Positions 1 through 64,000 of a stretch of DNA of 64,000 nt are shown in pieces. Source of the DNA: Anthostomella pinea (Eukaryota > Ascomycota > Sordariomycetes > Xylariales > Xylariaceae). Position 1 is the first letter of the stretch; the number at the start of each line of letters is the position of its first letter. Under the pieces are notes generated by a model, which worked only from the letters and a program-made list of their open reading frames with translations, had not been told where the DNA came from and ran no database searches. The stretch spans positions 186,001 to 250,000 of the forward strand of contig CAUWAG010000004.1 of NCBI GenBank assembly GCA_963556695.1, given 5' to 3'. The position numbers were made by a program, and so were the translations under genes.

Positions 1-1943
1 TCTTGGTAGCCACTACTGCACCTCTCAGGGTTTCAGAACGCATCTGAGACCAGACTATTCCTAAAAGCCAAAAACATCTTCAGGAAGGATTGTGGCCTGT
101 GTGTTGCTCGAAAAGAGGCTTCGGGTGGAGTACCGACTTGGCCTCGATCCTGCATCGCATCCTACGGCAAAGTCGGGGCAGCGGTGCCGACTCTCGCTTA
201 CAGATGTTCCTTTCTGGTAGAGTAGCATGCAACTCCATTCCATCTACTTTCAGGGGTTCACAGCCGAAGCTACTCACGTGCTCTCACCCTCTCTAGACAA
301 CAGATAGAGTGCTGTCTTCCTGGAACTTTCTCTCGGACCGCCGCCCGTATGCGACAGTACGAACTCGGCATAGCTGGCCGCGTAGCCTTGGAAGTTGAAA
401 GCATCTAGGCGTCGTCGTGGCGCAAGTCTCACCAATCACGGCGGCGCGCTGGCGCTTAGATATGCGACGACGGAATGCATTGCTTCTTTCGTCCGCGCCG
501 CGCCTCCTACTCTCGGAAGGTGGCACGAAAGAGATGTACGGTTCTATTGACTGCACTACCGTCACATTATTGGTTTTGTTGCATGTTTAGAGCTATCTCA
601 ATTTTGCTACCGGCGAGGTCGCCACTGCCAGGCGATGCGGTGCACGTGTGCCACTACCGGCAATGCACGATGCGCTTATGGATGCAATGCGCTTATATCC
701 GCATGGTTAGGTATTCACATGGGCAAAAGATAGGTAGACGCGGTTCCATGTCCATCCAACACTACTTATTCCTGGCTATGTTTTGGCTACGTGGCCCCCT
801 TGCTTTGGTCCAGTCGGTATCGCGCTTGAGCTTCCTACTGGATGGCTGATCTTACAATTCGAGAAGGCAAGAAAAGAAGGTCGTGGCGAGCATTGACGAA
901 GCTAGTGTCTGTCAGAATGGAGAGATACTCCGATGATCAGAATAGATGTTTGTCAAGATTTGACTGCTTTATTTAGAGCGTAGCCTACTGCAAATGTTAC
1001 CTAGGTGCTCATGATTCACTATTCCGGGATTCAGCGTGAGAACTTTGACACGTAGTACTCGGTGATCGAATAACAAGTTCCAATTTCTCTCACAGTGACA
1101 TGCTCATACGGGGTCGATGATTAAGACGTACAGGATACAAGTCCGGATGCCCTCTGGACATGGGTCTGCGCCGCTTCACTCCGGGCTAACGTCTCTTCAA
1201 GCACCTAATTCAGCCCATTAATACTGCTTCGGCCAGAGAATGAATAGATAGTCCTTTTACAGCAGCAGTAGCTTATAAGCACCGCAGAACGTCTGTTGTA
1301 TACGATAGCAGCTCTTACACCAGATGTTCATAACTGGTCAGAAATATGAGCTGCTAACGGCGCCGAGATAGAGGTACGATGCCGTCCCATGGCAACCCAA
1401 CTCTCGGACTCCAGGTCTTGTACTATGAGTGTTAAGTAACCGTAAAGGGGTGACCTCTACCTAGCCAATAGCAACTGGGTCTACCAAAGTACCCGTGAAG
1501 GCATCGTTACTCGAGAATCTGAACAACTGCCGTCTCACAAGATATGGACACCAGAGTTTATCCAATCGAGTAATGGTGCTTACTCATAGCGTGGAATCAG
1601 GTAGCACAAGCTTCCATATTCCAGGTTCTGCATCATCCACAGATGCGGGCAGTCTGCGTATTGGGCTGCTGATGCGCCTGATCGTCATCGTTCTAAAGAA
1701 TATAAGCTCGGCAGATCAATCAGCTCACGACCGGGCACGAATGATTCGCCATTTTTACAATCACGGGATCCGATGTAACCATGTATTATACCAACGAACC
1801 ACATGGCTTTACCAATGCCAGAGTAATAGCCGTTGTCGACCTGCGGTATATTTCCGACTCGATACTTGAGATCGCAAACCCCCTTCATTGCTGTGAGGTG
1901 AAATTGTGTTTTTGGTGACTGCAAGGAACGACGAGTATCGATC
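1..1943. other. Intergenic, no gene recognised
   Basis: Open frames of up to 124 codons occur on both strands, but none shows a recognisable domain, splice-consistent extension or fungal start context. The composition is less GC-rich than the neighbouring genes. One ACCTAGGT palindrome lies at 999-1006. The end of the stretch must contain the promoter of the P450 gene. Confidence 0.5.
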
Positions 1944-3931
1944 ATGATTCTCTCATCGATACCACAAGTCTCTATCACAAGCATTTCTGTTGCACTTGCT
2001 GTGATAGGGGTATCTCTCTTGCTTAGAAGAATCGTATATAACGTCTATTTCCATCCTCTAGCAAAGTTTGCCGGACCGTGGTACGCCGCAGCGACTTCCT
2101 TGATTCCGGCTCTCATATCTCTGCGAAGAGTTGAGCCTCAGTGGCTGCTGGTCTTGCCAAGAAATACGGGAGTGAGTCGTCGTTCAAAATTCATTTCGCG
2201 ACTGGAGAGATACTGAAGCTGCCGAACTGTCAGCGGACCGACCAATCCGCATCGCCCCGACAATGCTCCTGTTTCCTCGGCCTGAAGACATGAAAGACAT
2301 CTATCGGGACCCCAACTGCAACACCAAAGCTGAGTTCTATGGGACTGGGGCGCTTGGCCCACCGAGTCTGTTCACCACCCTGGATGGGGAGAGGCACAGA
2401 AAGCTGCGGAAAGCTCTCGGAGGCTCACAGGTACGAAAGGAGTTTCCCTCTTCACGTCGGAGCTGATATCGCGTAGTGGACTATTGGGTCCCTCAAGAAC
2501 ACGTGGGAGCCGCGCATTGATGAGCTGATCGTACTCTTCACCGAGAAAATGTCCGACTCCGCCGAGAACCAGCAAGAGATCGTCCTTTGTGACAAAGTCG
2601 CGTAAGTGTTTGCCAAAGTCTAGCATATTTCAAAGAGCTAAACATGCATCCAAAGCGAGTTTGCTGCTGATGTACTCACCATGATGGCCTTCACGGAGCC
2701 CTGGGGCTTCGTTCGACATGGGCGCGATGAGCGGGATTTCCTCAGATCGTGGCGCGCGGGACTCAACTACTTCGGGCTTGCTGGCCGATGGAAGTCCTTC
2801 TGCGACCATATCCTCAAAAGCCCTACCCTTTCGCCGTACTTCTTACCAAGCACCAGGGACACGCATGGCATGGGGTATTTAGCCTTTCACGCTGACCAGC
2901 AGGTATCGCAGCGGGAGAAGGAGATGGAGCAGTCGAACGGCAACTTCACCATGAAGAATCCAGATCTTCTTCAGTAGTAGGTCATGTCCAAGAACACCCC
3001 TTAGCTGTACTTACATCGCTCATTACGCTTCGGTTACCCGTAGCTGCCTTGATGCTCGCTACTCAGATGGCTCTCCGCTCACTCCCGTCGAGAGACGCGC
3101 CCACGTAACCCTCCTGATCCAAGCCGGAGCCGACTCAACAGGCACCGGCCTTGGGAGCACCTTGAGGTTCCTGCTCACGCACCCTTCCAGCATGCAGAGA
3201 GCTCGTTCGGAAATCGAATCAGCAGAGAAAGCCAGCAAGCTCAGCCGTCCCATACGGTACGAAGAATCGCGCAAGCACCTCCCCTACTTCGGCGCGTGCA
3301 TCAAGGAATCCCTCAGGCTTAACCCACCTGCTCCCAACTTATTCGCGCGAGTCACACCCGCAGGAGGGAAGCGGGTAGGCGGTGTCTCTGTCCCCGCTGG
3401 CGCAGAGATTACCACGAACGCCTTTGTGGTCCAGCGAGACCCGGAGCTGTATGGGCCTGACCCTGAAGCATTCCGCCCGGAAAGATGGCTTGATCCTGGC
3501 CGTGAGGGGGAGATGGATGCTGCTACGTTCATTTTCGGCATGGGGCCTCGCGTTTGTCTTGGGAAAGACGTGGCTTACATGTGAGTAGCCCCAGAGGCAT
3601 TAATCCATGACTCTTTGCCTGTCCACACTGTGAATATGCATCAAGCGAGCACCCGAGACTGCTACGACCTCTGAAGCAGATTGATAGACATGGAAGCTGA
3701 CATGAGGTACTCCAGGGAAATTTGGAAGTTGCTTCCGGAGGTAAGCCAACGTGTCCGTCATTCCCTGCTTTCATAACTTACTTACGTTTATTGAAGATAA
3801 TTCGCAACCTCGACTTGGAGCTCGTAAGTGCAGGTCGATATGTGGTTGCAGGTGGCGTCGCATTCAACGAAGACCTGAGGGTTGTGGCCAAACGTAGAGT
3901 TTCAATTCTTGACCCTTCAAAGAATTCATAA
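1944..3931 (+). CDS. Cytochrome P450 monooxygenase, seven exons, one-base frame break in exon 1
   Basis: Heme-thiolate monooxygenase, probably ER-anchored. Exons by splice signals and phase: 1944-2171, 2234-2430, 2477-2601, 2656-2976, 3044-3580, 3680-3740, 3797-3931. Seen in order: an N-terminal hydrophobic anchor, FHPLAKFAGPWY, the I-helix AGADSTGTG (near 3120), the K-helix ESLR (near 3310), PEAFRPERW (near 3475), the heme loop FGMGPRVCLG (near 3530-3565, Cys ligand present) and a normal C-terminus. Exon 1 as given is 228 nt, but exon 2 starts two bases before a codon, so 229 are needed. The family's LAKKYG sequence appears one frame away near 2154, where one G appears missing. With that base the protein would be about 534 aa, normal for the family. 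Substrate unknown; no biosynthetic cluster surrounds it. The last two exons are less certain. Confidence 0.85.
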
Positions 3932-4985
3932 TTGGGAGATAATACTGAACAGTATAGCGAATTAAATCAGATGCCTGGGAGATCTCTGCTTGTACTCCTC
4001 AATTTCTATCTACTTTGCAGCTAATCGTCTTTGATTTCTCTAGTTGTTACTTCCATCACCCCAAGAAGTTCAGCAACCAGCTTCAGAAAACACGATTGTC
4101 GACACTACAGTGGTGATGTTTCAGCCCAGGGCCTCGACGTCAAGACATGGGACTTGTCCCGGTAGGCTCGCCACGGTCTCAAGCCAAGTCAGCTTCACTT
4201 GAGCTCTCAGAGTGATAGCAGCTTTGACAGCTCCTCCAGGGATCTTCCGGGTCTTGTGCCCGTTGCAGCATTCCAGCTGATGTAGACCATCGTAACGTTG
4301 CGGGCGCTGTTGATGCAGGCGAAAGCACTCGGCGCCGTCTTGTACCCCTTTAACCGACACCTCATGCTTCTGACGTATCAAGCCGTCTAAAAGCCGCCGC
4401 GAGGACTCCCTACTTAACACACGATCTATGTCACTTCAAGATTGTTCTTCCCTGGCTCGGTGTCATGGAGGGCAGCAACAGACGTATCAAATGCCGCCAC
4501 TCGTGAACTACCCAACGATGTCAAGAACTCCATACTTGTTCGTTGCAAGTCCCAGAGCCGACAGAGCCGCAATGACGACGGGCATTCTTTCAGGTACATC
4601 CAATTGTCAAGGGGCTTCTGTTTGCCAAGCATGGACGTATAGCAGAGAGCTATGCTTTTGTCCGCGGCCTGCCGGGATTCTGAAAGTCCGATGTGGAATC
4701 ACATATTCAGACGTGAAAAGACAATGCGGGGTGAAGCCATCATTAGACCGCCTTGACTGAAACCGGTAGGCTTTGGTATTTTTGCCATATTGGTATCATT
4801 GTCAGCCCCGCGGCCGGTCTGAAGCGCGCACGTCGTGGAAATCTCACGGTGAGGGGTTTATAGCACTTTATGCAGGCTCGGGCAACGACAGACCAACATC
4901 TACAGGGATACTTGGGAGATCGCAGCAAAACTGGCGCTGGACATGCAATTCACCAGACGTCCGGGGTAACGTATCAACAGGAGCA
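3932..4985. other. Intergenic, no gene recognised
   Basis: Short overlapping frames on both strands (for example 4121-4420 minus and 4428-4760 plus) have no recognisable motif and no splice partners. The downstream end is the leader of the HET-domain gene; the frame is open upstream of its chosen start but shows no conserved sequence. Confidence 0.45.
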
Positions 4986-6812
4986 ATGGACTCGTACTGC
5001 TATGTGCCGTTTGAAGACGAGCCAGGTTGCGATCGGTTTCGAGTAGTGACGATCTTCCCAGGCGCCTCCGACCAGGCGATCCAGTGCACATTGGAGCACG
5101 TGGCGTTGGGCAAGTCACCCGACTACGAGGCACTGTCCTACGTCTGGGGCAACCCGGAGGACAAGGCCGATATCTTCTGCAACGGGCGGCGACTCCAGGT
5201 GACGGCCGACCTCCATGCAGCACTGCATCACATCCGTCCGCTTGGGTCAGAGCCCAGGCGTATCTGGGCTGATGCAATCTGCATTAACCAGCGCGACAAT
5301 GACGAGCGGGGACGGCAGGTTCGCAGGATGAGGGAGATCTACCCAAAAGCGAGCCGTGTACTCATCTGGCTGGGCGAGGCTCATGATGGGAGTGACGAAG
5401 GCCTGGAGGCAGCTCGCGAGATAGCACAGGCCTGCCGCCAGTACGCGGCAGAGAGAGGAGATCTCAAGACCATCAGCTTCTCGGATGGTCGCGCGAGCAG
5501 GCTCTTCGGCAAATTCAGAGACCCGTCGCAATTTACAAGACTTGAAGCCTTCTACAGAGTCATCCGCCGGACTTGGTTCACGCGGGTCTGGGTCATCCAG
5601 GAACTCGCCCTCGCGGCGGAGGCCACCATACTCTGTGGAAATACCGTGATGGACTGGAAGGATCTAATGGATGCGATTACAGCGCAGGATCACCTCAATC
5701 TGCACTTGGCCGACCACGAGCGCAACGCGTACATCTTTATCCTACAGAAAGCGCGCGAGGAATGGGCTCAAGGTATGAAGCTGGGCCTGCTGAGCGTGCT
5801 GTTCCGCTATCGGATATTCGACTCCACGGACCCCAGGGACAAGATATTTGGTCTGAGCAGCCTGGCACGAGGCAAGCTTGCCGATATCCAGGCCCTGCAA
5901 GCCGACTACAACATTGGGACGTTGCAGCTCTATTGCACGATAGCCGAAGAGATCCTCAAGGAGTCGAGGACTCTTCATCTCTTGTCAGTTCCTAGGCGGT
6001 TCGTTGGGATTGGTCCCCAACACCTACCGTCATGGGTGCCCGATTGGACGAACACACGCCTGACCGCGTGTCTGGGACTCTTAAATTACTCCGATATCAA
6101 CGACCTAGGCTTCGCAGCTACCCGAGCGTCGAAGGCGCAAATCCGATTTGACGACGCCACCTCGTCCCTGGCAGTCGAGGGACATATCGTTGACCGGATC
6201 CAGGCTGTCGGTTCGGTATTGAAGGTCGAGGAAGTACCCCGGACAAATTTCCGGGAGGTTCGTATACCAAAATGCTCCTATGTTCTCGACAACTGGCTTC
6301 GAGTCGCAGAGGTCAAGCAGGAGGAGCCCTATATCACTGGGGAGCCAATCAGGGACGCGTTTGCGCAGACATTGGTGACCGAATCGACATCGGAGTCAAT
6401 CGAAACACTGCGGGCGCAGTTGGATATCCTGGAGAGTTACGCATCGATAGCGAGATGGCTTGGCTCCTTTTCCGAAAGGAAGCCACCCGACACACTTGTC
6501 CAACAGGCGGTCACGGCAATGCATACTGCTCTGTTCCACAACACCACAGATCAATTAACATTGTATTTTCGAATCCATATGTCTTCGCTCGCTGATCGCC
6601 GGGTCTTCCGGACAGAGAGGGGTTATATAGGGTTAGCAGCTGCTTTGGCAGAGGCAGGAGAAGAGGTCGTAGTGGTCAAAGGTGGAAACGTACCACTCGT
6701 TCTGAGGCCCAAGGGCGAGGCTTGGACCTTGCAAGGGGACTACTATGTCAGGGGGATCATGCAGGGCGAGGCGTATGATGGAGAACGCTGCGAACTCATG
6801 AGGATTTCATAG
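4986..6812 (+). CDS. HET-domain (heterokaryon incompatibility) protein
   Basis: Single-exon gene of 608 aa. The HET domain occupies about residues 30-190 and shows its hallmark blocks: YEALSYVWG, a stretch leading to RRIWADAICINQRD, ERGRQVRRMREIYPKASRVLIWLG, and later WFTRVWVIQELALA. Proteins of this family trigger growth arrest or death when genetically different hyphae fuse; most members have no known partner. The remainder, about residues 200-608, is the usual variable fungal tail, with SWVPDWTN near the middle. I chose the ATG at 4986 because homology-like sequence begins just after it (MDSYCYVPFE); the frame stays open 71 codons further upstream without conserved sequence. Not near a recognisable partner gene such as het-S or an NLR. 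Intact, with no frameshift seen. Confidence 0.9.
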   Translation: MDSYCYVPFEDEPGCDRFRVVTIFPGASDQAIQCTLEHVALGKSPDYEALSYVWGNPEDKADIFCNGRRLQVTADLHAALHHIRPLGSEPRRIWADAICINQRDNDERGRQVRRMREIYPKASRVLIWLGEAHDGSDEGLEAAREIAQACRQYAAERGDLKTISFSDGRASRLFGKFRDPSQFTRLEAFYRVIRRTWFTRVWVIQELALAAEATILCGNTVMDWKDLMDAITAQDHLNLHLADHERNAYIFILQKAREEWAQGMKLGLLSVLFRYRIFDSTDPRDKIFGLSSLARGKLADIQALQADYNIGTLQLYCTIAEEILKESRTLHLLSVPRRFVGIGPQHLPSWVPDWTNTRLTACLGLLNYSDINDLGFAATRASKAQIRFDDATSSLAVEGHIVDRIQAVGSVLKVEEVPRTNFREVRIPKCSYVLDNWLRVAEVKQEEPYITGEPIRDAFAQTLVTESTSESIETLRAQLDILESYASIARWLGSFSERKPPDTLVQQAVTAMHTALFHNTTDQLTLYFRIHMSSLADRRVFRTERGYIGLAAALAEAGEEVVVVKGGNVPLVLRPKGEAWTLQGDYYVRGIMQGEAYDGERCELMRIS

Positions 6813-7560
6813 TGGCAACAAGTGTATGACATCCTCAGGGGCTATCATCTGTTTTTATTCATGTCGACGACCGTTGCGAGGTAGTCACGTGCGATGACCA
6901 TATGTACTGAAGCGTGGTTGGTCTATCATGTTATGATGACAAGGTCGGGTCAGGATCGTCTCCGCCCCTCCGCCGGAGTCGCTGAGAGAGAAGCCGGATT
7001 GCTTTGAGAGGTGGGCGTGCCACGTTCGACTGGTCACTGTTTCGAGATACATCACTTTGGTGGAAGATCGAATATAACTACCAAAGATAGTCACACACAG
7101 CACCGCAGACCCTCATCAATCCTACGACGAGAACATCAATACCCCAAAGGTTATCCTACCCGTGGCAAGTCTTGGCGGGTATCTTGCCTCTTTACAGTAA
7201 CATTGACGAAGTGAGCTGTTTGGGCATGTCATTGGTTGCCCAAGCCCGGGACCGAGGGGGTATTTCGAGAAGATGCCAAGAAGATCGCGTCTATCAGCGT
7301 TGTGGACTACAGGTATCAAACTGACTGACTCCGTACCAAATCTCCCAACCTTGATAGAGCTACTATGGGAGCTGACGGATCGAAAGACATAACGGAAGGC
7401 AGGCGACCCCTGGCCAGCAGTCCTTCCAGATGTCCAAGTCCTCCAAACACAACCCAAGCACGAGCAGGTTGTGACTTCTGCACACATGCGACTGCTAAGT
7501 TTTCCGCTGTCAATCGACCTAGATAGATCTCTCTGACTAGTTTCACAGGTAGGGTTATCT
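6813..7560. other. Intergenic, no gene recognised
   Basis: Only short frames without motifs. The right end adjoins the outer copy of a degenerate repeat that belongs to the decayed SET gene. Confidence 0.45.
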
Positions 7561-7636
7561 CCGAGGCATAATTGCCGGCCTGCTATTGCTTCGTGCAGCT
7601 TTTTGCACCGGCCGATCTCCCAAGACGCTGGCATAG
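7561..7636 (-). repeat. Degenerate duplicate of the SET gene's C-terminal helical repeat (copy A)
   Basis: This segment aligns imperfectly with 7701-7780. Both contain GCATAA(T/C)TGCCGG, CG(T/C)GCAGCTTTT, a GGCCG block and GACGCTG in the same order and spacing. On the minus strand they encode similar peptides, RQLCLGDNPTCET here and RQLCPGADHPSCD in the other copy, which resemble the terminal TPR-like unit of fungal SET proteins. It lies beyond the present stop codon, so it is either a lost extra repeat or a tandem duplication. Confidence 0.5.
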
Positions 7637-7651
7637 GCCGAGCGGCCCAGC

Positions 7652-8763
7652 CTAATTGTGCATTTCCAACACTAAAGCATCACAACTGGGGTGGTCAGCC
7701 CCCGGGCATAACTGCCGGATGACCAAAGCTCCGCGCAGCTTTTCCCGATGGCCGTAGTAGTCTCCCAGACGCTGTTGTAGATGCGCCTGTTCGACGCGCG
7801 TGAGTGCCAACTCTAGGTTGTGCTGACCCTATTCGGATATGCAAAGTTAGCACCAACTCTAGATAACGTTGCACCGAGGGAGTGAGGAGAGAGCGAGGAG
7901 GAATCCGCTGGAAGTAAAAAGGTTATGAACTCACCTCCTCTCCTATCAGCTCGGCGATCTCATATAGGAGCCCCATGGCCTCGTCATGATCCTCTGACCG
8001 GATCGTGCGGTCTGGGCCGTCCAGCCCCGGCAGCAGACGACGGTGGTAGTCGGTGACCTGCTGTCGAAGATCGGCCAATCGTAGTCGACGCCGATCGGAA
8101 TCATTGGCAACCTCAGACTCGCAGAGGTCACAGCGGCAGGTGAAGTTCTAGTTGACCTGTAATCGCTGACCCTGCTTGCTCGTCGTGAGGTATATACTTT
8201 GGTCGCCGATGTAGTTGAATGTGAGCTCCTCGTCTCGCGCAATCGGCCGCAGTGCTTGGATCGTCACGCACTGAGCATGATCATTCCAGTAGAGGTAACT
8301 GTTCGGGTTGCATCTAGTGGTTTTTGTTAGACTTCGTTGAGATAACTAGTTGTTAGACACGCCATAGGACCTCGTTAACTTACGAGTGATTCATGAAGGC
8401 CCCAGCAGCGCAGACCATGCATCCAGTTCTGAAACCCTCGAAGGCATTATATCGTATGATGTTCTCAACTCGTTTCGAAGAGGGATGGATATGGTCTCGT
8501 GCATGACCCACGGGAAGCAGGGGGGCCACATCAGACGGGCCAGCGTACATCTTCAAGACCAGGTTCTTATGCTCCATGGGCAGGGACTCGATTATGTCCT
8601 GGGCCTCCGTCATGGCTTGGCCTCGGGTATTGTGCATTATTAGCGCCGGCTCTTGGAGAGCTCGAGAGCCCTTGGCGATGGGCTCGGTTGCGAACAAGCC
8701 AAGTGACTTGATAGGGTCGTGGCACTGCCGAATGGCAACACGGTTGTTAAGCTTGTACTCCAT
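7652..8763 (-). pseudogene. SET-domain protein with TPR-like tail, interrupted by an in-frame TAG
   Basis: Lysine-methyltransferase-type gene. Exons: 8763-8384, 8313-7935, 7828-7652, phases consistent; the second intron has a good TGCTAAC branch site. Exon 1 opens with MEYKLNN and ends in FMNHS; exon 2 continues CNPNSYLYWNDHAQ, then PIARDEELTFNYIG, the SET motifs that bind S-adenosylmethionine and form the catalytic knot. The post-SET zinc cluster CRCDLCE follows, but a TAG at 8150-8148 lies between the two, so the protein ends before its zinc cluster. Reading through gives a continuous frame to LYEIAELIGEE and a helical tail. The stop is one C-to-T change from CAG. Related proteins are often called MYND/SET proteins, but no MYND finger is present here. 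The histone or other substrate is unknown. Confidence 0.7.
7701..7780 (-). repeat. C-terminal helical repeat of the SET gene (copy B, inside exon 3)
   Basis: Partner of 7561-7636; see that entry for the shared blocks. This copy lies in the open frame of exon 3, whereas copy A lies past the stop codon. Confidence 0.5.
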
Positions 8764-10452
8764 GATTTCGGCTGCATAGAGCGAGTGGTCGTTGCGAAGA
8801 AAGAGTTCGGCCGATCCAAAGAGCGAGTTCTGGACTCTGGTGTGGGAAAGAAGAAACGGCAAAGCAGAACCATTTGCAGTGCAGTGGGAGAATTATTCAC
8901 TGTGATGATTTGAAATTTAGGGCTAGCTTTCCCGGCAGAATCTTTGACCCAGGAACCGTGGCAACACAGCTGGATTACATTCATAATACAATGTTGAAAG
9001 TAAAACACAATGGCCGCGAAGTGCTTACTTCATCGGCTGCCATCGTTACTGGAATATCCCGTCTTCCTAAGTGATTCATTCTAGGTTCTATACTGAGCCT
9101 CTTGCCAAGTGTGAAGAAAAGGACAACGTTAGGAAGGCCTCAGATTTACGAGTGGTGTAAGGACGAGTAAACCATGTAAATGATGCCCCTAGTTCCACAG
9201 GCTTTGATTATATTATACCGTACGATCTTACTATGCCAATTCTTTAGAGTGTTGCTTTTTTAATAAAGGAGTATTTCAAGCCGATTAATATCAACTTCAG
9301 GCAAAAGTAGAGGAAACGGCGAGCATACACACGCAAGACGCATGTCATGGCGAGTGCTGCTGCAGGTGCCATACTTGTCTGCATCCCACGCTAAGTGATG
9401 TTAGCACTAAAGATCGGATGAGTAATGGGCCACTTAGACTCCGAGAGATCATGGAGAGTATGAGCGTCTCCAGGGTTGCATTCTTCATGGACGCACAGGT
9501 CAGTGGGTAAATACCAAAAGAAAAGGAGTCGATCAGATATATCACATCAACCGCCCTCATGTCGCATGCCACGACAATGGAGGATATAACAAGAGCTCGA
9601 AAGACAGAATACTAGCTAGCATCCTTGGATAGGTTAACGAGACAGAGATAGCCATGATTGGACGAGCACGCCAGCTACCTGGGTATTGCCCAGCCAGTGA
9701 GCCTCGCTTGTCAACTGCCAGCCAGCGACTGCTGGACAGTAGAATGCCTACTTCGGTGTCCCAGAACCAAGAGGCTCTGTTTGTGCAAAGAGCCGAGAGA
9801 ATCATGTGGATGCGCCCGAGCTCCACTTGGTCGGTACGTTGGATAGATCCGTATACTGACTGTATCGCCCGAAAGCATGGCCGGCCAAGGAGCTCTGTAG
9901 ATGCCAGGGGTCAAATGTACCATATCTCATGCCCAACTGCGATTCATCAGGAACAGTCATGACAGAAATTCTCGTATAGCCAAGTACATATCCGGTTGTT
10001 GTGGTGACCTATCTTCCCTTGGAAGTCAACCCGCCCGGGGGCGGGGTGGGGCGTGCTTTAGTACCTGAGTGCGCCAGCAAACATGGTGATCAGAGTCACA
10101 TGGATGAGGTAGATGACATACAAGGCTAGTATAAGATTACCAGGTGAATAGGTAGCTTCTAGGGTGAAGCATACGAATTTTGGTACTTTCCTCATGTGCA
10201 TTTCATCACGTGGCTTCGCGTGGCTTCGCGGCGCTGCGTCACCTCCGCAACGACCACCGCGGGTGTCTGTTTGCGTGGTGTGAAAACCTTTGGCTCACGC
10301 CCCAGTCATTCAGTAACTATATGCAAGTGCCCGCTCCTCCTACACCTTCTCCTCCTCCTCCCTCCTCTCTTTCTTCTCCTCTTCATCCGACCAATTTGGT
10401 TCATTCCATCGACGGAAAAGCCAACCGGCGAGGCAGCTCTACAGCAAGCACC
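8764..10452. other. Intergenic, no gene supported
   Basis: Contains the SET-gene promoter on the left and the leader of the 2EXR-like gene on the right. Two minus-strand frames near 9345-9826 encode hydrophobic residues that might be remnants of a membrane protein, but they are in different frames with several stops and I could not recognise a family. A C/T-rich stretch at about 10336-10385 sits in the leader of the next gene. Confidence 0.4.
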
Positions 10453-11720
10453 ATGACTTCTACCGACTCGCGACCGTTCCGTTTCCTGGACCTACCTGTC
10501 AAGATACGCAACGCAGTCTACCGCATGCTGTTATGCAACTTCGAGCACGCGCCTACACGTGTTGCCGTCCAGGGCACGTCCGACTTTGAGAAGCTCCGTA
10601 CCGCCAAGCATTCCATTGAGCCAGCCGTCCTCTGCACCAACCAGCAGATCCACCGCGAGGCCTACGATGTCATGGTCAGGGAGAATGGCTTCGTCCACGT
10701 CAAGTGCGTGGGTGGCTTGCCACTCGGAATAGGCCTCATGGCGTCTTGCGTCCCAATAGTCACTCAGAACGCAGCCGCTGCCGATCGCTTCAGAGGATAC
10801 ATTCTCTCTGTTTCGCTCTGCGCCAATCGAGATTCGCCCAGAGCCTTGAGCGTGAGCGACCACCCCTTATTCGCTCCTTGTAGCCTCATCATTCTCAGCC
10901 GAGACCTGGATGGCTTCTGTCGCGCCGTGGCGGATGCCGATATACACATACCGGGCTGTAGCAAGCTGCTCGTCATGTCAATTACCGTGGCCCCCAAACT
11001 CGCTCAGCTTCTACCGATGTCTCAAAAGTCGATCGGGGCCTTCTTGACCGAAAAGATGCAAGAAACGGTACTGTCCCCATTCCGACGACTCCGTGGTCTG
11101 AAGGCCGTACAAGTACATGGTCACGTCTCTCGCGAGCTTGCCAATGCCGTTCGCGACCAGATGGGTTAGGAAGAATGGCCTGACTTAACTACGTCATCGA
11201 CAAAGCCACTGCGGTCAAAGAACATGGCTTGCGCCTCTTCCGTGAGCGCCAATTCCAAACTGCTGTGGGGGTCTGGACCGACGAGGCCATGGACATCGGT
11301 CGCATGCGTGTCAGCAGCTCGTGGGAAGGGCTTGTCGTGAAGGGTGGTCGATCGTTCCTTTCAAGTCTGGCGGAACTTTACTTGATTCAGCTGAACGTTG
11401 CTCATGTCCAGCTCATCGGCGTCATGAAAGACATACAAGGATAAATAGTCATGGACTTCATGCCCGAGGTCACGCTGAATGACGCCAGCGACTCTATACA
11501 AGAGGGACACCGGGCAAAAGACTTCCAGTGGTCGCCTTCGGCTACGCAGAAAGCCAAGTTGCGATACAGACAGGCCCTCGCTCTGCGCCTGCAGAGAAAG
11601 AGCGAATCCGCTGGAAGAGCGTTGGCGCTGGTGGACGAGGCTTTGGAGTTGTTGCCTGGAGATAGGGGTATTACAAGGGAGAGACAGACCATTCTGATGT
11701 GGCTGAGCCAGTTATCTTGA
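10453..11720 (+). pseudogene. 2EXR / F-box-like fungal protein with premature stops
   Basis: The first segment (10453-11164) begins MTSTDSRPFRFLDLPVKIRNAVYRMLL and contains AVLCTNQQIHREAYDVMVRENGFV, the signature of the fungal 2EXR/F-box-like family, whose members are generally of unknown function. The frame meets TAG at 11167. A 41-nt intron at 11165-11205 with a CTGAC branch site would bypass it in phase and join to TAVKEHGLRLFRERQFQTA, a TPR-like helix. A second in-frame stop, TAA at 11442-11444, has no splice solution; the same frame then continues through AKLRYRQALALRLQRKSESAGRALALVDEALELLPG, a plausible family C-terminus, to 11720. The TAA is one C-to-T change from CAA. The ATG at 10453 was preferred to an earlier in-frame one at 10180 because the preceding sequence is C/T-rich leader. 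Decayed, or ending early at 11444. Confidence 0.6.
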
Positions 11721-12317
11721 GTGTTGCGTCACATCATCCCGAGAGCAGAACGAAACACAAAGGAGACTCGGCTGCCTGTCAGGAGATCATGATGGGCAAC
11801 CACAGCGGAGACCAAGCACTGGCTAAAGCTCATAGGAGATGTCACCTGCTACCGCACATGCTCACGATCGGGTTTATGCAAGTAGATTTGATGTTACTAG
11901 AGTAATTCACCCCCAATGAGAAATGGCAGCCATGCTCCCCCACCTATAATTGTCTTACAAGCTTCTGGTCTAACACCTACTTGAGACCTTCTCGTCGGAC
12001 CTCACCTGCAGTCAACACTATGGACGGTTCTAGTCGGTCAAGAGTGGATCGGCTATCGGCTATCGGCTTCCGGCTGGCTTAAGGTAAAACCAGCTCACAT
12101 TGGTGGACATGCTGCCATCTATCGATACACCAGTCCCCGTCTCTCGTTACTTTGGTAATCATCATGTTGGTACATACACGACGCTATATGAGAGCAAGGA
12201 GTTCTATAATTGACAGTAACATGGAATGTTATGAATACCCAACTCCTCCCAGATTCTAACCCCTTATTGCTTCCCCCAACGTCCATGTCCTCCCCAACTG
12301 ACACAGCAGATCCATAA
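11721..12317. other. Convergent intergenic region
   Basis: Lies between the 3' ends of the 2EXR-like gene and the transporter fusion. A short tandem duplication (GGCTATC repeated around 12050-12066) is the only structure noticed; no gene is recognised. Confidence 0.45.
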
Positions 12318-14757
12318 TCACCAAAATGGTACCTGTTTCTCGCTCTCTGGAATCTTCTGGTCCCGCTCGTTCGACTCCTGGATGACCGTCACATTACTTG
12401 CACCGCGTCGGTTGCCTCCCCGAGCGGCCTTCTCCTTGACCCAACGGGGCTCGAGAATCTCCTTGCCGACCATCGCGCCATCGCTGTCGAGTTTCGCATA
12501 AAATGTCTCGATCGGGAGCTGGTCCTCAGAATCGTAGTGCATCCTGTGTCCCATGCGGTTGAACATGACGTCGCGGACGCTCGGCTGCTCGGGCGCACAG
12601 CACGAGCCCCACGCAGGGAACCGGCTGATGATGCTGCGCCCAGGGATGCGACGCCGGCTCTGGTCGATGATGTGGATGATAGTGGGGATGACGACCTCGT
12701 GGAACGTCCGCCGCTCGTGGAACGCGAGCGCCAGGTAGATGTAGTCCTCGAAAAGCGTCCGGGGGATGTAGTAGAAGTCGGACCACCCGGTGCAGAACTC
12801 GTGGGGGTCGATCACGTAGGGGGCGTTGGCGGCTACCAACTTCTGCACGGTGGCTAGGGCCTGGACATGGAGTGCCCGTCCGTCGTGCAGAGGTTGCCAG
12901 CCGGACTGCTCGATCTCGGTCATGCATTCGAAACTGGGGCTGGCCCATCGCGACACGTCGTTGAACCACATGTTGGTCATGTCCTCGCCTGCGAAGTCGA
13001 ACGGGTGCACCCATGCGTCGAAGTGGTAGTAGAGCAGGCCCTCTATGTCCGAGGTGTTCAATTTGCTCGTGGAGTTTCCGTGTTTCGTGCTGTTTTGGTG
13101 GAAGCCGGGCCACGCCTCACCGTCCAAGATCATCTGCATCGTCTCGGCGACCTGTAGGTAGATCTCATGGGTCCCGGTAAAGGCATCGGTAGTCAAGTCC
13201 TGACCAATGTCATCGCTATCCGAGATGTCTGGCCCGCTATAGTGGAGGGTGTGGAAGAAGGGCCGGTATTTGTCTATCAGTGGCATACGTTCATAGTGAG
13301 GGGAATTCCAGCGAACGAAGCCCAATGTTCTGTTGAATGGCGAGTCGAGACGTATCATCGCGGCATCCTCCTCCGGCTCTTTGGACGACTTGTCCGCGGC
13401 AAGGTAGTTTACGTACAGCCTGGCCTGCACCGAGATCAAGACCGTGAAGATGGTGAAGGCAATGGGAGCATAGTTGGAATATCTCTGTCAAATCTGTTGT
13501 TACTATAGCTGGTGGGCAGTTCTTTGCGCTCGGGAACTCACCTGATAGAAGCTCTTGTGAAGGGTCAACGAGGCCGGCGACTGCATCGAACCTTGCGTGG
13601 GCCCCAGGACACCCTTGACAGGTTCGCGCATATAAGTCCAGGACGAGAGGAAGATAATGATGGTACCCACGATGGCAACTGGTGTCAAGGGTAGCCCAAA
13701 GAGAAGCGACGAGAAGTACACCAATAAAGCCGTCGTGATGCCTGTCGCGAGACACTTGATGACGACATCTGCGTCTAATGATAGAGGAAAGAAATCAGCA
13801 CTGTCGGCAGCCAAAGTCTTGATTGTAAGTATCTCACATTTGTATACCGCCGTGATCGCTAGTCCGATAAGGACATTGCTGGCGATGACCAGGATTGATC
13901 GAATATCGCCGTATCCGGTCACGAGATTAGGCTCTTCAGGGCTAAACAGACGTGTCGCGAAGTGTATCGTTAGGTTGACGAGGAAGCCTGCAAAGTACAA
14001 CACGGCATTCTGCGCATGCAGAGACGCTGCTTTGTCCTTCACCAGAGACTCGTTGAATATCCCCGAGGCAGCCGACAAGACTACTTGGAAGAAGAGTAAC
14101 GCATAGACTGGAAGGCTGTAGACGGCACCAGAGTTCGTGGAATACTGCGTGACGGCCAGGCCACAGAGCTGAAACGCTACTGCCAGCCATTGAACCTCCG
14201 AGATCTTCTTTTTCAGACAGACAACTGACAGAGCAGCCGTTAAGCCAGTGACGGTGGACCGTACGAGACTAATCGTACCCGGATCGGCAACTTCGTATGC
14301 AATGAAGATCTGGGGATAGAGTAAGCCAAGATACTACCTCTAGAAGTACGATGATTCTTACGGTATTGTTGATCAGAGCATAGAAGAGGGCCAAGTTCCA
14401 AAACCCACAACGTGCATCAAACGGGATCTCCTGGGCCAAGCTCCTGAGGGTTCCGGCGAACCTTCGTTCATCCTCGGGAGACTTATCGTCATCCGAGGTT
14501 ACCGAATCCGAAGACGGGACTGAAACGTATGCGCTTGACCCGAGCTGGGATCTTCTTCGTCTGCGTAGTTGAACGGAATATAGGCTGAGGGCTATGGCAA
14601 GCTTGAGGAATTCGGATATCGCGATGGATCCGGGCCCGGAGAAACTGTATTTCCCACCGTTCTGGGCTACCTTCATCAAAACACCTATGCCCACTTGAAT
14701 GGCGATGAGGGCAAGAGCGGCCACGAACCCGGCCGACTGATGGCCGAACTCCCACAT
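12318..14757 (-). CDS. Nucleotide-sugar transporter fused to a large C-terminal domain predicted to be luminal
   Basis: 755 aa from four exons in perfect phase: 14757-14362, 14309-13838, 13774-13542, 13484-12318. Residues 1-367 are a nucleotide-sugar transporter of the UDP-galactose/CMP-sialate type (SLC35A-like); landmarks are SIAISEFLKLAIALSLY, the helix spanning ALINNT/IFIAYEVADP across the first junction, and NVLIGLAITAVYKYADVVIKCLATGITT, where the second junction restores the family YADxVIKxLAT motif. I count ten membrane helices there and an eleventh at about 372-392 (NYAPIAFTIFTVLISVQARLYV). The rest carries five N-x-S/T sequons and conserved-looking blocks (YYHFDAWVHPFDF, FCTGWSDFYYIP, WGSCC), which resemble a family of fungal secretory-pathway proteins but no enzyme I can name. 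It is transcribed divergently from the trimodular enzyme at 15525. A Golgi location is inferred from the family. Confidence 0.8.
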
Positions 14758-15524
14758 CTTGCTGCTGTGAAGAAAACCTGTTGGATATTCGATGTCTTCA
14801 CGAGAAGAGAGAAAAGGGGGGGTTCAGCGGATGGAGTGACTGCTAAATGAAACGGAGACTTTAGAATGGGAGATGTCTGGGAGCCCTGATTGTTCCTCGC
14901 GTTCCCTCCGGTCGCGTTATCGCCCCTCACCAAGGGAATGCGAAAGCGCGACTTCGGAGTGTCTCAAACGCGTATACAAGAACGTGGCGTCGATGAAATG
15001 CATCGCTGATTCGGGGATGGCACGCAGGGAGGAAAGGATAAGCCTGCAATGAGTTTCCGCCTGCAGACCGCAAGTTCCTGGAGTAGATTGATTGGACGGA
15101 CACGTTGATTCTGAAGCCGAAGACGCTAGCCCGGTGTCGTATTTCATGCATGAGCTCGACGAAGCTTAAAGAGGAGGCAAGAAATACTAAGCCCAATCAG
15201 CGGAGCATCTTGTTCGTGGACTTATGAGAGAGCAGTTCATTGAGGCACCACTGCTGATTTTCTGAAATGTGTGGAGTGGCCTGGACGGATGGGATTGCCA
15301 AGGTCTCAATACCCCTGAAACAGAACGGAAGCCATGTCTGGATTCCAGCGACTGATGCTCATGGCGCGATGCTGCTTCGCTGCCCTTACAAGAACGGGTC
15401 ACCGTGTCCTTGAGGGGCGACTTATTCATGAGCCCTCTGCCGGGTAACAACTGCACTTCCAGTCTTCCTACAACGATCCTCTCCAAGTACCCCTATCCAG
15501 CCAAACACTCGAAACGTCCTCGTT
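14758..15524. promoter_or_regulatory. Shared divergent promoter of the transporter fusion and the trimodular enzyme
   Basis: The 767 bp between the two start codons must carry both promoters. Minus-strand frames here (for example 15187-15486) show no recognisable protein. I see no clear TATA box or known operator; joint regulation is inferred from the head-to-head layout only. Confidence 0.5.
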
Positions 15525-18038
15525 ATGGGTCTTCGTTCGGGACCATCAGACGAGAAGGATGACACCCCAATGACGGATGGGGCTGTGAATGACACCCCGA
15601 TGGTAGACGAGGCTGTGAATGTTATTCTTCCCATCGGCGGCATCGGCTCAAGGTTCGCCAAACAAGGCTATCGTTATCCCAAGCCGCTCATCAATATCGT
15701 TGGAAGGCCGATCATTTTATGGCTGATTGACAACCTTCAGTTAAGAAAAGACGATACCGTGTGGATGGCCATCAATGAGGACGTGGATGAAGTCTTCCGT
15801 GTTGGTCAACTGGTCAGCAAGGCCTTCCCCAAGCTCGACATCAGACTCGTCAAACTACGGCACCAGACCAAAGGGGCCAGCGAAACTGTCAGTTGCCCCC
15901 GACGATGTATTTTCTTCCTTGTCCCTACTAATGCTTAAATCAGCTGTATGTCGTCTCTCAAAGCATGACAAGAGAACACCTTACCAGGAAAACGGTCTCG
16001 CTTGATTGTGATACCATATACTGGGCAGATATACTCGGCAGGATCCGGGCACTGCCGTCTGGTTGCGGTGGTTGCTTTTACTTCCGAGATGCTGGGGACA
16101 ATCCTATATTCAGCTACTTGAAAACGGAGCAGGAGTGAGGAGAGCCATTTTGTCATGTTGTGAATCGTTTCGCTGACAGTGGTAGGGCTGGGCTTGAGAG
16201 AATTGTCGACATCCAAGAGAAGAAGGCCATATCTCGGAAAGCGAACACGGGAGCCTACGTCTTCCCAAGCGCCTCGAAGTTGAGGACCTGGGCCGCCCAG
16301 AACCTAGACTACATTGTTCAGGATGATACTGAAGTTGGCGAGTTTTACACTTCGCATCTCATTCTGCTTATGATTCATAACGACGTGACCTTCCTTGGTC
16401 TGGGCATCGAGAAGAAGGACTTCGATTGTGTTGGGACGCCTGAGCAGTTGCAAGAGCTGCTCATGAGCCTCAAGTCCTCCGAGGAGCCCAAGCTCAACAA
16501 CAAGCGCAGATTCTGCTTTGATCTGGACATGACACTGGTGGGAGTGCCGGCGGTCCCAGGCGATTATTCCACGTGCCCTCCCATAGAGAAGAATATCAGG
16601 CTGGTCCAGCAGCTTCACAAAGCAGGTCACTACATCATCATCGTAAGCCCACTAAACCAACCCGGAGTGAGCAGCGAATTGACTCGTCACATAGCAAACC
16701 GCCCGGAGAATGCGTACCCATCACGGCAACGTTGGAGCCGTTATAGCGGACGTCGGGCAGCTCACCCTCAGACAGCTCGACAGATACAAGATCCCGTTCC
16801 ACGATGTTCACTTCGGAAAGCCATATGCGGATGTCTACGTGGACGACTTGGCCGTCAACTCGAACCTCGACACCATGCGAGAGATTGGCTGGCTCCTCGA
16901 GGACTCGAATATGGCGGTCATCCCGGAACAGTCAGATGCTTCTACTAAGAAGGCCGGCATGATTCCAGCTCGTGATTTCAACACCATCCAAATGATTGGC
17001 GACAAGGTCGTCAAGTCCAGCAAGTCGGAGAATATCCTGGGCGAACTCTACTTCTACGCCCACATGCCTCAGGAGCTGTCGCATGTCTTCCCGTCGGTCT
17101 ACAATGTCGATTACATCCCAGACACAAAGAACTTCACCATCACAATGGAGAACCGCAAAGGCCAGACCTTCTCACACCTTCTCGTGGGCCGATCTATAAC
17201 GAAGGGTCGCCTAGTCTCCCTACTCAAGGCACTGCACACCATACATTCAGCTCAAAGCAATTCAGAACCATCCTTGAATGTGTCAAGCGCACTTGCGGCA
17301 AAGTTCGACGCCCACTCCTTGGAGCGGGCCGACCACCACGTGAACATCTACGCCAACTACGGCGCGAAGCTGCGATCGCGCTATGATACGCACCGCGAGC
17401 GATACGACGCTCTCGGCCCCGTGGCAGCATCGTTGTTCAGCCGTCTCAACGAGTTCCTTGACACCTACGAGGCCGAAGACAAGGGCGTCCACGCCCAGGT
17501 CATCCACGGAGATCCCGTCTTCAGCAACGCCATCCTGTCCAAGGACGAGAAGCTGGTCAGCTTTATCGACGTGAGGTGCCAGCTGGAGAACACGCTCACG
17601 CCCGAGGGCGACATCCACTATGACCTGGCCAAGGTTCTGCAGTCCCTGTGCGGGTACGACCACATCCTGTTCATGTCGGCGAATAAATGCGATCTCTCGG
17701 GCTACGACGGCGAAGGAGCAACGCCCCTCCTGGACCAGCCCGACGCGGACCTTCTCGAGACGCTGCGGGGCGTCTTCTTCGAGTACTTGGAGGGCTCCTA
17801 CAAGGTGCGCCTGCACCGTAAGACCCTGTATCGCATCACGGCCAGCCTGTTCTTCAGCTTGATTCCGCTTCACCGCCCTGAGCTGGGTGCCGTGTTCTTG
17901 CGGCTTTGCAAGGAGACACTGGATAAGGCGAGCGGGATCAGTCCCGGCATCGGGTCTAGGACTGCGAGTGTCATGGCATTGTCAAGGACTCTGAGCGGCA
18001 TCGGCACGCTCAGCAACTGCATGAGCCCAATCTCATAG
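15525..18038 (+). CDS. Trimodular nucleotidyltransferase - HAD phosphatase - APH-type kinase
   Basis: 784 aa from four exons: 15525-15887, 15944-16134, 16186-16642, 16695-18038, all phases agreeing. Residues 33-250 form a sugar/choline-phosphate-type nucleotidyltransferase with ILPIGGIGSRFAKQGYRYPKPL (signature GGxGSRF...PKPL) and a middle portion FYFRDAGDNPIFSYLKTEQE. Residues 292-390 form a HAD phosphatase: DLDMT at about 297-301, TARRMRTHHGNVG, and HFGKPYADVYVDDLAVN. Residues 430-760 form an aminoglycoside/choline-kinase-like phosphotransferase with the catalytic HGDPVFSN near 609 and FIDVR near 631. The HAD and kinase blocks resemble bacterial capsule-locus and giant-virus proteins more than ordinary fungal enzymes. 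By analogy with LicC/LicA-like modules it could phosphorylate a small alcohol or sugar and activate it with CTP or another NTP; the actual substrate is unknown. DLDMT has Met where DxDGT is usual. Confidence 0.85.
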
Positions 18039-18760
18039 CTTCGTTCACATTTAGGGGAACGTCTGAATCTGTCGGTTTATGGACCGTAGGCCACCGGGTT
18101 TGTGGTGAGACTTAAAGTGGGTGCTTTATTGGCTGCTCCAGTGGATGCTTTTGGGGGTAGGATCTCGACGCTGGGCGTTCGGGTTGGGAAAGGGCGTACA
18201 AGCAGGTCTCATTAGGTTACGCATTCAGTATTCCAGCAACTTTACATGATTAAAGACGTGAGTGTGTATGGTGAAGCCTTGATGACGTGTGCTATCTGGA
18301 GATGCTGTGAGACTTGATCGCGTAGGTACCTAGGTATCGACCGTGACGTCGCTATGAACGCTTGGCCGCCACAAGCCAGTTATTCCTTCATCTCATGTTA
18401 GTTATTATTCTTCCCAAGGTAGGTAGATATTGTACGAACCTGTGGTAACTTTTCTGGCATCTCTAGCCTCAAATTTTGAGGGACTAAAGGATCGATAGGC
18501 CACACTTTCATGGTTTGTATTCACACTGAAAATCAAAATCAAGGGGAGTTTTACCCTTTTGTTCTACTGGAGATTTCTGTTCTCCATGAGCCCCCCTTGG
18601 GAAACCTGCGCTATGGTTTTACAGATGTGCCGCCCCAGCCAAACTCCTAACTTGATAGCTGAAGATCGGCCAAGGGGCAAAGCACATGCTTTTCTCTATG
18701 CACCACGGCTCCTATGGCGCTCGACCCAGAGCCAGAACTCCTCTCCTATCGTTGTCCTGT
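18039..18760. other. Convergent intergenic region
   Basis: Lies between two gene 3' ends. It contains an ACCTAGGT palindrome at 18328-18335. Open frames reaching into 18559-18867 are shadows of the fumarate reductase gene. No gene recognised. Confidence 0.5.
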
Positions 18761-20114
18761 CTACAATACACTCCTCGCAGCCTCAGCGCCAGCAATCCTC
18801 CCAAAGACAGCGCATTCCAGCAAGGACGAGCCACCAAGCCTATTGGCACCATGTATGCCGCCCGTGATCTCACCAGCAGCCCACAGACCGTCAATAGGAG
18901 CCAATGCGTCCTCTTTCTTGCGGAGCACCTGCGTAGCAGTGTTGAAAGCGACACCTCCCATGGTGAAATGAATCACGGGCGTCACGGTTCCCACGCACAC
19001 CTCCTGTTCTCTATTCGCTTCCCCAGCCGGCAATCTCCAGTGCCCAAACGTCCTCCTCCCAAACGCAGCATCCGAGCCTGACGCTACAGTCTCCGCGTAC
19101 TTGTCCACCGATGCAATGACCGTGGGTGGCAGGTCCTTGACCTTTCTCTTCTCCATCAGCCCCTTCCACAGATAAAACGACAAATGCGAAGCCGTCGCCT
19201 CGCAAGCCCCTGGGTCAAGAAGCAAAGTGATACCCCACTGCCGCACCGAGTCGAGCCCCGAGCGCGGAAGCGCCATGATGGCCTCGCTCACAACATCCCT
19301 CCTATCCATCTCATTAACAAACCGCTCCCCTGCACTCGAGAGCAAGATGCCACCCTCTCCCCGAAGCGCCTCGGCCGCGAGGAACTTGTAGCCCGCGCCC
19401 GCGTCTTTGGGGTCCACGAATCCAGTCGGGTGGATCTGCACACACTCCATATCGACGAACTCGGCGCCGACCTGGGCGAGCAAAGCGTGAGACCCCGGCT
19501 TCGCCTCGTTCGTCGACGGCATGCCCTCCAGATCCGGCCGGTGCTTCGCCAACAGCCCGTGTGCATCCCCGGCAAACCCGCCCGCGGCGAACACGACCGG
19601 TCCCTGCAGCTCATGCGTCTGGCCGTCAGCTGAATACCGCACGCCGCCCACCGCACCGCCGCCGGCGTCGCCCGTCGTCAGCAGCGCCTCCACGTCCGCA
19701 GACGTACTCAATGTAAACCCCGCGTTTTCATTGAACTGCTTCAACAGCGCCGTCACGATCGCCGCGCCCGGCGGCGGATTGCCCCGCCCGCGATGCGTGC
19801 GCGCGACCGAGTGGCCCCCGAGCTGCGCGACAACGCTCAGATCGACGCCGATCTCGTCGACGAGCCAGTCAACGGCGCCCTTCGACCGCGCCGTCAGCTC
19901 CTGGATCAGCTCTTTTCGCGCGAGGCCTGGTGGTCCCGCCTGCAGCCTAGCCCCGGCGGAGCGCAGCGTGTCGTCGGTGAAGCTGTCGTCGGTGGCGTGC
20001 TGGAACCGCGTGCCGGCGCCATTGATGCCCGAGGAGGCCTTGATGCTGTTGCCGCCGGGCTTGGGGGCGCGTTCGAGCATGTGCACGCGGACGCCGGCCT
20101 TCAGGGCCTCGTGC

Positions 20115-20148
<34 letters not shown>

Positions 20149-20341
20149 AGCCCACGATGATGACGGGGTTGCTGCTGGGCACTGACATTTGGAAGGCAGA
20201 CGTGACGGTGATGCTGGGCTTAGACAAGAGGTTGAGCGCGGTGGTGGCGATGATGCGGTGGTAGAACATGTATAGCACTGCTGTTGCGAGCCCGAGTGTG
20301 AAGTTTGTCAGTAGGAAGCGAGGGGAACATCGCGCATGCAT
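18761..20341 (-). CDS. osm1: Soluble fumarate reductase (Osm1/Frd1 type flavoprotein)
   Basis: 526 aa, single exon. The enzyme reduces fumarate to succinate with FADH2/FMNH2, re-oxidising flavin under low oxygen; yeast forms act in mitochondria, ER or cytosol. An N-terminal hydrophobic segment (LLTNFTLGLATAVLYMFY) precedes the FAD-binding motif IIVGSGLAGLAGLAGAHEA, about residues 58-78. Catalytic-region blocks are present: MECVQIHPTGF, ALRGEGGILLSSAGERFVNE and, near the end, GLWAAGEITGGIHGANRLGGSSLLECAVFGR with the expected His and Arg. There is no cytochrome b5 or ApbE extension. Odd feature: a 9-bp repeat lengthens the loop after the GxGxxG by three residues relative to the usual GLAGLSAAHEA (see findings). 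GC content is very high in the 5' half. The N-terminal helix could be a signal anchor or targeting sequence. Confidence 0.92.
20119..20148 (-). repeat. Three tandem 9-bp GGCGAGGCC units inside the FAD-binding loop
   Basis: Three head-to-tail GGCGAGGCC copies (on the plus strand) encode a repeated Gly-Leu-Ala in the Rossmann motif of the fumarate reductase. The repeat keeps the frame. Confidence 0.8.
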
Positions 20342-21000
20342 ATCAGCCTCTTTGGAGTGTTATCAGAGGCATATGCGTGTCTTTTACCGTTTGTGGTGAG
20401 GTTTTGCTGAGATATGATTGCCCGATCGCAGTCGTATGATGGGATCGTACGATGGGCAATGGATGGAGCAGTCTAACGGTCAGGTGGTCAGTCAGCTTGA
20501 AAACACGCGCTGAACTATCAATTGCTGAAAACACTCTTACGAATCCGATGTCTTTCGCGTCATCTTACGTCGACTGGGTAGCTGGAAGATCACCGATTCA
20601 ACGTCAAACATTCTTCCTACTCGGGGATCAAACGGATAGACGGAGTTCTGCCAACACCGCTTCCAATATAATTCGGGAACAGATCCTACATCTTCTCTAT
20701 GGGAACGATGCTTGCTGCACGTGTTTCAATACACTTGTATAGGGGCAGACGAAGCGGATCATGCGTGGTGAGGCTCGATTGATTTCCGAAGTGGTCTTGA
20801 ACCACGGACAGCAGAGATGTCCAGGTCGCAATGAACGATATTTGAAGATTGAAACGAACCTTTACATAAAGGTGTCAACAATACACGAAGTGAAGTAGAA
20901 ACGCCAAGTAACCATCCGAACAGTATAATGTCAAATGACAACTGAAGGGGCACAAACCCCAAACCACGACTAGCCAGGACACTGCTCCAAACTGCACCCA
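20342..21000. other. Promoter of the fumarate reductase and 3' flank of the GH71 gene
   Basis: No open frame with recognisable content. Short frames at 20452-20742 and 20759-21004 are not convincing. Confidence 0.5.
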
Positions 21001-22453
21001 TCACGATTCCGTGTTCACGCCACCCCCAACCAGATCAACAACCGCGTTAAAATTCGGCGACTGACAACTCGCCGTAATAGCATGCGAACTCTTCCCCGTA
21101 GCCACAGTCCTGCCATCCCGCATGATCACCACCTCCGGGGTGACGCCCGCTCCCAAGTCCGCCAGGAACGGCGCCATGCCCACAGCCGGGCCGTCCGGAT
21201 CAGCCTCAAAAGTCCGCTGATTACTGCCGACCGTGACCGAGATATTCGCCTTATTCGTGACGAGCGCCCATGCAAACACGGCATCGGCGGGCAAGTCGCT
21301 GTTGCGGACGCCGCTGCACGCCGCCGCGGGGTGCACGCGGTGCCAGAAGACGACCTGGTCCATCGTGGGCGACGGAGCGGCGCCGCCGTTCTTCCACCAG
21401 CTAGTATAATAGTGCGCGAGCGTGCGCCAGGGCGCGTGGCTCATGCCGTCGACGTAGCTGCGTTCCAGGTCGGTGAGCTGGACGTAGGCCGAGGCCGAGT
21501 TGTCGCTCGTCGAGGGCAGGTCGCGGATGTAGTGCGACTCGGCCCAGTCGTTCCAGGTGATGAGCTCGATGATATCGGGGTTGATTACGGCGTCTGGGCC
21601 GGTGAGCAGCTCGAAGCGCTGCGGGAAGAGGTAGTCGCTGTAGGCGACCCAAGAGTCCGCGGTTTTGCCGTCGTTGAGGTCCTTGAACTCCAGGGCGAGA
21701 CGGCTGTGATACTGTCAGCTCCAGGTTTTGCTGTGTGCGAGAGGGTTACTTACCCATGATATAAGGCCCGCTCTTGCCGGCCTTGCGCAGTGCGGACTGG
21801 AAGTCCTTGTCCACTTCGGCCGTAGTCTTCTTCTTGACATTGAGAGGCCATGCCTGCCAGTTCAAAAAGCCATCGATCGAGCTGTACTCGCTTAGCAGGC
21901 TTGAGGCACTGCTCTTAGCATCAGCATCACCACGCTGCGCATTTGACGAGTACGTGGTCAAGGCTGGCGCCAGCTTGATAGATGTAGACCCCATGGCGCT
22001 CTTCAGATTCTCGAAGAACCCGTTGCCGTACTCGTTGACCGCGTCGCCCCCGTACGTGGTCACCAGCAAAGCATTATCCCACCGGTATGCAGCGGCGCTG
22101 TCGGCATGCTTGGAGATGACGCCCGCCATGTACGTCTCGTTCCAGTATATTTTGCACTTGCTCCAGCTCATGTCGAAGGAGTGCACGAGCTTGAAGCCCA
22201 GTGGCTTCGCCGCCGCGAAGGCGTCGTCGATGCGGCTGGGGAGCCAGTCCGTGCCCGACTCGCAATCGGGCGGGTTCCAGTTCAGGGCGAAGCCATCAAT
22301 GCCGACCTGCTGCGCGGCTATGATGTCCGTCTTCCACCGTGCCGCCGTGTAGGCGTAGGAGTTGGACACCATGAAATGGGCCAAGACAGACGCGGCATCA
22401 GTGAGCTGGGCTGCGCGCGCCCATACCACGGCGAGTGTCACGGCCGAACGCAT
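21001..22453 (-). CDS. GH71 alpha-1,3-glucanase (mutanase), secreted
   Basis: Hydrolyses alpha-1,3-glucan of fungal walls. The start at 22453 gives a short hydrophobic leader (MRSAVTLAVVWARAAQL) typical of secretion, then VLAHFMVSNSYAYTAARWKTDI, GIDGFALNWNPPDC, GFKLVHSFDMSW (family catalytic-region Asp), FLNWQAWPLN, and after the intron WVAYSDYLFPQRFELL, ITWNDWAESHYI and a C-terminal beta domain. Exon 2 is 21703-21001. The strong donor GTAAGT (exon 1 ending 21754) gives MAVSPW, the family motif, but then runs out of frame. The weaker donor GTAACC four bases on (exon 1 ending 21750) keeps the frame for a 468-aa protein but loses VSPW. Thus either the weak donor is used or one G is missing after CCCTGG near 21692. 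Single-domain enzyme without the CBM24 modules of some mutanases. Confidence 0.88.
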
Positions 22454-23453
22454 CTCGGACGCTGTGAGACGTTGTGGTGGCTGGCCAAGTTGCGTCCGTA
22501 CTGTAACGAAGGAAACCGTCAAGAGCTGGCTGAGGGAGTACTGAAGTTAGTCGCCGTCTAGAAAGGTACGGGCATAATATGACAATGCCTACGGCTTATA
22601 AGTCAGGACCGGGCTGACTGAGTCGTTGATACAACCCTGGTCCTTGCTACGTCAGTCAGATCAGTCTCATATGATCAGCTCCCATCCTTTGATCAGCTGC
22701 CCCTTTGATCTCACCTCCCATCCTTGGCCCTCGTGCTGTAGAAGTTATTTTAAGCATTTTGCTAGACAACTATGTCGGCAACGGACGCTGCACGACAAAG
22801 ACCGTACATACTGCCAATCAGGTGGGCTTGGCATCCTATCTGCCGGAACTTTCTGCTGACAAGGTCGCAATCAAAGTCGTACTTGGAATCCTTCCCGTCC
22901 TGTGTACGGCACGGATATTGGGGTCGTCCCGCTCGTATTCGACGAAGTTCCAACGAAGGATGGAGCGAAAGGATTTTGACACGCGGAGTCAAAGACGCCG
23001 TCGTGGCCGTCTTCTTGTCCATCATCTGAGCACTCAACACTCGACATTCGAATGTCCCGAGTAGCTTTCGAGGCTGGCAGTAGCTATATTGATATTGGCT
23101 TTCATCTTAGTAAGTGTTCGCAAAGAAACGAACAAGTTTGACCACTGGTGGCCTCCCATTTCTCTAGATCCATGATCATCAACACGACGGATGAGTAGAA
23201 TAATCACAGTGCAGCCTGTGCTGATGAATTATCTACCAGTGTATAACTGGCACCATCTCTGTCAGTAATAAGGTATTCATATGCCCAGTATGACACGTTG
23301 CTCGAATGTACCTAGTGATAGCTGCCACTAACTGTAGCAGATACCCCAGCGACCAGGGAAGCACCAATGCATGACGCCTCACAACGCCTGTACCTGACAT
23401 TTGTCTTTTCCTTTCCTGAAACCCCATGTGCTACTACGGCCTTTTGCAGATGC
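22454..23453. other. Intergenic, promoter of the GH71 gene
   Basis: Short frames on both strands without motifs; no splice-linked coding sequence found. The right side is the 3' flank of the BTB-type regulator. Confidence 0.5.
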
Positions 23454-24718
23454 TCAAAAAGTGGTCGGGAGCTTGGGATAATCCTTCGCGTGAGCATCCA
23501 GATCAGCGAAGATGGTCGTTGAATCATCGCCCTTCAGGGCCTCCATTCTGTGGGTATCTTCATCTTCGAGCTTCTGCATCTCTTCCACGGGTTCCTCTTT
23601 ACCCTCTTTCTTGTCCTCTTTTTGAGGTTCGGTCGCCTTCTCAATACCACTGGATTCGCCAACCAGAAGGAATTGAGTGCTGACATAATCGAGGTGCTTG
23701 GGCTGTGACGGCATCCAGCGAAGTGCTCGGAACTCATCGAGGACTCTGTCATTTGGGTATTAGCCAGTATACTCATCGGACCCATGTCGACACCACGTCA
23801 AAAGAATCGCAACTCACTCTTCGGGATAGTCCGGGCCCTCTGGGAGAGCAGTCCCGCCAGGCGCCTCGTAAGACGGGTTTCTGGTGCTGAGGATGAAACT
23901 GCCCTTCTCCCGCAAGCCAATCTCTGTCTGAACCTCTCCCAGATCAGAAGGGAGGGTGATCATGTACGCCAGGTGACTTTCGCGACCAGTTGTCGTGATA
24001 GCATAGATGCCCTCCGCAACTGGGGTGGCTCCAGGGCTATGCCGAACTCCCGCAGTCTTGGTGGTGTAGTCGTTGGCAGAGAGGAAATCGTCCTTCAGGG
24101 TCTTGAACGAAGCATCGGATTTCTCCACAAAGGCAATCCATCGGTCCCTGCCACTGAGAGGCAGAACCTTTTTAGGAATGGCAATCAGGCGACTGTTGCC
24201 AGCATCATTGATTGTGCCTTCGCCGAGCTTGGCGTCCTTCTCGAGGGGGCGCAGGACCATGTAGCTGCGAGCGATCTCGTTGACACTGCTGGGTTCGTCA
24301 ATGCCGACGCGGCCACGGAAGAAGAAGTAGATCAGGCCCTTTTCGAGGATGCTGGAAGGTACGGCACCGTCACGCGCACCTGGCTGCTCAGCATCGCCGT
24401 CGTTGGCGGGCTGATCTTCAGGCTGCGGTTCCTTCTGATCTTCGTCGGTCTTGGCCTCTTGCATGGGCTTTGCGGGTTGGTGGCCACTGCCATACGCTTC
24501 GGTAGGACTGCGTGCCAATTAGCATAGTAAGTCAATAGGCAAGGATTCCTGTTCTCTTACCTTGGTAGCGTTTCCTCGATGGTCTTCTGCTGCTTGTCGC
24601 CGTCCTTCTTAGTGCGCTTGGAAGCTGGGGAGGTCTTGTTGGTAATCTGGTGCTTCGAACCGGCACTCTCACCACCTGCGCCAGCTGCGCCCTTGTCGCC
24701 TGATCGAGTAGTCGGCAT
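23454..24718 (-). CDS. Fungal 'BTB domain transcription factor' family protein
   Basis: 379 aa from three exons: 24718-24561, 24507-23818, 23745-23454, phases agreeing. Opens MPTTRSGDKG, followed by a lysine-rich, probably nuclear region (SKHQITNKTSPASKRTKKDGDKQQKTIEETLPR). The conserved core contains GLIYFFFRGRVGIDEP, VNEIARSYMVLRPL, LIAIPKKVLPLSGRDRW, DYTTKTAGVRHSPGATPVAEGIYAITTTGRESHLAYMI and KGSFILSTRNP. This core is widely conserved in filamentous ascomycetes and annotated as BTB-domain transcription factor, although I see no clear BTB fold and no DNA-binding motif. The C-terminus is acidic and lysine-rich and low in complexity. Housekeeping-like conservation, no lesion. Role unknown; the transcription-factor name is inherited annotation, not evidence. 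Confidence 0.8.
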
Positions 24719-25577
24719 GTTCGCGCTGGTTTCAGACAGCAGTGATGGCGGGATTGGGTGCGAATGCGACGCGATCTGTATGCGACCCAAAGTCAGTCTC
24801 CAATTACATCGAAGAGACAGAGTGATCGGCAAGCAACAGCTTACACTGCTCGGCGGCGATTGGTGATGTCCAGCTGAAGGCGGACAGTGTTGCCAAGTCG
24901 GATTGATTTCCAAGGTGAAGAACAACGTGGTAAACACGGTGACGGATAGATAGACGAAAATGTCCTTCAACTTGAAATGCTACGGGAAACAGGAAGACCG
25001 ACCATACCTTATGAACTGGCTGCGAGCTGAAATGGGCAAAGCAATCAGTCTGATGTCATGGATCGCGGTCAGTCATCCCAAGGGTCAGGAACGCGTGCGG
25101 AGCTTGGGCCCAGCTGTCCACTAGTAACTCACTTAAGCTTATTTCCTATTCGGGCAAGCATCTACATACCCCTGCAGCTATCCGCCTTTGTCTCGAATTG
25201 CTGCTATGGGCGGGGGCATGTTGCCTGCAGTGGTGATACCAGGTGTCTCGGGCGAGGTTTCGGAATGGCAACTGTCTGCAAGCTGTGGGCGAGACATCAA
25301 AAGCGGGCTCAAGAAGGAAGGGAGGAAAGGGAGACCAATCAAACTGACTGTGCGGTATATTCAAGACCTTGAAGGAGCTCAAGCCGTATGCAGATGACTG
25401 CCCTTCAGCGCCCAGGTAGTAGCCAAGGAATGCTTGTCCATAGGCGCGTCTTACATATGATGATGAGCTCATACCTCCAAGGTTGAGGAGTATCACCGGT
25501 CCTATCAGCTACGTGTCTGGTAGCACCTCAAATCGGGTCTTCTATTTCGCCGTTCTCATTTGCTCTAAAGTGCTTCA
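24719..25577. other. Promoter of the BTB-type regulator, 3' flank of the GMC gene
   Basis: Minus-strand leader just upstream of 24718 is C/T-rich. Short plus-strand frames (25058-25397) lack motifs. No gene recognised. Confidence 0.45.
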
Positions 25578-27284
25578 TCAAGTACTCAATCCGTAGTCCG
25601 AGATGATCTTCTCAGCCGCGATCATTCCTATCTGGTAGGCGTATGTCTGGGTATGTACACTGTGAAAGACCAGGTTAGCAAATTGTCAGCATTTCTGTCA
25701 CTTAGGGGACACTTGCCTTGGAAGTAAGGGCAGCACGCTAAGGTCGGCAACTCTCAGCCCCTGAACACCAAAAACCTTGAAGGCAGTGTCCGCGCAAGCT
25801 CCGTCTTGCCCTTCAACCCGGCCCATTTTACATGTCCCCATCATATGCCAGGTGCTGGTAAGGTTGTCTCTCCAAAACTCCAGAATGTCTTCCTCGCTGC
25901 TGCTTTTGGGACATATATGCGCTATGCTCCGATCCCTACGCTTCGATGACGCCGGATGCTCCATAACTCGAAGGCACTCTCGCGTAGAGTCGACAGCGAT
26001 ACGCTTGTCCCATGGATGTTCGAGGAACCCAGGCTGAACCAGCGGTGGCTCGCTGGGATTGGCCGATCGAAGCTTAACGTCACCCAGGCCCTGGCTGTTC
26101 AAGATGAAGAGGGTGATCTGGGACGTTGGACCCATATGCTCGAGGCCAGGGCGCACACGAGCCCCGTCGTGCGCTATCTCCCAGGTCGGGCCAGTTGGAA
26201 GACCCAGGCGACCCCTTTCTTTGTCTGTCAGGGTCTGGAATTCCGAACTCGACAGCGCCCCTTCGTCCTTGAAGAACCCCATCGCAGCTCCTCCTGTCGC
26301 GGGAGCATTGTGTAAAGCCTCGGAGGCGTCCTCGCGGGCGGCAAATAACATCAAAACGTAGTAGTGATCTCTTAGGTTCCGGCCGATGTGTTCGTTGTAA
26401 TGGACGACTGAAATTCTAAACTTGCTCAACTGTTCCGCTGGGCCGATACCCGACTGCATGAGAATCTTAGGGGTATCAAGCGCACCGATACACAGTATGA
26501 TTTCCTTCGTCGCTGTGATTGTCGTTCCGTTGGCCAATTTGACAGCCGAAGCTCTGCTGTCCTCGAACATCACTTGGTGGACGATGGAATCGGTCCGTAC
26601 GTACAAGTTGCCCGGGGCATCCCGTAGGAGATCTGCAGCCGTCGACCGAGTACCCAGATGGCCAGTGAGGGGGCACACCTGAAGACCGATGGGGTTACCA
26701 GTGGATGAATCCGTGTTCATCGGATACCCGCAACTTTCCCACACATCCGTTGTCTCGGCAAGATCCCCTGACCACTTGGTACTCTGGCTACACAGACGGA
26801 GAGGACCAGACGTGCCATACGCATCCGGCCCGTGAGTACAGTAGCGCTCGGCGCCTGTCCCAGGTTCAATGAGGTGGCGGTAGCCCTCGATCTGCCCGAA
26901 CCGACGCTCCGTGTTTTCCCACTTCCACGCATCATCATCAGTCAGCCGGGCGAGCTCGTCCCATTCGTCGCGAGGTCCCCTGGTCCAGAAAGTAAAGTTG
27001 ATAGCTGTTGAGCCTCCCAGGCCTTTGCCACGATCGAGGCTAATCTGCCGGTTGTTGGCTTGGGGTAGAGGCGTGCTCTTATAGCCCCAGTTCTGTGTGC
27101 TGTTGGTGTTTTGCGTGTACATATTACCGTGGACTCGTACCGACGGGTCCTCATTGGAGTCTCCGGCTTCGAGGAGAAGGACCGAGGGCCTTCTCTTGCT
27201 TCTTGCGAGGGCACTGGCTACAGAGCATCCTGAGGCACCGGCGCCCACGATAATGAACTCATAGTCTCGATGTTCCTGATTCAT
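25578..27284 (-). CDS. GMC-family FAD oxidoreductase (aryl-alcohol/choline dehydrogenase-like), with a GC-AG intron
   Basis: 549 aa in two exons: 27284-25717 and 25659-25578. Flavoenzyme oxidising an alcohol; substrate unknown. Motifs: FIIVGAGASGCSVASALA with LLLEAGD (FAD ADP-binding), GKGLGGSTAINFTFWTRG (GMC signature 1), GALDTPKILMQSGIG (signature 2), STWHMMGTCKMG with the active-site His, and, after the intron, SVHTQTYAYQIGMIAAEKII. The final 58-nt... intron (25716-25660) begins GCAAGT and ends CACAG; only this GC donor gives the conserved VHTQTYAYQIG end, otherwise the frame runs into a stop after RQVSPK. The ATG at 27284 has A at -3; an in-frame ATG at 27344 has a poor context and adds 20 residues. 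No signal peptide, so probably intracellular. Its promoter faces that of dynactin p25. Confidence 0.9.
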
Positions 27285-28367
27285 GCTCTCGTATGAAGTT
27301 GGTAGGTGGCTGCGTACTCTGGCAAGCTTGGGAAGACCCAGCATACGATTGGCAGTAGTTGAGTAGCTGACAATTGCTTGGAACGCCCATATGCTGTGAT
27401 TAGAATCAGTGCTGATGTCATCGAGATCAGGACTTCGTCACAAGGTATTTGTGTGACCGTGAGGTGTCTCTGTCGAAGAGGCTCGACGATCTCAAGGAAC
27501 CAGGAAGCGTCAAAGGTCGACAACAATATACCAACTTCTCTATAGGTAGTAGAGAGCCCTCTCGACACGAGATGAAGGCTATCACATTAGCTCACATACT
27601 CCACACACTTCACGCAAGTCACTGCGGGGAATTGAGAGTGCGCAAGTGCGCTTGGCCATATGAGTAGAAGAGCAGACGCAAGCTCCTCGACGTCGATGCC
27701 GAGCAGAGAATGCGGGGTTGACGGCTATAGCGAGCCTCGAGGATTTGCTATACCCCCGAAAGGACCGGATGTACCTATTCGCATTGAGAGCATTCCATTT
27801 CCAGATTAAGAGTCCCATCGCGTACTCCCCATTGATTAGAATTCCTGGCATTGGATGAGGTCACTTGAGCTGTGGCATCGAGGCGTTTGGACCAAAAAGG
27901 CTAAGCCATCGGCTAGGAGCACAATAGGACACCGGATGTCGACGTCTCGTCGTCGTATAGAAAGTCATGGACGAAGTCATACTGGTGACCAGATCGTGAG
28001 CTGTACGTTAGTGTGAACTCGACGCTATATTGACATGCTGATTGATTGACTAATTGCGGTACTATGAAGCTTTTGACGTGGAAGTATCGCAGAGTCGGAG
28101 CTGATGGAACGATAAATTGATGGAGTTGCACAGTCTTTATACCAACTTATACGGCTCTGTACCCACTGTACAACTGGTGACGTCGCGCAGCTCACCTCGC
28201 GTCATGCAAGAGCCCCACGCACCCTAAACCTACCTAGGTAGCACAGTACAGTAGGCTACCTAGGTATGTGCATCGTCGCAATCACTCCTACGAGCCTCCC
28301 TCCCTCGAGCCTCCCTCCCTCGAGCCTTCCAGCTCCAGCGTCCCAGTTTGCTGCTGATAGGGTTAAG
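27285..28367. promoter_or_regulatory. Divergent region between the GMC gene and dynactin p25
   Basis: Contains two ACCTAGGT palindromes (28232-28239 and 28258-28265) and a tandem C/T repeat with the unit CTCCCTCGAGC at about 28293-28325, directly upstream of the p25 start. Short frames at 27449-28131 are not supported as genes. Confidence 0.5.
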
Positions 28368-29096
28368 ATGTCGAGAAAGCAAGTTAAGGGCGAGTATATC
28401 GAGACGGTCGGTTGCTACCATGATCTACGGCTCTAGTCCTCTGCCGACAACTGACGCGTCCCCTGCAGGACACTGGAAACAAGGTCGCGCGCAAGGCCAT
28501 CTTGATCGGCACCCAGCACATCATGCTCGGAGGCAAGACGGTAATCCAAGCTGAAGCAATGATCCGAGGTGACCTCGCTCGCACTGCGCAAGTGCCTTCG
28601 AGCTCGGGCGCTGCTCCTGGCAGCAATACAGCTGTGGCAATTGGGCGGTACTGCTTCCTTAGCAAGGGGTGCTGTTTGCGACCGCCCGGCCGCATTTATA
28701 AGGGGTACGCTATACCACGACCCGACCGACTCCCGAGCTCTTATGGTCGTTATCTTGCTGACTTGGAATCTGGTCAGATCTTTCACCTATCTCCCCCTCC
28801 GACTAGGCGATCATGTTTTCATCGGCGAAGGCACCGTCGTCCAGGCCGCCACCGTCGGAAGCCACGTCCACATCGGCCAGAAAGTCGTCGTCGGCGAATT
28901 CGCCATCATCAAGGATTACGTCCGAGTCCTCGACGGATCAGTCATACCCGCGAACATGGTCATCCCCAGCTTCAGTATCGTGGCCGGCCAGCCTGCCAGA
29001 ATCGTGGGCGAGGTCCCCGAGGGCGGACACGAGGCATTCGAGCTGCGGGAGCTGTACAAGTCGGTCGGAAATAACCCACAGCCTTTGCCCGTGTGA
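28368..29096 (+). CDS. ro-12: Dynactin subunit p25 (DCTN5)
   Basis: 197 aa from three exons: 28368-28406, 28469-28704, 28778-29096, all in phase. A left-handed beta-helix (hexapeptide) protein of the dynactin pointed-end complex, which links dynein to early endosomes and nuclei along microtubules. Seen: MSRKQVKGEYIET, DTGNKVARKAILIGTQHI, repeated hexads (VIQAEAMIRGDLAR, GDHVFIGEGTVVQAATVGSHVHIGQKVVVG) and the ending ELRELYKSVGNNPQPLPV. Length and ending match fungal p25. The tiny first exon of 13 codons was placed by its ATG, the GT donor and the continuing family sequence after the intron. The symbol is the Neurospora name for p25. Intact. Confidence 0.93.
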
Positions 29097-30069
29097 GAAG
29101 GGATATGGGAACACAGCAGAATACAATGACCACGCGATGGCCCGGAGAATGGCGAAGGGGACGTCTTGAGGCCCGCGCATCGCAACGTCCCGGCGCATAC
29201 TCTTATAGACCACTCGTGAGAGCTTCACGCCGTCGACCTCGGCTCCCTGTTCCAGTGGTCAATATGACTACCATGAGCTATCGGGGCTAGTCGGTGAGAT
29301 CGAGGGAGAGAGAGAATGGATGGCAACGGCAGCTACCCACGACCGACCTAGAACCTATACAGCACGTCCGAGGTGATAAAACATACAAGTATGGGCTATC
29401 GATCGATCCAGTTCTGCCGCTCATGGTAGTTCGAGTGCAGATTAGCTGGCGATCATTGAAGCTAGGCACGATGGACCGAGTGTAAGGACTATACCTCCTG
29501 AGCCGCAACACTAATGATATAATCACATCTTTAACAAAGGCTCAATGGAGGCTTTTGCTTGATGTCGTACAGTCTGGTGCTTCGACCCCAGAGGAGCCCG
29601 CGTTAAGCTGAATGGATCCAACTTTTGCGAGAGCGTCCAAACTGAAGCCATGACTTCATATGTTGGCTGAGTGTCGTGCGTTTTCAAATCGCACAGAGTT
29701 TGGTCCCAGTTGGACCAATATTTTTCATATCTTGTGTAACTTGCTTGCTATTGTTCTGTGCCTTAGTTCTTGTCAATGAGGATACTCGTGCAGCGACGGA
29801 ATCACTGTATGCAGCATAAGACACGTTCATTTCAGACAAGAAGACTCGTATTAATGACCCAGTGTAAGGAAATGCTAAGTGAACACAACGTCGAAGAGGT
29901 TGCTATTCCAAACGCCACCCTGCATGATTTCCGACCCCTGACTGAACTTGGTCCTCCACGAGGTTCTAGGAGACTTTTCTGACGCTGACTCGTGTGCTTG
30001 TATCTGACGGCTGAGGCTACTCGAGATGGGCGCCGGCGTGGCTAGAGCTTCTCGCCTTGGCAGGTTGTT
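29097..30069. other. Intergenic, no gene recognised
   Basis: Short frames, such as 29770-29982, have no motif or splice partner. Confidence 0.45.
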
Positions 30070-30216
30070 TTACATGACCGAGCAGCCGCTGCCGCCGGAG
30101 TTGCTGCCGCCGCTGCCCAGGCCGTTGCTGAGGCCCGCGGGGCTGAAGTCGAAGAGGCCCCCGTTGTGAGGCTGGGGCTTCCGGATGCTCTGTTTCTCAT
30201 TGTTGATGATGGCCAT
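30070..30216 (-). CDS. 48-residue peptide ending in a CaaX prenylation box
   Basis: Sequence features: starts MAIINNEKQSIRKPQ, has a Gly/Ser/Asn-rich C-terminal half, and ends GSGCSVM. The last four residues form a CaaX box (Cys, two small/aliphatic residues, Met), predicting farnesylation, proteolysis and carboxymethylation. The start has a strong context (ACA before ATG, GCC after), and the leader is rich in C, A and T with CAC/TCA repeats, as in expressed fungal mRNAs. No intron is needed. Fungal a-factor-type mating pheromone precursors are also short and end in CaaX, but usually in a bulkier mature region than this flexible Gly/Ser tail, so a small membrane-tethered regulator is equally possible. 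Identity unproven. Confidence 0.65.
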   Translation of the reverse strand: MAIINNEKQSIRKPQPHNGGLFDFSPAGLSNGLGSGGSNSGGSGCSVM

Positions 30217-30887
30217 TGTGTGAGTGAGTGTGAGGGGGTGGTTATGGGTTGGTTGGTTGAAGATGAGATGGTAAGACTGGGTATCAGTTGCTTGTGAGGC
30301 TGTCCAGGTGGTGGATGAGTGTGGGTTTTTTACTGTGTGGTGGTGGTAGGGAAAAATCTCTTGATGGGTTGAAGTGCGGCGGGTGGCTTTATACGTTTGA
30401 GGTTGGTGTGGTTTGCCACTCTTTGGAATTTGCCCCTGCCTCTTTGACACATGTGGATTTCATTGTGCTAAACTTGGTTCTCTTGAAGGGACTTCCTTAC
30501 CCTTTCATTGACTTTATGTCTACTAGGATGGCAGTGCTCGCAAGCTCTTTGTCCCGACACTCGATCAGGGGATGGACGGTCATGTGCTCGACACGGTTCT
30601 GGGTGCTTCAACTTTGAATCGCGTGGTCATTGTACAAGTTTGGTCAGGAGATGCCGTCGAGGCCAGTGAACAAGCCTTTGACCCAAGTCAACAATCGAGT
30701 TTTTGAGCCGGCGCGTGATCTCTCCTTTGTCTCGCGCAGTCGGGATGCTGAGACCTCGGTCCCTGACCATAATGATTGCCGGAAATGATCACTGCAACGC
30801 AGGCGCAAGTAAAACAATCGTGAACTTGATCCATTGACTATGAACCCTAGTCCACCACCAGAGCCTCGGTTCCTTGACCCAACAGCC
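30217..30887. other. Promoter of the CaaX peptide gene
   Basis: The 30225-30460 part is a C/A-rich leader on the minus strand with many CAC/CCA units. No other gene recognised. Confidence 0.45.
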
Positions 30888-31244
30888 CTACGACTGGAAC
30901 TTGAGCGTGGGGTCACTTTTCGGGACCCCGAGGCCTTTGCCTTTCGCCCCCTTCCTCTTCCCCTGCTGGCCGAACTGCTTGTCCAAGAACTGGGCCCTCA
31001 GGTTTCGCAGCTCCTCGGGACTGGTGGCATCAGGGCCTGATGTGCTGCTACTACTGGCCGCGCTCGAACCGGTGGGCGCGGATGCCGCGGTAGCTTCAGC
31101 ACGGGCAGGAGTCGTAGCCGTTGGTGCTGGTGAGGCGGAGCCAACAGTGCGGGTTTCTGAGCTGAGATGCGTCGGAGCCGGTGTTGAGGCCGTCCTGTAG
31201 CTGGGCATGAGGCTCGAGAAGAAGTGAGAGACGGCGTTGGCCAT
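30888..31244 (-). CDS. Small protein of unknown function (118 aa)
   Basis: Starts MANAVSHFFSSLMPSYRTAS in a favourable context (CACAATGGCC), continues with an Ala/Thr/Ser/Pro-rich low-complexity middle, and ends with a charged segment, SPEELRNLRAQFLDKQFGQQGKRKGAKGKGLGVPKSDPTLKFQS, rich in Lys/Gly. The middle is likely disordered; the basic C-terminus could bind nucleic acid or membrane. I recognise no family. It lies just upstream of the CaaX peptide gene on the same strand, 671 bp apart; a link is not implied. Confidence 0.5.
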   Translation of the reverse strand: MANAVSHFFSSLMPSYRTASTPAPTHLSSETRTVGSASPAPTATTPARAEATAASAPTGSSAASSSSTSGPDATSPEELRNLRAQFLDKQFGQQGKRKGAKGKGLGVPKSDPTLKFQS

Positions 31245-32556
31245 TGTGATGGTGATGACCAGAACGAGATGTAGCTGCCCGCGTGTGTTGGTCTAGTCAA
31301 GCGGGACTAGTAGTGTACTATGCACTCAGTCAGGGCACTTCAACAATTGGGACTGCGAGACTCCGTACGAGTGGACGGTGCTCTTGAAAAGCAGTCACCT
31401 GTGTACGACCTTTCGCCCAATGCCTTCCCTGGGAAATCTCTGCAGCGTTTATGGAGACCGTCCGGAACGAGGTTGAACTGGTTCGAGTAGGCGAGTGGAT
31501 AACTAAGTCACGAAGATACTTCACACGAGAATTGATGAAAGACGAACAAACAGGGGGTGCGTTGAATTAAAGAGTGAGGGCCTCTAATAGCTCACAAAGT
31601 CCAGCTAGGACTACAGCAGGCAGCTCCCGTATGGATACTGTTCTTATCCGTGCACTGCCTAGCAACCATAAGCACCAGCCTGGCTAGTCGTGCCGTGCCG
31701 CACTCTTGCATCAATGTCGGAGCCGAGTTGGTAATATTGGAGGGCCCGCGGATTCCCATGATAAAGACTCCTAAATCTCAGCCTGCCATGAAGGCGGATT
31801 ATCGTTCAGCCGTAATGAGGTCTCTAGCTTAGAGCGAGCTGGCGTCTATTAAGCGCTGGACGGTGAGAAGCCGGTGGACAATAGACGCGATAGGGATAAC
31901 TTAACTACTTAGTGCCTTTCGCTCTCGCTTATGGGTAGCAAACTGGCACCAGCGGTCGACTGCGAGGAAACGAGGGTGTTGACAGCATCTAGGTCAAGGC
32001 CATCAACCTACAGGCAGACAGGATTGTGATGCGGACGTGGCGCTGCTTTAGCGAAACGACTAGGATCACCTTTATACAGAGCTGAGCACACACAGCCCCA
32101 GAGCATGATCTGATCTTATGCGGGCGGCTGAACTCGTTGCTCTGCATCTTCGTCGGGACTACCAGCTTCTAGAAATCTCCATCTGTAGGCCGTGCCAGTG
32201 GGGGCGCCTGGGTTGGTTTCTCTGGCGATGAACCTGGCCAGCGGTGCCACGAAGTTGCCCAACATCTAAAAGCACTCAAGATTACTGATAGTTCAGGGGT
32301 ACTTGTACCATATTGTATGATGCGCCGAGTGCGACACGAGAGGTGACAAGAGCTACGTACTGCGTTAGGTTCGGAACCCATCACCGGTGGCCAATATGGT
32401 GGCAGCAGCATGTATCTTTGTACCATGTCAAAAAGGCAGACTGGTGACGAAGTTGCGTCTAATAACTCGCAACAAAGGCGCTCTTTTCTGAAGCTTGAGA
32501 TGTGAGAAACGAGTCCTAAATCCATTGCGAGAATGCCCCTCCCCTCCCATTAACAG
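31245..32556. other. Intergenic, no gene recognised
   Basis: Should hold the first exon of the membrane protein at 32557, but no convincing exon with a start and signal peptide was found. Frames at 31650-31832 and 32169-32525 lack motifs. Confidence 0.4.
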
Positions 32557-33589
32557 GAGGGCCGGATCAGGAGCTCAAGCAAGTTATCAAGTGGGTGTCA
32601 GACCAAGGCAATGGCAGCACCGACACCTACTACCAGGGAGACTGTTGTAGCACGTATGGTAAACCCTGCGACTCGCCCGAATAAAAGCTGATGCGACTCT
32701 TTCTCCCAGTGGCTTCACTTGGAACTATGAAAACCAGACCATCATAGCTTTCGGTGTGTCCTATGTTGCCGAGGTTGCGTCTTGCATATCGTCCTTCGAT
32801 CCGCCGCTGACGGTGAGCTTCGCTTCCATTGGCGATGACACTGATTTCACCAACTCAACAACCACCGACTCAACAACAGTACTTAGCTCGAAAGTGATGG
32901 CTGTGGGGACTTCCATTATAATATACTGGCATGAAGATGACCTATCCTCCTTCCCAGCGTCGCTGGCGGCATCCTTGAGAGTCGGCATGGGTCTGCCAGC
33001 CTATCCAGCGACGGCCACCGCCTCGGATTCGCTGCCTGCCAACGCCTCGAACTCGAACTCGCTGCCGGCATCCTCTTCGCGGTTGCCAGTAGAGACGGGT
33101 ACCTCTGAAGAAGCCGCAGAGAGCAGTGGCCATCTCTCCCGGGGCGCGATAGCAGGAACCAGCATCGGAGCAGTACTCTTCGTCTTTCTCCTCGGTGGCA
33201 TGGGATACCTCACTCTAGCACGACGATGGAAGAAGGCGGCCCCACGAGACAGCAGCCAGTCTGACATGCAATCTGCCAAGAGAAGATATAGATTTAGTCG
33301 TATGAGCTGGATTCGTCGCTGGAGAAAGGACACGATTCCAGCTTTGCCAGAGATGGATCAGGGTCAGAACGTATACAAAGACTTCAGGGGCGGTGCGTGG
33401 AGAGCGGAGCTGGGCTCGACTGCACCGCCCGTGGAATTGGAAGGGTCAGTGCCTGTGCACCAAGAGGCCATCCCTGAAGGCGAAGAGGAGCAAGAGGAGC
33501 AAGAGGAGCAAGAGGAGCAAGAGGAGATACAGGGCGTCCTAGCCCAGGGAAATGTCATACATGCTCATGGAGGACAATCTACCTCATAG
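32557..33589 (+). CDS. Single-pass membrane protein with acidic EEQ repeat, 5' exon not found
   Basis: Two exons are clear: 32557-32653 and 32710-33589, joined in phase (DCCST/GFTWNYENQT). The N-terminal part has N-glycosylation sequons (NGS, NQT, NST) and cysteines and looks extracellular. A Ser/Asn/Ala-rich stalk follows, then one membrane helix (GAIAGTSIGAVLFVFLLGGMGYL) after a Gly/Ala spacer, an Arg/Lys stop-transfer (ARRWKK), and a cytoplasmic tail ending in a (Glu-Glu-Gln) repeat. The layout resembles fungal Mid2/Wsc-type surface sensors without a recognised domain. Exon 32557-32653 starts after a plausible AG acceptor in phase 1, so a further upstream exon with signal peptide is expected; it may be lost. 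Confidence 0.6.
33484..33525 (+). repeat. Tandem GAGGAGCAA repeat coding for (EEQ)n
   Basis: Four to five near-perfect 9-bp units in the acidic tail of the membrane protein. The repeat is in frame, so unit number can vary without disrupting the gene. Confidence 0.85.
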
Positions 33590-34118
33590 TAACAAGAAAG
33601 CATGCATAGCCTTCGAGGAGAGTGAAGCGAGTCGTGCACCATTTCCTGTCCCCCGTCAACTCGAGCTGGCTGGGTGGTCGTCACTGTGGTAGCAGTGTGC
33701 AGTGATTGTCCGACGGCCAAGTCAAGCGACAAGACTGTGTAGATACCTGCAATAGTCTTAATGAATATATAACGAATGCCTGCGCCGAATTGTGACGCCT
33801 GGTCATTCGTCAACCGGCATAAGTCAAACCTGCTGTGATTCTTTATAGAAAAGGGGGGGAGCGAATGAGGCTATGAGCCAGATAATTATGATTACTAAGC
33901 GAGCCGTCACGGTGGGACCCGCTAAATTAGAGGCTAGGGTCCCACAATATTTTCCACCCCGGAGCTGGCTGGCTGCCCCTCCATCGTCGCCCGAAAAGGT
34001 GACTCGATCGGAACTGGACCTGCAAAATGACTGTTCAGGACCATCTCCTGCAACTCAACGGGTCAGATTGAACACAACACGCCAGATTCGCAGCTGCAGC
34101 CACAACTCTCCCATAAAC
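33590..34118. other. Promoter of PheRS alpha
   Basis: The same frame as exon 1 is open upstream to 33873, but the sequence there has no family similarity, and ATG 34119 lies right before the conserved start. No gene recognised. Confidence 0.5.
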
Positions 34119-36191
34119 ATGGCTTCAGCGGGCAGCAGTTCAACTGGAGGTCTCCCACTGGAGATCCTCCAGGCGCTGTCCAAGGCCGACCCGATCCTGT
34201 CCTCCGAGACCTTTGCTCAAGTTCCGTTCGAGTCAATCAAAGCCGCTCTGGATCGCCTGTCCTCTCGCTCCATGGTCACCTACCAGCAAGTCGAGCGCGA
34301 GGAGGCAGCTCTAGAGCCCGAAGCAGAGACCATTGTCAGCCATGGCAGCCACGAAGCCCGGGTCTTCGACGCAGTGCACAAGGCGATGGGTGGCCTCTCG
34401 ATACAAGACCTCGAGAAGGAAATTGGCGACAAGAACGTCGCGAAGCTGGGCCAGGGCAAGGCTTTCAAGGCAAAGTGGATCAAGAAGGATGGGGACAAGA
34501 TTGTATCACTGGTAGGTGCCTCTGCGTAGACTGCGCAACATGGCCAAGCTGATATGCCCTTGCCAGGTCGATTCGGTCGACGATGTTACCCGAGATCAGC
34601 TCCGCACAATACAAGAGAAGCGAACCCACGAGCCCAAGGTTATAGCAGACCTAAAAAAGCGCAAACTGCTCAAGCTACAGAAGACCTTCTCCTTCAAGAT
34701 AAGCAAGGGGCCGAAGTTCGCGCTAGAAATCGTTATGGAAGAGACGGACTTAACTGCCGAGATGTTGGCGTCCGGCTCGTGGAAGACGGCAACCTTCAGT
34801 GAGTGACCTGCGCTCGCTGTCTATCCACGTGAGACAGAAGCTGATCCAGTGCGCCTTAGAGCCGTACAACTTCAACGCATTGGGCGCTGACCAGCACGCT
34901 GGCGCTCTTCACCCGCTGAACAAAGTGCGACAGGAATTCCGGTAAGTTAGACAGTGCGGTCAATACTTGCATTGATACTTCGCTTGCCATTGCCTCCAAG
35001 AGCTGACTGTTCTTTCTTCGGTAGACAAATCTTCTTCGAGATGGGTTTCACAGAGATGCCCACGAGTCAGTTTGTCGAGTCCGGCTTCTGGAACTTCGAT
35101 GCCCTCTTCGTGCCTCAGCAACACCCTGCGCGCGACCTCCAAGATACCTTTTACGTTTCCGATCCGAAGAAAGCTGGCAGACCAGGCCCAGTGTCACCGG
35201 ATGACGGCCGGGATTACGACGAATATCTCGAGAATGTGAAGACTGTACATGAGAATGGAAAGTACGGCTCCATTGGCTACAGGTACCCCTGGTCGGAAGA
35301 CGAATCACTACGGTATGTGGCTCCGTTGCCAGAGTACAGTTCAACCCGGACTAATCTGATGCAGACTTGTACTGCGAACACACACGACTGCTGTCTCGGC
35401 TGCCATGCTGTTCAAGTTGGCATCCGAGTACCGTGGTGGTAGCTCACCGCCCGCCAGATACTTCTCCATCGATCGGGTTTTCAGGTAAGAACACGCCCAG
35501 GAAATCACCATCAAACGTACCGGAAAATTCATATACTCATACCATCATAGAAACGAATCCGTAGACGCAACGCATCTGTGCGAGTTTCATCAAGTAGAAG
35601 GTAAGCATTCCTGAGACGTTGGCACCACTGGTATCCTCCATTAGACGGAGACTTGGCGGAGTGCTCACCATACCAGGTGTAATCGCCGAGTTCGGCCTGA
35701 CGTTGGGTGGCCTTATGGATTTCATGGAAATCTTTTTTGCCAAGATGGGTCTGAAGAAGTGAGTCCACTTGAGACCAGCTCCTCCTAATTGTGATCATTG
35801 AGGCGAGACTAACCCAGATGTGCACTCCAGTCTCAAGTTCAAGCCAGCGTAAGCAACATTCCCGTGCTACTGATACTAGCAGAAGCCGACAGAGAGCCCA
35901 ACAACTGACCAATGCAGCTACAACCCCTACACCGAACCGAGTATGGAAATCTTCAGCTACCACGAGGGCCTTGGCAAGATCATTGAGATCGGCAACAGTG
36001 GCATGTTCCGGCCAGAGATGCTCGAAGCCATGGGTCTGCCAAGGAATCTGAGGGTATACGGATTCGGCCTGGGCTTGGAGAGGCCCACGATGATCAAATA
36101 CGGCATCTCCAATATCCGCGAGTTGCTCGGCCACCAGGTCGACCTGAACTTCATAGAGAAGAATCCAGCAGTACGGCTAGACAAGGACTAG
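34119..36191 (+). CDS. FRS2: Cytosolic phenylalanyl-tRNA synthetase, alpha subunit
   Basis: 512 aa in nine exons: 34119-34511, 34567-34798, 34860-34941, 35025-35312, 35365-35484, 35551-35600, 35677-35758, 35831-35848, 35918-36191. All phases agree. It charges tRNA-Phe with phenylalanine as an alpha2-beta2 enzyme. The N-terminus holds small winged-helix-like domains ([24 protein letters not shown]). The catalytic core shows [40 protein letters not shown] (motif 1 region), TYVSDP..., [12 protein letters not shown] and [27 protein letters not shown] (motif 2), and the Phe/ATP pocket [13 protein letters not shown] with [17 protein letters not shown] (motif 3). The eighth exon is only 18 nt. Intact; best-supported gene in the window. 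Symbol is the yeast name for the alpha subunit. Confidence 0.96.
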
Positions 36192-37430
36192 GATAGACAA
36201 GAAACAGAGCAAAGAAACTCATTCCCGGCCGCCTCTCGATTCTCGCGGGTGGGATACGAAGATTCATGTTCTTGATTCCAGTCAAGGCGGCGACCAGAAA
36301 AGATAAAGCACCGGCTTGTTCGTCTGTGAAAACAGCTCTAGTAACATGCCATGCCAATGGCTACCGGAAAGCTGACGGCCTCAAGGTGTCTGAATGGTGA
36401 TGCATCTTCACTTTGCAGAGCCGGCACGTCGTTTTGGGCATACAAAGTCTCCCCGTTTACCCGACTATCCTCCATTGTCGCGGTGCCAGGGTTCCGACTC
36501 TGTTGGGATGGCAAGGGGCAGTTGCTTCAGCGCAGGCGTATGTGCTCTTCTTACAGCATTGCCCATGATATGTGGTTCTTGCTTCCTTGGGGCAGCGCAC
36601 TAGAATACGCCGGAAACCCATAGACTGCAAATCTCAACCGAGCGACGCCTCTGTGATCGTATCCTGCTGGGACTCATAATCCGTGTGTTGCGACCCGGCT
36701 GGACTGAAACAGTTTTTGATCTCATGCTATGTGACCATTGACAACATATGAAATACATATGCACTTCGAGATGGCGGGTTCCCACTACCGTGTTTCGCCC
36801 GTGTCGCCTTGGTCACCGAATTCAGGGGCTCACATATACAAGTCACGGTCAGTTTATGAGCTCACACCCCACGAATGCTGTCAGATCCTTAACCAGGTAA
36901 AATGGTGCTGGTTCCGCTAGCCTCGGCCATCCACTTGCCACCAGGATTTCATACAAGCCGGTTGCGGGATCATCTGATCCGTGAAGCTCCTTTTCGTCGT
37001 CCCGAACACGCTTCGGGCGGGTTGTCCGCATGGTCTATGATCGTGTTCTTGGCCATCGACTGCTGTTTCAGCTGGCTATCAAGACCGTGGCCTGCGTTCA
37101 ACACATTCTGAACGCGAGGCTCGCTGTGTTCCCGACCTTGAGGTGAGGACTGCTTCAGCGATGCCTAGCCAACCTCTTATGAGTTTACAAGAGCCGGGGA
37201 GCTCGACCTGTCTTCGGACATGCAGGGCACCATAACGTATAGGTTGACCAACCCTTGGGTAGCGATTCTGCCATCGTGGCACCTGTCAGACGGGCAACTG
37301 CACAATTCTAATCTGGACCTACATCATTACCCATGCGTATATCGTCGTGTGCAGTGTCTGTCTCGACACCAGTCCTCGGCTGGAGCTACACCCCTTTTCG
37401 ACACCAACATCGTAACGCAATGCCAGCCGC
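36192..37430. other. Intergenic, no gene recognised
   Basis: Short motif-free frames only. The right edge grades into the coding relic at about 37431-37690. Confidence 0.4.
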
Positions 37431-37690
37431 GTGAGCTTTCCTGCCGCCCTAACGGGCCAGAATGGCGACTATTATGAGCTCCGACGCGAGGACAACCTGG
37501 TGTGGGCTTCTCCTCAGTTCGCCGGTGAGTTCGCCGCAGTAGCCGGGCAGGCCCTCTTGAACACCACACTTTACCGCGCCTTGTACTGATGAGCGCCGCC
37601 ATATATGGGTTCACCGTGGTGACCACGGGCAAGTTCCGCACCTCGGGCGTCCGCTCGACCGGCAACCCACCCAATGCGCGGGCCGGTAAT
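37431..37690 (+). pseudogene. Remnant of an unrecognised membrane-type protein
   Basis: In one frame the DNA reads VSFPAALTGQNGDYYELRREDNLVWASPQFAGEFAAVAGQALLNTTLYRALY and then stops at TGA. One base further along, the adjacent frame continues LMSAAIYGFTVVTTGKFRTSGVRSTGNPPNARAG. The joined peptide looks like genuine protein (helical, amphipathic then hydrophobic), so this is a decayed gene piece with a one-base deletion at TAC/TGATG. I do not recognise the family and found no start or further exons. Confidence 0.5.
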
Positions 37691-38268
37691 CGGAGACACG
37701 CTGGTCTGGATGGTGATAAGTAATCTTGCGAGTAGGAAAGTCCACTTTGGAAGAGCTTCCTGCTTCCCCTGCTTTTCTACATACGGGCCCAGGAGTTACT
37801 CGGCTTGGAACCGGTTGCGGATCCGGAACAGCTTGAATATGGGAGGAGACGGATGGAGGTTAAGCCACAAGATGGTGTACATGTCAGTCTCTAGATTTGT
37901 GGAAGTGCAGACGCATAAGCGACAGACGTATCAGCTTGGTTCCGATATAGATTCTTCAGACAGCGAAGGTTGGCGGAGTTTCTGCTTCATGTTATGGATC
38001 TAGGCTCTGCGGTCCGATGGCTTCCCAATATGCTGGCTGTCAGGATTGTTTACAGGTACACATGTGCCATGCGCGATCTTGACGACTTGAAGTCTACGAC
38101 TATCATACTGACTAAATAACCCCCCCCCCCCCCCCCCTAGTCAACCCTCGCCGAGATCTTGGATTCCCTCACGTCTAAGAAAGTCCCGACATGCGTCCAT
38201 CACAACCCCCGAACCTATTTTAGGTCATATGTCAAGCCATACCTGGACCTAGCTAAACACCAGCGCTG
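37691..38268. other. Intergenic, includes an 18-base C run
   Basis: A homopolymer of 18 C at 38120-38137 is the only structure seen. No gene recognised. Confidence 0.5.
38120..38137 (+). repeat. Poly-C run of 18 bases
   Basis: Uninterrupted C homopolymer just downstream of the FAD monooxygenase gene's stop codon side. The number of Cs is likely uncertain for assembly reasons. Confidence 0.9.
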
Positions 38269-39639
38269 TCAATTCAACGGTCGGAAAATCGCCTTCGCCT
38301 TCTCAAGTTCAGCGACCAGGTTAATATCCCAAATCCAACTCATGCGCGACTTCATGTCCCGCTCAACAGCCTCGAGGTCATCCCCCTGCGACTCGAAGTC
38401 ATAGAGCAATCCCGCCTGTCTGCTAGTCTCGACAAGCTTCAGCGTCCGCGGCCTCCTAATCTCTTCATATGCCCTAAAAGCCCTGTGTAGACCCCCCACG
38501 GACCTAGCCTCTGCGATGAGGTTCCCGAGGATATAGCAGTCCTCGATGCAGATGCCGGCCCCCGCCCCCTGATGCGGAGTGCTGGCGTGCGCAGCGTCGC
38601 CGACGAGGCAGATGAGCGGCTGCGAACCGTGGTACGTCGGCGCTGGCGGGTGGTTGAACAGCGCCCATACGTCTGGCTTCTCCATTGCGGCGACGATGGC
38701 GCTGCAGCTCGGACCCCAGGTGCGGTAGTTGGCCACCATTTCCTCCTTTGTTGTCGGCACGACCCATCGAGAGTCCGTCCACGTCTCGCATGAATTGAAT
38801 GCCACGACTTTCACGCGGAGTCAGCGAAGGTTAAAAAGTTGATAAGGGTAGAGGTTGAGAGCGCACATACCATTCAGCGTCTTCCCCTTCTCTATCGGGA
38901 ACGTGATCATGTGACCGTGGTAGCCCAGGTACATCTGGCTATTCATCGCCTGCTCCTCGCCGAGCATCTCGACCGCTTTCGCCATTGGGATCAAGCCCCT
39001 GTACACGTACTTACCGGTGAAAACGGCCCGCTTCTCTTTTCCCAATAACAGCTCCCGTGTGCGCGATTTGATGCCATCGCAGCCAAGAACAGCAGTATGT
39101 TGCGCACTCGTGCCGTCCGCAAAATGCAAGACTACGTCTTCCGAGCCGTCCGGCTGGGTGACATCGAGAAGCCTCTTGCAAAACCTGGGGACCGACTCCG
39201 GTATCAGCTTGACCAGCTGATTCAAGAAGTGCGCGCGATGCACGCCGCCCCTGGGACCGTCACCGGTGTAGTACACTTCGAACATAGGGGCTCCGTTCTT
39301 CAGCTTCTCGTAGTCCTCCCGTTTGACGAGTCCGTTATCTCCGACTTTCTTGTGGTCACCGAGTCGCACGGTGAACCAGATGTGCTCCTTGCTTTCCCAC
39401 TGGCGGGTCCGGCAGCGCTCGTAAGCCGCCTCCATCTCTGGGGATATCAGGCCCATTCCTCTGACGGCGTTGGGCCCGAATCCCACGCCGGCTCCGATCT
39501 CCCCGAAGCTGGCCGCCGACTCGTAGATCGTGACGTTTATGTTGTGCTTCAGGAGACTGATGGCGAGGGTTAGGCCCGTGATGCCGCCGCCGACGATGGC
39601 GAGGTTCAAGGACTCGTTTGGTGATGTTGTGCTTGCCAT
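38269..39639 (-). CDS. FAD-dependent monooxygenase, salicylate-hydroxylase-like
   Basis: 435 aa in two exons (39639-38871, 38807-38269), phases agreeing. Class A flavoprotein hydroxylase using NAD(P)H and O2. Motifs: LAIVGGGITGLTLAISLLKHNINVTIYES (FAD ADP-binding), RAHFLNQLVKLIPE, VLGCDGIKSRTR (the DG motif that binds both FAD and NADPH) and, in exon 2, LICLVGDAAHASTPHQGAGAGICIEDCYILG (the GD motif for FAD ribose). Length and layout fit salicylate/zeaxanthin-type enzymes. The substrate is uncertain; aromatic acid hydroxylation or a step in secondary metabolism are both common for this family. No biosynthetic core enzyme is nearby. Confidence 0.9.
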
Positions 39640-40875
39640 TGCTATAGCAGCTCTCAGCTAAAGATATTGTAGAGAAAGAAGACAGTGTTACAGGTAGGGT
39701 ATGAAGTCTCGTGCTAAATTTATGCGTACTCGCTTACACGCTTGGATACTACGCGGGATATCCGCGTGAGGAGAAGGGATCTCGAGTGGGGAACCGGTAG
39801 ATATCGTCCACTGCCAGTGGTCAGACAGGCAGAGCGTTACATCGCTGCAGTAGATAACGTATGCGTGTACCAGGCCTTGTAGGAATCGTGTTTGGCCTTG
39901 TGGATGGGGACGGCCTCTCCTGGTGGGAATGGTTAGTATTTGCTGCTGAGAGACTGATCCGTTGTAAGCAGTAAACCTCGAGTTGTACGGCTCAGCTATA
40001 CTGAGTGGTCTCGAGTCTTTGATTGGCCTTGGCCTTGTTACTATTCGAATACCCGAAACGCGGCTTCTTGTCTTGCCAAGGGAATATTACATACGGAACG
40101 ACTCATTTTAGACGTGTTGATATTTGAATTTAGTTGAGTTGCGTTAGATATCGACCATTGGCTTACAGTTAGGGCAGAGGGAATGTGGGTGCAAGAAAGG
40201 GGTAACTACAGCTGGAAAGGCCGCAAATCGCAATCAAGCAAGAGGACGAGTTCGCGCTATACACTATCAGCAGCGGAAACCAGGGAATTGGACTTCGTAA
40301 GCTAACGGACGGGCTCGCTGTCTGCAGCAAACCAGGACTTCTCGAGGGACGCGACGTTGTCGACTGGGCCGCCGTCGCGAGGTGGGCGGCGCGGACACTG
40401 GTTGTGGGTTTGCTGCCCGATGGTCGGTCCTTGAAGGGCGTTCTCGTCGCGCTCGCCGTGCTGGCGGGCTGGCGGGCGACCCTTGGGGATTTTGTGGATG
40501 CGGTGGCTGGGGTTATGGAGAGTAGTGGTTTGATGAGCGATGTGGTGTCAAGCAGCGATGAGAGACATTTGATACCTTCCCATTTCTTTTCGAGTTGTGA
40601 TATCACGGCATAACACCAACACTCATCCAAGAAGGTGAGCAATTGTCCGAATAGTAATGATTATAACGCCACAGCGCCATGGTGGTGATTCGTTCGATGT
40701 CTATGAAAGTAGCAACAGCCCGTACAGCCAAGTCCAGGACTCCAAGAAAAAGGAAACCCAAACGCCATCACCCACGAGCTCCACCCGCTAGCAAAGACAG
40801 AAAGAAGTACCAACACCTGGAACCTACCCGGAAGGAATGAAAGTCAAATGAATGCCACGCGGGCAAGAAGGCCTG
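39640..40875. other. Promoter of the FAD monooxygenase and 3' flank of the unknown gene
   Basis: Frames at 40169-40642 minus and 40404-40613 plus overlap each other and have no motif. No gene recognised. Confidence 0.45.
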
Positions 40876-42225
40876 TCAGCTATCACTCGATGCCTCGACC
40901 TTTGCAGGAACACTGCTGGGTATTGGCTCCTTCTCTAAGATGGTCGGATCTTGTTCGAAATCGGGGCCCTGCACAACCCTCTGGAACGTACCTCGTACGT
41001 CTCGCTCGATGACACTCACAGACCCTTCCAGCCTCTCAGGGCCCGACAAGACGCGCGAGAGATAACGCAGTGCACTTGTCAAGGCAGCCGAGCCTCCAAC
41101 CATGACGACTTCGGTGAGGAACGCCGGCATATAGGTCGGTTGCACGGCGGGCTTGTCGACCGAGCCATCTATATTCAAGGAGTGGATGAGCGACTGCTTG
41201 ACCTTGGTGTCTAGTGAGGACCACACTTGGTCGTAAAGCTGCGCCTTCTCGAGGTTGTCGACGTTGCCCAAGCACAGGATGCGCGAAAAGGCGCGCTCCT
41301 CCTCATTGCTGATGTGGAGTTGCCGAAACCCGCTTTTGCGAAGGAGTTCGCCCTGCCAAGACAAGATCATGTCGTAGCCTGCGCGGAGATTCAGGTCGCC
41401 CTTGACGATGCACGCTGTGGCGTCGTAGACGTTACGCCAGGCGGAAAAGAGGGGCTCGGTCAGCCTCGAGACACAGGTCCAGTCCATATGACCGCCTGCG
41501 CCTGCAACATCCAGCAGCTGCTCCATAAATCGGAGGTCAAAGGCGTGCTCATGACCGCGCATGTCGCGGAGGCCTGAGAGACAAGCTGGAACGTTCTCGG
41601 CCTGAACGAGCTGGGCGAAGTTGAAGTCAGCGCCGAGCCTGATGCCGCGCACGATGTCGTCGACGTTCTTCTGCGGCAGATGGGCCGGGCCTTTTAGGCA
41701 CTTGACGAGGCCGACACTGACGACCTTGAACAGAATCAGGTCGTGGTTGGAGGATGAGATGTCCTCCTTAGTTTTAAGCTGATAATCCACGGCGAGCTCG
41801 GGGTCCTTGCCCAGGTCGTTGATAATCAGGGAGGTGATGAGGGCGTAGAGATCACTCTGGCAACTGAATGCGTCCTTAAAGAAGTTCTGCATCCACTCGA
41901 AGGACTTGCGCGACAGCGGCTTCGTCTTGTCCTGGTTGGCGATGAAGGTGTCATATTTGCCGTTGTGGATCCATTTGAGGGCCAGGATGCCGATGAGCGT
42001 GCGGTTCACCTCGTCGTAGTCGGCGTCGAACAGGATATGCGATGGGGACGGCTTGTCGGTCACGGTCGGCTCCCCGCTCCGGATCGCATAGGCCCGCGTG
42101 AGACGCTTCAGCTCATGCTTAAAGTCCTTGTTAATGAGCTCGATAAGGTCGTTGTCGGATAGTGCAAAGAGCGCCTTTGCATCGGCGGTGTAGTCCCACA
42201 GCGACGAGGGTGTAGTGGTGGACAT
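40876..42225 (-). CDS. Conserved fungal protein of unknown function (449 aa)
   Basis: Single long exon with good codon usage and no intron. Starts MSTTTPSSLWDYTADAKALFALSD. It is mainly helical. YALITSLIINDLGKDPELAVDYQ and SSSNHDLILFKVV contain acidic/histidine pairs that loosely recall HD-type metal hydrolases, but the spacing is not diagnostic and I do not assign activity. A Gly/His-containing stretch (VAGAGGHMDWTCVS) and a C-terminal Arg-rich portion follow. The ATG at 42225 starts the longest frame. Intact. It is divergent from the MYND gene, sharing a 798-bp region. Confidence 0.65.
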   Translation of the reverse strand: MSTTTPSSLWDYTADAKALFALSDNDLIELINKDFKHELKRLTRAYAIRSGEPTVTDKPSPSHILFDADYDEVNRTLIGILALKWIHNGKYDTFIANQDKTKPLSRKSFEWMQNFFKDAFSCQSDLYALITSLIINDLGKDPELAVDYQLKTKEDISSSNHDLILFKVVSVGLVKCLKGPAHLPQKNVDDIVRGIRLGADFNFAQLVQAENVPACLSGLRDMRGHEHAFDLRFMEQLLDVAGAGGHMDWTCVSRLTEPLFSAWRNVYDATACIVKGDLNLRAGYDMILSWQGELLRKSGFRQLHISNEEERAFSRILCLGNVDNLEKAQLYDQVWSSLDTKVKQSLIHSLNIDGSVDKPAVQPTYMPAFLTEVVMVGGSAALTSALRYLSRVLSGPERLEGSVSVIERDVRGTFQRVVQGPDFEQDPTILEKEPIPSSVPAKVEASSDS

Positions 42226-43023
42226 ATCGCGGTGGTGCAGGTGAAATGGGAGGAGGGGTGGCGGGCTCGGAGGCGGGCTCGACGGGACAGTCTGGTGGTG
42301 GTAGCAGTCGGCAGATGCAGGTGCTAGTAGAGGTTAGGTACGGTAGGTAATACAGGCAGAAACATTCGAACGGAGGGAACACCTGCAGCTTCTACTATCT
42401 AGGCGGGGGCTCAGCCTCAAATAGTGCAGCTACCGTACCTAGATACCTACCTAGGTACTAAGGTAAGCAATATTGAACATCAGGGGCAATAACATTTTCA
42501 TTCTCTTTGATGCGTGCGTCGCATCTGCCCAACTGGTCTTCATTCTTTGACTCTTCATTCCTTGACTACAACATGTGCTCCCCCGCTATTCTACCAACGC
42601 CAACAGCGCCCGATTCACACAGCCAACCAACAGCGGTAGCCAACATAGCTTAGGTACCCTCTGGATTGAATGCAACGATGTTCTCTCATCCGAGTGTCAC
42701 TTGCAGCAGGCACAGTGCAGGATATATTGCAGCTGCCTACCTCACTTACGTTGCTGGCCCCGTTGGTCCTTCCGTTTGGTGCCCATGGCATCCTTCACGC
42801 CAGATGACGGGAGCTGGCAGGTGCAAACGGGGCCACCAGCACGGTCAGTTAGGTGCTACTACCTAGATTCACCACCGCTGGAACAGCATCTGTCTTTTCT
42901 TCGACAGCAGCTTCAGACTTCAATGCTTGCCGCTGTCACATACCGGTGCCTACCTACCTACTGGACCAGTCATCGTGACACACCACGCCGAGCAGTCGAG
43001 TCAGCCCATAGGTAGCCCGGATC
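42226..43023. promoter_or_regulatory. Divergent region between the unknown gene and the MYND gene
   Basis: Contains clustered CCTACCTAGGTAC-type sequences around 42433-42460 with an ACCTAGGT palindrome at 42449-42456, and further CTACCTA units near 42951-42962. Open frames here are not supported as genes. Confidence 0.5.
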
Positions 43024-44014
43024 ATGGCAGCCACGAAGCCCCTGGTCCTCCTGCTCCAATCCGGCGACGGATGGCAAGGCCTCTTCGACCTTTACAAGGC
43101 TCTTTACACCAAGATCGAGGAGGACTTCACCATTATCCAGACCAAGTCCCTGACAACACAACACCTTGCCGTCGCAAAAGCTGTCATTGACTTCGATGGC
43201 GGTCTTCCCCAGAAGAAGCACAAGAACATCCAAATCCACCTTGACCACTATGTCAGGACGGGCGGTACCCTGATCCTCGCATGTCTGTTCACCAGCTTCG
43301 TTCGACCCGACGACTTTGAGCACTTGTGTCAAGAAATGAGCCTGCCTTGGACGTATGGAGATTATCACGTACGTAAACCCCCAAGGAGGTCCGTCGTATC
43401 TGGCAACAATATTCAGTCGTCAGACATATCTCAGCATCAGACCGGTCACGCTGACATCACCCAGCGCACTGACTTTGTGCTGAATCCCGCTTTCGCACCT
43501 GTCTTTGGTAGAGAGGCTTTCCAGAAGCTCGTGCAGTCATACAGCATGAAAGCTGCACACCTGATCAATGTGCCCGCTGCCGCCAAGGTCTACGCTCCAA
43601 CCGATGACTCGCGTACTCTGTCTCTGGTCTTTGCCCCTGAACCAGTCGACACGACACAGACTCCGGCCGTTTGTCATAATCATGGACGAGGCCATATCGC
43701 CTACATCGGCGACGTGAACAACGAGAGTGGCTCACAAGCTCTGCTTGTAGCTATGTTGAGTAATTAACTGGCACCTTGCGCGCCGACGGTGAGAATGCTC
43801 ATATGGGCCAGGAACCGCGGCAAATGCGCCTCCTCGGGAAGATGCGGTCGACGAGATGACAAGTCTTCCAGCTCTGGTCTCTGGCTGTGAGGTGTGCGGG
43901 AAGGATACTCCAGCCAAGAAGTGCGGTCGCTGCAAGAAGGTGCAGTACTGTTCCGTTGAATGCCAAAAGGTGGACTGGAAGTCTCACAAGAAGTACTACT
44001 GCTCAGCTGCCTGA
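43024..44014 (+). CDS. MYND zinc-finger protein
   Basis: 280 aa from three exons: 43024-43368, 43465-43759, 43812-44014. The first part is a conserved fungal domain of unknown role ([82 protein letters not shown]). The third exon encodes a MYND finger, [39 protein letters not shown], with the CxxC, CxxC, CxxxC and HxxxC ligands in place; MYND fingers bind proline-rich peptides. Intron 1 (96 nt) contains no stop and is a multiple of three; intron 2 contains TAA at its start. Splicing was chosen because YHRTDF across intron 1 looks more natural and the finger needs intron 2 removed. Confidence 0.87.
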
Positions 44015-46063
44015 CTCGATTCAGCACATTGGGGATGGTGAAGAGCAAGACCCGGTGAGCACTGCTGGGCATTATGTTAGCTGGTCCGTGGTTCAGTTGG
44101 TAAACGCAAGGAAACTCCATTAAGAACCTGAACTTGAAGAACACACCCGCCCCAAACATGTATCAGAGATAGCCATCTTGCTCGCAAATCAAGACGAACT
44201 TTCCGTCGTCATGTTTCATGCGTGAGAATTCCACGCACTCGACTCTCGTCAACAAGTAACCCTTCTATTTACGGCGTCTACCTTTGCAAGTGTACTCTAT
44301 CTGCGTATTAGCACCCACTTAAGACTAGTCCGTACTTCATACGGCGTGTAAGGCGCTCCTATCCGTACTCGAGGGTCCTGTTGCACATCGCCGGTCAAGC
44401 ACAAGCCTGCTAACTGCCACTTTAAAACTACAACCAGATCTTACCATTCTTCACGCCATCATTTTGCCCGCTTGTCATTGCTTTTAGAGGAGTGAAATGA
44501 ATTTCAGACGGTGAATGTACATGATCGCATTTCGTGGGCCACAGCTACGCCCTGCCGTTGTTTGGCATTTTACTTGGACACCACTACCTCTGCTTTCCAT
44601 CTGGGCTGACTATTTGGTCCAAGCAGTATGGGCACGCTGGCAATCAGGTGTCTCTACAGTATCTGACCAATTTGAAGTCAAGTGCTTCCTAGCACTTGCT
44701 CATCCGGTTAGCATGCTCCCACTCATCAAGTAGGTCCCCAACTTGGCATTTCAGAGGAACGAAATCAGACCATGCCCGTGGAGTCTCGACCATCGCCATC
44801 CCTGGGAACATATCTCAATCACTCCGTATCCCAGAGTATTAGCCTGGTTACCACCTCGCTCCCTGATGTTTGTATCGGTCCCGTGAAGCGGAGCTGATAG
44901 TTGCCCGAAAACTATTCTTGTGTGCCATCTGGAGGTCATGGTACTCATCGGGCCTTCCGCATTTCGTGCCGTGTTGCCCAGCAAGGCCTTAGTATTCATG
45001 GACCCATACGGCCGGAGTAGCCTCACTTAGATAGTAGAGCCTCGACAGAAGACCCGTCATAATCTCCCGTCTCTTACTCGCTTTGGTGCTTCAATCCCTG
45101 TGTCTGGACTGCCTCGATGTCTCTGAGGGCTTGTCTGAAATTATCGTCATTGATGATTTGGACAATTCTCTTATATTTGTTATTCGATAGCAGAGCATCC
45201 CGATAAATATCGTTTCATACGTATCCACAATCAAAAACATCCGGGCCGGCCCAGTAAACTCACGGACCACGTCAGACGAAAAGTCAAGCAACCGTTCTAT
45301 TTTGATTTCCTGAATACGCGCCCTAAGACCTCGCACATAAGTGGGCGATTGGCTGGGGCGTTGAGGTATATGCCGAGCGGTTTATTGCGCTGCTCGCATT
45401 GCCCGCAGAAGGGACCAACAGCCCAATCCTACTTCACCAAGTGCATCGATTAGGACTCTGGAATCTGCTAGAAGATTCTGACCGTTCACTCGATAGTCGC
45501 TGCATATTCAGGCAATCTGAACAGGCAAGAGTCCGCAGCGGTCATCTCGTATGAATCGCAAATTTGGCTGTAGAACTTCCTTATGCATTTGCATGCCAAG
45601 TGAGACTGCAGTGGCGGAACGGGTAAGAACACCAATAGCATATGCTCAGGCACACCACGGGCGTGGATGCCATTGCTTGAAACAGGGGTAACCGTAGAAA
45701 GGGGGAGCTCCTTTATAAGCATACCTCCGTCCGATTCAATAAGGGCTGAGACAACGCAGGGGCTACTGCACAGGCCACATATGCATCAAGCCTGGAGAAG
45801 TCCAAATGCCACTCAGATGCAAATGCCCCAGGCAAGCAGTGACCAGCAATCAGCAACACCGTGCAACAGAGCAAACGACTCCATACCCTGCGTTGGAATG
45901 TGCTCGCTGTCGCATTTTGATGACCGCGTCCATCATACAGAAGCTTGAGTCCATAGAATGATGTTGAACAGGCATGAAAAGGCGTGCTAGCGTTTAGCGA
46001 CACCTCACATTAGGAGAAGTGATAAGGCAAAAACGGTAAGTGTTCATCCCACCCTGAGCCCCA
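44015..46063. other. Intergenic, no gene recognised
   Basis: Two kilobases of short motif-free frames on both strands. A TGGTTCAGTTGGTAAACGC stretch near 44089 looks superficially like a tRNA D-arm but has no cloverleaf partner. Confidence 0.45.
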
Positions 46064-46139
46064 GGGAATAAGCACCATGGAACAAGCATCAGGAATGGCC
46101 TTTTATCATTCACCTGCTTATTCCAGGGTGCTTATGGCA
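46064..46139. repeat. Inverted-repeat element, copy 1 (upstream of the kinase)
   Basis: Arms 46064-46088 and 46115-46139 pair over 25 bases with five mismatches. Each arm holds two tandem GGAATAAGCA-like units. It ends about 100 bp before the kinase start codon. Confidence 0.8.
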
Positions 46140-46241
46140 GATATGGTAAATTGGTGCCACAGCTCACGCACGAGTCATGATGCTTCTCCCGAGCCTGTTC
46201 TGCCGTTCTGCTACCATGTACATGTACTAACTTGTTGATAG

Positions 46242-48363
46242 ATGGGTTCTACCGACGCGCCCTCACATACCTCAGAGGACGAAGATGTTCAAAGCATTAG
46301 CAGGTCCTCCCAGCATGGGTCGATTTCGGAATCTCAGGATGAATCCAGCATAGCGGGCCATGGTGACATGATGCTTGCTGGCGTACTTGAGAACTATTAT
46401 CGAACCCGTGCCCTTGAATTCCTCAACAGCGATCCTGGTACTGTGGGGAGTTACACCGAGGAGTCGCCAGAAGTCCAGCGTGTGTCCCAACAACTCTCCG
46501 CCCAGGCAAGCCAGGTACTCTCATCCAATGGCCTGGTATTCCCGCTTGCTGGGTCCAGCTCACAGGCTGTTCGGCAGCAATATCTCGAAGGTCTGCATAG
46601 ACTGGCAACGGCCGATAATAGCCCGGAGCCAGTAGGAGATTTGGCTATTCGGTCCTCACAGCTCTCGCTACTACCCCATCCTGCAAACGACCTACAATTG
46701 GCTATTCCGTCACCACCGGTCCGTATACGAAGTCATTATCAATCTTCCTTCAGAGAGGTCTCTCTACTCGGCAAGGGTGGGTTTGGAAAGGTGTATCGGT
46801 GCGATAGCCTTCTGGACGAGAAGACCTATGCAGTCAAGAAGATCCTGCTTTCCCCAAAGCTAGGAAGGAGCTTCTGCGATGGACGACATGACGACCTCCA
46901 GCCTATACTGCGCGAGGTGAAGGCCATGGCCCGGCTTGACCACCCCAACGTCGTGCGCTATCATCATACTTGGTTTGAGGAGCCACAGCAAACAGCCGGA
47001 ACCATGGATGAGTCAGGTAAGCTGCTGCTCTTCAGCATTTCTATCCCATTGCATTGCCTAGTGGCATACACAGCCCCTTACAAGTCTCCCTGCGCGCCGC
47101 AGCGGAATTGAGATATTGGAATATGCACCCTGGAATAAGCAGGTCTGGTTCAATAAGACACTTTTGATGTTTATTCCACGGTGCTTATTCCAATCACTGT
47201 AAATACGACATTGCTTGCCGCGGGAGGCCTCTGAGAGCTCAGTGGATATCACTGACCTGTACCACACCCGAACCCGTTCTGTTCTGCTTTTCCTATTTCT
47301 TCCTATCTTATGCTGATCAAAATCACTAGTTAATATCATAGATCAGCCAACTCGCCAAAGATTATTGCTAGACAACCGTCCCTTTAACCATAACGCTAAG
47401 GGTGACTCGTCTATCGGAGGGATAGTGTTTGGAGAGGATACACAACAGTCCTCCCTTGGCCATGATAATGCCAAGGAGCTGGCTATCAGCGGCCAGGGCT
47501 GGTCTGGACAAGACGCCTCCGAGTTTGACGCCGAAGAGACGACCTCGTCGTCTGAGAGCAACATCTTCACGGATGGTATGTCCCACACAGACCATGCCAG
47601 TCAAAGCCGGGCACTAGCCGACACGAATGTTCATGCACTATACATTCAAATGTCCATCTACCCGATGAGTTTGGCTCAGTTTCTCTCCTCGTCTAGTCAC
47701 CGTGCTGGGCTGAGACATTGTTTTCATCTTCTTCCTTCACTCCGTCTTCTTCTTGAGATCCATTCGGGATTGCAGTACATACATTCCAAGGGGTTGATTC
47801 ATCGCGACATCAAGCCAGGTAACATCTTCCTGTCATCACCAGAAGAACATACATCCGAAGGTGGTTATTGTGATGTCTCCTGCCGATCTTGTTCATCATC
47901 GACGGAAGTGGGCAAGCTGCCACCCCGATGGCTGAACCCTCGAATAGGAGATTTTGGTTTGGTGGCCGAACTTGCGCATACTGGAGTACCGGCGTCGTCT
48001 GACTCGGGATCACAGAGACCAGTTGGCACTACGCACTATCAACCACCAACCCAGAGAGATCACAAGGACGAGAAAATCGACATATTCGCCCTTGGAGTGG
48101 TGTTCGTGGAGATGTTGTGTCGTTGTGGCACTACCATGGAGCGAGTGCACATGCTTGAGGGACTGCAGAGAGGCAGTGTACCCGAGAATATGCAGGAGAC
48201 GCTACGTTGCGAAGGATACAGTGCAGAGGTGATCGAGAGAGTGGTGAATCTGGCGAAAGCAATGCTAGATCCAGATCCTGACACAAGGTGGTCTGGTCTG
48301 CAAGTCAGCGAGGGTATACAGGCTTTACTTCGCGAATGCGAAACACGAGAGGTTTCTACATAG
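46242..48363 (+). CDS. eIF2alpha-type protein kinase (HRI/PEK family)
   Basis: 598 aa in two exons, 46242-47016 and 47342-48363, in phase. Kinases of this family phosphorylate translation initiation factor eIF2alpha under stress. The N-terminus (1-165) is Ser-rich and probably regulatory. The catalytic domain starts SSFREVSLLGKGGFGKVYR (glycine loop), then YAVKKILLSPK (catalytic Lys), REVKAMARLDHPNVVRYHHTWFEE (alphaC Glu), a long family-typical insert of about 110 residues, LIHRDIKPGNIFLS (catalytic loop), IGDFGLVAE (DFG), VGTTHYQPP and IDIFALGVVFVEML...TTMERVHMLEGLQRGSVPENM, a pattern close to HRI and PEK kinases. No haem- or membrane-binding segment is visible. The 325-nt intron is unusually long for this window and holds inverted-repeat copy 2. 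Confidence 0.88.
47116..47193. repeat. Inverted-repeat element, copy 2 (inside the kinase intron)
   Basis: Arms 47116-47141 and 47168-47193 pair over 26 bases with three mismatches, the best-preserved copy. Same GGAATAAGCA units as copy 1. It would form a hairpin in the pre-mRNA. Confidence 0.85.
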
Positions 48364-48417
48364 CTTAGCAGAACAATATGAGCATCTTGATCTGAATCCG
48401 AGATATCTCTTGGCTAT

Positions 48418-48497
48418 TCTCGAATAAGCACACTGGGATAAGCAGTCTCAGCTCAAAACGCCGCTTTCGGTGATTATGCCAGTGTGCTCATTCCAGA
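48418..48497. repeat. Inverted-repeat element, copy 3 (downstream of the kinase)
   Basis: Arms 48418-48444 and 48471-48497 pair over 27 bases with four mismatches. Both arms share GCACACTGG where copies 1 and 2 carry GCACC-type cores, so the arms have changed together. It begins 55 bp after the kinase stop codon. Confidence 0.82.
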
Positions 48498-49538
48498 TAG
48501 GACACTACATAACGTTCGAGGCGTGAGGGAAGACCCGGGAGAATTCCTCTTTAATTCCAAATGGAGGAGAGGCTACTGACATAAGCCGATCTCGCACTAT
48601 CTTTTCCCTGAATAACCATTTAGTATCGCTCATGTGCGCGATAGAGCTTGCTCATTGGTGTTTCAGTCACAAACTCACAACCCTGACTCGGTAGCTACTA
48701 CTTGTGCTTTCACTAAGAGGGCTGGCATTTTCACATAGCGCTCGCGGTGATGGCCAAACTGGTCTGTCACGAGACATAATATGGGCTCAATTACACCAGA
48801 AGGACTGAAGATGATCGATTTCGTTTCTGGTGCTTCCCTTGCGCCAGCTTTACTTGTATTCCCGAACCGAATACCGATTTCCAGGGCACGAGTATAGTCT
48901 TCGATAATGGAGGCTTATCCAGGACCAGTATTACATACCCTTCGTTCGGACCTGTCACACGAATAGCGGATCTTAGAAGGTCGCGCGCAACCGGAAACTT
49001 AAGGCACCCCTTTTAACACTCTGCTCACCCCTCTCCGGTGTGGTCAACACAGTGCTCTCGCAGTGATTTGTGTAAGGCTTACCAAATCCCATGTCAGAGA
49101 ACCTCGCTTCCCATTGAAGCCTCCCCAGCTGAGCATGTTGGAGGTAGGCACTGTGTGCGGCCACGGGCTTCGAACATGCATACAATATGTTTTTACAGTA
49201 ATCATTTCTCTCTAAACCTCCCTATTGATAGGCTTGGCCTTCTAGAACGCTCCCAGCAAGTGTCATCACGAGGCATAAGCTGAAATAGATATGACCCGAG
49301 CTGCGTCAAGCGTACCCCGGCCCGACTTTATGGGCCGGAATACTGTAAGGCCCCGGTGTATTGCTTGACGGGGGACTGCCGAGCAGAGGATGCAGACTTG
49401 ATGATCTTGTTTGAACTGGGTACGCAGACAGTTCTGGTTTTCATCTCGGTCGAGGACTAGTTGCTTTATACAACACCTCTAGGACACACGGTTGCGATCT
49501 GTTGATTTCAGTGCGAAGTAGCCATCAGTACTTGTAGC
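48498..49538. other. Intergenic, no gene recognised
   Basis: Only short motif-free frames. The right end adjoins the decayed minus-strand gene. Confidence 0.45.
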
Positions 49539-50490
49539 TTATCTACCATACGCCACGATACTCGGTGTAGCGCTGACATTAGCGGAATAGTGATAGATGG
49601 CCCATCTATTCGCCCTGGCTTCGATACCCTCATCCTGGTGTGGCTTCGAGTCCCAAGTCTTCAACATGATATCGCCTAGTTTCCCAAGCAAGGCGGCCAT
49701 CATGTCAGCCTGAGACGGGCACACACAATCCCTAACACCGGCCAGAACTTGCTGGGGTATCACATCAAGCGTCTGGTCGGGGAACTGATACGCAAGTGCC
49801 TTACGCTGTCAGACTGGCAGGTGTCTCTTCACCACCGTTCGTCCACTTGATTAATGGCCAGGCCCGCATTCTACGACAGGCAGGTCTGTGGATCGAGCCT
49901 CCATCACAACCCCTGCCCGGACATTCTTGATGCTGCTCATGAGTCGCAGCATGCGAGGTGGGTCACTAGACCCGCTGGGAGCGCAGGGAATACTTAGTGC
50001 GGCCGCTTCCGAAAGCCGTGGCCATCTTCTCTCAGCAAATTTCGCTGTGATTGTCTCGGCGTATATCTGTAGATTTCTGGCGATAATCACTGGTCTACCA
50101 AGTGTCCTTCTTGCGGGCTTGCTCCCATTCTACCGTCTCCTGTGAACGCGCGATACGAGAAGCTGTGGTCCTTTTCGCGAAATCAACGCCACGCGTTTGG
50201 TGCGCTACAGCTTGGTTGGGCGTCATGATGATCCGGGGCTTCGAGGCGTTCAGGGCGCAAGCGATGCCGCGCGGGAAATCAATGTCCATGCTGGATCGAA
50301 GTGCCAGAAGGTCCAGCACAAAGGCCAGCTGTTGCATGTCTCGAGCATGGGCCTTCGATGATGCCTTGCTTGACTCGGAAGGAAGCACCAGTGTGGTTAC
50401 GCCGTTACGGAAGGAATCAGCGATGGATGCGTATCCATCATCCATCGGGGTTGCTTCTTTTGAGCAGAGGCTGCGTGTCAGAACGCTGTG
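49539..50490 (-). pseudogene. Broken gene for an unrecognised conserved-looking protein
   Basis: Three coding pieces follow one another in different frames. First, about 50460-50095: DDGYASIADSFRNGVTTLVLPSESSKASSKAHARDMQQLAFVLDLLALRSSMDIDFPRGIACALNASKPRIIMTPNQ, ending at a stop. Second, about 50110-49855: TLGRPVIIARNLQIYAETITAKFAERRWPRLSEAAALSIPCAPSGSSDPPRMLRLMSSIKNVRAGVVMEARSTDLPVVECGPG. Third, 49800-49539: ALAYQFPDQTLDVIPQQVLAGVRDCVCPSQADMMAALLGKLGDIMLKTW, ending ANVSATPSIVAYGR. The compositions are protein-like and collinear. At least one indel near 50100 and an unresolved junction near 49800 break the frame. No family recognised. Confidence 0.5.
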
Positions 50491-50638
50491 AGTGCTTGTG
50501 GCCCGTTCCTCGATGAGTACATATGAGGGGAGGCGGCAGGCCGTCCAACCTCGCTGCCTCGTTCCTCCATCAGCACCATCAATCAGCCCAGCCCATCTAT
50601 CAATATCAACACCTGGAAATACGCAGAAACCAGACGAC

Positions 50639-52203
50639 ATGGCTGCACGCACTGGCCTTTTGGCCTTTCCCAACGAGCTTCTTTTCCAGATCTTGGACCA
50701 CGTCCACGATGGCGGCCAGGACACCGACTCAGTTCACGCAGTCATACGTACTTGCAAGGCGCTCAAGCCCATGGCTGAGGCGTGCCTCTATTCATCCATC
50801 ACCCTTCTCAAGCGGTCACAACTAAAGCCTCTCACGGCCTGTCTAGAGGCAGATCCCGTCCGCAAAACCTACATTCGCGACCTGCAGTTGCCTTGGTCCA
50901 CCAGGCTTTATGAGTTTGGCGAGAGCGCGCCATTGGATCTCTGCTCTCTTCCCGGCCTGACATCTTTCGTTTCCGAGAGCCCTTTCTGCAATGCCCACTA
51001 CAGATACCAAGAGGATCGGGTGGAAGATTGGATCAATGTGATGGAGAGCTACCTGCGCGGTTTCGAGCGTGCCTCACTGCTCAGTAACTCGGGGACTCTG
51101 GGGGAACGACCTCTGAAGAACTTAAGGCATTGTGAGCAACATCGATCAACCTTCACGTACTCGACCTGGTGGATGAGATGTCTGACTGTGACCTCTTAGT
51201 GACGCTACATTGGACGGGCGGTGATGACGGGGGCAGGACCGAAAGATTCTGGCCAATAACACCGTCATGCCCGGTATTCCTGATGCCGAGCCTTCATTCC
51301 TTGGAGATATCGTGCGTCTACATAAAATCTTCGGTCCCCGGGGAGTCCAAGTCCAACTGGGCCGCTGAAATACTCCCTTTCGCCCGCCGAACAAATTTGA
51401 AATCCCTCATAATTACCAGGGGTGGCATCCCAGCTGAGGCACTGCTGGCTATTCTAGCACTGCCAAAGGCTTTGGAAACTTTCATTCTCCGCGAGGCAGT
51501 ACCTCACCGAGAGAGTGGTCCTGGCTCCGTTGCCACTGAGCAAATGGACATCTTTCAACAGGCCATCGCCCAGCAATCCGAGACACTCAAAATGCTTCAC
51601 ATCCAACGGAATCGCCGTTCCAGCACACAACGGCAACTAAGCATCGACTTGTCCGGATTCCAGAGCTTATCAGAATTCCACGTCGGACCGTATATCAGTG
51701 ACCGTGTCTTCGTATGGAAGCTATCCGACCCCATGCCGCCGATGCTCACCAGGCTACGTCTCATGGAGTGTTTCGTCCCTGATATGGCATACTGGCACCA
51801 ATTTCGATCAGACGTCCTGTTGGATGACCTCGTCGGACTTGCCCGTGTCCGGAACGCTGCGGTTCATCTTGACATCGTTCTCCGGAAAGTAGTAACAATG
51901 GGGAATTGGCGTCATGGACTTCGCGATATCGGAGAAGATTTCCGTGCACGATATCTTGCTTCTGGCGAGCAACTCGAATCTTCTCCACCTCCGGAGGCTA
52001 CGGCTCAGCCGCGCCTCCGTTTCTTCACAGTTGGGAGATCGGGATACTCGCCGCCGTACCTGTACCACGAGCGTAGTCCTCGTTCCACGTTATTCTACGA
52101 CTCGTCAAATCCACGGGGCTTTGTGGATAACGATGACGACGACGACAGCAGTAGCTTTGTAGTCAACTTTGACGCGGCAGATATGCTAGTGGAAGTCGAT
52201 TGA
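50639..52203 (+). CDS. F-box / leucine-rich repeat protein
   Basis: 498 aa in two exons, 50639-51131 and 51200-52203, joined in phase (KNLRHL/TLHWTGGDDGG). An N-terminal F-box-like motif, GLLAFPNELLFQILDHVHDGG...VIRTCKALKPMAEACLYSSITL, would bind Skp1 in SCF ubiquitin ligases; LRR-like repeats follow (LHSLEISCVYI, LKSLIITRGGIPAEALLAIL, SLSEFHVGPYI, LTRLRLMECFVP) that would present substrate. The intron has a CTGAC branch site and spans the frame break that otherwise gives a stop at 51199. The acidic DDDDDDSSSF near the end is low complexity. Start at 50639 chosen for MAARTGLLAFPNE; the frame extends further upstream without similarity. Substrate unknown. Confidence 0.8.
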
Positions 52204-53387
52204 TTGCTGAGCGTCTGACTTGGATATGCTGGCAATTGATGGCAGTCGCAAATTGCTGGCGCGGGCGAGAAATCTGGATCATAGGCCGCAACATGAGAAC
52301 GCCGCCAATTGATGTCATTGAGTAGCGGCAAGGACCAAGACGCTCGCCACGTACTACCAAGATAACGTCGAAACCGGGTCACAAAGAAACTCTTGCACAG
52401 GCCAAGCGGTTGATGTTCAAGCCGAGTTTTGTTAGAACGTGGAGGCTGGTGTTCCTGGTAGGGCGCTGATACTACGCTCGGCCTTCTGAGGCAGTGCCAG
52501 AAGAAGAGAAGCTCGATGATGCGAGTTGAGGGAGACAGGTAGGCAGAAGAATGCGATGCGGAGCTGTCGAGTGTTCAAGATTTCACGGAGAATTGTCAGC
52601 TTTTCAGTCGGTTGCCCTGACGGTACCATGCTTTCGAGGGCCACGGCGGCTTGGCTGAGTAGCTGCAGTACGAGGATTTCGAGTTGTTGTCAAGAGGTCC
52701 CGTTGTGGGTGACTGGCCTCGGTATACGATTATTGTTAGATACTAGCACGAATGTATTGAATGGGAGCCGGAGATAGACACCGGAAGATCTCCAGTGGGG
52801 CAGAGACGCACAGGGCATCTGACCCACCAAGAAGACAGATGATCAATCTCTGCACACTGAAGAAGCAGAGCAGAACAATCAATAGAATCAATCAACATCC
52901 GTGTATTCAACAATTATACCCTAGGATTTGGTCAGACTCATGACTCGAGCTCATGACATGATGAGTTGGGGGCCGTCGTAGACTGTGTACATGTCGCATA
53001 AACCTGATTCTCAACTCACCACAACACAGAGATGCGATTCGCTATTTCTTACTTATTCTGCCAATCTAACATTTCAAACATGATGAAGCCGTCTTTATAT
53101 TCATCGTTGGGATGTGGGTTGAGCAGTCCGGTTCACAATGCTGGGCCGGGACTTTGACGACGGGAGCCTCGGCTCGACCGGGACCCACTCCAGCTGTAGT
53201 CGATAAACCCCGGCCATCCTTCGAGTCTCGACTCTCGACCGTTGGACACCTCTTTTTCTTGTATGGTTCTTTCCTTCTTTCGGCTCCAGTTCTGTTATTA
53301 GAGTTGCCGGATCCTAGACCGCGCGTCAAACGGTTGTTTTATTGCCCCTGCATTAGAGAGCTCTTCCCGCCGCCCTCAACATCTCGA
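52204..53387. other. Intergenic, no gene supported
   Basis: A minus-strand frame at 52432-52680 (QAAVALESMVPSG...ILREILNTRQLRIAFF) looks weakly protein-like but has no partner exon or recognisable domain. Otherwise nothing. Confidence 0.4.
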
Positions 53388-53588
53388 ATGTCGCTTGCGC
53401 CGAACAACAACCTACTCGCGAAGTGTACCAGCACCGCTCTGTGTCACTTGCGGGCCATACCGCTGTGGGGAATTGTCCTTTTGGTGCTGGTCGCTGGCGC
53501 ACTCTGGTCCCGAATTACCGCCGTCGTGTCTAGTCGCAAGCCGTCTCGATCGCCGCAGTCGAATCCCTCGAAGCCGCCCACCGCATAG
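53388..53588 (+). CDS. 66-codon membrane-peptide frame directly upstream of the thioesterase-like gene
   Basis: MSLAPNNNLLAKCTSTALCHLRAIPLWGIVLLVLVAGALWSR followed by a Ser/Pro/Lys-rich tail. One strong hydrophobic segment (WGIVLLVLVAGALW) is followed by basic residues, as in a single-pass membrane peptide. The stop codon ends 10 nt before the next ATG, and the two frames differ, so on the same mRNA it would act as an upstream ORF. A chance frame cannot be excluded. Confidence 0.4.
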   Translation: MSLAPNNNLLAKCTSTALCHLRAIPLWGIVLLVLVAGALWSRITAVVSSRKPSRSPQSNPSKPPTA

Positions 53589-53598
53589 GTAGCCAGCC

Positions 53599-54698
53599 AT
53601 GGCATCTTCCGCCGGCACCGTGAACCGAGTCCTGCGGCTCGCTGGCCCGGCTCTCCTACCCGCCATAGCCTATGGCGCCTACAAGGGAAACGCGACAGGG
53701 GCGATCGAGTCCTTCTTTACCGGACCAGGCCGGACGAGCCGGATAATCGCGCTGGTGGTCGTGCTCTTCAACTGGAAGAGCCTGCCGATGGCATGGACGG
53801 TACGTCGATCTGTCCCTCAGCACCTACATGTGCGTCTTCGACCTTGCTAACGGGGCCCTCACAGGTGCGCGTATGGTCCGCCATGGTCTCGCACTTCCTC
53901 TTCCGCCGCTTCCACACGCACACCCCCGACAAGCTCTTCCACCCCGTCATCACCAGCACGCACGTCAGCCTGCTCGAGGTCGACTACAACCTGCATAAGT
54001 CCAACTCGACGTACTTCGCCGACCTCGACGTCAGCCGCTCGCACCTAGTCAGCCACCTGTTCGCGCGGGGCTGCCGCGCCCTCGCGCACAACGCCACCAC
54101 AAAGCTCGTCGTGGACCCGTCGTCGAGCACCTCCGAGCCCGCGCGCGGCAAGTTCGGCGTCATGCTCGGCGCCGTGCACTGCAGCTTCCGCCGCGAGATA
54201 GCGCCGTATCAGGCCTACGAGACCTGGTCGCGCGTGCTGGGCTGGGACCGCAAGTGGATGTACATCGTAACCCACTTCGTGGAGAAGGGCGCCGTGCGGC
54301 CGCGGTCCTGGGACGCGGGCAGCTTCGGCGCCACGCGGAAGACGGACGGCGAGCCGCAGGAGTGGGAGCGGAAGATCTTTGCTACGGCTGTTAGCAAGTA
54401 CGTCTTCAAGATCGGGCGCTTGACGGTCCATCCCGTGGTCGTCATTGGGGAGAGCGGACTGCTGCCCGAGCGGCCGGGCGGCTGGGTCGCGGTTGAGGAT
54501 GGCGCGGCGCAGCCGGCTGGGCTGGTTACTGGCGGCGAGCTGCCGGAGGCTAACCCGTCGGAGTGGGATTGGAGACGCACGGAGGAAGAGCGGAGGAAGG
54601 GGGAGGAGTTCGTGCGGCATTTTGCTAGCCTTGATGGACTACACAGCCGGTTTGACGGCGGCGAGGACGGCGCTCTGGGAAGATTTGGATTGGGCTAA
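53599..54698 (+). CDS. THEM6-like thioesterase-fold protein
   Basis: 344 aa in two exons, 53599-53799 and 53865-54698, in phase. Starts MASSAGTVNRVLRLAGPALLPAIAYGAYKG with a following membrane-associated helix (RIIALVVVLFNWKSLPMAW). The core is the 4HBT_2 acyl-CoA-thioesterase-like fold: HPVITSTHVSLLEVDYNLHKSNSTYFADLDVSRSHLVSHLF, VMLGAVHCSFRREIAPYQAYETWSRVLGWDRKWMYIVTHFV. Fungal members are often mislabelled 'capsule polysaccharide biosynthesis protein'. The usual role may be thioester hydrolysis at a membrane, unproven here. A Gly/Glu-rich C-terminus follows. Unrelated to the sugar-transport locus at 12-18 kb despite the name it is likely to receive. Confidence 0.82.
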
Positions 54699-54962
54699 TG
54701 TGAAGATGTGGTGTATATTTAAAGAGGTGCGCTTAGATGTGGGCTTCGCAATGGTTGTAGACGCATATACCCACGATAGATTTGATCAGTATTAGATTTC
54801 TGATTTATGGACGGCCCGTCTATGTCTATAGAATAGAGCCTGACTATGGCTCAGTGTACAACCTAGGACTTGTGTACATCGCTAAGCCTTCATAGCTCGC
54901 TGTCCGGAAGTCCTCCCCTCCTCCTTTGCCGTTCCTCACAAACGTTACAATACGTGTCCCCT

Positions 54963-55540
54963 CTACAGAGCAAAGGCAACAAAGGCAGCAGCACCAACAA
55001 GACCCATGCCAGCACCGGCGTGGGCAGCGGCTGCCGGGGTCGCGGAAGCGGTAGCAGAACTGGCCGTACTGCTTAGGGAGCTGGCGGCAGAGGTAGCGGC
55101 ACCACTGGCGCTGGCGAGGGCCGAGGAAGAAGCACTGTCACCAGCCTGCTGGGCGACAGCGAGGCAGATCTGGGTGCTGGTCTCGGAAGTAGCTGTCAAG
55201 TAGAGTTATGTTAGCGGTTATGCTCCATGCTCCGCCCAACAAAGCTTTCCATCCTTCACATTTACTCCACGCAAGTGCCGCTTGGGGAAAACGGCAACTG
55301 GGACGTACTCTTCAGATCATCCTGGTTGCAAGCGCCCGACACGCACATGAGCGCGCTCTTGGTCAGGTCGGTGATGTGCTCGCACTGGCAGTTGGCGTCG
55401 GATACGCCGCAGCCGACGCTCTTTGCGGCCGAGGCCAGACACGGCGTCGCGCAGCTGGGGATCTGGGCCACGAGCTGGTCGATCGTCTCGGCGGCGGCGA
55501 CGGCGGCGAAGAGGGCGACGAGGGCGGTCTGGAAGTGCAT
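54963..55540 (-). CDS. CFEM-domain, GPI-anchored cell-surface protein
   Basis: 153 aa in two exons, 55540-55309 and 55192-54963, in phase. A signal peptide (MHFQTALVALFAAVAAAETI) is followed by the eight-cysteine CFEM module: C-x3-C-x8-C-x6-C-x-C-x15-C-x4-C and, across the intron, the eighth Cys in TQICLAVAQQAG; the aspartate before Cys4 used in haem binding is present in SDANC. An Ala/Ser/Thr-rich, O-glycosylation-like stalk and a hydrophobic tail (AGMGLVGAAAFVAFAL) indicate GPI attachment. CFEM proteins bind haem at the cell wall or act in host interaction and adhesion; which applies is unknown. The intron lies between Cys7 and Cys8. Confidence 0.92.
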
Positions 55541-57360
55541 AATGGCGACTTTTGGGGTATCTTATTGGGGGATTATGAAGGGAAGAGAGACTGGCTTGCT
55601 TGCTTGCTGGCTGGCTGGCTGGCTGGCTGGCTGTGGAATCAGAGTTTGGGTATTGTAAAGAATGAGCGTGTATGTTTGCTTCGTTTGTTCGACCGGCGAT
55701 TGGGAATAATAATGATAATAACTGCAGATGGGACGGAAGAGATCAGAGGAAAGATAACTGCTTGGTAGCAGCGCCGCAACCCATTGATCTAGAACAGCCT
55801 TGTCCTGCACTTGCTTGGACCATGCCATGCCGGCTGTTTGCTTGGACCATGCCGGCTGTTCGACCAACAGCAATATCGGCCGGGATCCTGGAGGAGCTGC
55901 ATGAGGCCATGGAATGGGTAAATGGGGTTGCTTAATTAGGCTGCTGGGGCCCGTGGGGAAGGTCCCTCGCTGTGGCATTCGTTTGATATGACCGGGGAGA
56001 TGGTGGTCGATCTCACGATCGGGATGAGGAAGAAGCAAGGTTTCGTATTCGTAGTCAGGATGCTCAAACATGTCAAACGCATGGAAGCATTGGAAGCACT
56101 TAATCCTCTAGCATTTCTTGCGGGCAGATAGATACGATCTATGCTGATCTGAAGCTTGGTTCACGCACACTTCGCAAGAGGCCTCAAGCCTCTCTCGTGT
56201 TTCTCTGAAGGGCGTAAATGGAAGCTGGGATACCCGCGCCGACTGCGGTAAATAGGATTTGATACGAAGCCAGTGCTGCAGGTACACCCGCACGACCCGA
56301 GCTTCAGACGAGCTAATAATAAAACGTGGTGGGAACGGACATGGATCCCGGCCGCCCTACATTAGCTCAGGGAGTCAGGGGTCTGGGCCAAGACAGAAAA
56401 AGGGGGGCGTCATCTACACGGATGCCAACCCGACTGGGCAAAACCGCCCAGTCTGCCAATCCACATCTGGCAAGTTCGGGATCGAGAACAACAAATCCAG
56501 GACGGCCCCGAGTCTCTTGCGAGTGTGCCTTGTTCTATCGTGAACCTAGCTGGCATTCCACAGCGCTACTATCGAGACGATGGTCACACCAGATGCGCCA
56601 TCGCCAGCTAGCTCTGGTCACATTGATGGTGTCCCACCGGTCTCGCATAATATGCTACAATCGCGATAGTCCATGCCGGGGAGATATGCCGGGGAGATCC
56701 ATGAAACGACGATGCTCATATACTACAGTAGGAACTCAATTGAAGTCAATGACCCCGAGGGCGCCATGTAGGTGAAGGGGGTCTGGGCTTGAGTTTCCTC
56801 TATCCTGTTGAGAAACCAGGTTTACCTCAAGATGCCTAAGCAGTAGAGGAGGATATTAGGATATTAGGCTATCAGGAAAGCCAGAGGTATGTCACCACGT
56901 TCTGTTGCTTCGACATCTTCGATCGCTGACAGCATAGCTAGGCCTATGAGTATGCGCCTTAAAAGACTCGAGTTGACTGAGCCTTGGTGGCTCAGAATAC
57001 TGCCAGTAAGAACATTGGAGAAAGTGAAGCAGAAGCTGGCCCAATGTCACGATCCTCACGAACAGATCATGGTCAAAGACGTGGACGCCAGGGCTCGGTA
57101 AGATAGCAACAAAATACATGAACATTGCAACTATTTCTTCAGAAAAACAACACTAATAATAAGCCTAATATGATTAGGCATACTTGGTGTATGTTCGCAA
57201 TAGGGTGACTGCCTGATGCCAAAGAGTTCAGGCATGCAGGTGATATCCTCAGTCCCCCTATCCAAGAGAGTCCACGCAACCGAGCGTTTGACACAATCTG
57301 TAGGAGCTTCTTCTTCCAACATACAGACCACGTCCATAACTATACTGGCATGGGCTTGGC
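55541..57360. other. Promoter of the CFEM gene and intergenic DNA with a microsatellite
   Basis: Contains a CTTG/GCTG tandem repeat at about 55589-55632, in the likely CFEM leader. Overlapping minus frames (55562-56071) look like leader sequence rather than a gene. Nothing further recognised. Confidence 0.45.
55589..55632. repeat. Microsatellite of GCTT then GCTG units
   Basis: Three or four GCTT units run into about seven GCTG (GGCT) units. It lies just upstream of the CFEM start on the minus strand. Confidence 0.85.
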
Positions 57361-58041
57361 AACACCCTCTTGACACCCGACTCGCCGATTCCTGAAACCA
57401 GTATCGTGAAGAACTTTATAATGGCATGACCGGTGCCATACGCTTCTTCAACGAGGTACACCGTGACCTGCACCACGCGCACAAGGCGGAGAACATCCAG
57501 AAGTAGCTGGCCGCCTTGATGCCGCGAGTGACGCCACCGTGTAGCCCGTCCCCGGAGGCCGACCCTGTGCCGCTGTTGTAAGCGAACTGGCAGCAGGCGA
57601 TGGTGCTGTCGATGGCCAGCGAGATCATGCACGCGCAGAGGACGAGTTCGCGGGCTGTGGCCGCCAGCGCGCAGTGCCACGTGACGACACAGCACAACGA
57701 AACAGCTTGCCAGCTCTGGCAAGTGCGTGTGGACTGAGTGCGCCCGCGGCCTGCCCGTCGTCAGCAGATATAACAACAAAGTCAGGCGCACCGCTTGGCT
57801 GCGGATGTGGAGGACAAATTACGAAACCATACAGGATCCCGATACTGATCCAGAAGGCACCCCACATGGTGTCGATGATGGTATCCAGCGCCTTGAAAGT
57901 TGAAGCGTCCAGGCTGGCAATGAACTCCGCGAGGCCGCCGAAGATGCCTACGAAGGGGAAAAAGATGGTGGGCGACTCGGAGGTGCCCATCAGTCGGCGA
58001 TGTAGCTCGACGTGATCCACGTCGAGCCGGCGGACTTGCAA
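57361..58041 (-). pseudogene. GPR1/FUN34/YaaH-like membrane transporter remnant
   Basis: On the minus strand: PTIFFPFVGIFGGLAEFIASLDASTFKALDTIIDTMWGAFWISIGILYGF, then after a stretch with an ill-defined junction, AATARELVLCACMISLAIDSTIACCQFAYNSGTG and GIKAASYFWMFSALCAW. The next coding piece, VTVYLVEEAYGTGHAIIKFFTILVSGIGESGVKRVLPSP, is one frame off, so a base is missing near 57468. The membrane segments and the terminal VPG/SGIGESGVKR pattern match fungal acetate-permease-like GPR1/FUN34 proteins, which move acetate or ammonium across the plasma membrane. No clear start; N-terminal helices are missing or in an unfound exon. Decayed. Confidence 0.55.
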
Positions 58042-59047
58042 GACCGAGCGCGGCGGAAGGCGCCATGGGCTACAAGGATATCTAAATGCCTAGCGTCTAG
58101 TACATCATCTCCATTCGCCTCCTCTCGCCTTCTTTAACTGCGTAGAGAGCCATGATCGTATAGCTTATCTGGGACTCATGGGAGTCGTTTCGGTCCTCTG
58201 GCACCGCGGCGTATATGGAAAGACAGGGAATCAGATACTGATGCGACAGCCTTCAGATGAATCATGGCCAGTATGGCCCACTCTGTTCATCTTCGCGTTG
58301 TTAGTCGTGATACTGATACCAGTTGCTAGCAATGCCTTGGTTCAGAAGAAGGGCCCTCCAAAAGCTGCTCATTGTGAGGCTGGGGGAAGGCGCGAGTTGG
58401 GATGAGATATGCCCCTTCTTGGGACACGAAGTCCCCATAACGCGGTATATGGGATGAAACGACCCAAAGGAGTCCAAAAAGTTGATTAAAAGACATATGA
58501 CGAAGGATTTCTTTCGAAACTTAGAGTTGCTCTTACTACAACTGCTCTGGTCAGCATTTCAACTACCACAGGTGCTGTATTGTCTGCTTTTCTTAACTCA
58601 ATGTTGCACTCTATTCCGTTGAAATTGGATTGTGTCGATAGAACGTTGGTTTCCGGTTCTACTCACGATCAGCTTGACTTGTTCTACCTGGTGGGTGTTC
58701 TCCTCGACTAGTGTCCCAAAGATCCCCGACCTCGAAGATTATACTGATTTGTCAAACATTTGGAACATGGATGGTCGAGGGTTATGCAACCTCACCAAGA
58801 GTAGATAGATATAGGCAGTTCTGGAAGTGTGTCGATAGATGTCGAGTGATAGGATTCAGGGGCTGCTCAGGGGCTGCTCAGGGGCATGCTGCAGCGGCAC
58901 TGGTGGTCTGTGCAGCCTGGGCAGCTGTCTACCTAGTAAAACATGCGGGTGCTCCCGCCAAGCCATGCGGCCAGCCCAATTGGCAGCTGATGAAAGAATT
59001 CTCCTCCATGAGACAGACAGACGTCCATCTTCGGTTTGAGGTCGACT
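58042..59047. other. Intergenic, no gene supported
   Basis: A tandem repeat (CAGGGGCTGCT, two and a half copies) lies at about 58858-58885. Open frames at 58178-58405 and 58711-59130 have no recognisable domain; the latter overlaps the release factor's putative first exon. Confidence 0.45.
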
Positions 59048-60401
59048 ATGTTCAGAACACCATGGGTGTGCCGAGGTCGTATCAAGGCACTGGCACGGCC
59101 ATTGAGCCGGCAGGTCCTCCGATCAGCTAGCACTGGTAACTTCTCCCCAGCAATTGTCCACTCTCAGCACCCCCAGCTGACACTCTCGAGATGCGCCTAG
59201 CAGCAACCTTCCCCTGGTGCTGCTGCAACGCGCGCGCAACATTGCGACCGAGCACGACCGGCTATCGACTGCGCTCGAGACTGAATTCGACACCAAGACA
59301 GCCAAGCGGGTGGGCGAGCTGTCACGCGTCGCAGCAGCCCTAAAAGAATGGGAATCAGCTCAGTCGTCCATCGCCGAGCTCACAACGCTCCTGCAGTCGA
59401 AAGATGAAGAGCTGCGCCAGCTGGCCCAAGACGAGCTTTCCTCAACGCACGCGAACCTCGACACACTAGCAAACGCCCTCTCTACATCGCTCACCCCCCG
59501 CGATCCCTTCGCCGACATGCCATGCCTCCTCGAGATCCGCCCGGGTCCCGGCGGTATGGAGGGCCGCTACTTCGCCGACGCCGTCTTCCGTATGTACCGC
59601 CAGTACTGCTCCCGCATGGGCCTGCGCGCGAATGTCCTAAAATATGAGGTTGTTGACGGCGACGAGGCCATGGGCGCCTCGAGCGAGTCCCCGTTGCAGG
59701 AAGCTGTGCTGGAAGTTCTAGACGCCGGCGCCTACGACACGTTCCGCGGCGAGGCGGGCATGCACCGCGTCCAGCGCATACCGTCGACCGAAAAGTCAGG
59801 CCGAGTGCATACCAGCGCTGTCGCCGTATGGGTCCTGCCCTCGTTCCCCGAGAATGATAGCGACATGACGGCCCAGAACTTCAACGACCCCGACAGTCTT
59901 TTCTACGTCGACCCCAAGGAGGTCAAGGTAGAGAAGATGCGCGCTGGAGGTGCCGGTGGCCAGCATGTCAACAAGACAGAAAGCGCCATCAGGCTCACCC
60001 ACGAGCCGACCGGAATCTCCGTATCAATGCAGGACTCGAGGTCTCAACATCAGAACCGCGACTCTGCCTGGACACTGCTCAGGTCGCGGCTAGCCCAGAA
60101 GAAGAGGGAAGCGAGAGAAGAGGAGGCCTGGGCGCTGAGGAACAGCGTCTTAAGCAAGGACAAGATCACCAGAGGTGACAAGATCAGGACATACAACTAC
60201 AGTCAGGATCGGTGTACAGACCACAGAAGCGGTCTGGATGTGCACAACATAGCCGACGTTCTTGCGGGCGGCGAGAACTTGGTCAAGGTCATGGAGAGCA
60301 CGAAAGAATGGCTGGTTGGGAGAGCCATCGAGGCTCTGTTGGCAGAAGAGGAAGCTGCTGCTGCCATCGCAGCCAAGGAAGCGAAAAAGTCGAAGAGATA
60401 A
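59048..60401 (+). CDS. mrf1: Mitochondrial peptide chain release factor 1 (class I), 5' exon unresolved
   Basis: The body, open from about 59181 to 60401 (394 aa counted from 59217), carries all class I release-factor landmarks: an N-terminal coiled coil (LLQRARNIATEHDRLS), the codon-recognition region (AGMHRVQRIPSTEKSGRVHTSAVAVWVLP), and the peptide-release motif GGAGGQHVNKTESAIRLTHEPTGI with GGQ at about 59956. It ends in a Lys-rich tail. The frame has no ATG at its start, so a first exon exists. A candidate is 59048-59135, MFRTPWVCRGRIKALARPLSRQVLRSAST, an excellent mitochondrial targeting sequence followed by GTAACT; but acceptors at 59200 or 59203 join it one base out of frame. Either another donor (59068) is used or one base is missing. 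Confidence 0.85.
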
Positions 60402-61360
60402 GTCTGCTCATGTAACGATATTCGATGTTGTACAACAGCCATGTACCAAAAAAGACATAGACACTATACCCAGCGGATAGGAGAAGTCAGGGACGGCAAC
60501 TCAGTCTCGTGATTGAGTGTTGACGACCTATTCAGTACATACTTTACATCTCCACCTACCAAGTCTGCTACCTCTTTTTGACCTTCTCGAGTAGCTGGAA
60601 GTCCCCATCGAAACACCGTATAAGAGTGAGACATGTTGCCTTGGTATTGTAAGACTGGGTAGCGAATGGCAGTTCACAAAGGCTATCCGAGCGAGTTCCT
60701 CGGCCCCTGTCTGGTCGAGCAACGGTTTTCCTCCCAGAGTAATCTTTATCAAGCCTGGTGTGCTTTCTACAGGAGCGTGTTTGATTGATGCTATTGCCAT
60801 CTCTCGACCTGCTAAGGTGGGTATCGCGAAGTCTGTCTTGCATGAGCATCAGGAAGAAGACTTGCTGACCATCTCCTGACAACAGGCATCCCAGGCCAAA
60901 ATCCCACCTTTTCTTCTTTGTTAACAGCAAGAGCGACGACCTTGATCGTCGGTTTACTTCAGAAGGAGCACTGGGCAGCGTCTTTCCCTATCACTTCGGT
61001 ACAGGACTGCAATTGACTTGCCCAAAGCTTCTTCTTTCCTTGCCTTCAATGTTGTTGGTTGATCACCCCTGTCATGCAGTGCGCTGTTGGGGCGGGCCTG
61101 ACATTGATTGACTGGACTACCTACGCCGCAGGCTCCCTCATGAGAATAACCCACGCCTCTCGGACGCATACGCAGACCGCTCTCATGTGCCCATCCACGT
61201 TGCTTGTTGGGAGGCTCAGGCCTTGAGGCCTGAGCAGCCAACCCGATGTCCGAACATTGGATTGGATTGGGCGGGCAGAATCTTCCCCATTCCCCTTCCA
61301 AACCCGATTGACATTCCTGTCCCAACGTCGTCACGAAGCGACCAATCCATTTGCTGCACG
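60402..61360. other. Intergenic, promoter of the second 2EXR-like gene
   Basis: Minus-strand frames at 60528-60930 and 60954-61418 have no motif. No gene recognised. Confidence 0.45.
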
Positions 61361-63071
61361 ATGCGGCAGAAACGGAGTTGCGAGCATGTCGGATCGCCAT
61401 GCAAGCACACCAGATCATTCCTGGACCTCCCGACTGGAGTGCGGCGCCGAATCTACGAGTTGGCAGGACTGATCGTTGGCAGAAGGATCAACTTGGTGCC
61501 CGGGCGCGTAGAACTTCGTGGTGGCGTGATGCCTCGCCTGGACCTTTTCCCGTCTGCCGACTATCCAGAAGAATTCTACCGCTTCATTCGCAGCGTCCTG
61601 CGGGTATCTCGGGCGGTACACGATGAAGTCATTGCCATCCTCCTCTCCCAGAATGCGCTGGTGGTGCCGCGACAGACTGCGGCGTACGGACTGGATTTCC
61701 TCCGCCGACTCGCTCCCCGACATTGTTACCACATAACAGACTTGTATGTCTATCTGAACTGTCACATTACGGGGCATATACTGGCTGCCTGGGAAAACGC
61801 GGCTGCCCACGTCTTTTCTCATGGGAGATCAGATACGCTGAAGCTGCATCTCACCTGCGAGACTTCCGTTACCAACGACAGAACACTCAACGCTGTCCTC
61901 GGCCGCTCTATGACTTCCCAGGAGCTTTGGCAGACTGCGAAATTCGATTTCTTGGGAAAAGACGAAAGAGCCACCTCTGCGCGCTGGCCCGGGAGGCAGC
62001 CTGTCATGCGATGGGCAGCAATAGTACCGAACCGGCCTCTCGACAAGGAGTTTTCCGCTTCTGCGATCTCCCTGAAGAGCTTCTGCGATCGATCTTGGAG
62101 TACACAGATCTTGTTACGCCCTTTAAGGAGGTCCAATGGAACCCCCGAATGGGCTACTACACACAATTCATCGGAATATACTGCGGCCGTGACGAGGACC
62201 ACGACGAGTCTCATGATGGCTGTCGATTCAGGTTCTGCGAGCCGCCTGGTCGTGCCTGGGAAATTTGGATCGTTTTGCGGCACCGTTTCCAGCTCGTACT
62301 CGCGCCAATGTCACTGCTGGCTGACCCCCGCAAGCCTGATGCTTGTGTGTCGTAGCATGTACGACGATGCTCAGGCTGTGTTTTACTCTCAGAATCGCTT
62401 GATATGCAGTCCTGATGCGGATGCACACCGCGTAACCCGATATCGTCCCACTCGCGACCGGTTCATATACAGTTCAGATCGGGGTAACCGCCTCAGTGCC
62501 AGCTCAGCCTACAGGGGATTCGACGCATCGAGGTTCATCACGAGACTTATGTGGCCCAGCACGCTGTATCACCTCATGTTTCTTGAGCTTGTCTTCCCAC
62601 CTGTTGAGCTGCTATGGTGTCCAGCGTCGGAAGACCCTATCTACCGTGACTGGCTATTCGCCATCGACCATCTCGCAGCCAACGCCAACGTGGCCAACCT
62701 CACGCTCATAGTTCACATGTCCACCGCGACCAGCTACTTCATCGACCAGGACTACAAAAATCATAAACGGCACATGGGAGACGTTCCAGCCTCAGCCCAC
62801 GCCAATACTTACCCCGTTACGAGTCCTGCGCGGCCTGAGTCGCTTCTTTCTCTACCTCGAGGCGACCTGGCATTACTCGCCCAAATGTTGGCCTGAAAGT
62901 ATGAGCCCGAATGGGAACGCCACTGCATGTGCTCATCACCGCCTTCACGAGGTCGAGACACAGCTGGAGAAGCTCGTCATGGGTGACAACTATGATAGCT
63001 GGGCGTTGGGTAAGGGCAAGGAGAACTCGCCGCAGTGGTTACATAGTGATCGGCTTTCCGGCGTGTGTTGA
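61361..63071 (+). pseudogene. F-box / 2EXR-like fungal protein with three frame breaks
   Basis: Coding begins MRQKRSCEHVGSPC...FLDLPTGVRRRIYELAGLIVGRRINLVPG with SVLRVSRAVHDEVIAILLSQN (2EXR-like). Near 61905 coding passes to the next frame (PLYDFPGALADCEIRFLG...VFRFCDLPEELLRSILEYTDLVTPFKEVQWNPRMGYY...FRFCEPPG), which holds a second F-box-like motif. Near 62265 it returns to the first frame (HCWLTPASLMLVCRSMYDDAQAVFYSQNRLIC). Near 62820 it moves again (LRGLSRFFLYLEATWHYSPKCW...) and ends at TGA 63069-63071. No intron with GT-AG ends explains the changes. If read through it would be about 565 aa, as expected for this family. Either decayed or affected by sequence errors. Function unknown. Confidence 0.6.
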
Positions 63072-64000
63072 GCAGACCGTCTATTGAGCAGAGGATATCG
63101 TCCTCGGTAGTACAATGGAGGATTTCATTCCTCGGCCAATGATTGACTTTGCGATGCCAATCGAAGGAACGGAATTCAACGTTCGGATAGTTCGTCGTTG
63201 CCCATGCGTGAAACACGCGACTCTTGAGAAGAAGCCGTATACCCCTGCTCGTGGACTGCCTATGGGATTCTCTTGAATGTTCCCATGTCTGATGATTTCA
63301 GACTCTGAAAACTGTTCTTGGGCGGTCAAGTTAATGGTCGGACGCCTTCAAAGGGCTTGCTTGCCCAGGGCCAACTGGCCTACGCTCTGGAGATCATATG
63401 AAAACCTCTCACGCAACACCGGATTATAGCGACGCAGAGTTGCAGACGGCCCCGTCAGGAATCTGGCCAGCGCAAGAAGCAGGTTTGACCCGTCGTGAGA
63501 AAATGCCAACATTTGTCTGTGAGCATTTCGATCAACAGGCCATTGCTCGGACGTTTTCATAGCTCTCCGAGGAGCTCGCGTTGGTCTCCCAGCCACCTGA
63601 TCGTCACGACAAGCTCGCCCGAACCGTCCACCAACAGACCGACTCGCTCGTCCACCCTGAGCGGCCAATTCCGAGAGTGGATGACGAGTCCTATCGGCGA
63701 GCTTCCACGAGGTCGCAGGTCGGAGGGGGCCTGAATCAAGGTCAAGGTGAGCTTCCTGAATAGGCAAAGACACCCGTGCAAGTGCAACGGCGGCGCCGTT
63801 CCCCGCAGCAGCGATATCGACGCCAACGTGAGCGCCCGTTGGTCAATCTTGTTCGTCACCGTCCCCCAGCGGCTGGGCGGCACAGCGAGTGTCTATCGGG
63901 CCACCCACACAGAAAACCGGTTGGGAAAACCAGGTGAGAGACGCAAACATGTATCATGTCACCTCGAAAGCTGGGCAAGCTGCCTATTTACCCCTGTTCC
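63072..64000. other. Intergenic, end of window
   Basis: Minus-strand frames at 63348-63773 and 63557-63883 could be pieces of one protein (PLRVDERVGLLVDGSGELVVTIRWLGDQ and QMLAFSHDGSNLLLALARFL) but lie in different frames with no recognised family. Reported as uncertain rather than as a gene. Confidence 0.4.

Follow-up and report, generated by a model that had tools for sequence, protein, structure and literature searches.

In the ADP-heptose (HldE/GmhB) and GDP-heptose (HddA/GmhB/HddC) pathways, a kinase, a HAD phosphatase and a nucleotidyltransferase (NTase) act in series. The recycling of UDP-MurNAc by MupP-AmgK-MurU likewise uses a HAD phosphatase, an APH-type anomeric kinase and an NTase. 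RB69-type phages add arabinose to cytosine, and in the sections of text available the SIS and NTase-kinase proteins are put forward by Thomas et al., as a speculation, as the source of the arabinose donor (PMC6024577, PMC13390438). The pathway of RB69 ORF53_52c/ORF055c is itself uncharacterised according to the excerpted text (PMC13390438), and a homologue of its NTase-kinase in phage Thanatos, TH1_060, showed its authors no identifiable activity in vitro, as far as the excerpt of that report goes (PMC12838424). In the eukaryotic trypanosomatids, an arabinokinase and a pyrophosphorylase activate free D-arabinose to GDP-D-arabinopyranose for surface glycans, a system that we set beside the fungal enzyme by its description in the available extracts (PMC11301363).

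Here, we describe computationally a divergent gene pair from Anthostomella pinea that would form a new variant of this donor-making logic. It lies in the 64,000-nucleotide window that was analysed (contig CAUWAG010000004.1, positions 186,001 to 250,000; coordinates below are those of the window). The initial annotation had proposed an NTase-HAD-kinase protein and a transporter with an extra C-terminal domain, diverging from start codons 767 bp apart. Both composition and layout were reproduced, as gene models from the window DNA contain these modules, lie back to back and are 100% identical to deposited proteins (Uu.00g095890 and Uu.00g095880). The features are:

15525..18038, + strand: trimodular NTase-HAD-kinase gene (Uu.00g095890, P0001), 784 aa, 4 exons (15525-15887, 15944-16134, 16186-16642, 16695-18038)
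15615..16480, + strand: NTase module, about residues 31-283 (GGxGxRF, KP, DxD, EK), spanning introns 15888-15943 and 16135-16185
16499..16883, + strand: HAD phosphatase module, about residues 290-400 (DLDMT, T339, K379, DD387-388), spanning intron 16643-16694
16971..17933, + strand: APH-type kinase module, about residues 430-750 (K444, E454, HGDPVFSN, D629)
14758..15524, no strand: 767 bp of intergenic DNA separating the start codons of the two genes, a putative shared promoter region
12318..14757, - strand: transporter-glycosyltransferase fusion gene (Uu.00g095880, P0121), 755 aa, 4 exons (14757-14362, 14309-13838, 13774-13542, 13484-12318)
13542..14757, - strand: nucleotide-sugar transporter part of the fusion, exons 1-3 (PF04142 match at residues 123-337)
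13386..13472, - strand: extra hydrophobic helix of the fusion, about residues 372-400 (by hydropathy; helix 5-33 of the structure model)
12462..13355, - strand: GT-A-fold glycosyltransferase domain of the fusion, about residues 411-708 (N427, H448, HFD523xW, WSD603xxxIP, E630)

The NTase module has the sugar-1-phosphate nucleotidyltransferase fold and its signature residues (GGxGxRF, K, the metal D and EK). In the window protein it scores under the Pfam cut-offs for PF00483 (16 of 21.2 bits) and PF12804 (19.6 of 27 bits); PF00483 is annotated in many of its homologues among the matches listed (precomputed annotation). When the NTase region of the trimodular model was used as the probe in a structure comparison, the closest folds were sugar-1-phosphate nucleotidyltransferases, and 50/50 rows listed were named sugar nucleotidyltransferases. 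The HAD module matches the EcbF-BcbF model TIGR01689 below the NCBIfam cut-off (53.7 of 162 bits, E 1.9e-14) and carries the motifs DxD, T, K and DD; among the literature matches listed, ecbF and bcbF returned unrelated abbreviations only. The kinase module, which has the catalytic residues HGDxxxxN, D, K and E, falls under the APH (PF01636) cut-off of 23.2 bits both in the whole protein (18.7 bits) and as a module piece (21.4 bits). We aligned 64 rows, comprising 53 of the 120 listed homologues (the best 120 of 280 matches), 8 virus loci and 3 bacterial loci, and the catalytic residues of all three modules are retained in 63–64 of them.

A tree of these 64 rows separates eukaryotes from bacteria and viruses and places aphelids, chytrids, Basidiomycota and Ascomycota as in the species tree, with poor agreement inside Pezizomycotina. 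Because this deep order tracks the species and the catalytic residues of the three modules are retained, the trimodular enzyme is, judged from its sequences, ancient. It also occurs in basidiomycete yeasts, aphelids and Capsaspora, with no fusion from these groups among the matches listed, and on this distribution the donor enzyme is older and more widespread than the gene pair.

Gene neighbourhoods in phages point to the role of the HAD module. Cyanophage P-SSM2 carries the same HAD type (TIGR01689, E 1e-8, under cut-off) next to genes resembling a heptose-7-phosphate kinase (TIGR02198, E 3e-43), a heptose-1-phosphate adenylyltransferase (TIGR02199, E 1e-30) and an ADP-heptose epimerase (TIGR02197, E 5e-62), and heptose kinase- and epimerase-like genes are likewise present in cyanophage S-CAM3. 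Since the P-SSM2 neighbours are of ADP-heptose type, the HAD would occupy the bisphosphate-phosphatase slot, and the most fitting role for the fungal module is that of the phosphatase in the same pathway as the NTase. The fungal enzyme resembles the heptose pathways in its three-step set and in the HAD type shared with the cyanophage ADP-heptose-type gene group, but differs in being one chain, in its kinase (APH-type, not PfkB/GHMP) and in that the A. pinea genome gives no match to GmhA-type SIS_2 (PF13580), which a control search finds in 9/14 genomes. In phage PspYZU05, a relative of RB69, genes for SIS, NTase-kinase and HAD are adjacent. The fungal enzyme shares the NTase-kinase fusion with the RB69 arabinosylation module, and these HAD and SIS neighbours appear in the relative; it is unlike that module in its only distant homology, in domain order and in having no SIS gene beside it. 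We read the likeness to RB69-type arabinose activation as soft, arabinosylation being reported for RB69-type phages, PspYZU05 being known here from its genes and the Thanatos homologue having shown no identifiable activity.

We consider that the pair probably constitutes a two-protein glycosylation module, consisting of a cytosolic NDP-sugar maker and a Golgi importer-transferase. The trimodular enzyme would act in the cytosol on a sugar bearing a phosphate on its end carbon. Its APH-type kinase would phosphorylate the anomeric hydroxyl to give a 1,n-bisphosphate (with a ketose, a 2,n-bisphosphate). The end phosphate would next be stripped by the HAD module, and from the resulting sugar-1-phosphate and a nucleotide the NTase would build the NDP-sugar. 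This donor would then enter the Golgi through the PF04142 half of the fusion protein, whose tethered luminal GT-A domain would glycosylate a glycan, a glycolipid or a protein. The enzyme could instead work in salvage order, the HAD dephosphorylating first, the kinase then acting on the anomeric position of the free sugar (taken from outside or from glycan turnover) and the NTase activating it, as in MupP-AmgK-MurU. The three enzyme classes of that pathway are all present in the one window protein, and the MurU equivalog model gives a weak match to it (13.1 of 250 bits) and a better one to an archaeal NTase-kinase relative (E 4e-9). However, both miss the MurU cut-off, the bacterial proteins are separate and MurNAc-specific, and the grouping of the HAD with sugar-phosphate enzymes in cyanophage and RB69-like phages fits the bisphosphate order better, so that we regard salvage as unlikely.

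The transporter half of the fusion matches PF04142 at 66.3 bits (cut-off 27), and its matches among PDB sequences are CMP-sialic acid transporters (6i1r, E 3.3e-15). Unlike SLC35A/PF04142 transporters, the fungal protein adds an extra helix, which would place the C-terminal domain on the luminal side, and that fused domain. A Pfam search with the domain matched no family, and a structure model with structure comparison gave it a GT-A glycosyltransferase fold. Compared with the GT-A enzymes CHSY3-CHPF, C2GnT and AfGfsA, it has 6–8% identity, and HFD replaces a clear DxD. The fusion alignment included 57 of the 77 fusion matches, with 20 excluded as near duplicates, fragments or run-on models, and five chytrid rows were counted separately in the motif count. 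N427, H448, HFD523 and W525 are present in 52/52 of the other rows, and D603, P608 and E630 in 51/52, the remaining row being gapped. Chytrid C-terminal domains have similar motifs and align collinearly across 202 columns; since their hhalign probability is only 24% and hmmsearch gave no match, we do not equate the chytrid transferase with the domain of the other rows. Two Ophiocordyceps fusions, P0170 and P0179, carry an additional epimerase domain. NCBIfam gave weak SDR matches for both, and in the PDB the added portion of P0170 resembles aldehyde reductase/ketoreductase structures; these are most likely run-on gene models.

A WavE-like identity of the fungal luminal domain was ruled out (hhalign probability 0.1). 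Separately, a WavE-type cluster (17 proteins in 12/118 loci), whose representative matches WavE (PF07507), adjoins kinase/HAD/NTase genes in at least 4 of the 12 loci (L011, L012, L035, L040), as it does in an annotated Legionella plasmid (L132). Among the literature matches listed for WavE there was only the English word wave.

Given the GT-A fold of the linked domain and the resemblance of the NTase to sugar-1-phosphate nucleotidyltransferases, the predicted product is an NDP-sugar. The initial annotation's division of the pathway into donor making and transport with transfer stands on this basis, whereas LicA/LicC, the choline-type systems with which it compared the enzyme, are not the closest parallel. 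A non-sugar donor, that is, a CDP-alcohol or CDP-alditol of phosphocholine, glycerol or ribitol type, would be consistent with PF04142, a family that includes CMP-sialic acid transporters and, presumably, a CDP-ribitol transporter, and the Choline_kinase Pfam matches 2/18 kinase modules weakly, the window's kinase giving no match at E 0.01. Nevertheless, GT-A enzymes use NDP-sugars, CDP-alditol and phosphocholine transferases fold otherwise, the 50 rows listed in the NTase fold comparison are uniformly sugar nucleotidyltransferases, and the HAD would have no evident role, which makes such a donor very improbable.

The pair is linked well beyond A. pinea. In contrast to the single, unlinked homologues that the initial annotation had named as the contrary outcome, enzyme and fusion bear consecutive locus tags in 8 of the 11 genomes where both could be read, one of them a chytrid; we take the others to be Sordariomycetes, Leotiomycetes, Eurotiomycetes and Lecanoromycetes. 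The exceptions are three Ophiocordyceps, with the genes 22 and 43 tags apart in two and on separate contigs in O. australis. Matching contigs by size between the 118 enzyme and 77 fusion rows gave 25 in common, 14 of them under 1 Mb. The gene pair seems old. The two could be unrelated neighbours, the enzyme's donor being used elsewhere, the fusion using an ordinary donor such as UDP-galactose and adjacency reflecting inherited gene order: the enzyme is found where no fusion is listed, the Ophiocordyceps genomes lack adjacency, and source databases often name fusion homologues UDP-galactose or CMP-sialic acid transporter. We hold this to be quite improbable, because consecutive tags from ascomycete classes to a chytrid are not expected from drift across so wide a range of fungi, and a shared pathway is favoured.

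Further, we tentatively suggest that, from chytrids to ascomycetes, an ancient pathway may add an unusual sugar such as D-arabinose, fructofuranose or heptose to Golgi glycans, with one polypeptide swapping the phosphate via a bisphosphate and the transporter-transferase coupling import to transfer. We know of no such sugars from fungal glycans. D-arabinose, from D-arabinose-5-phosphate, is a doubtful candidate. A. pinea has an arabinose-5-phosphate-isomerase-like gene, its one stand-alone SIS gene lying about 1.66 Mb from the enzyme on the same contig, with none beside the enzyme. Such genes also occur in many Xylariales without the trimodular enzyme among the matches listed (best 120 of 280). 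In viruses (50 of 79 virus loci), the SIS isomerase family PF01380 was matched in 1/50 records, under cut-off, and PF13580 likewise in 1/50, in that one record at a distance of about 10 kb, and a SIS search of 2097 ORFs with a phage query and a fungal profile found only the phage gene itself. As isomerase and enzyme differ in distribution among the matches listed and SIS is rarely near the viral enzymes, D-arabinose remains one candidate among several. D-fructose, from fructose-6-phosphate, is less likely still. Fructose is presumably present in the Haemophilus influenzae type e capsule and the Vibrio cholerae core, both with this HAD/NTase type. The candidate is weakened because fructose branches are made by the eleven-gene HS1 locus of Campylobacter jejuni, and the available text names no kinase/HAD/NTase trio among those genes (PMC7901785); among the literature matches listed, titles and opening lines of abstracts gave no account of NDP-fructose-like donor synthesis. 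The larger share of our expectation lies with heptose, another sugar or a salvage substrate.

To our knowledge, the A. pinea enzyme, if it acts as proposed, would be the first eukaryotic kinase-phosphatase-nucleotidyltransferase in a single chain, and its partner would be a transporter that carries its own transferase. The initial annotation's view that no fungal system of this composition had been described agrees with our literature search, which found none, though a combined-term query could miss one. The excerpts of a survey of fungal nucleotide-sugar enzymes include UDP-arabinose among its UDP- and GDP-sugars, and heptose, CDP and CMP are absent as terms from its main text as available (PMC8092308). 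As known eukaryotic uses of D-arabinose, the available extracts of PMC11301363 name erythroascorbate, the glycoconjugates of trypanosomatids and a free glycan in urine, so that D-arabinose in a fungal glycan would be without precedent there. If the proposed pathway is correct, fungal glycans would hold a sugar whose donor that survey left unconsidered, and a product would be predicted for a family that is spread through bacteria and viruses, where its members are mostly named hypothetical protein or capsule biosynthesis phosphatase.

The enzyme (a 784-aa nucleotidyltransferase (NTase)-HAD-kinase) and the fusion (a 755-aa nucleotide-sugar transporter with a C-terminal GT-A-fold domain) lie on contig C3 of the 53.7-Mb A. 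pinea genome, with 767 bp between their start codons. Both gene models equal the deposited proteins without any difference, which confirms the two genes as the initial annotation described them, and a search for a further copy of either gene across the A. pinea genome found none. No wider cluster is apparent, judged from the ordinary-looking FAD_binding_2 and GH71 neighbors.

Genes of the pair and its neighbors (window positions)
14757-12318, minus strand, fusion gene, 755 aa, four exons
15525-18038, plus strand, enzyme gene, 784 aa, four exons
18764-20341, minus strand, FAD_binding_2 gene
21004-22522, minus strand, GH71 glycosyl hydrolase gene, divided between two reading frames

Linkage was read from printed protein names. 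Locus tags were consecutive in 8/11 genomes with tags for both proteins; outside A. pinea, linkage means tag adjacency or a common contig and says nothing on gene orientation.

Consecutive locus tags of the two genes
Anthostomella, 095880/095890 (numbering in steps of ten)
Verticillium albo-atrum, 007801/007802
Chlorociboria, 1812/1813
Oculimacula, 13043/13044
Mollisiaceae sp., 004041/004042
Exophiala bonariae, 001659/001660
Psora testacea, 001928/001929
Phlyctochytrium (chytrid), 008304/008305

Phlyctochytrium has one extra enzyme (009580) and two extra fusions (008946, 007210), mutually non-adjacent by tag. The two genes share a contig in Ophiocordyceps camponoti-leonardi (43 tags apart) and O. 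polyrhachis-furcata (22 tags apart), and are on separate contigs in O. australis, one just 3.7 kb. Assuming that contigs of equal length are one and the same, 25 contigs occur in both the enzyme set (118 rows) and the fusion set (77 rows), including those of the first two Ophiocordyceps species; 14 were shorter than 1 Mb.

Homologs of the enzyme comprised 280 proteins (E ≤ 1e-3). A 64-row FastTree phylogeny, midpoint-rooted because its three bacterial rows were not monophyletic, placed virus and bacterial loci on one side and eukaryotes with the remaining protein-database rows opposite. The deep eukaryote order (Capsaspora and a protist transcript, aphelids, Catenaria, chytrids, basidiomycete yeasts, Ascomycota) agrees with the species tree. 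The Pezizomycotina part departs from it: Leotiomycetes fall within Sordariomycetes, Fusarium is separated from the remaining Hypocreales, and several nodes are poorly supported. We read this tree as suggesting old vertical descent with losses, perhaps with some transfers. Only A. pinea and Whalleya were recognized as Xylariales among the matches listed (120 of 280), and loss in this order may therefore be common. The protist transcript protein P0096 (1178 aa) appears by eye to be NTase-HAD-NTase-HAD-kinase, its second HAD lacking parts of the HAD motifs.

In bacteria and viruses, the enzyme's modules are either fused or encoded by separate adjoining genes. A thaumarchaeal locus (L016:9998-12717) has two genes, a HAD-NTase and a different second NTase fused to a kinase; some systems therefore employ two NTases. 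L027, L031 and L038 resemble it by gene length. One cluster of WavE-type genes is represented in 12 loci where kinase, HAD and NTase are encoded separately (L011-L014, L017, L019, L020, L023, L024, L032, L035, L040), and a WavE-type gene adjoins kinase/HAD/NTase genes on a Legionella plasmid (L132:7097-9204). DHBP synthase, a riboflavin pathway enzyme, is fused to an NTase in phage S-SKS1 and a planctomycete locus (L002:5475-6902, L015:7534-9987), which may point to an activated four-carbon unit.

In cyanophage P-SSM2, the HAD gene (L130:3995-4339, EcbF-type by NCBIfam) follows genes resembling heptose-1-phosphate adenylyltransferase (E 1e-30) and heptose-7-phosphate kinase (E 3e-43), with an ADP-heptose epimerase-like gene (E 5e-62) two genes beyond. 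Heptose kinase-like and epimerase-like genes are also near the S-CAM3 HAD gene (L131:3995-4315), which matches the HAD part of the A. pinea enzyme. This placement among ADP-heptose-type genes puts the predicted HAD in the GmhB slot; both genes are annotated ‘phosphoheptose isomerase’, a label that is wrong for the 114-aa P-SSM2 HAD. The phage kinase is PfkB-type, whereas the fungal kinase is APH-type.

In PspYZU05, an RB69 relative, SIS isomerase, NTase-kinase and HAD genes lie side by side. RB69-type phages arabinosylate cytosine; a role for the SIS isomerase and the NTase-kinase in making the arabinose donor is a speculation of Thomas et al (PMC6024577). A 2026 paper describes this pathway as still uncharacterized (PMC13390438). 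For TH1_060, the Thanatos homolog of the RB69 NTase-kinase, the authors identified no in vitro activity; TH1_063, a different phage protein, produced UDP-xylose (PMC12838424). On our own reading, the HAD would have a role in the RB69-type arabinose donor pathway.

SIS and DHBP synthase have ribulose-5-phosphate as a common substrate, and GmhA-type pathways begin at sedoheptulose-7-phosphate. Together with the cyanophage, PspYZU05 and DHBP synthase contexts, these phosphosugar substrates favor an order in which phosphate would be added at the anomeric position of a phosphosugar, the end phosphate would be taken off, and the resulting sugar-1-phosphate would be nucleotidylated.

Fructose-6-phosphate is a second candidate substrate, after D-arabinose-5-phosphate. 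The C. jejuni HS1 locus, which directs fructose branches, speaks against it. D-arabinose-5-phosphate is plausible because GFAT can form it and A. pinea has a KpsF/GutQ-like arabinose-5-phosphate isomerase gene (L122:1000-2256; contig C3, about 1.859 Mb), 1.66 Mb from the pair; recombinant human GFAT is reported to produce the compound, and the yeast enzyme to complement an E. coli mutant (PMC11301363). Such isomerases are common in Xylariales without the trimodular enzyme among the matches listed (120 of 280), and only one of the trimodular virus records examined (50 of 79 virus loci) has one, a distribution that counts against D-arabinose-5-phosphate. Searches of the A. pinea genome for a GmhA-type SIS_2 and a CTP_transf_3 CMP-sugar synthetase found neither.

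Literature searches for this enzyme-fusion system found no published account of it. The self-contained donor pathway proposed in the initial annotation holds in outline, its choline-type analogy giving way to a phosphosugar to NDP-sugar logic for the pair, with putative substrate, transport and transfer.
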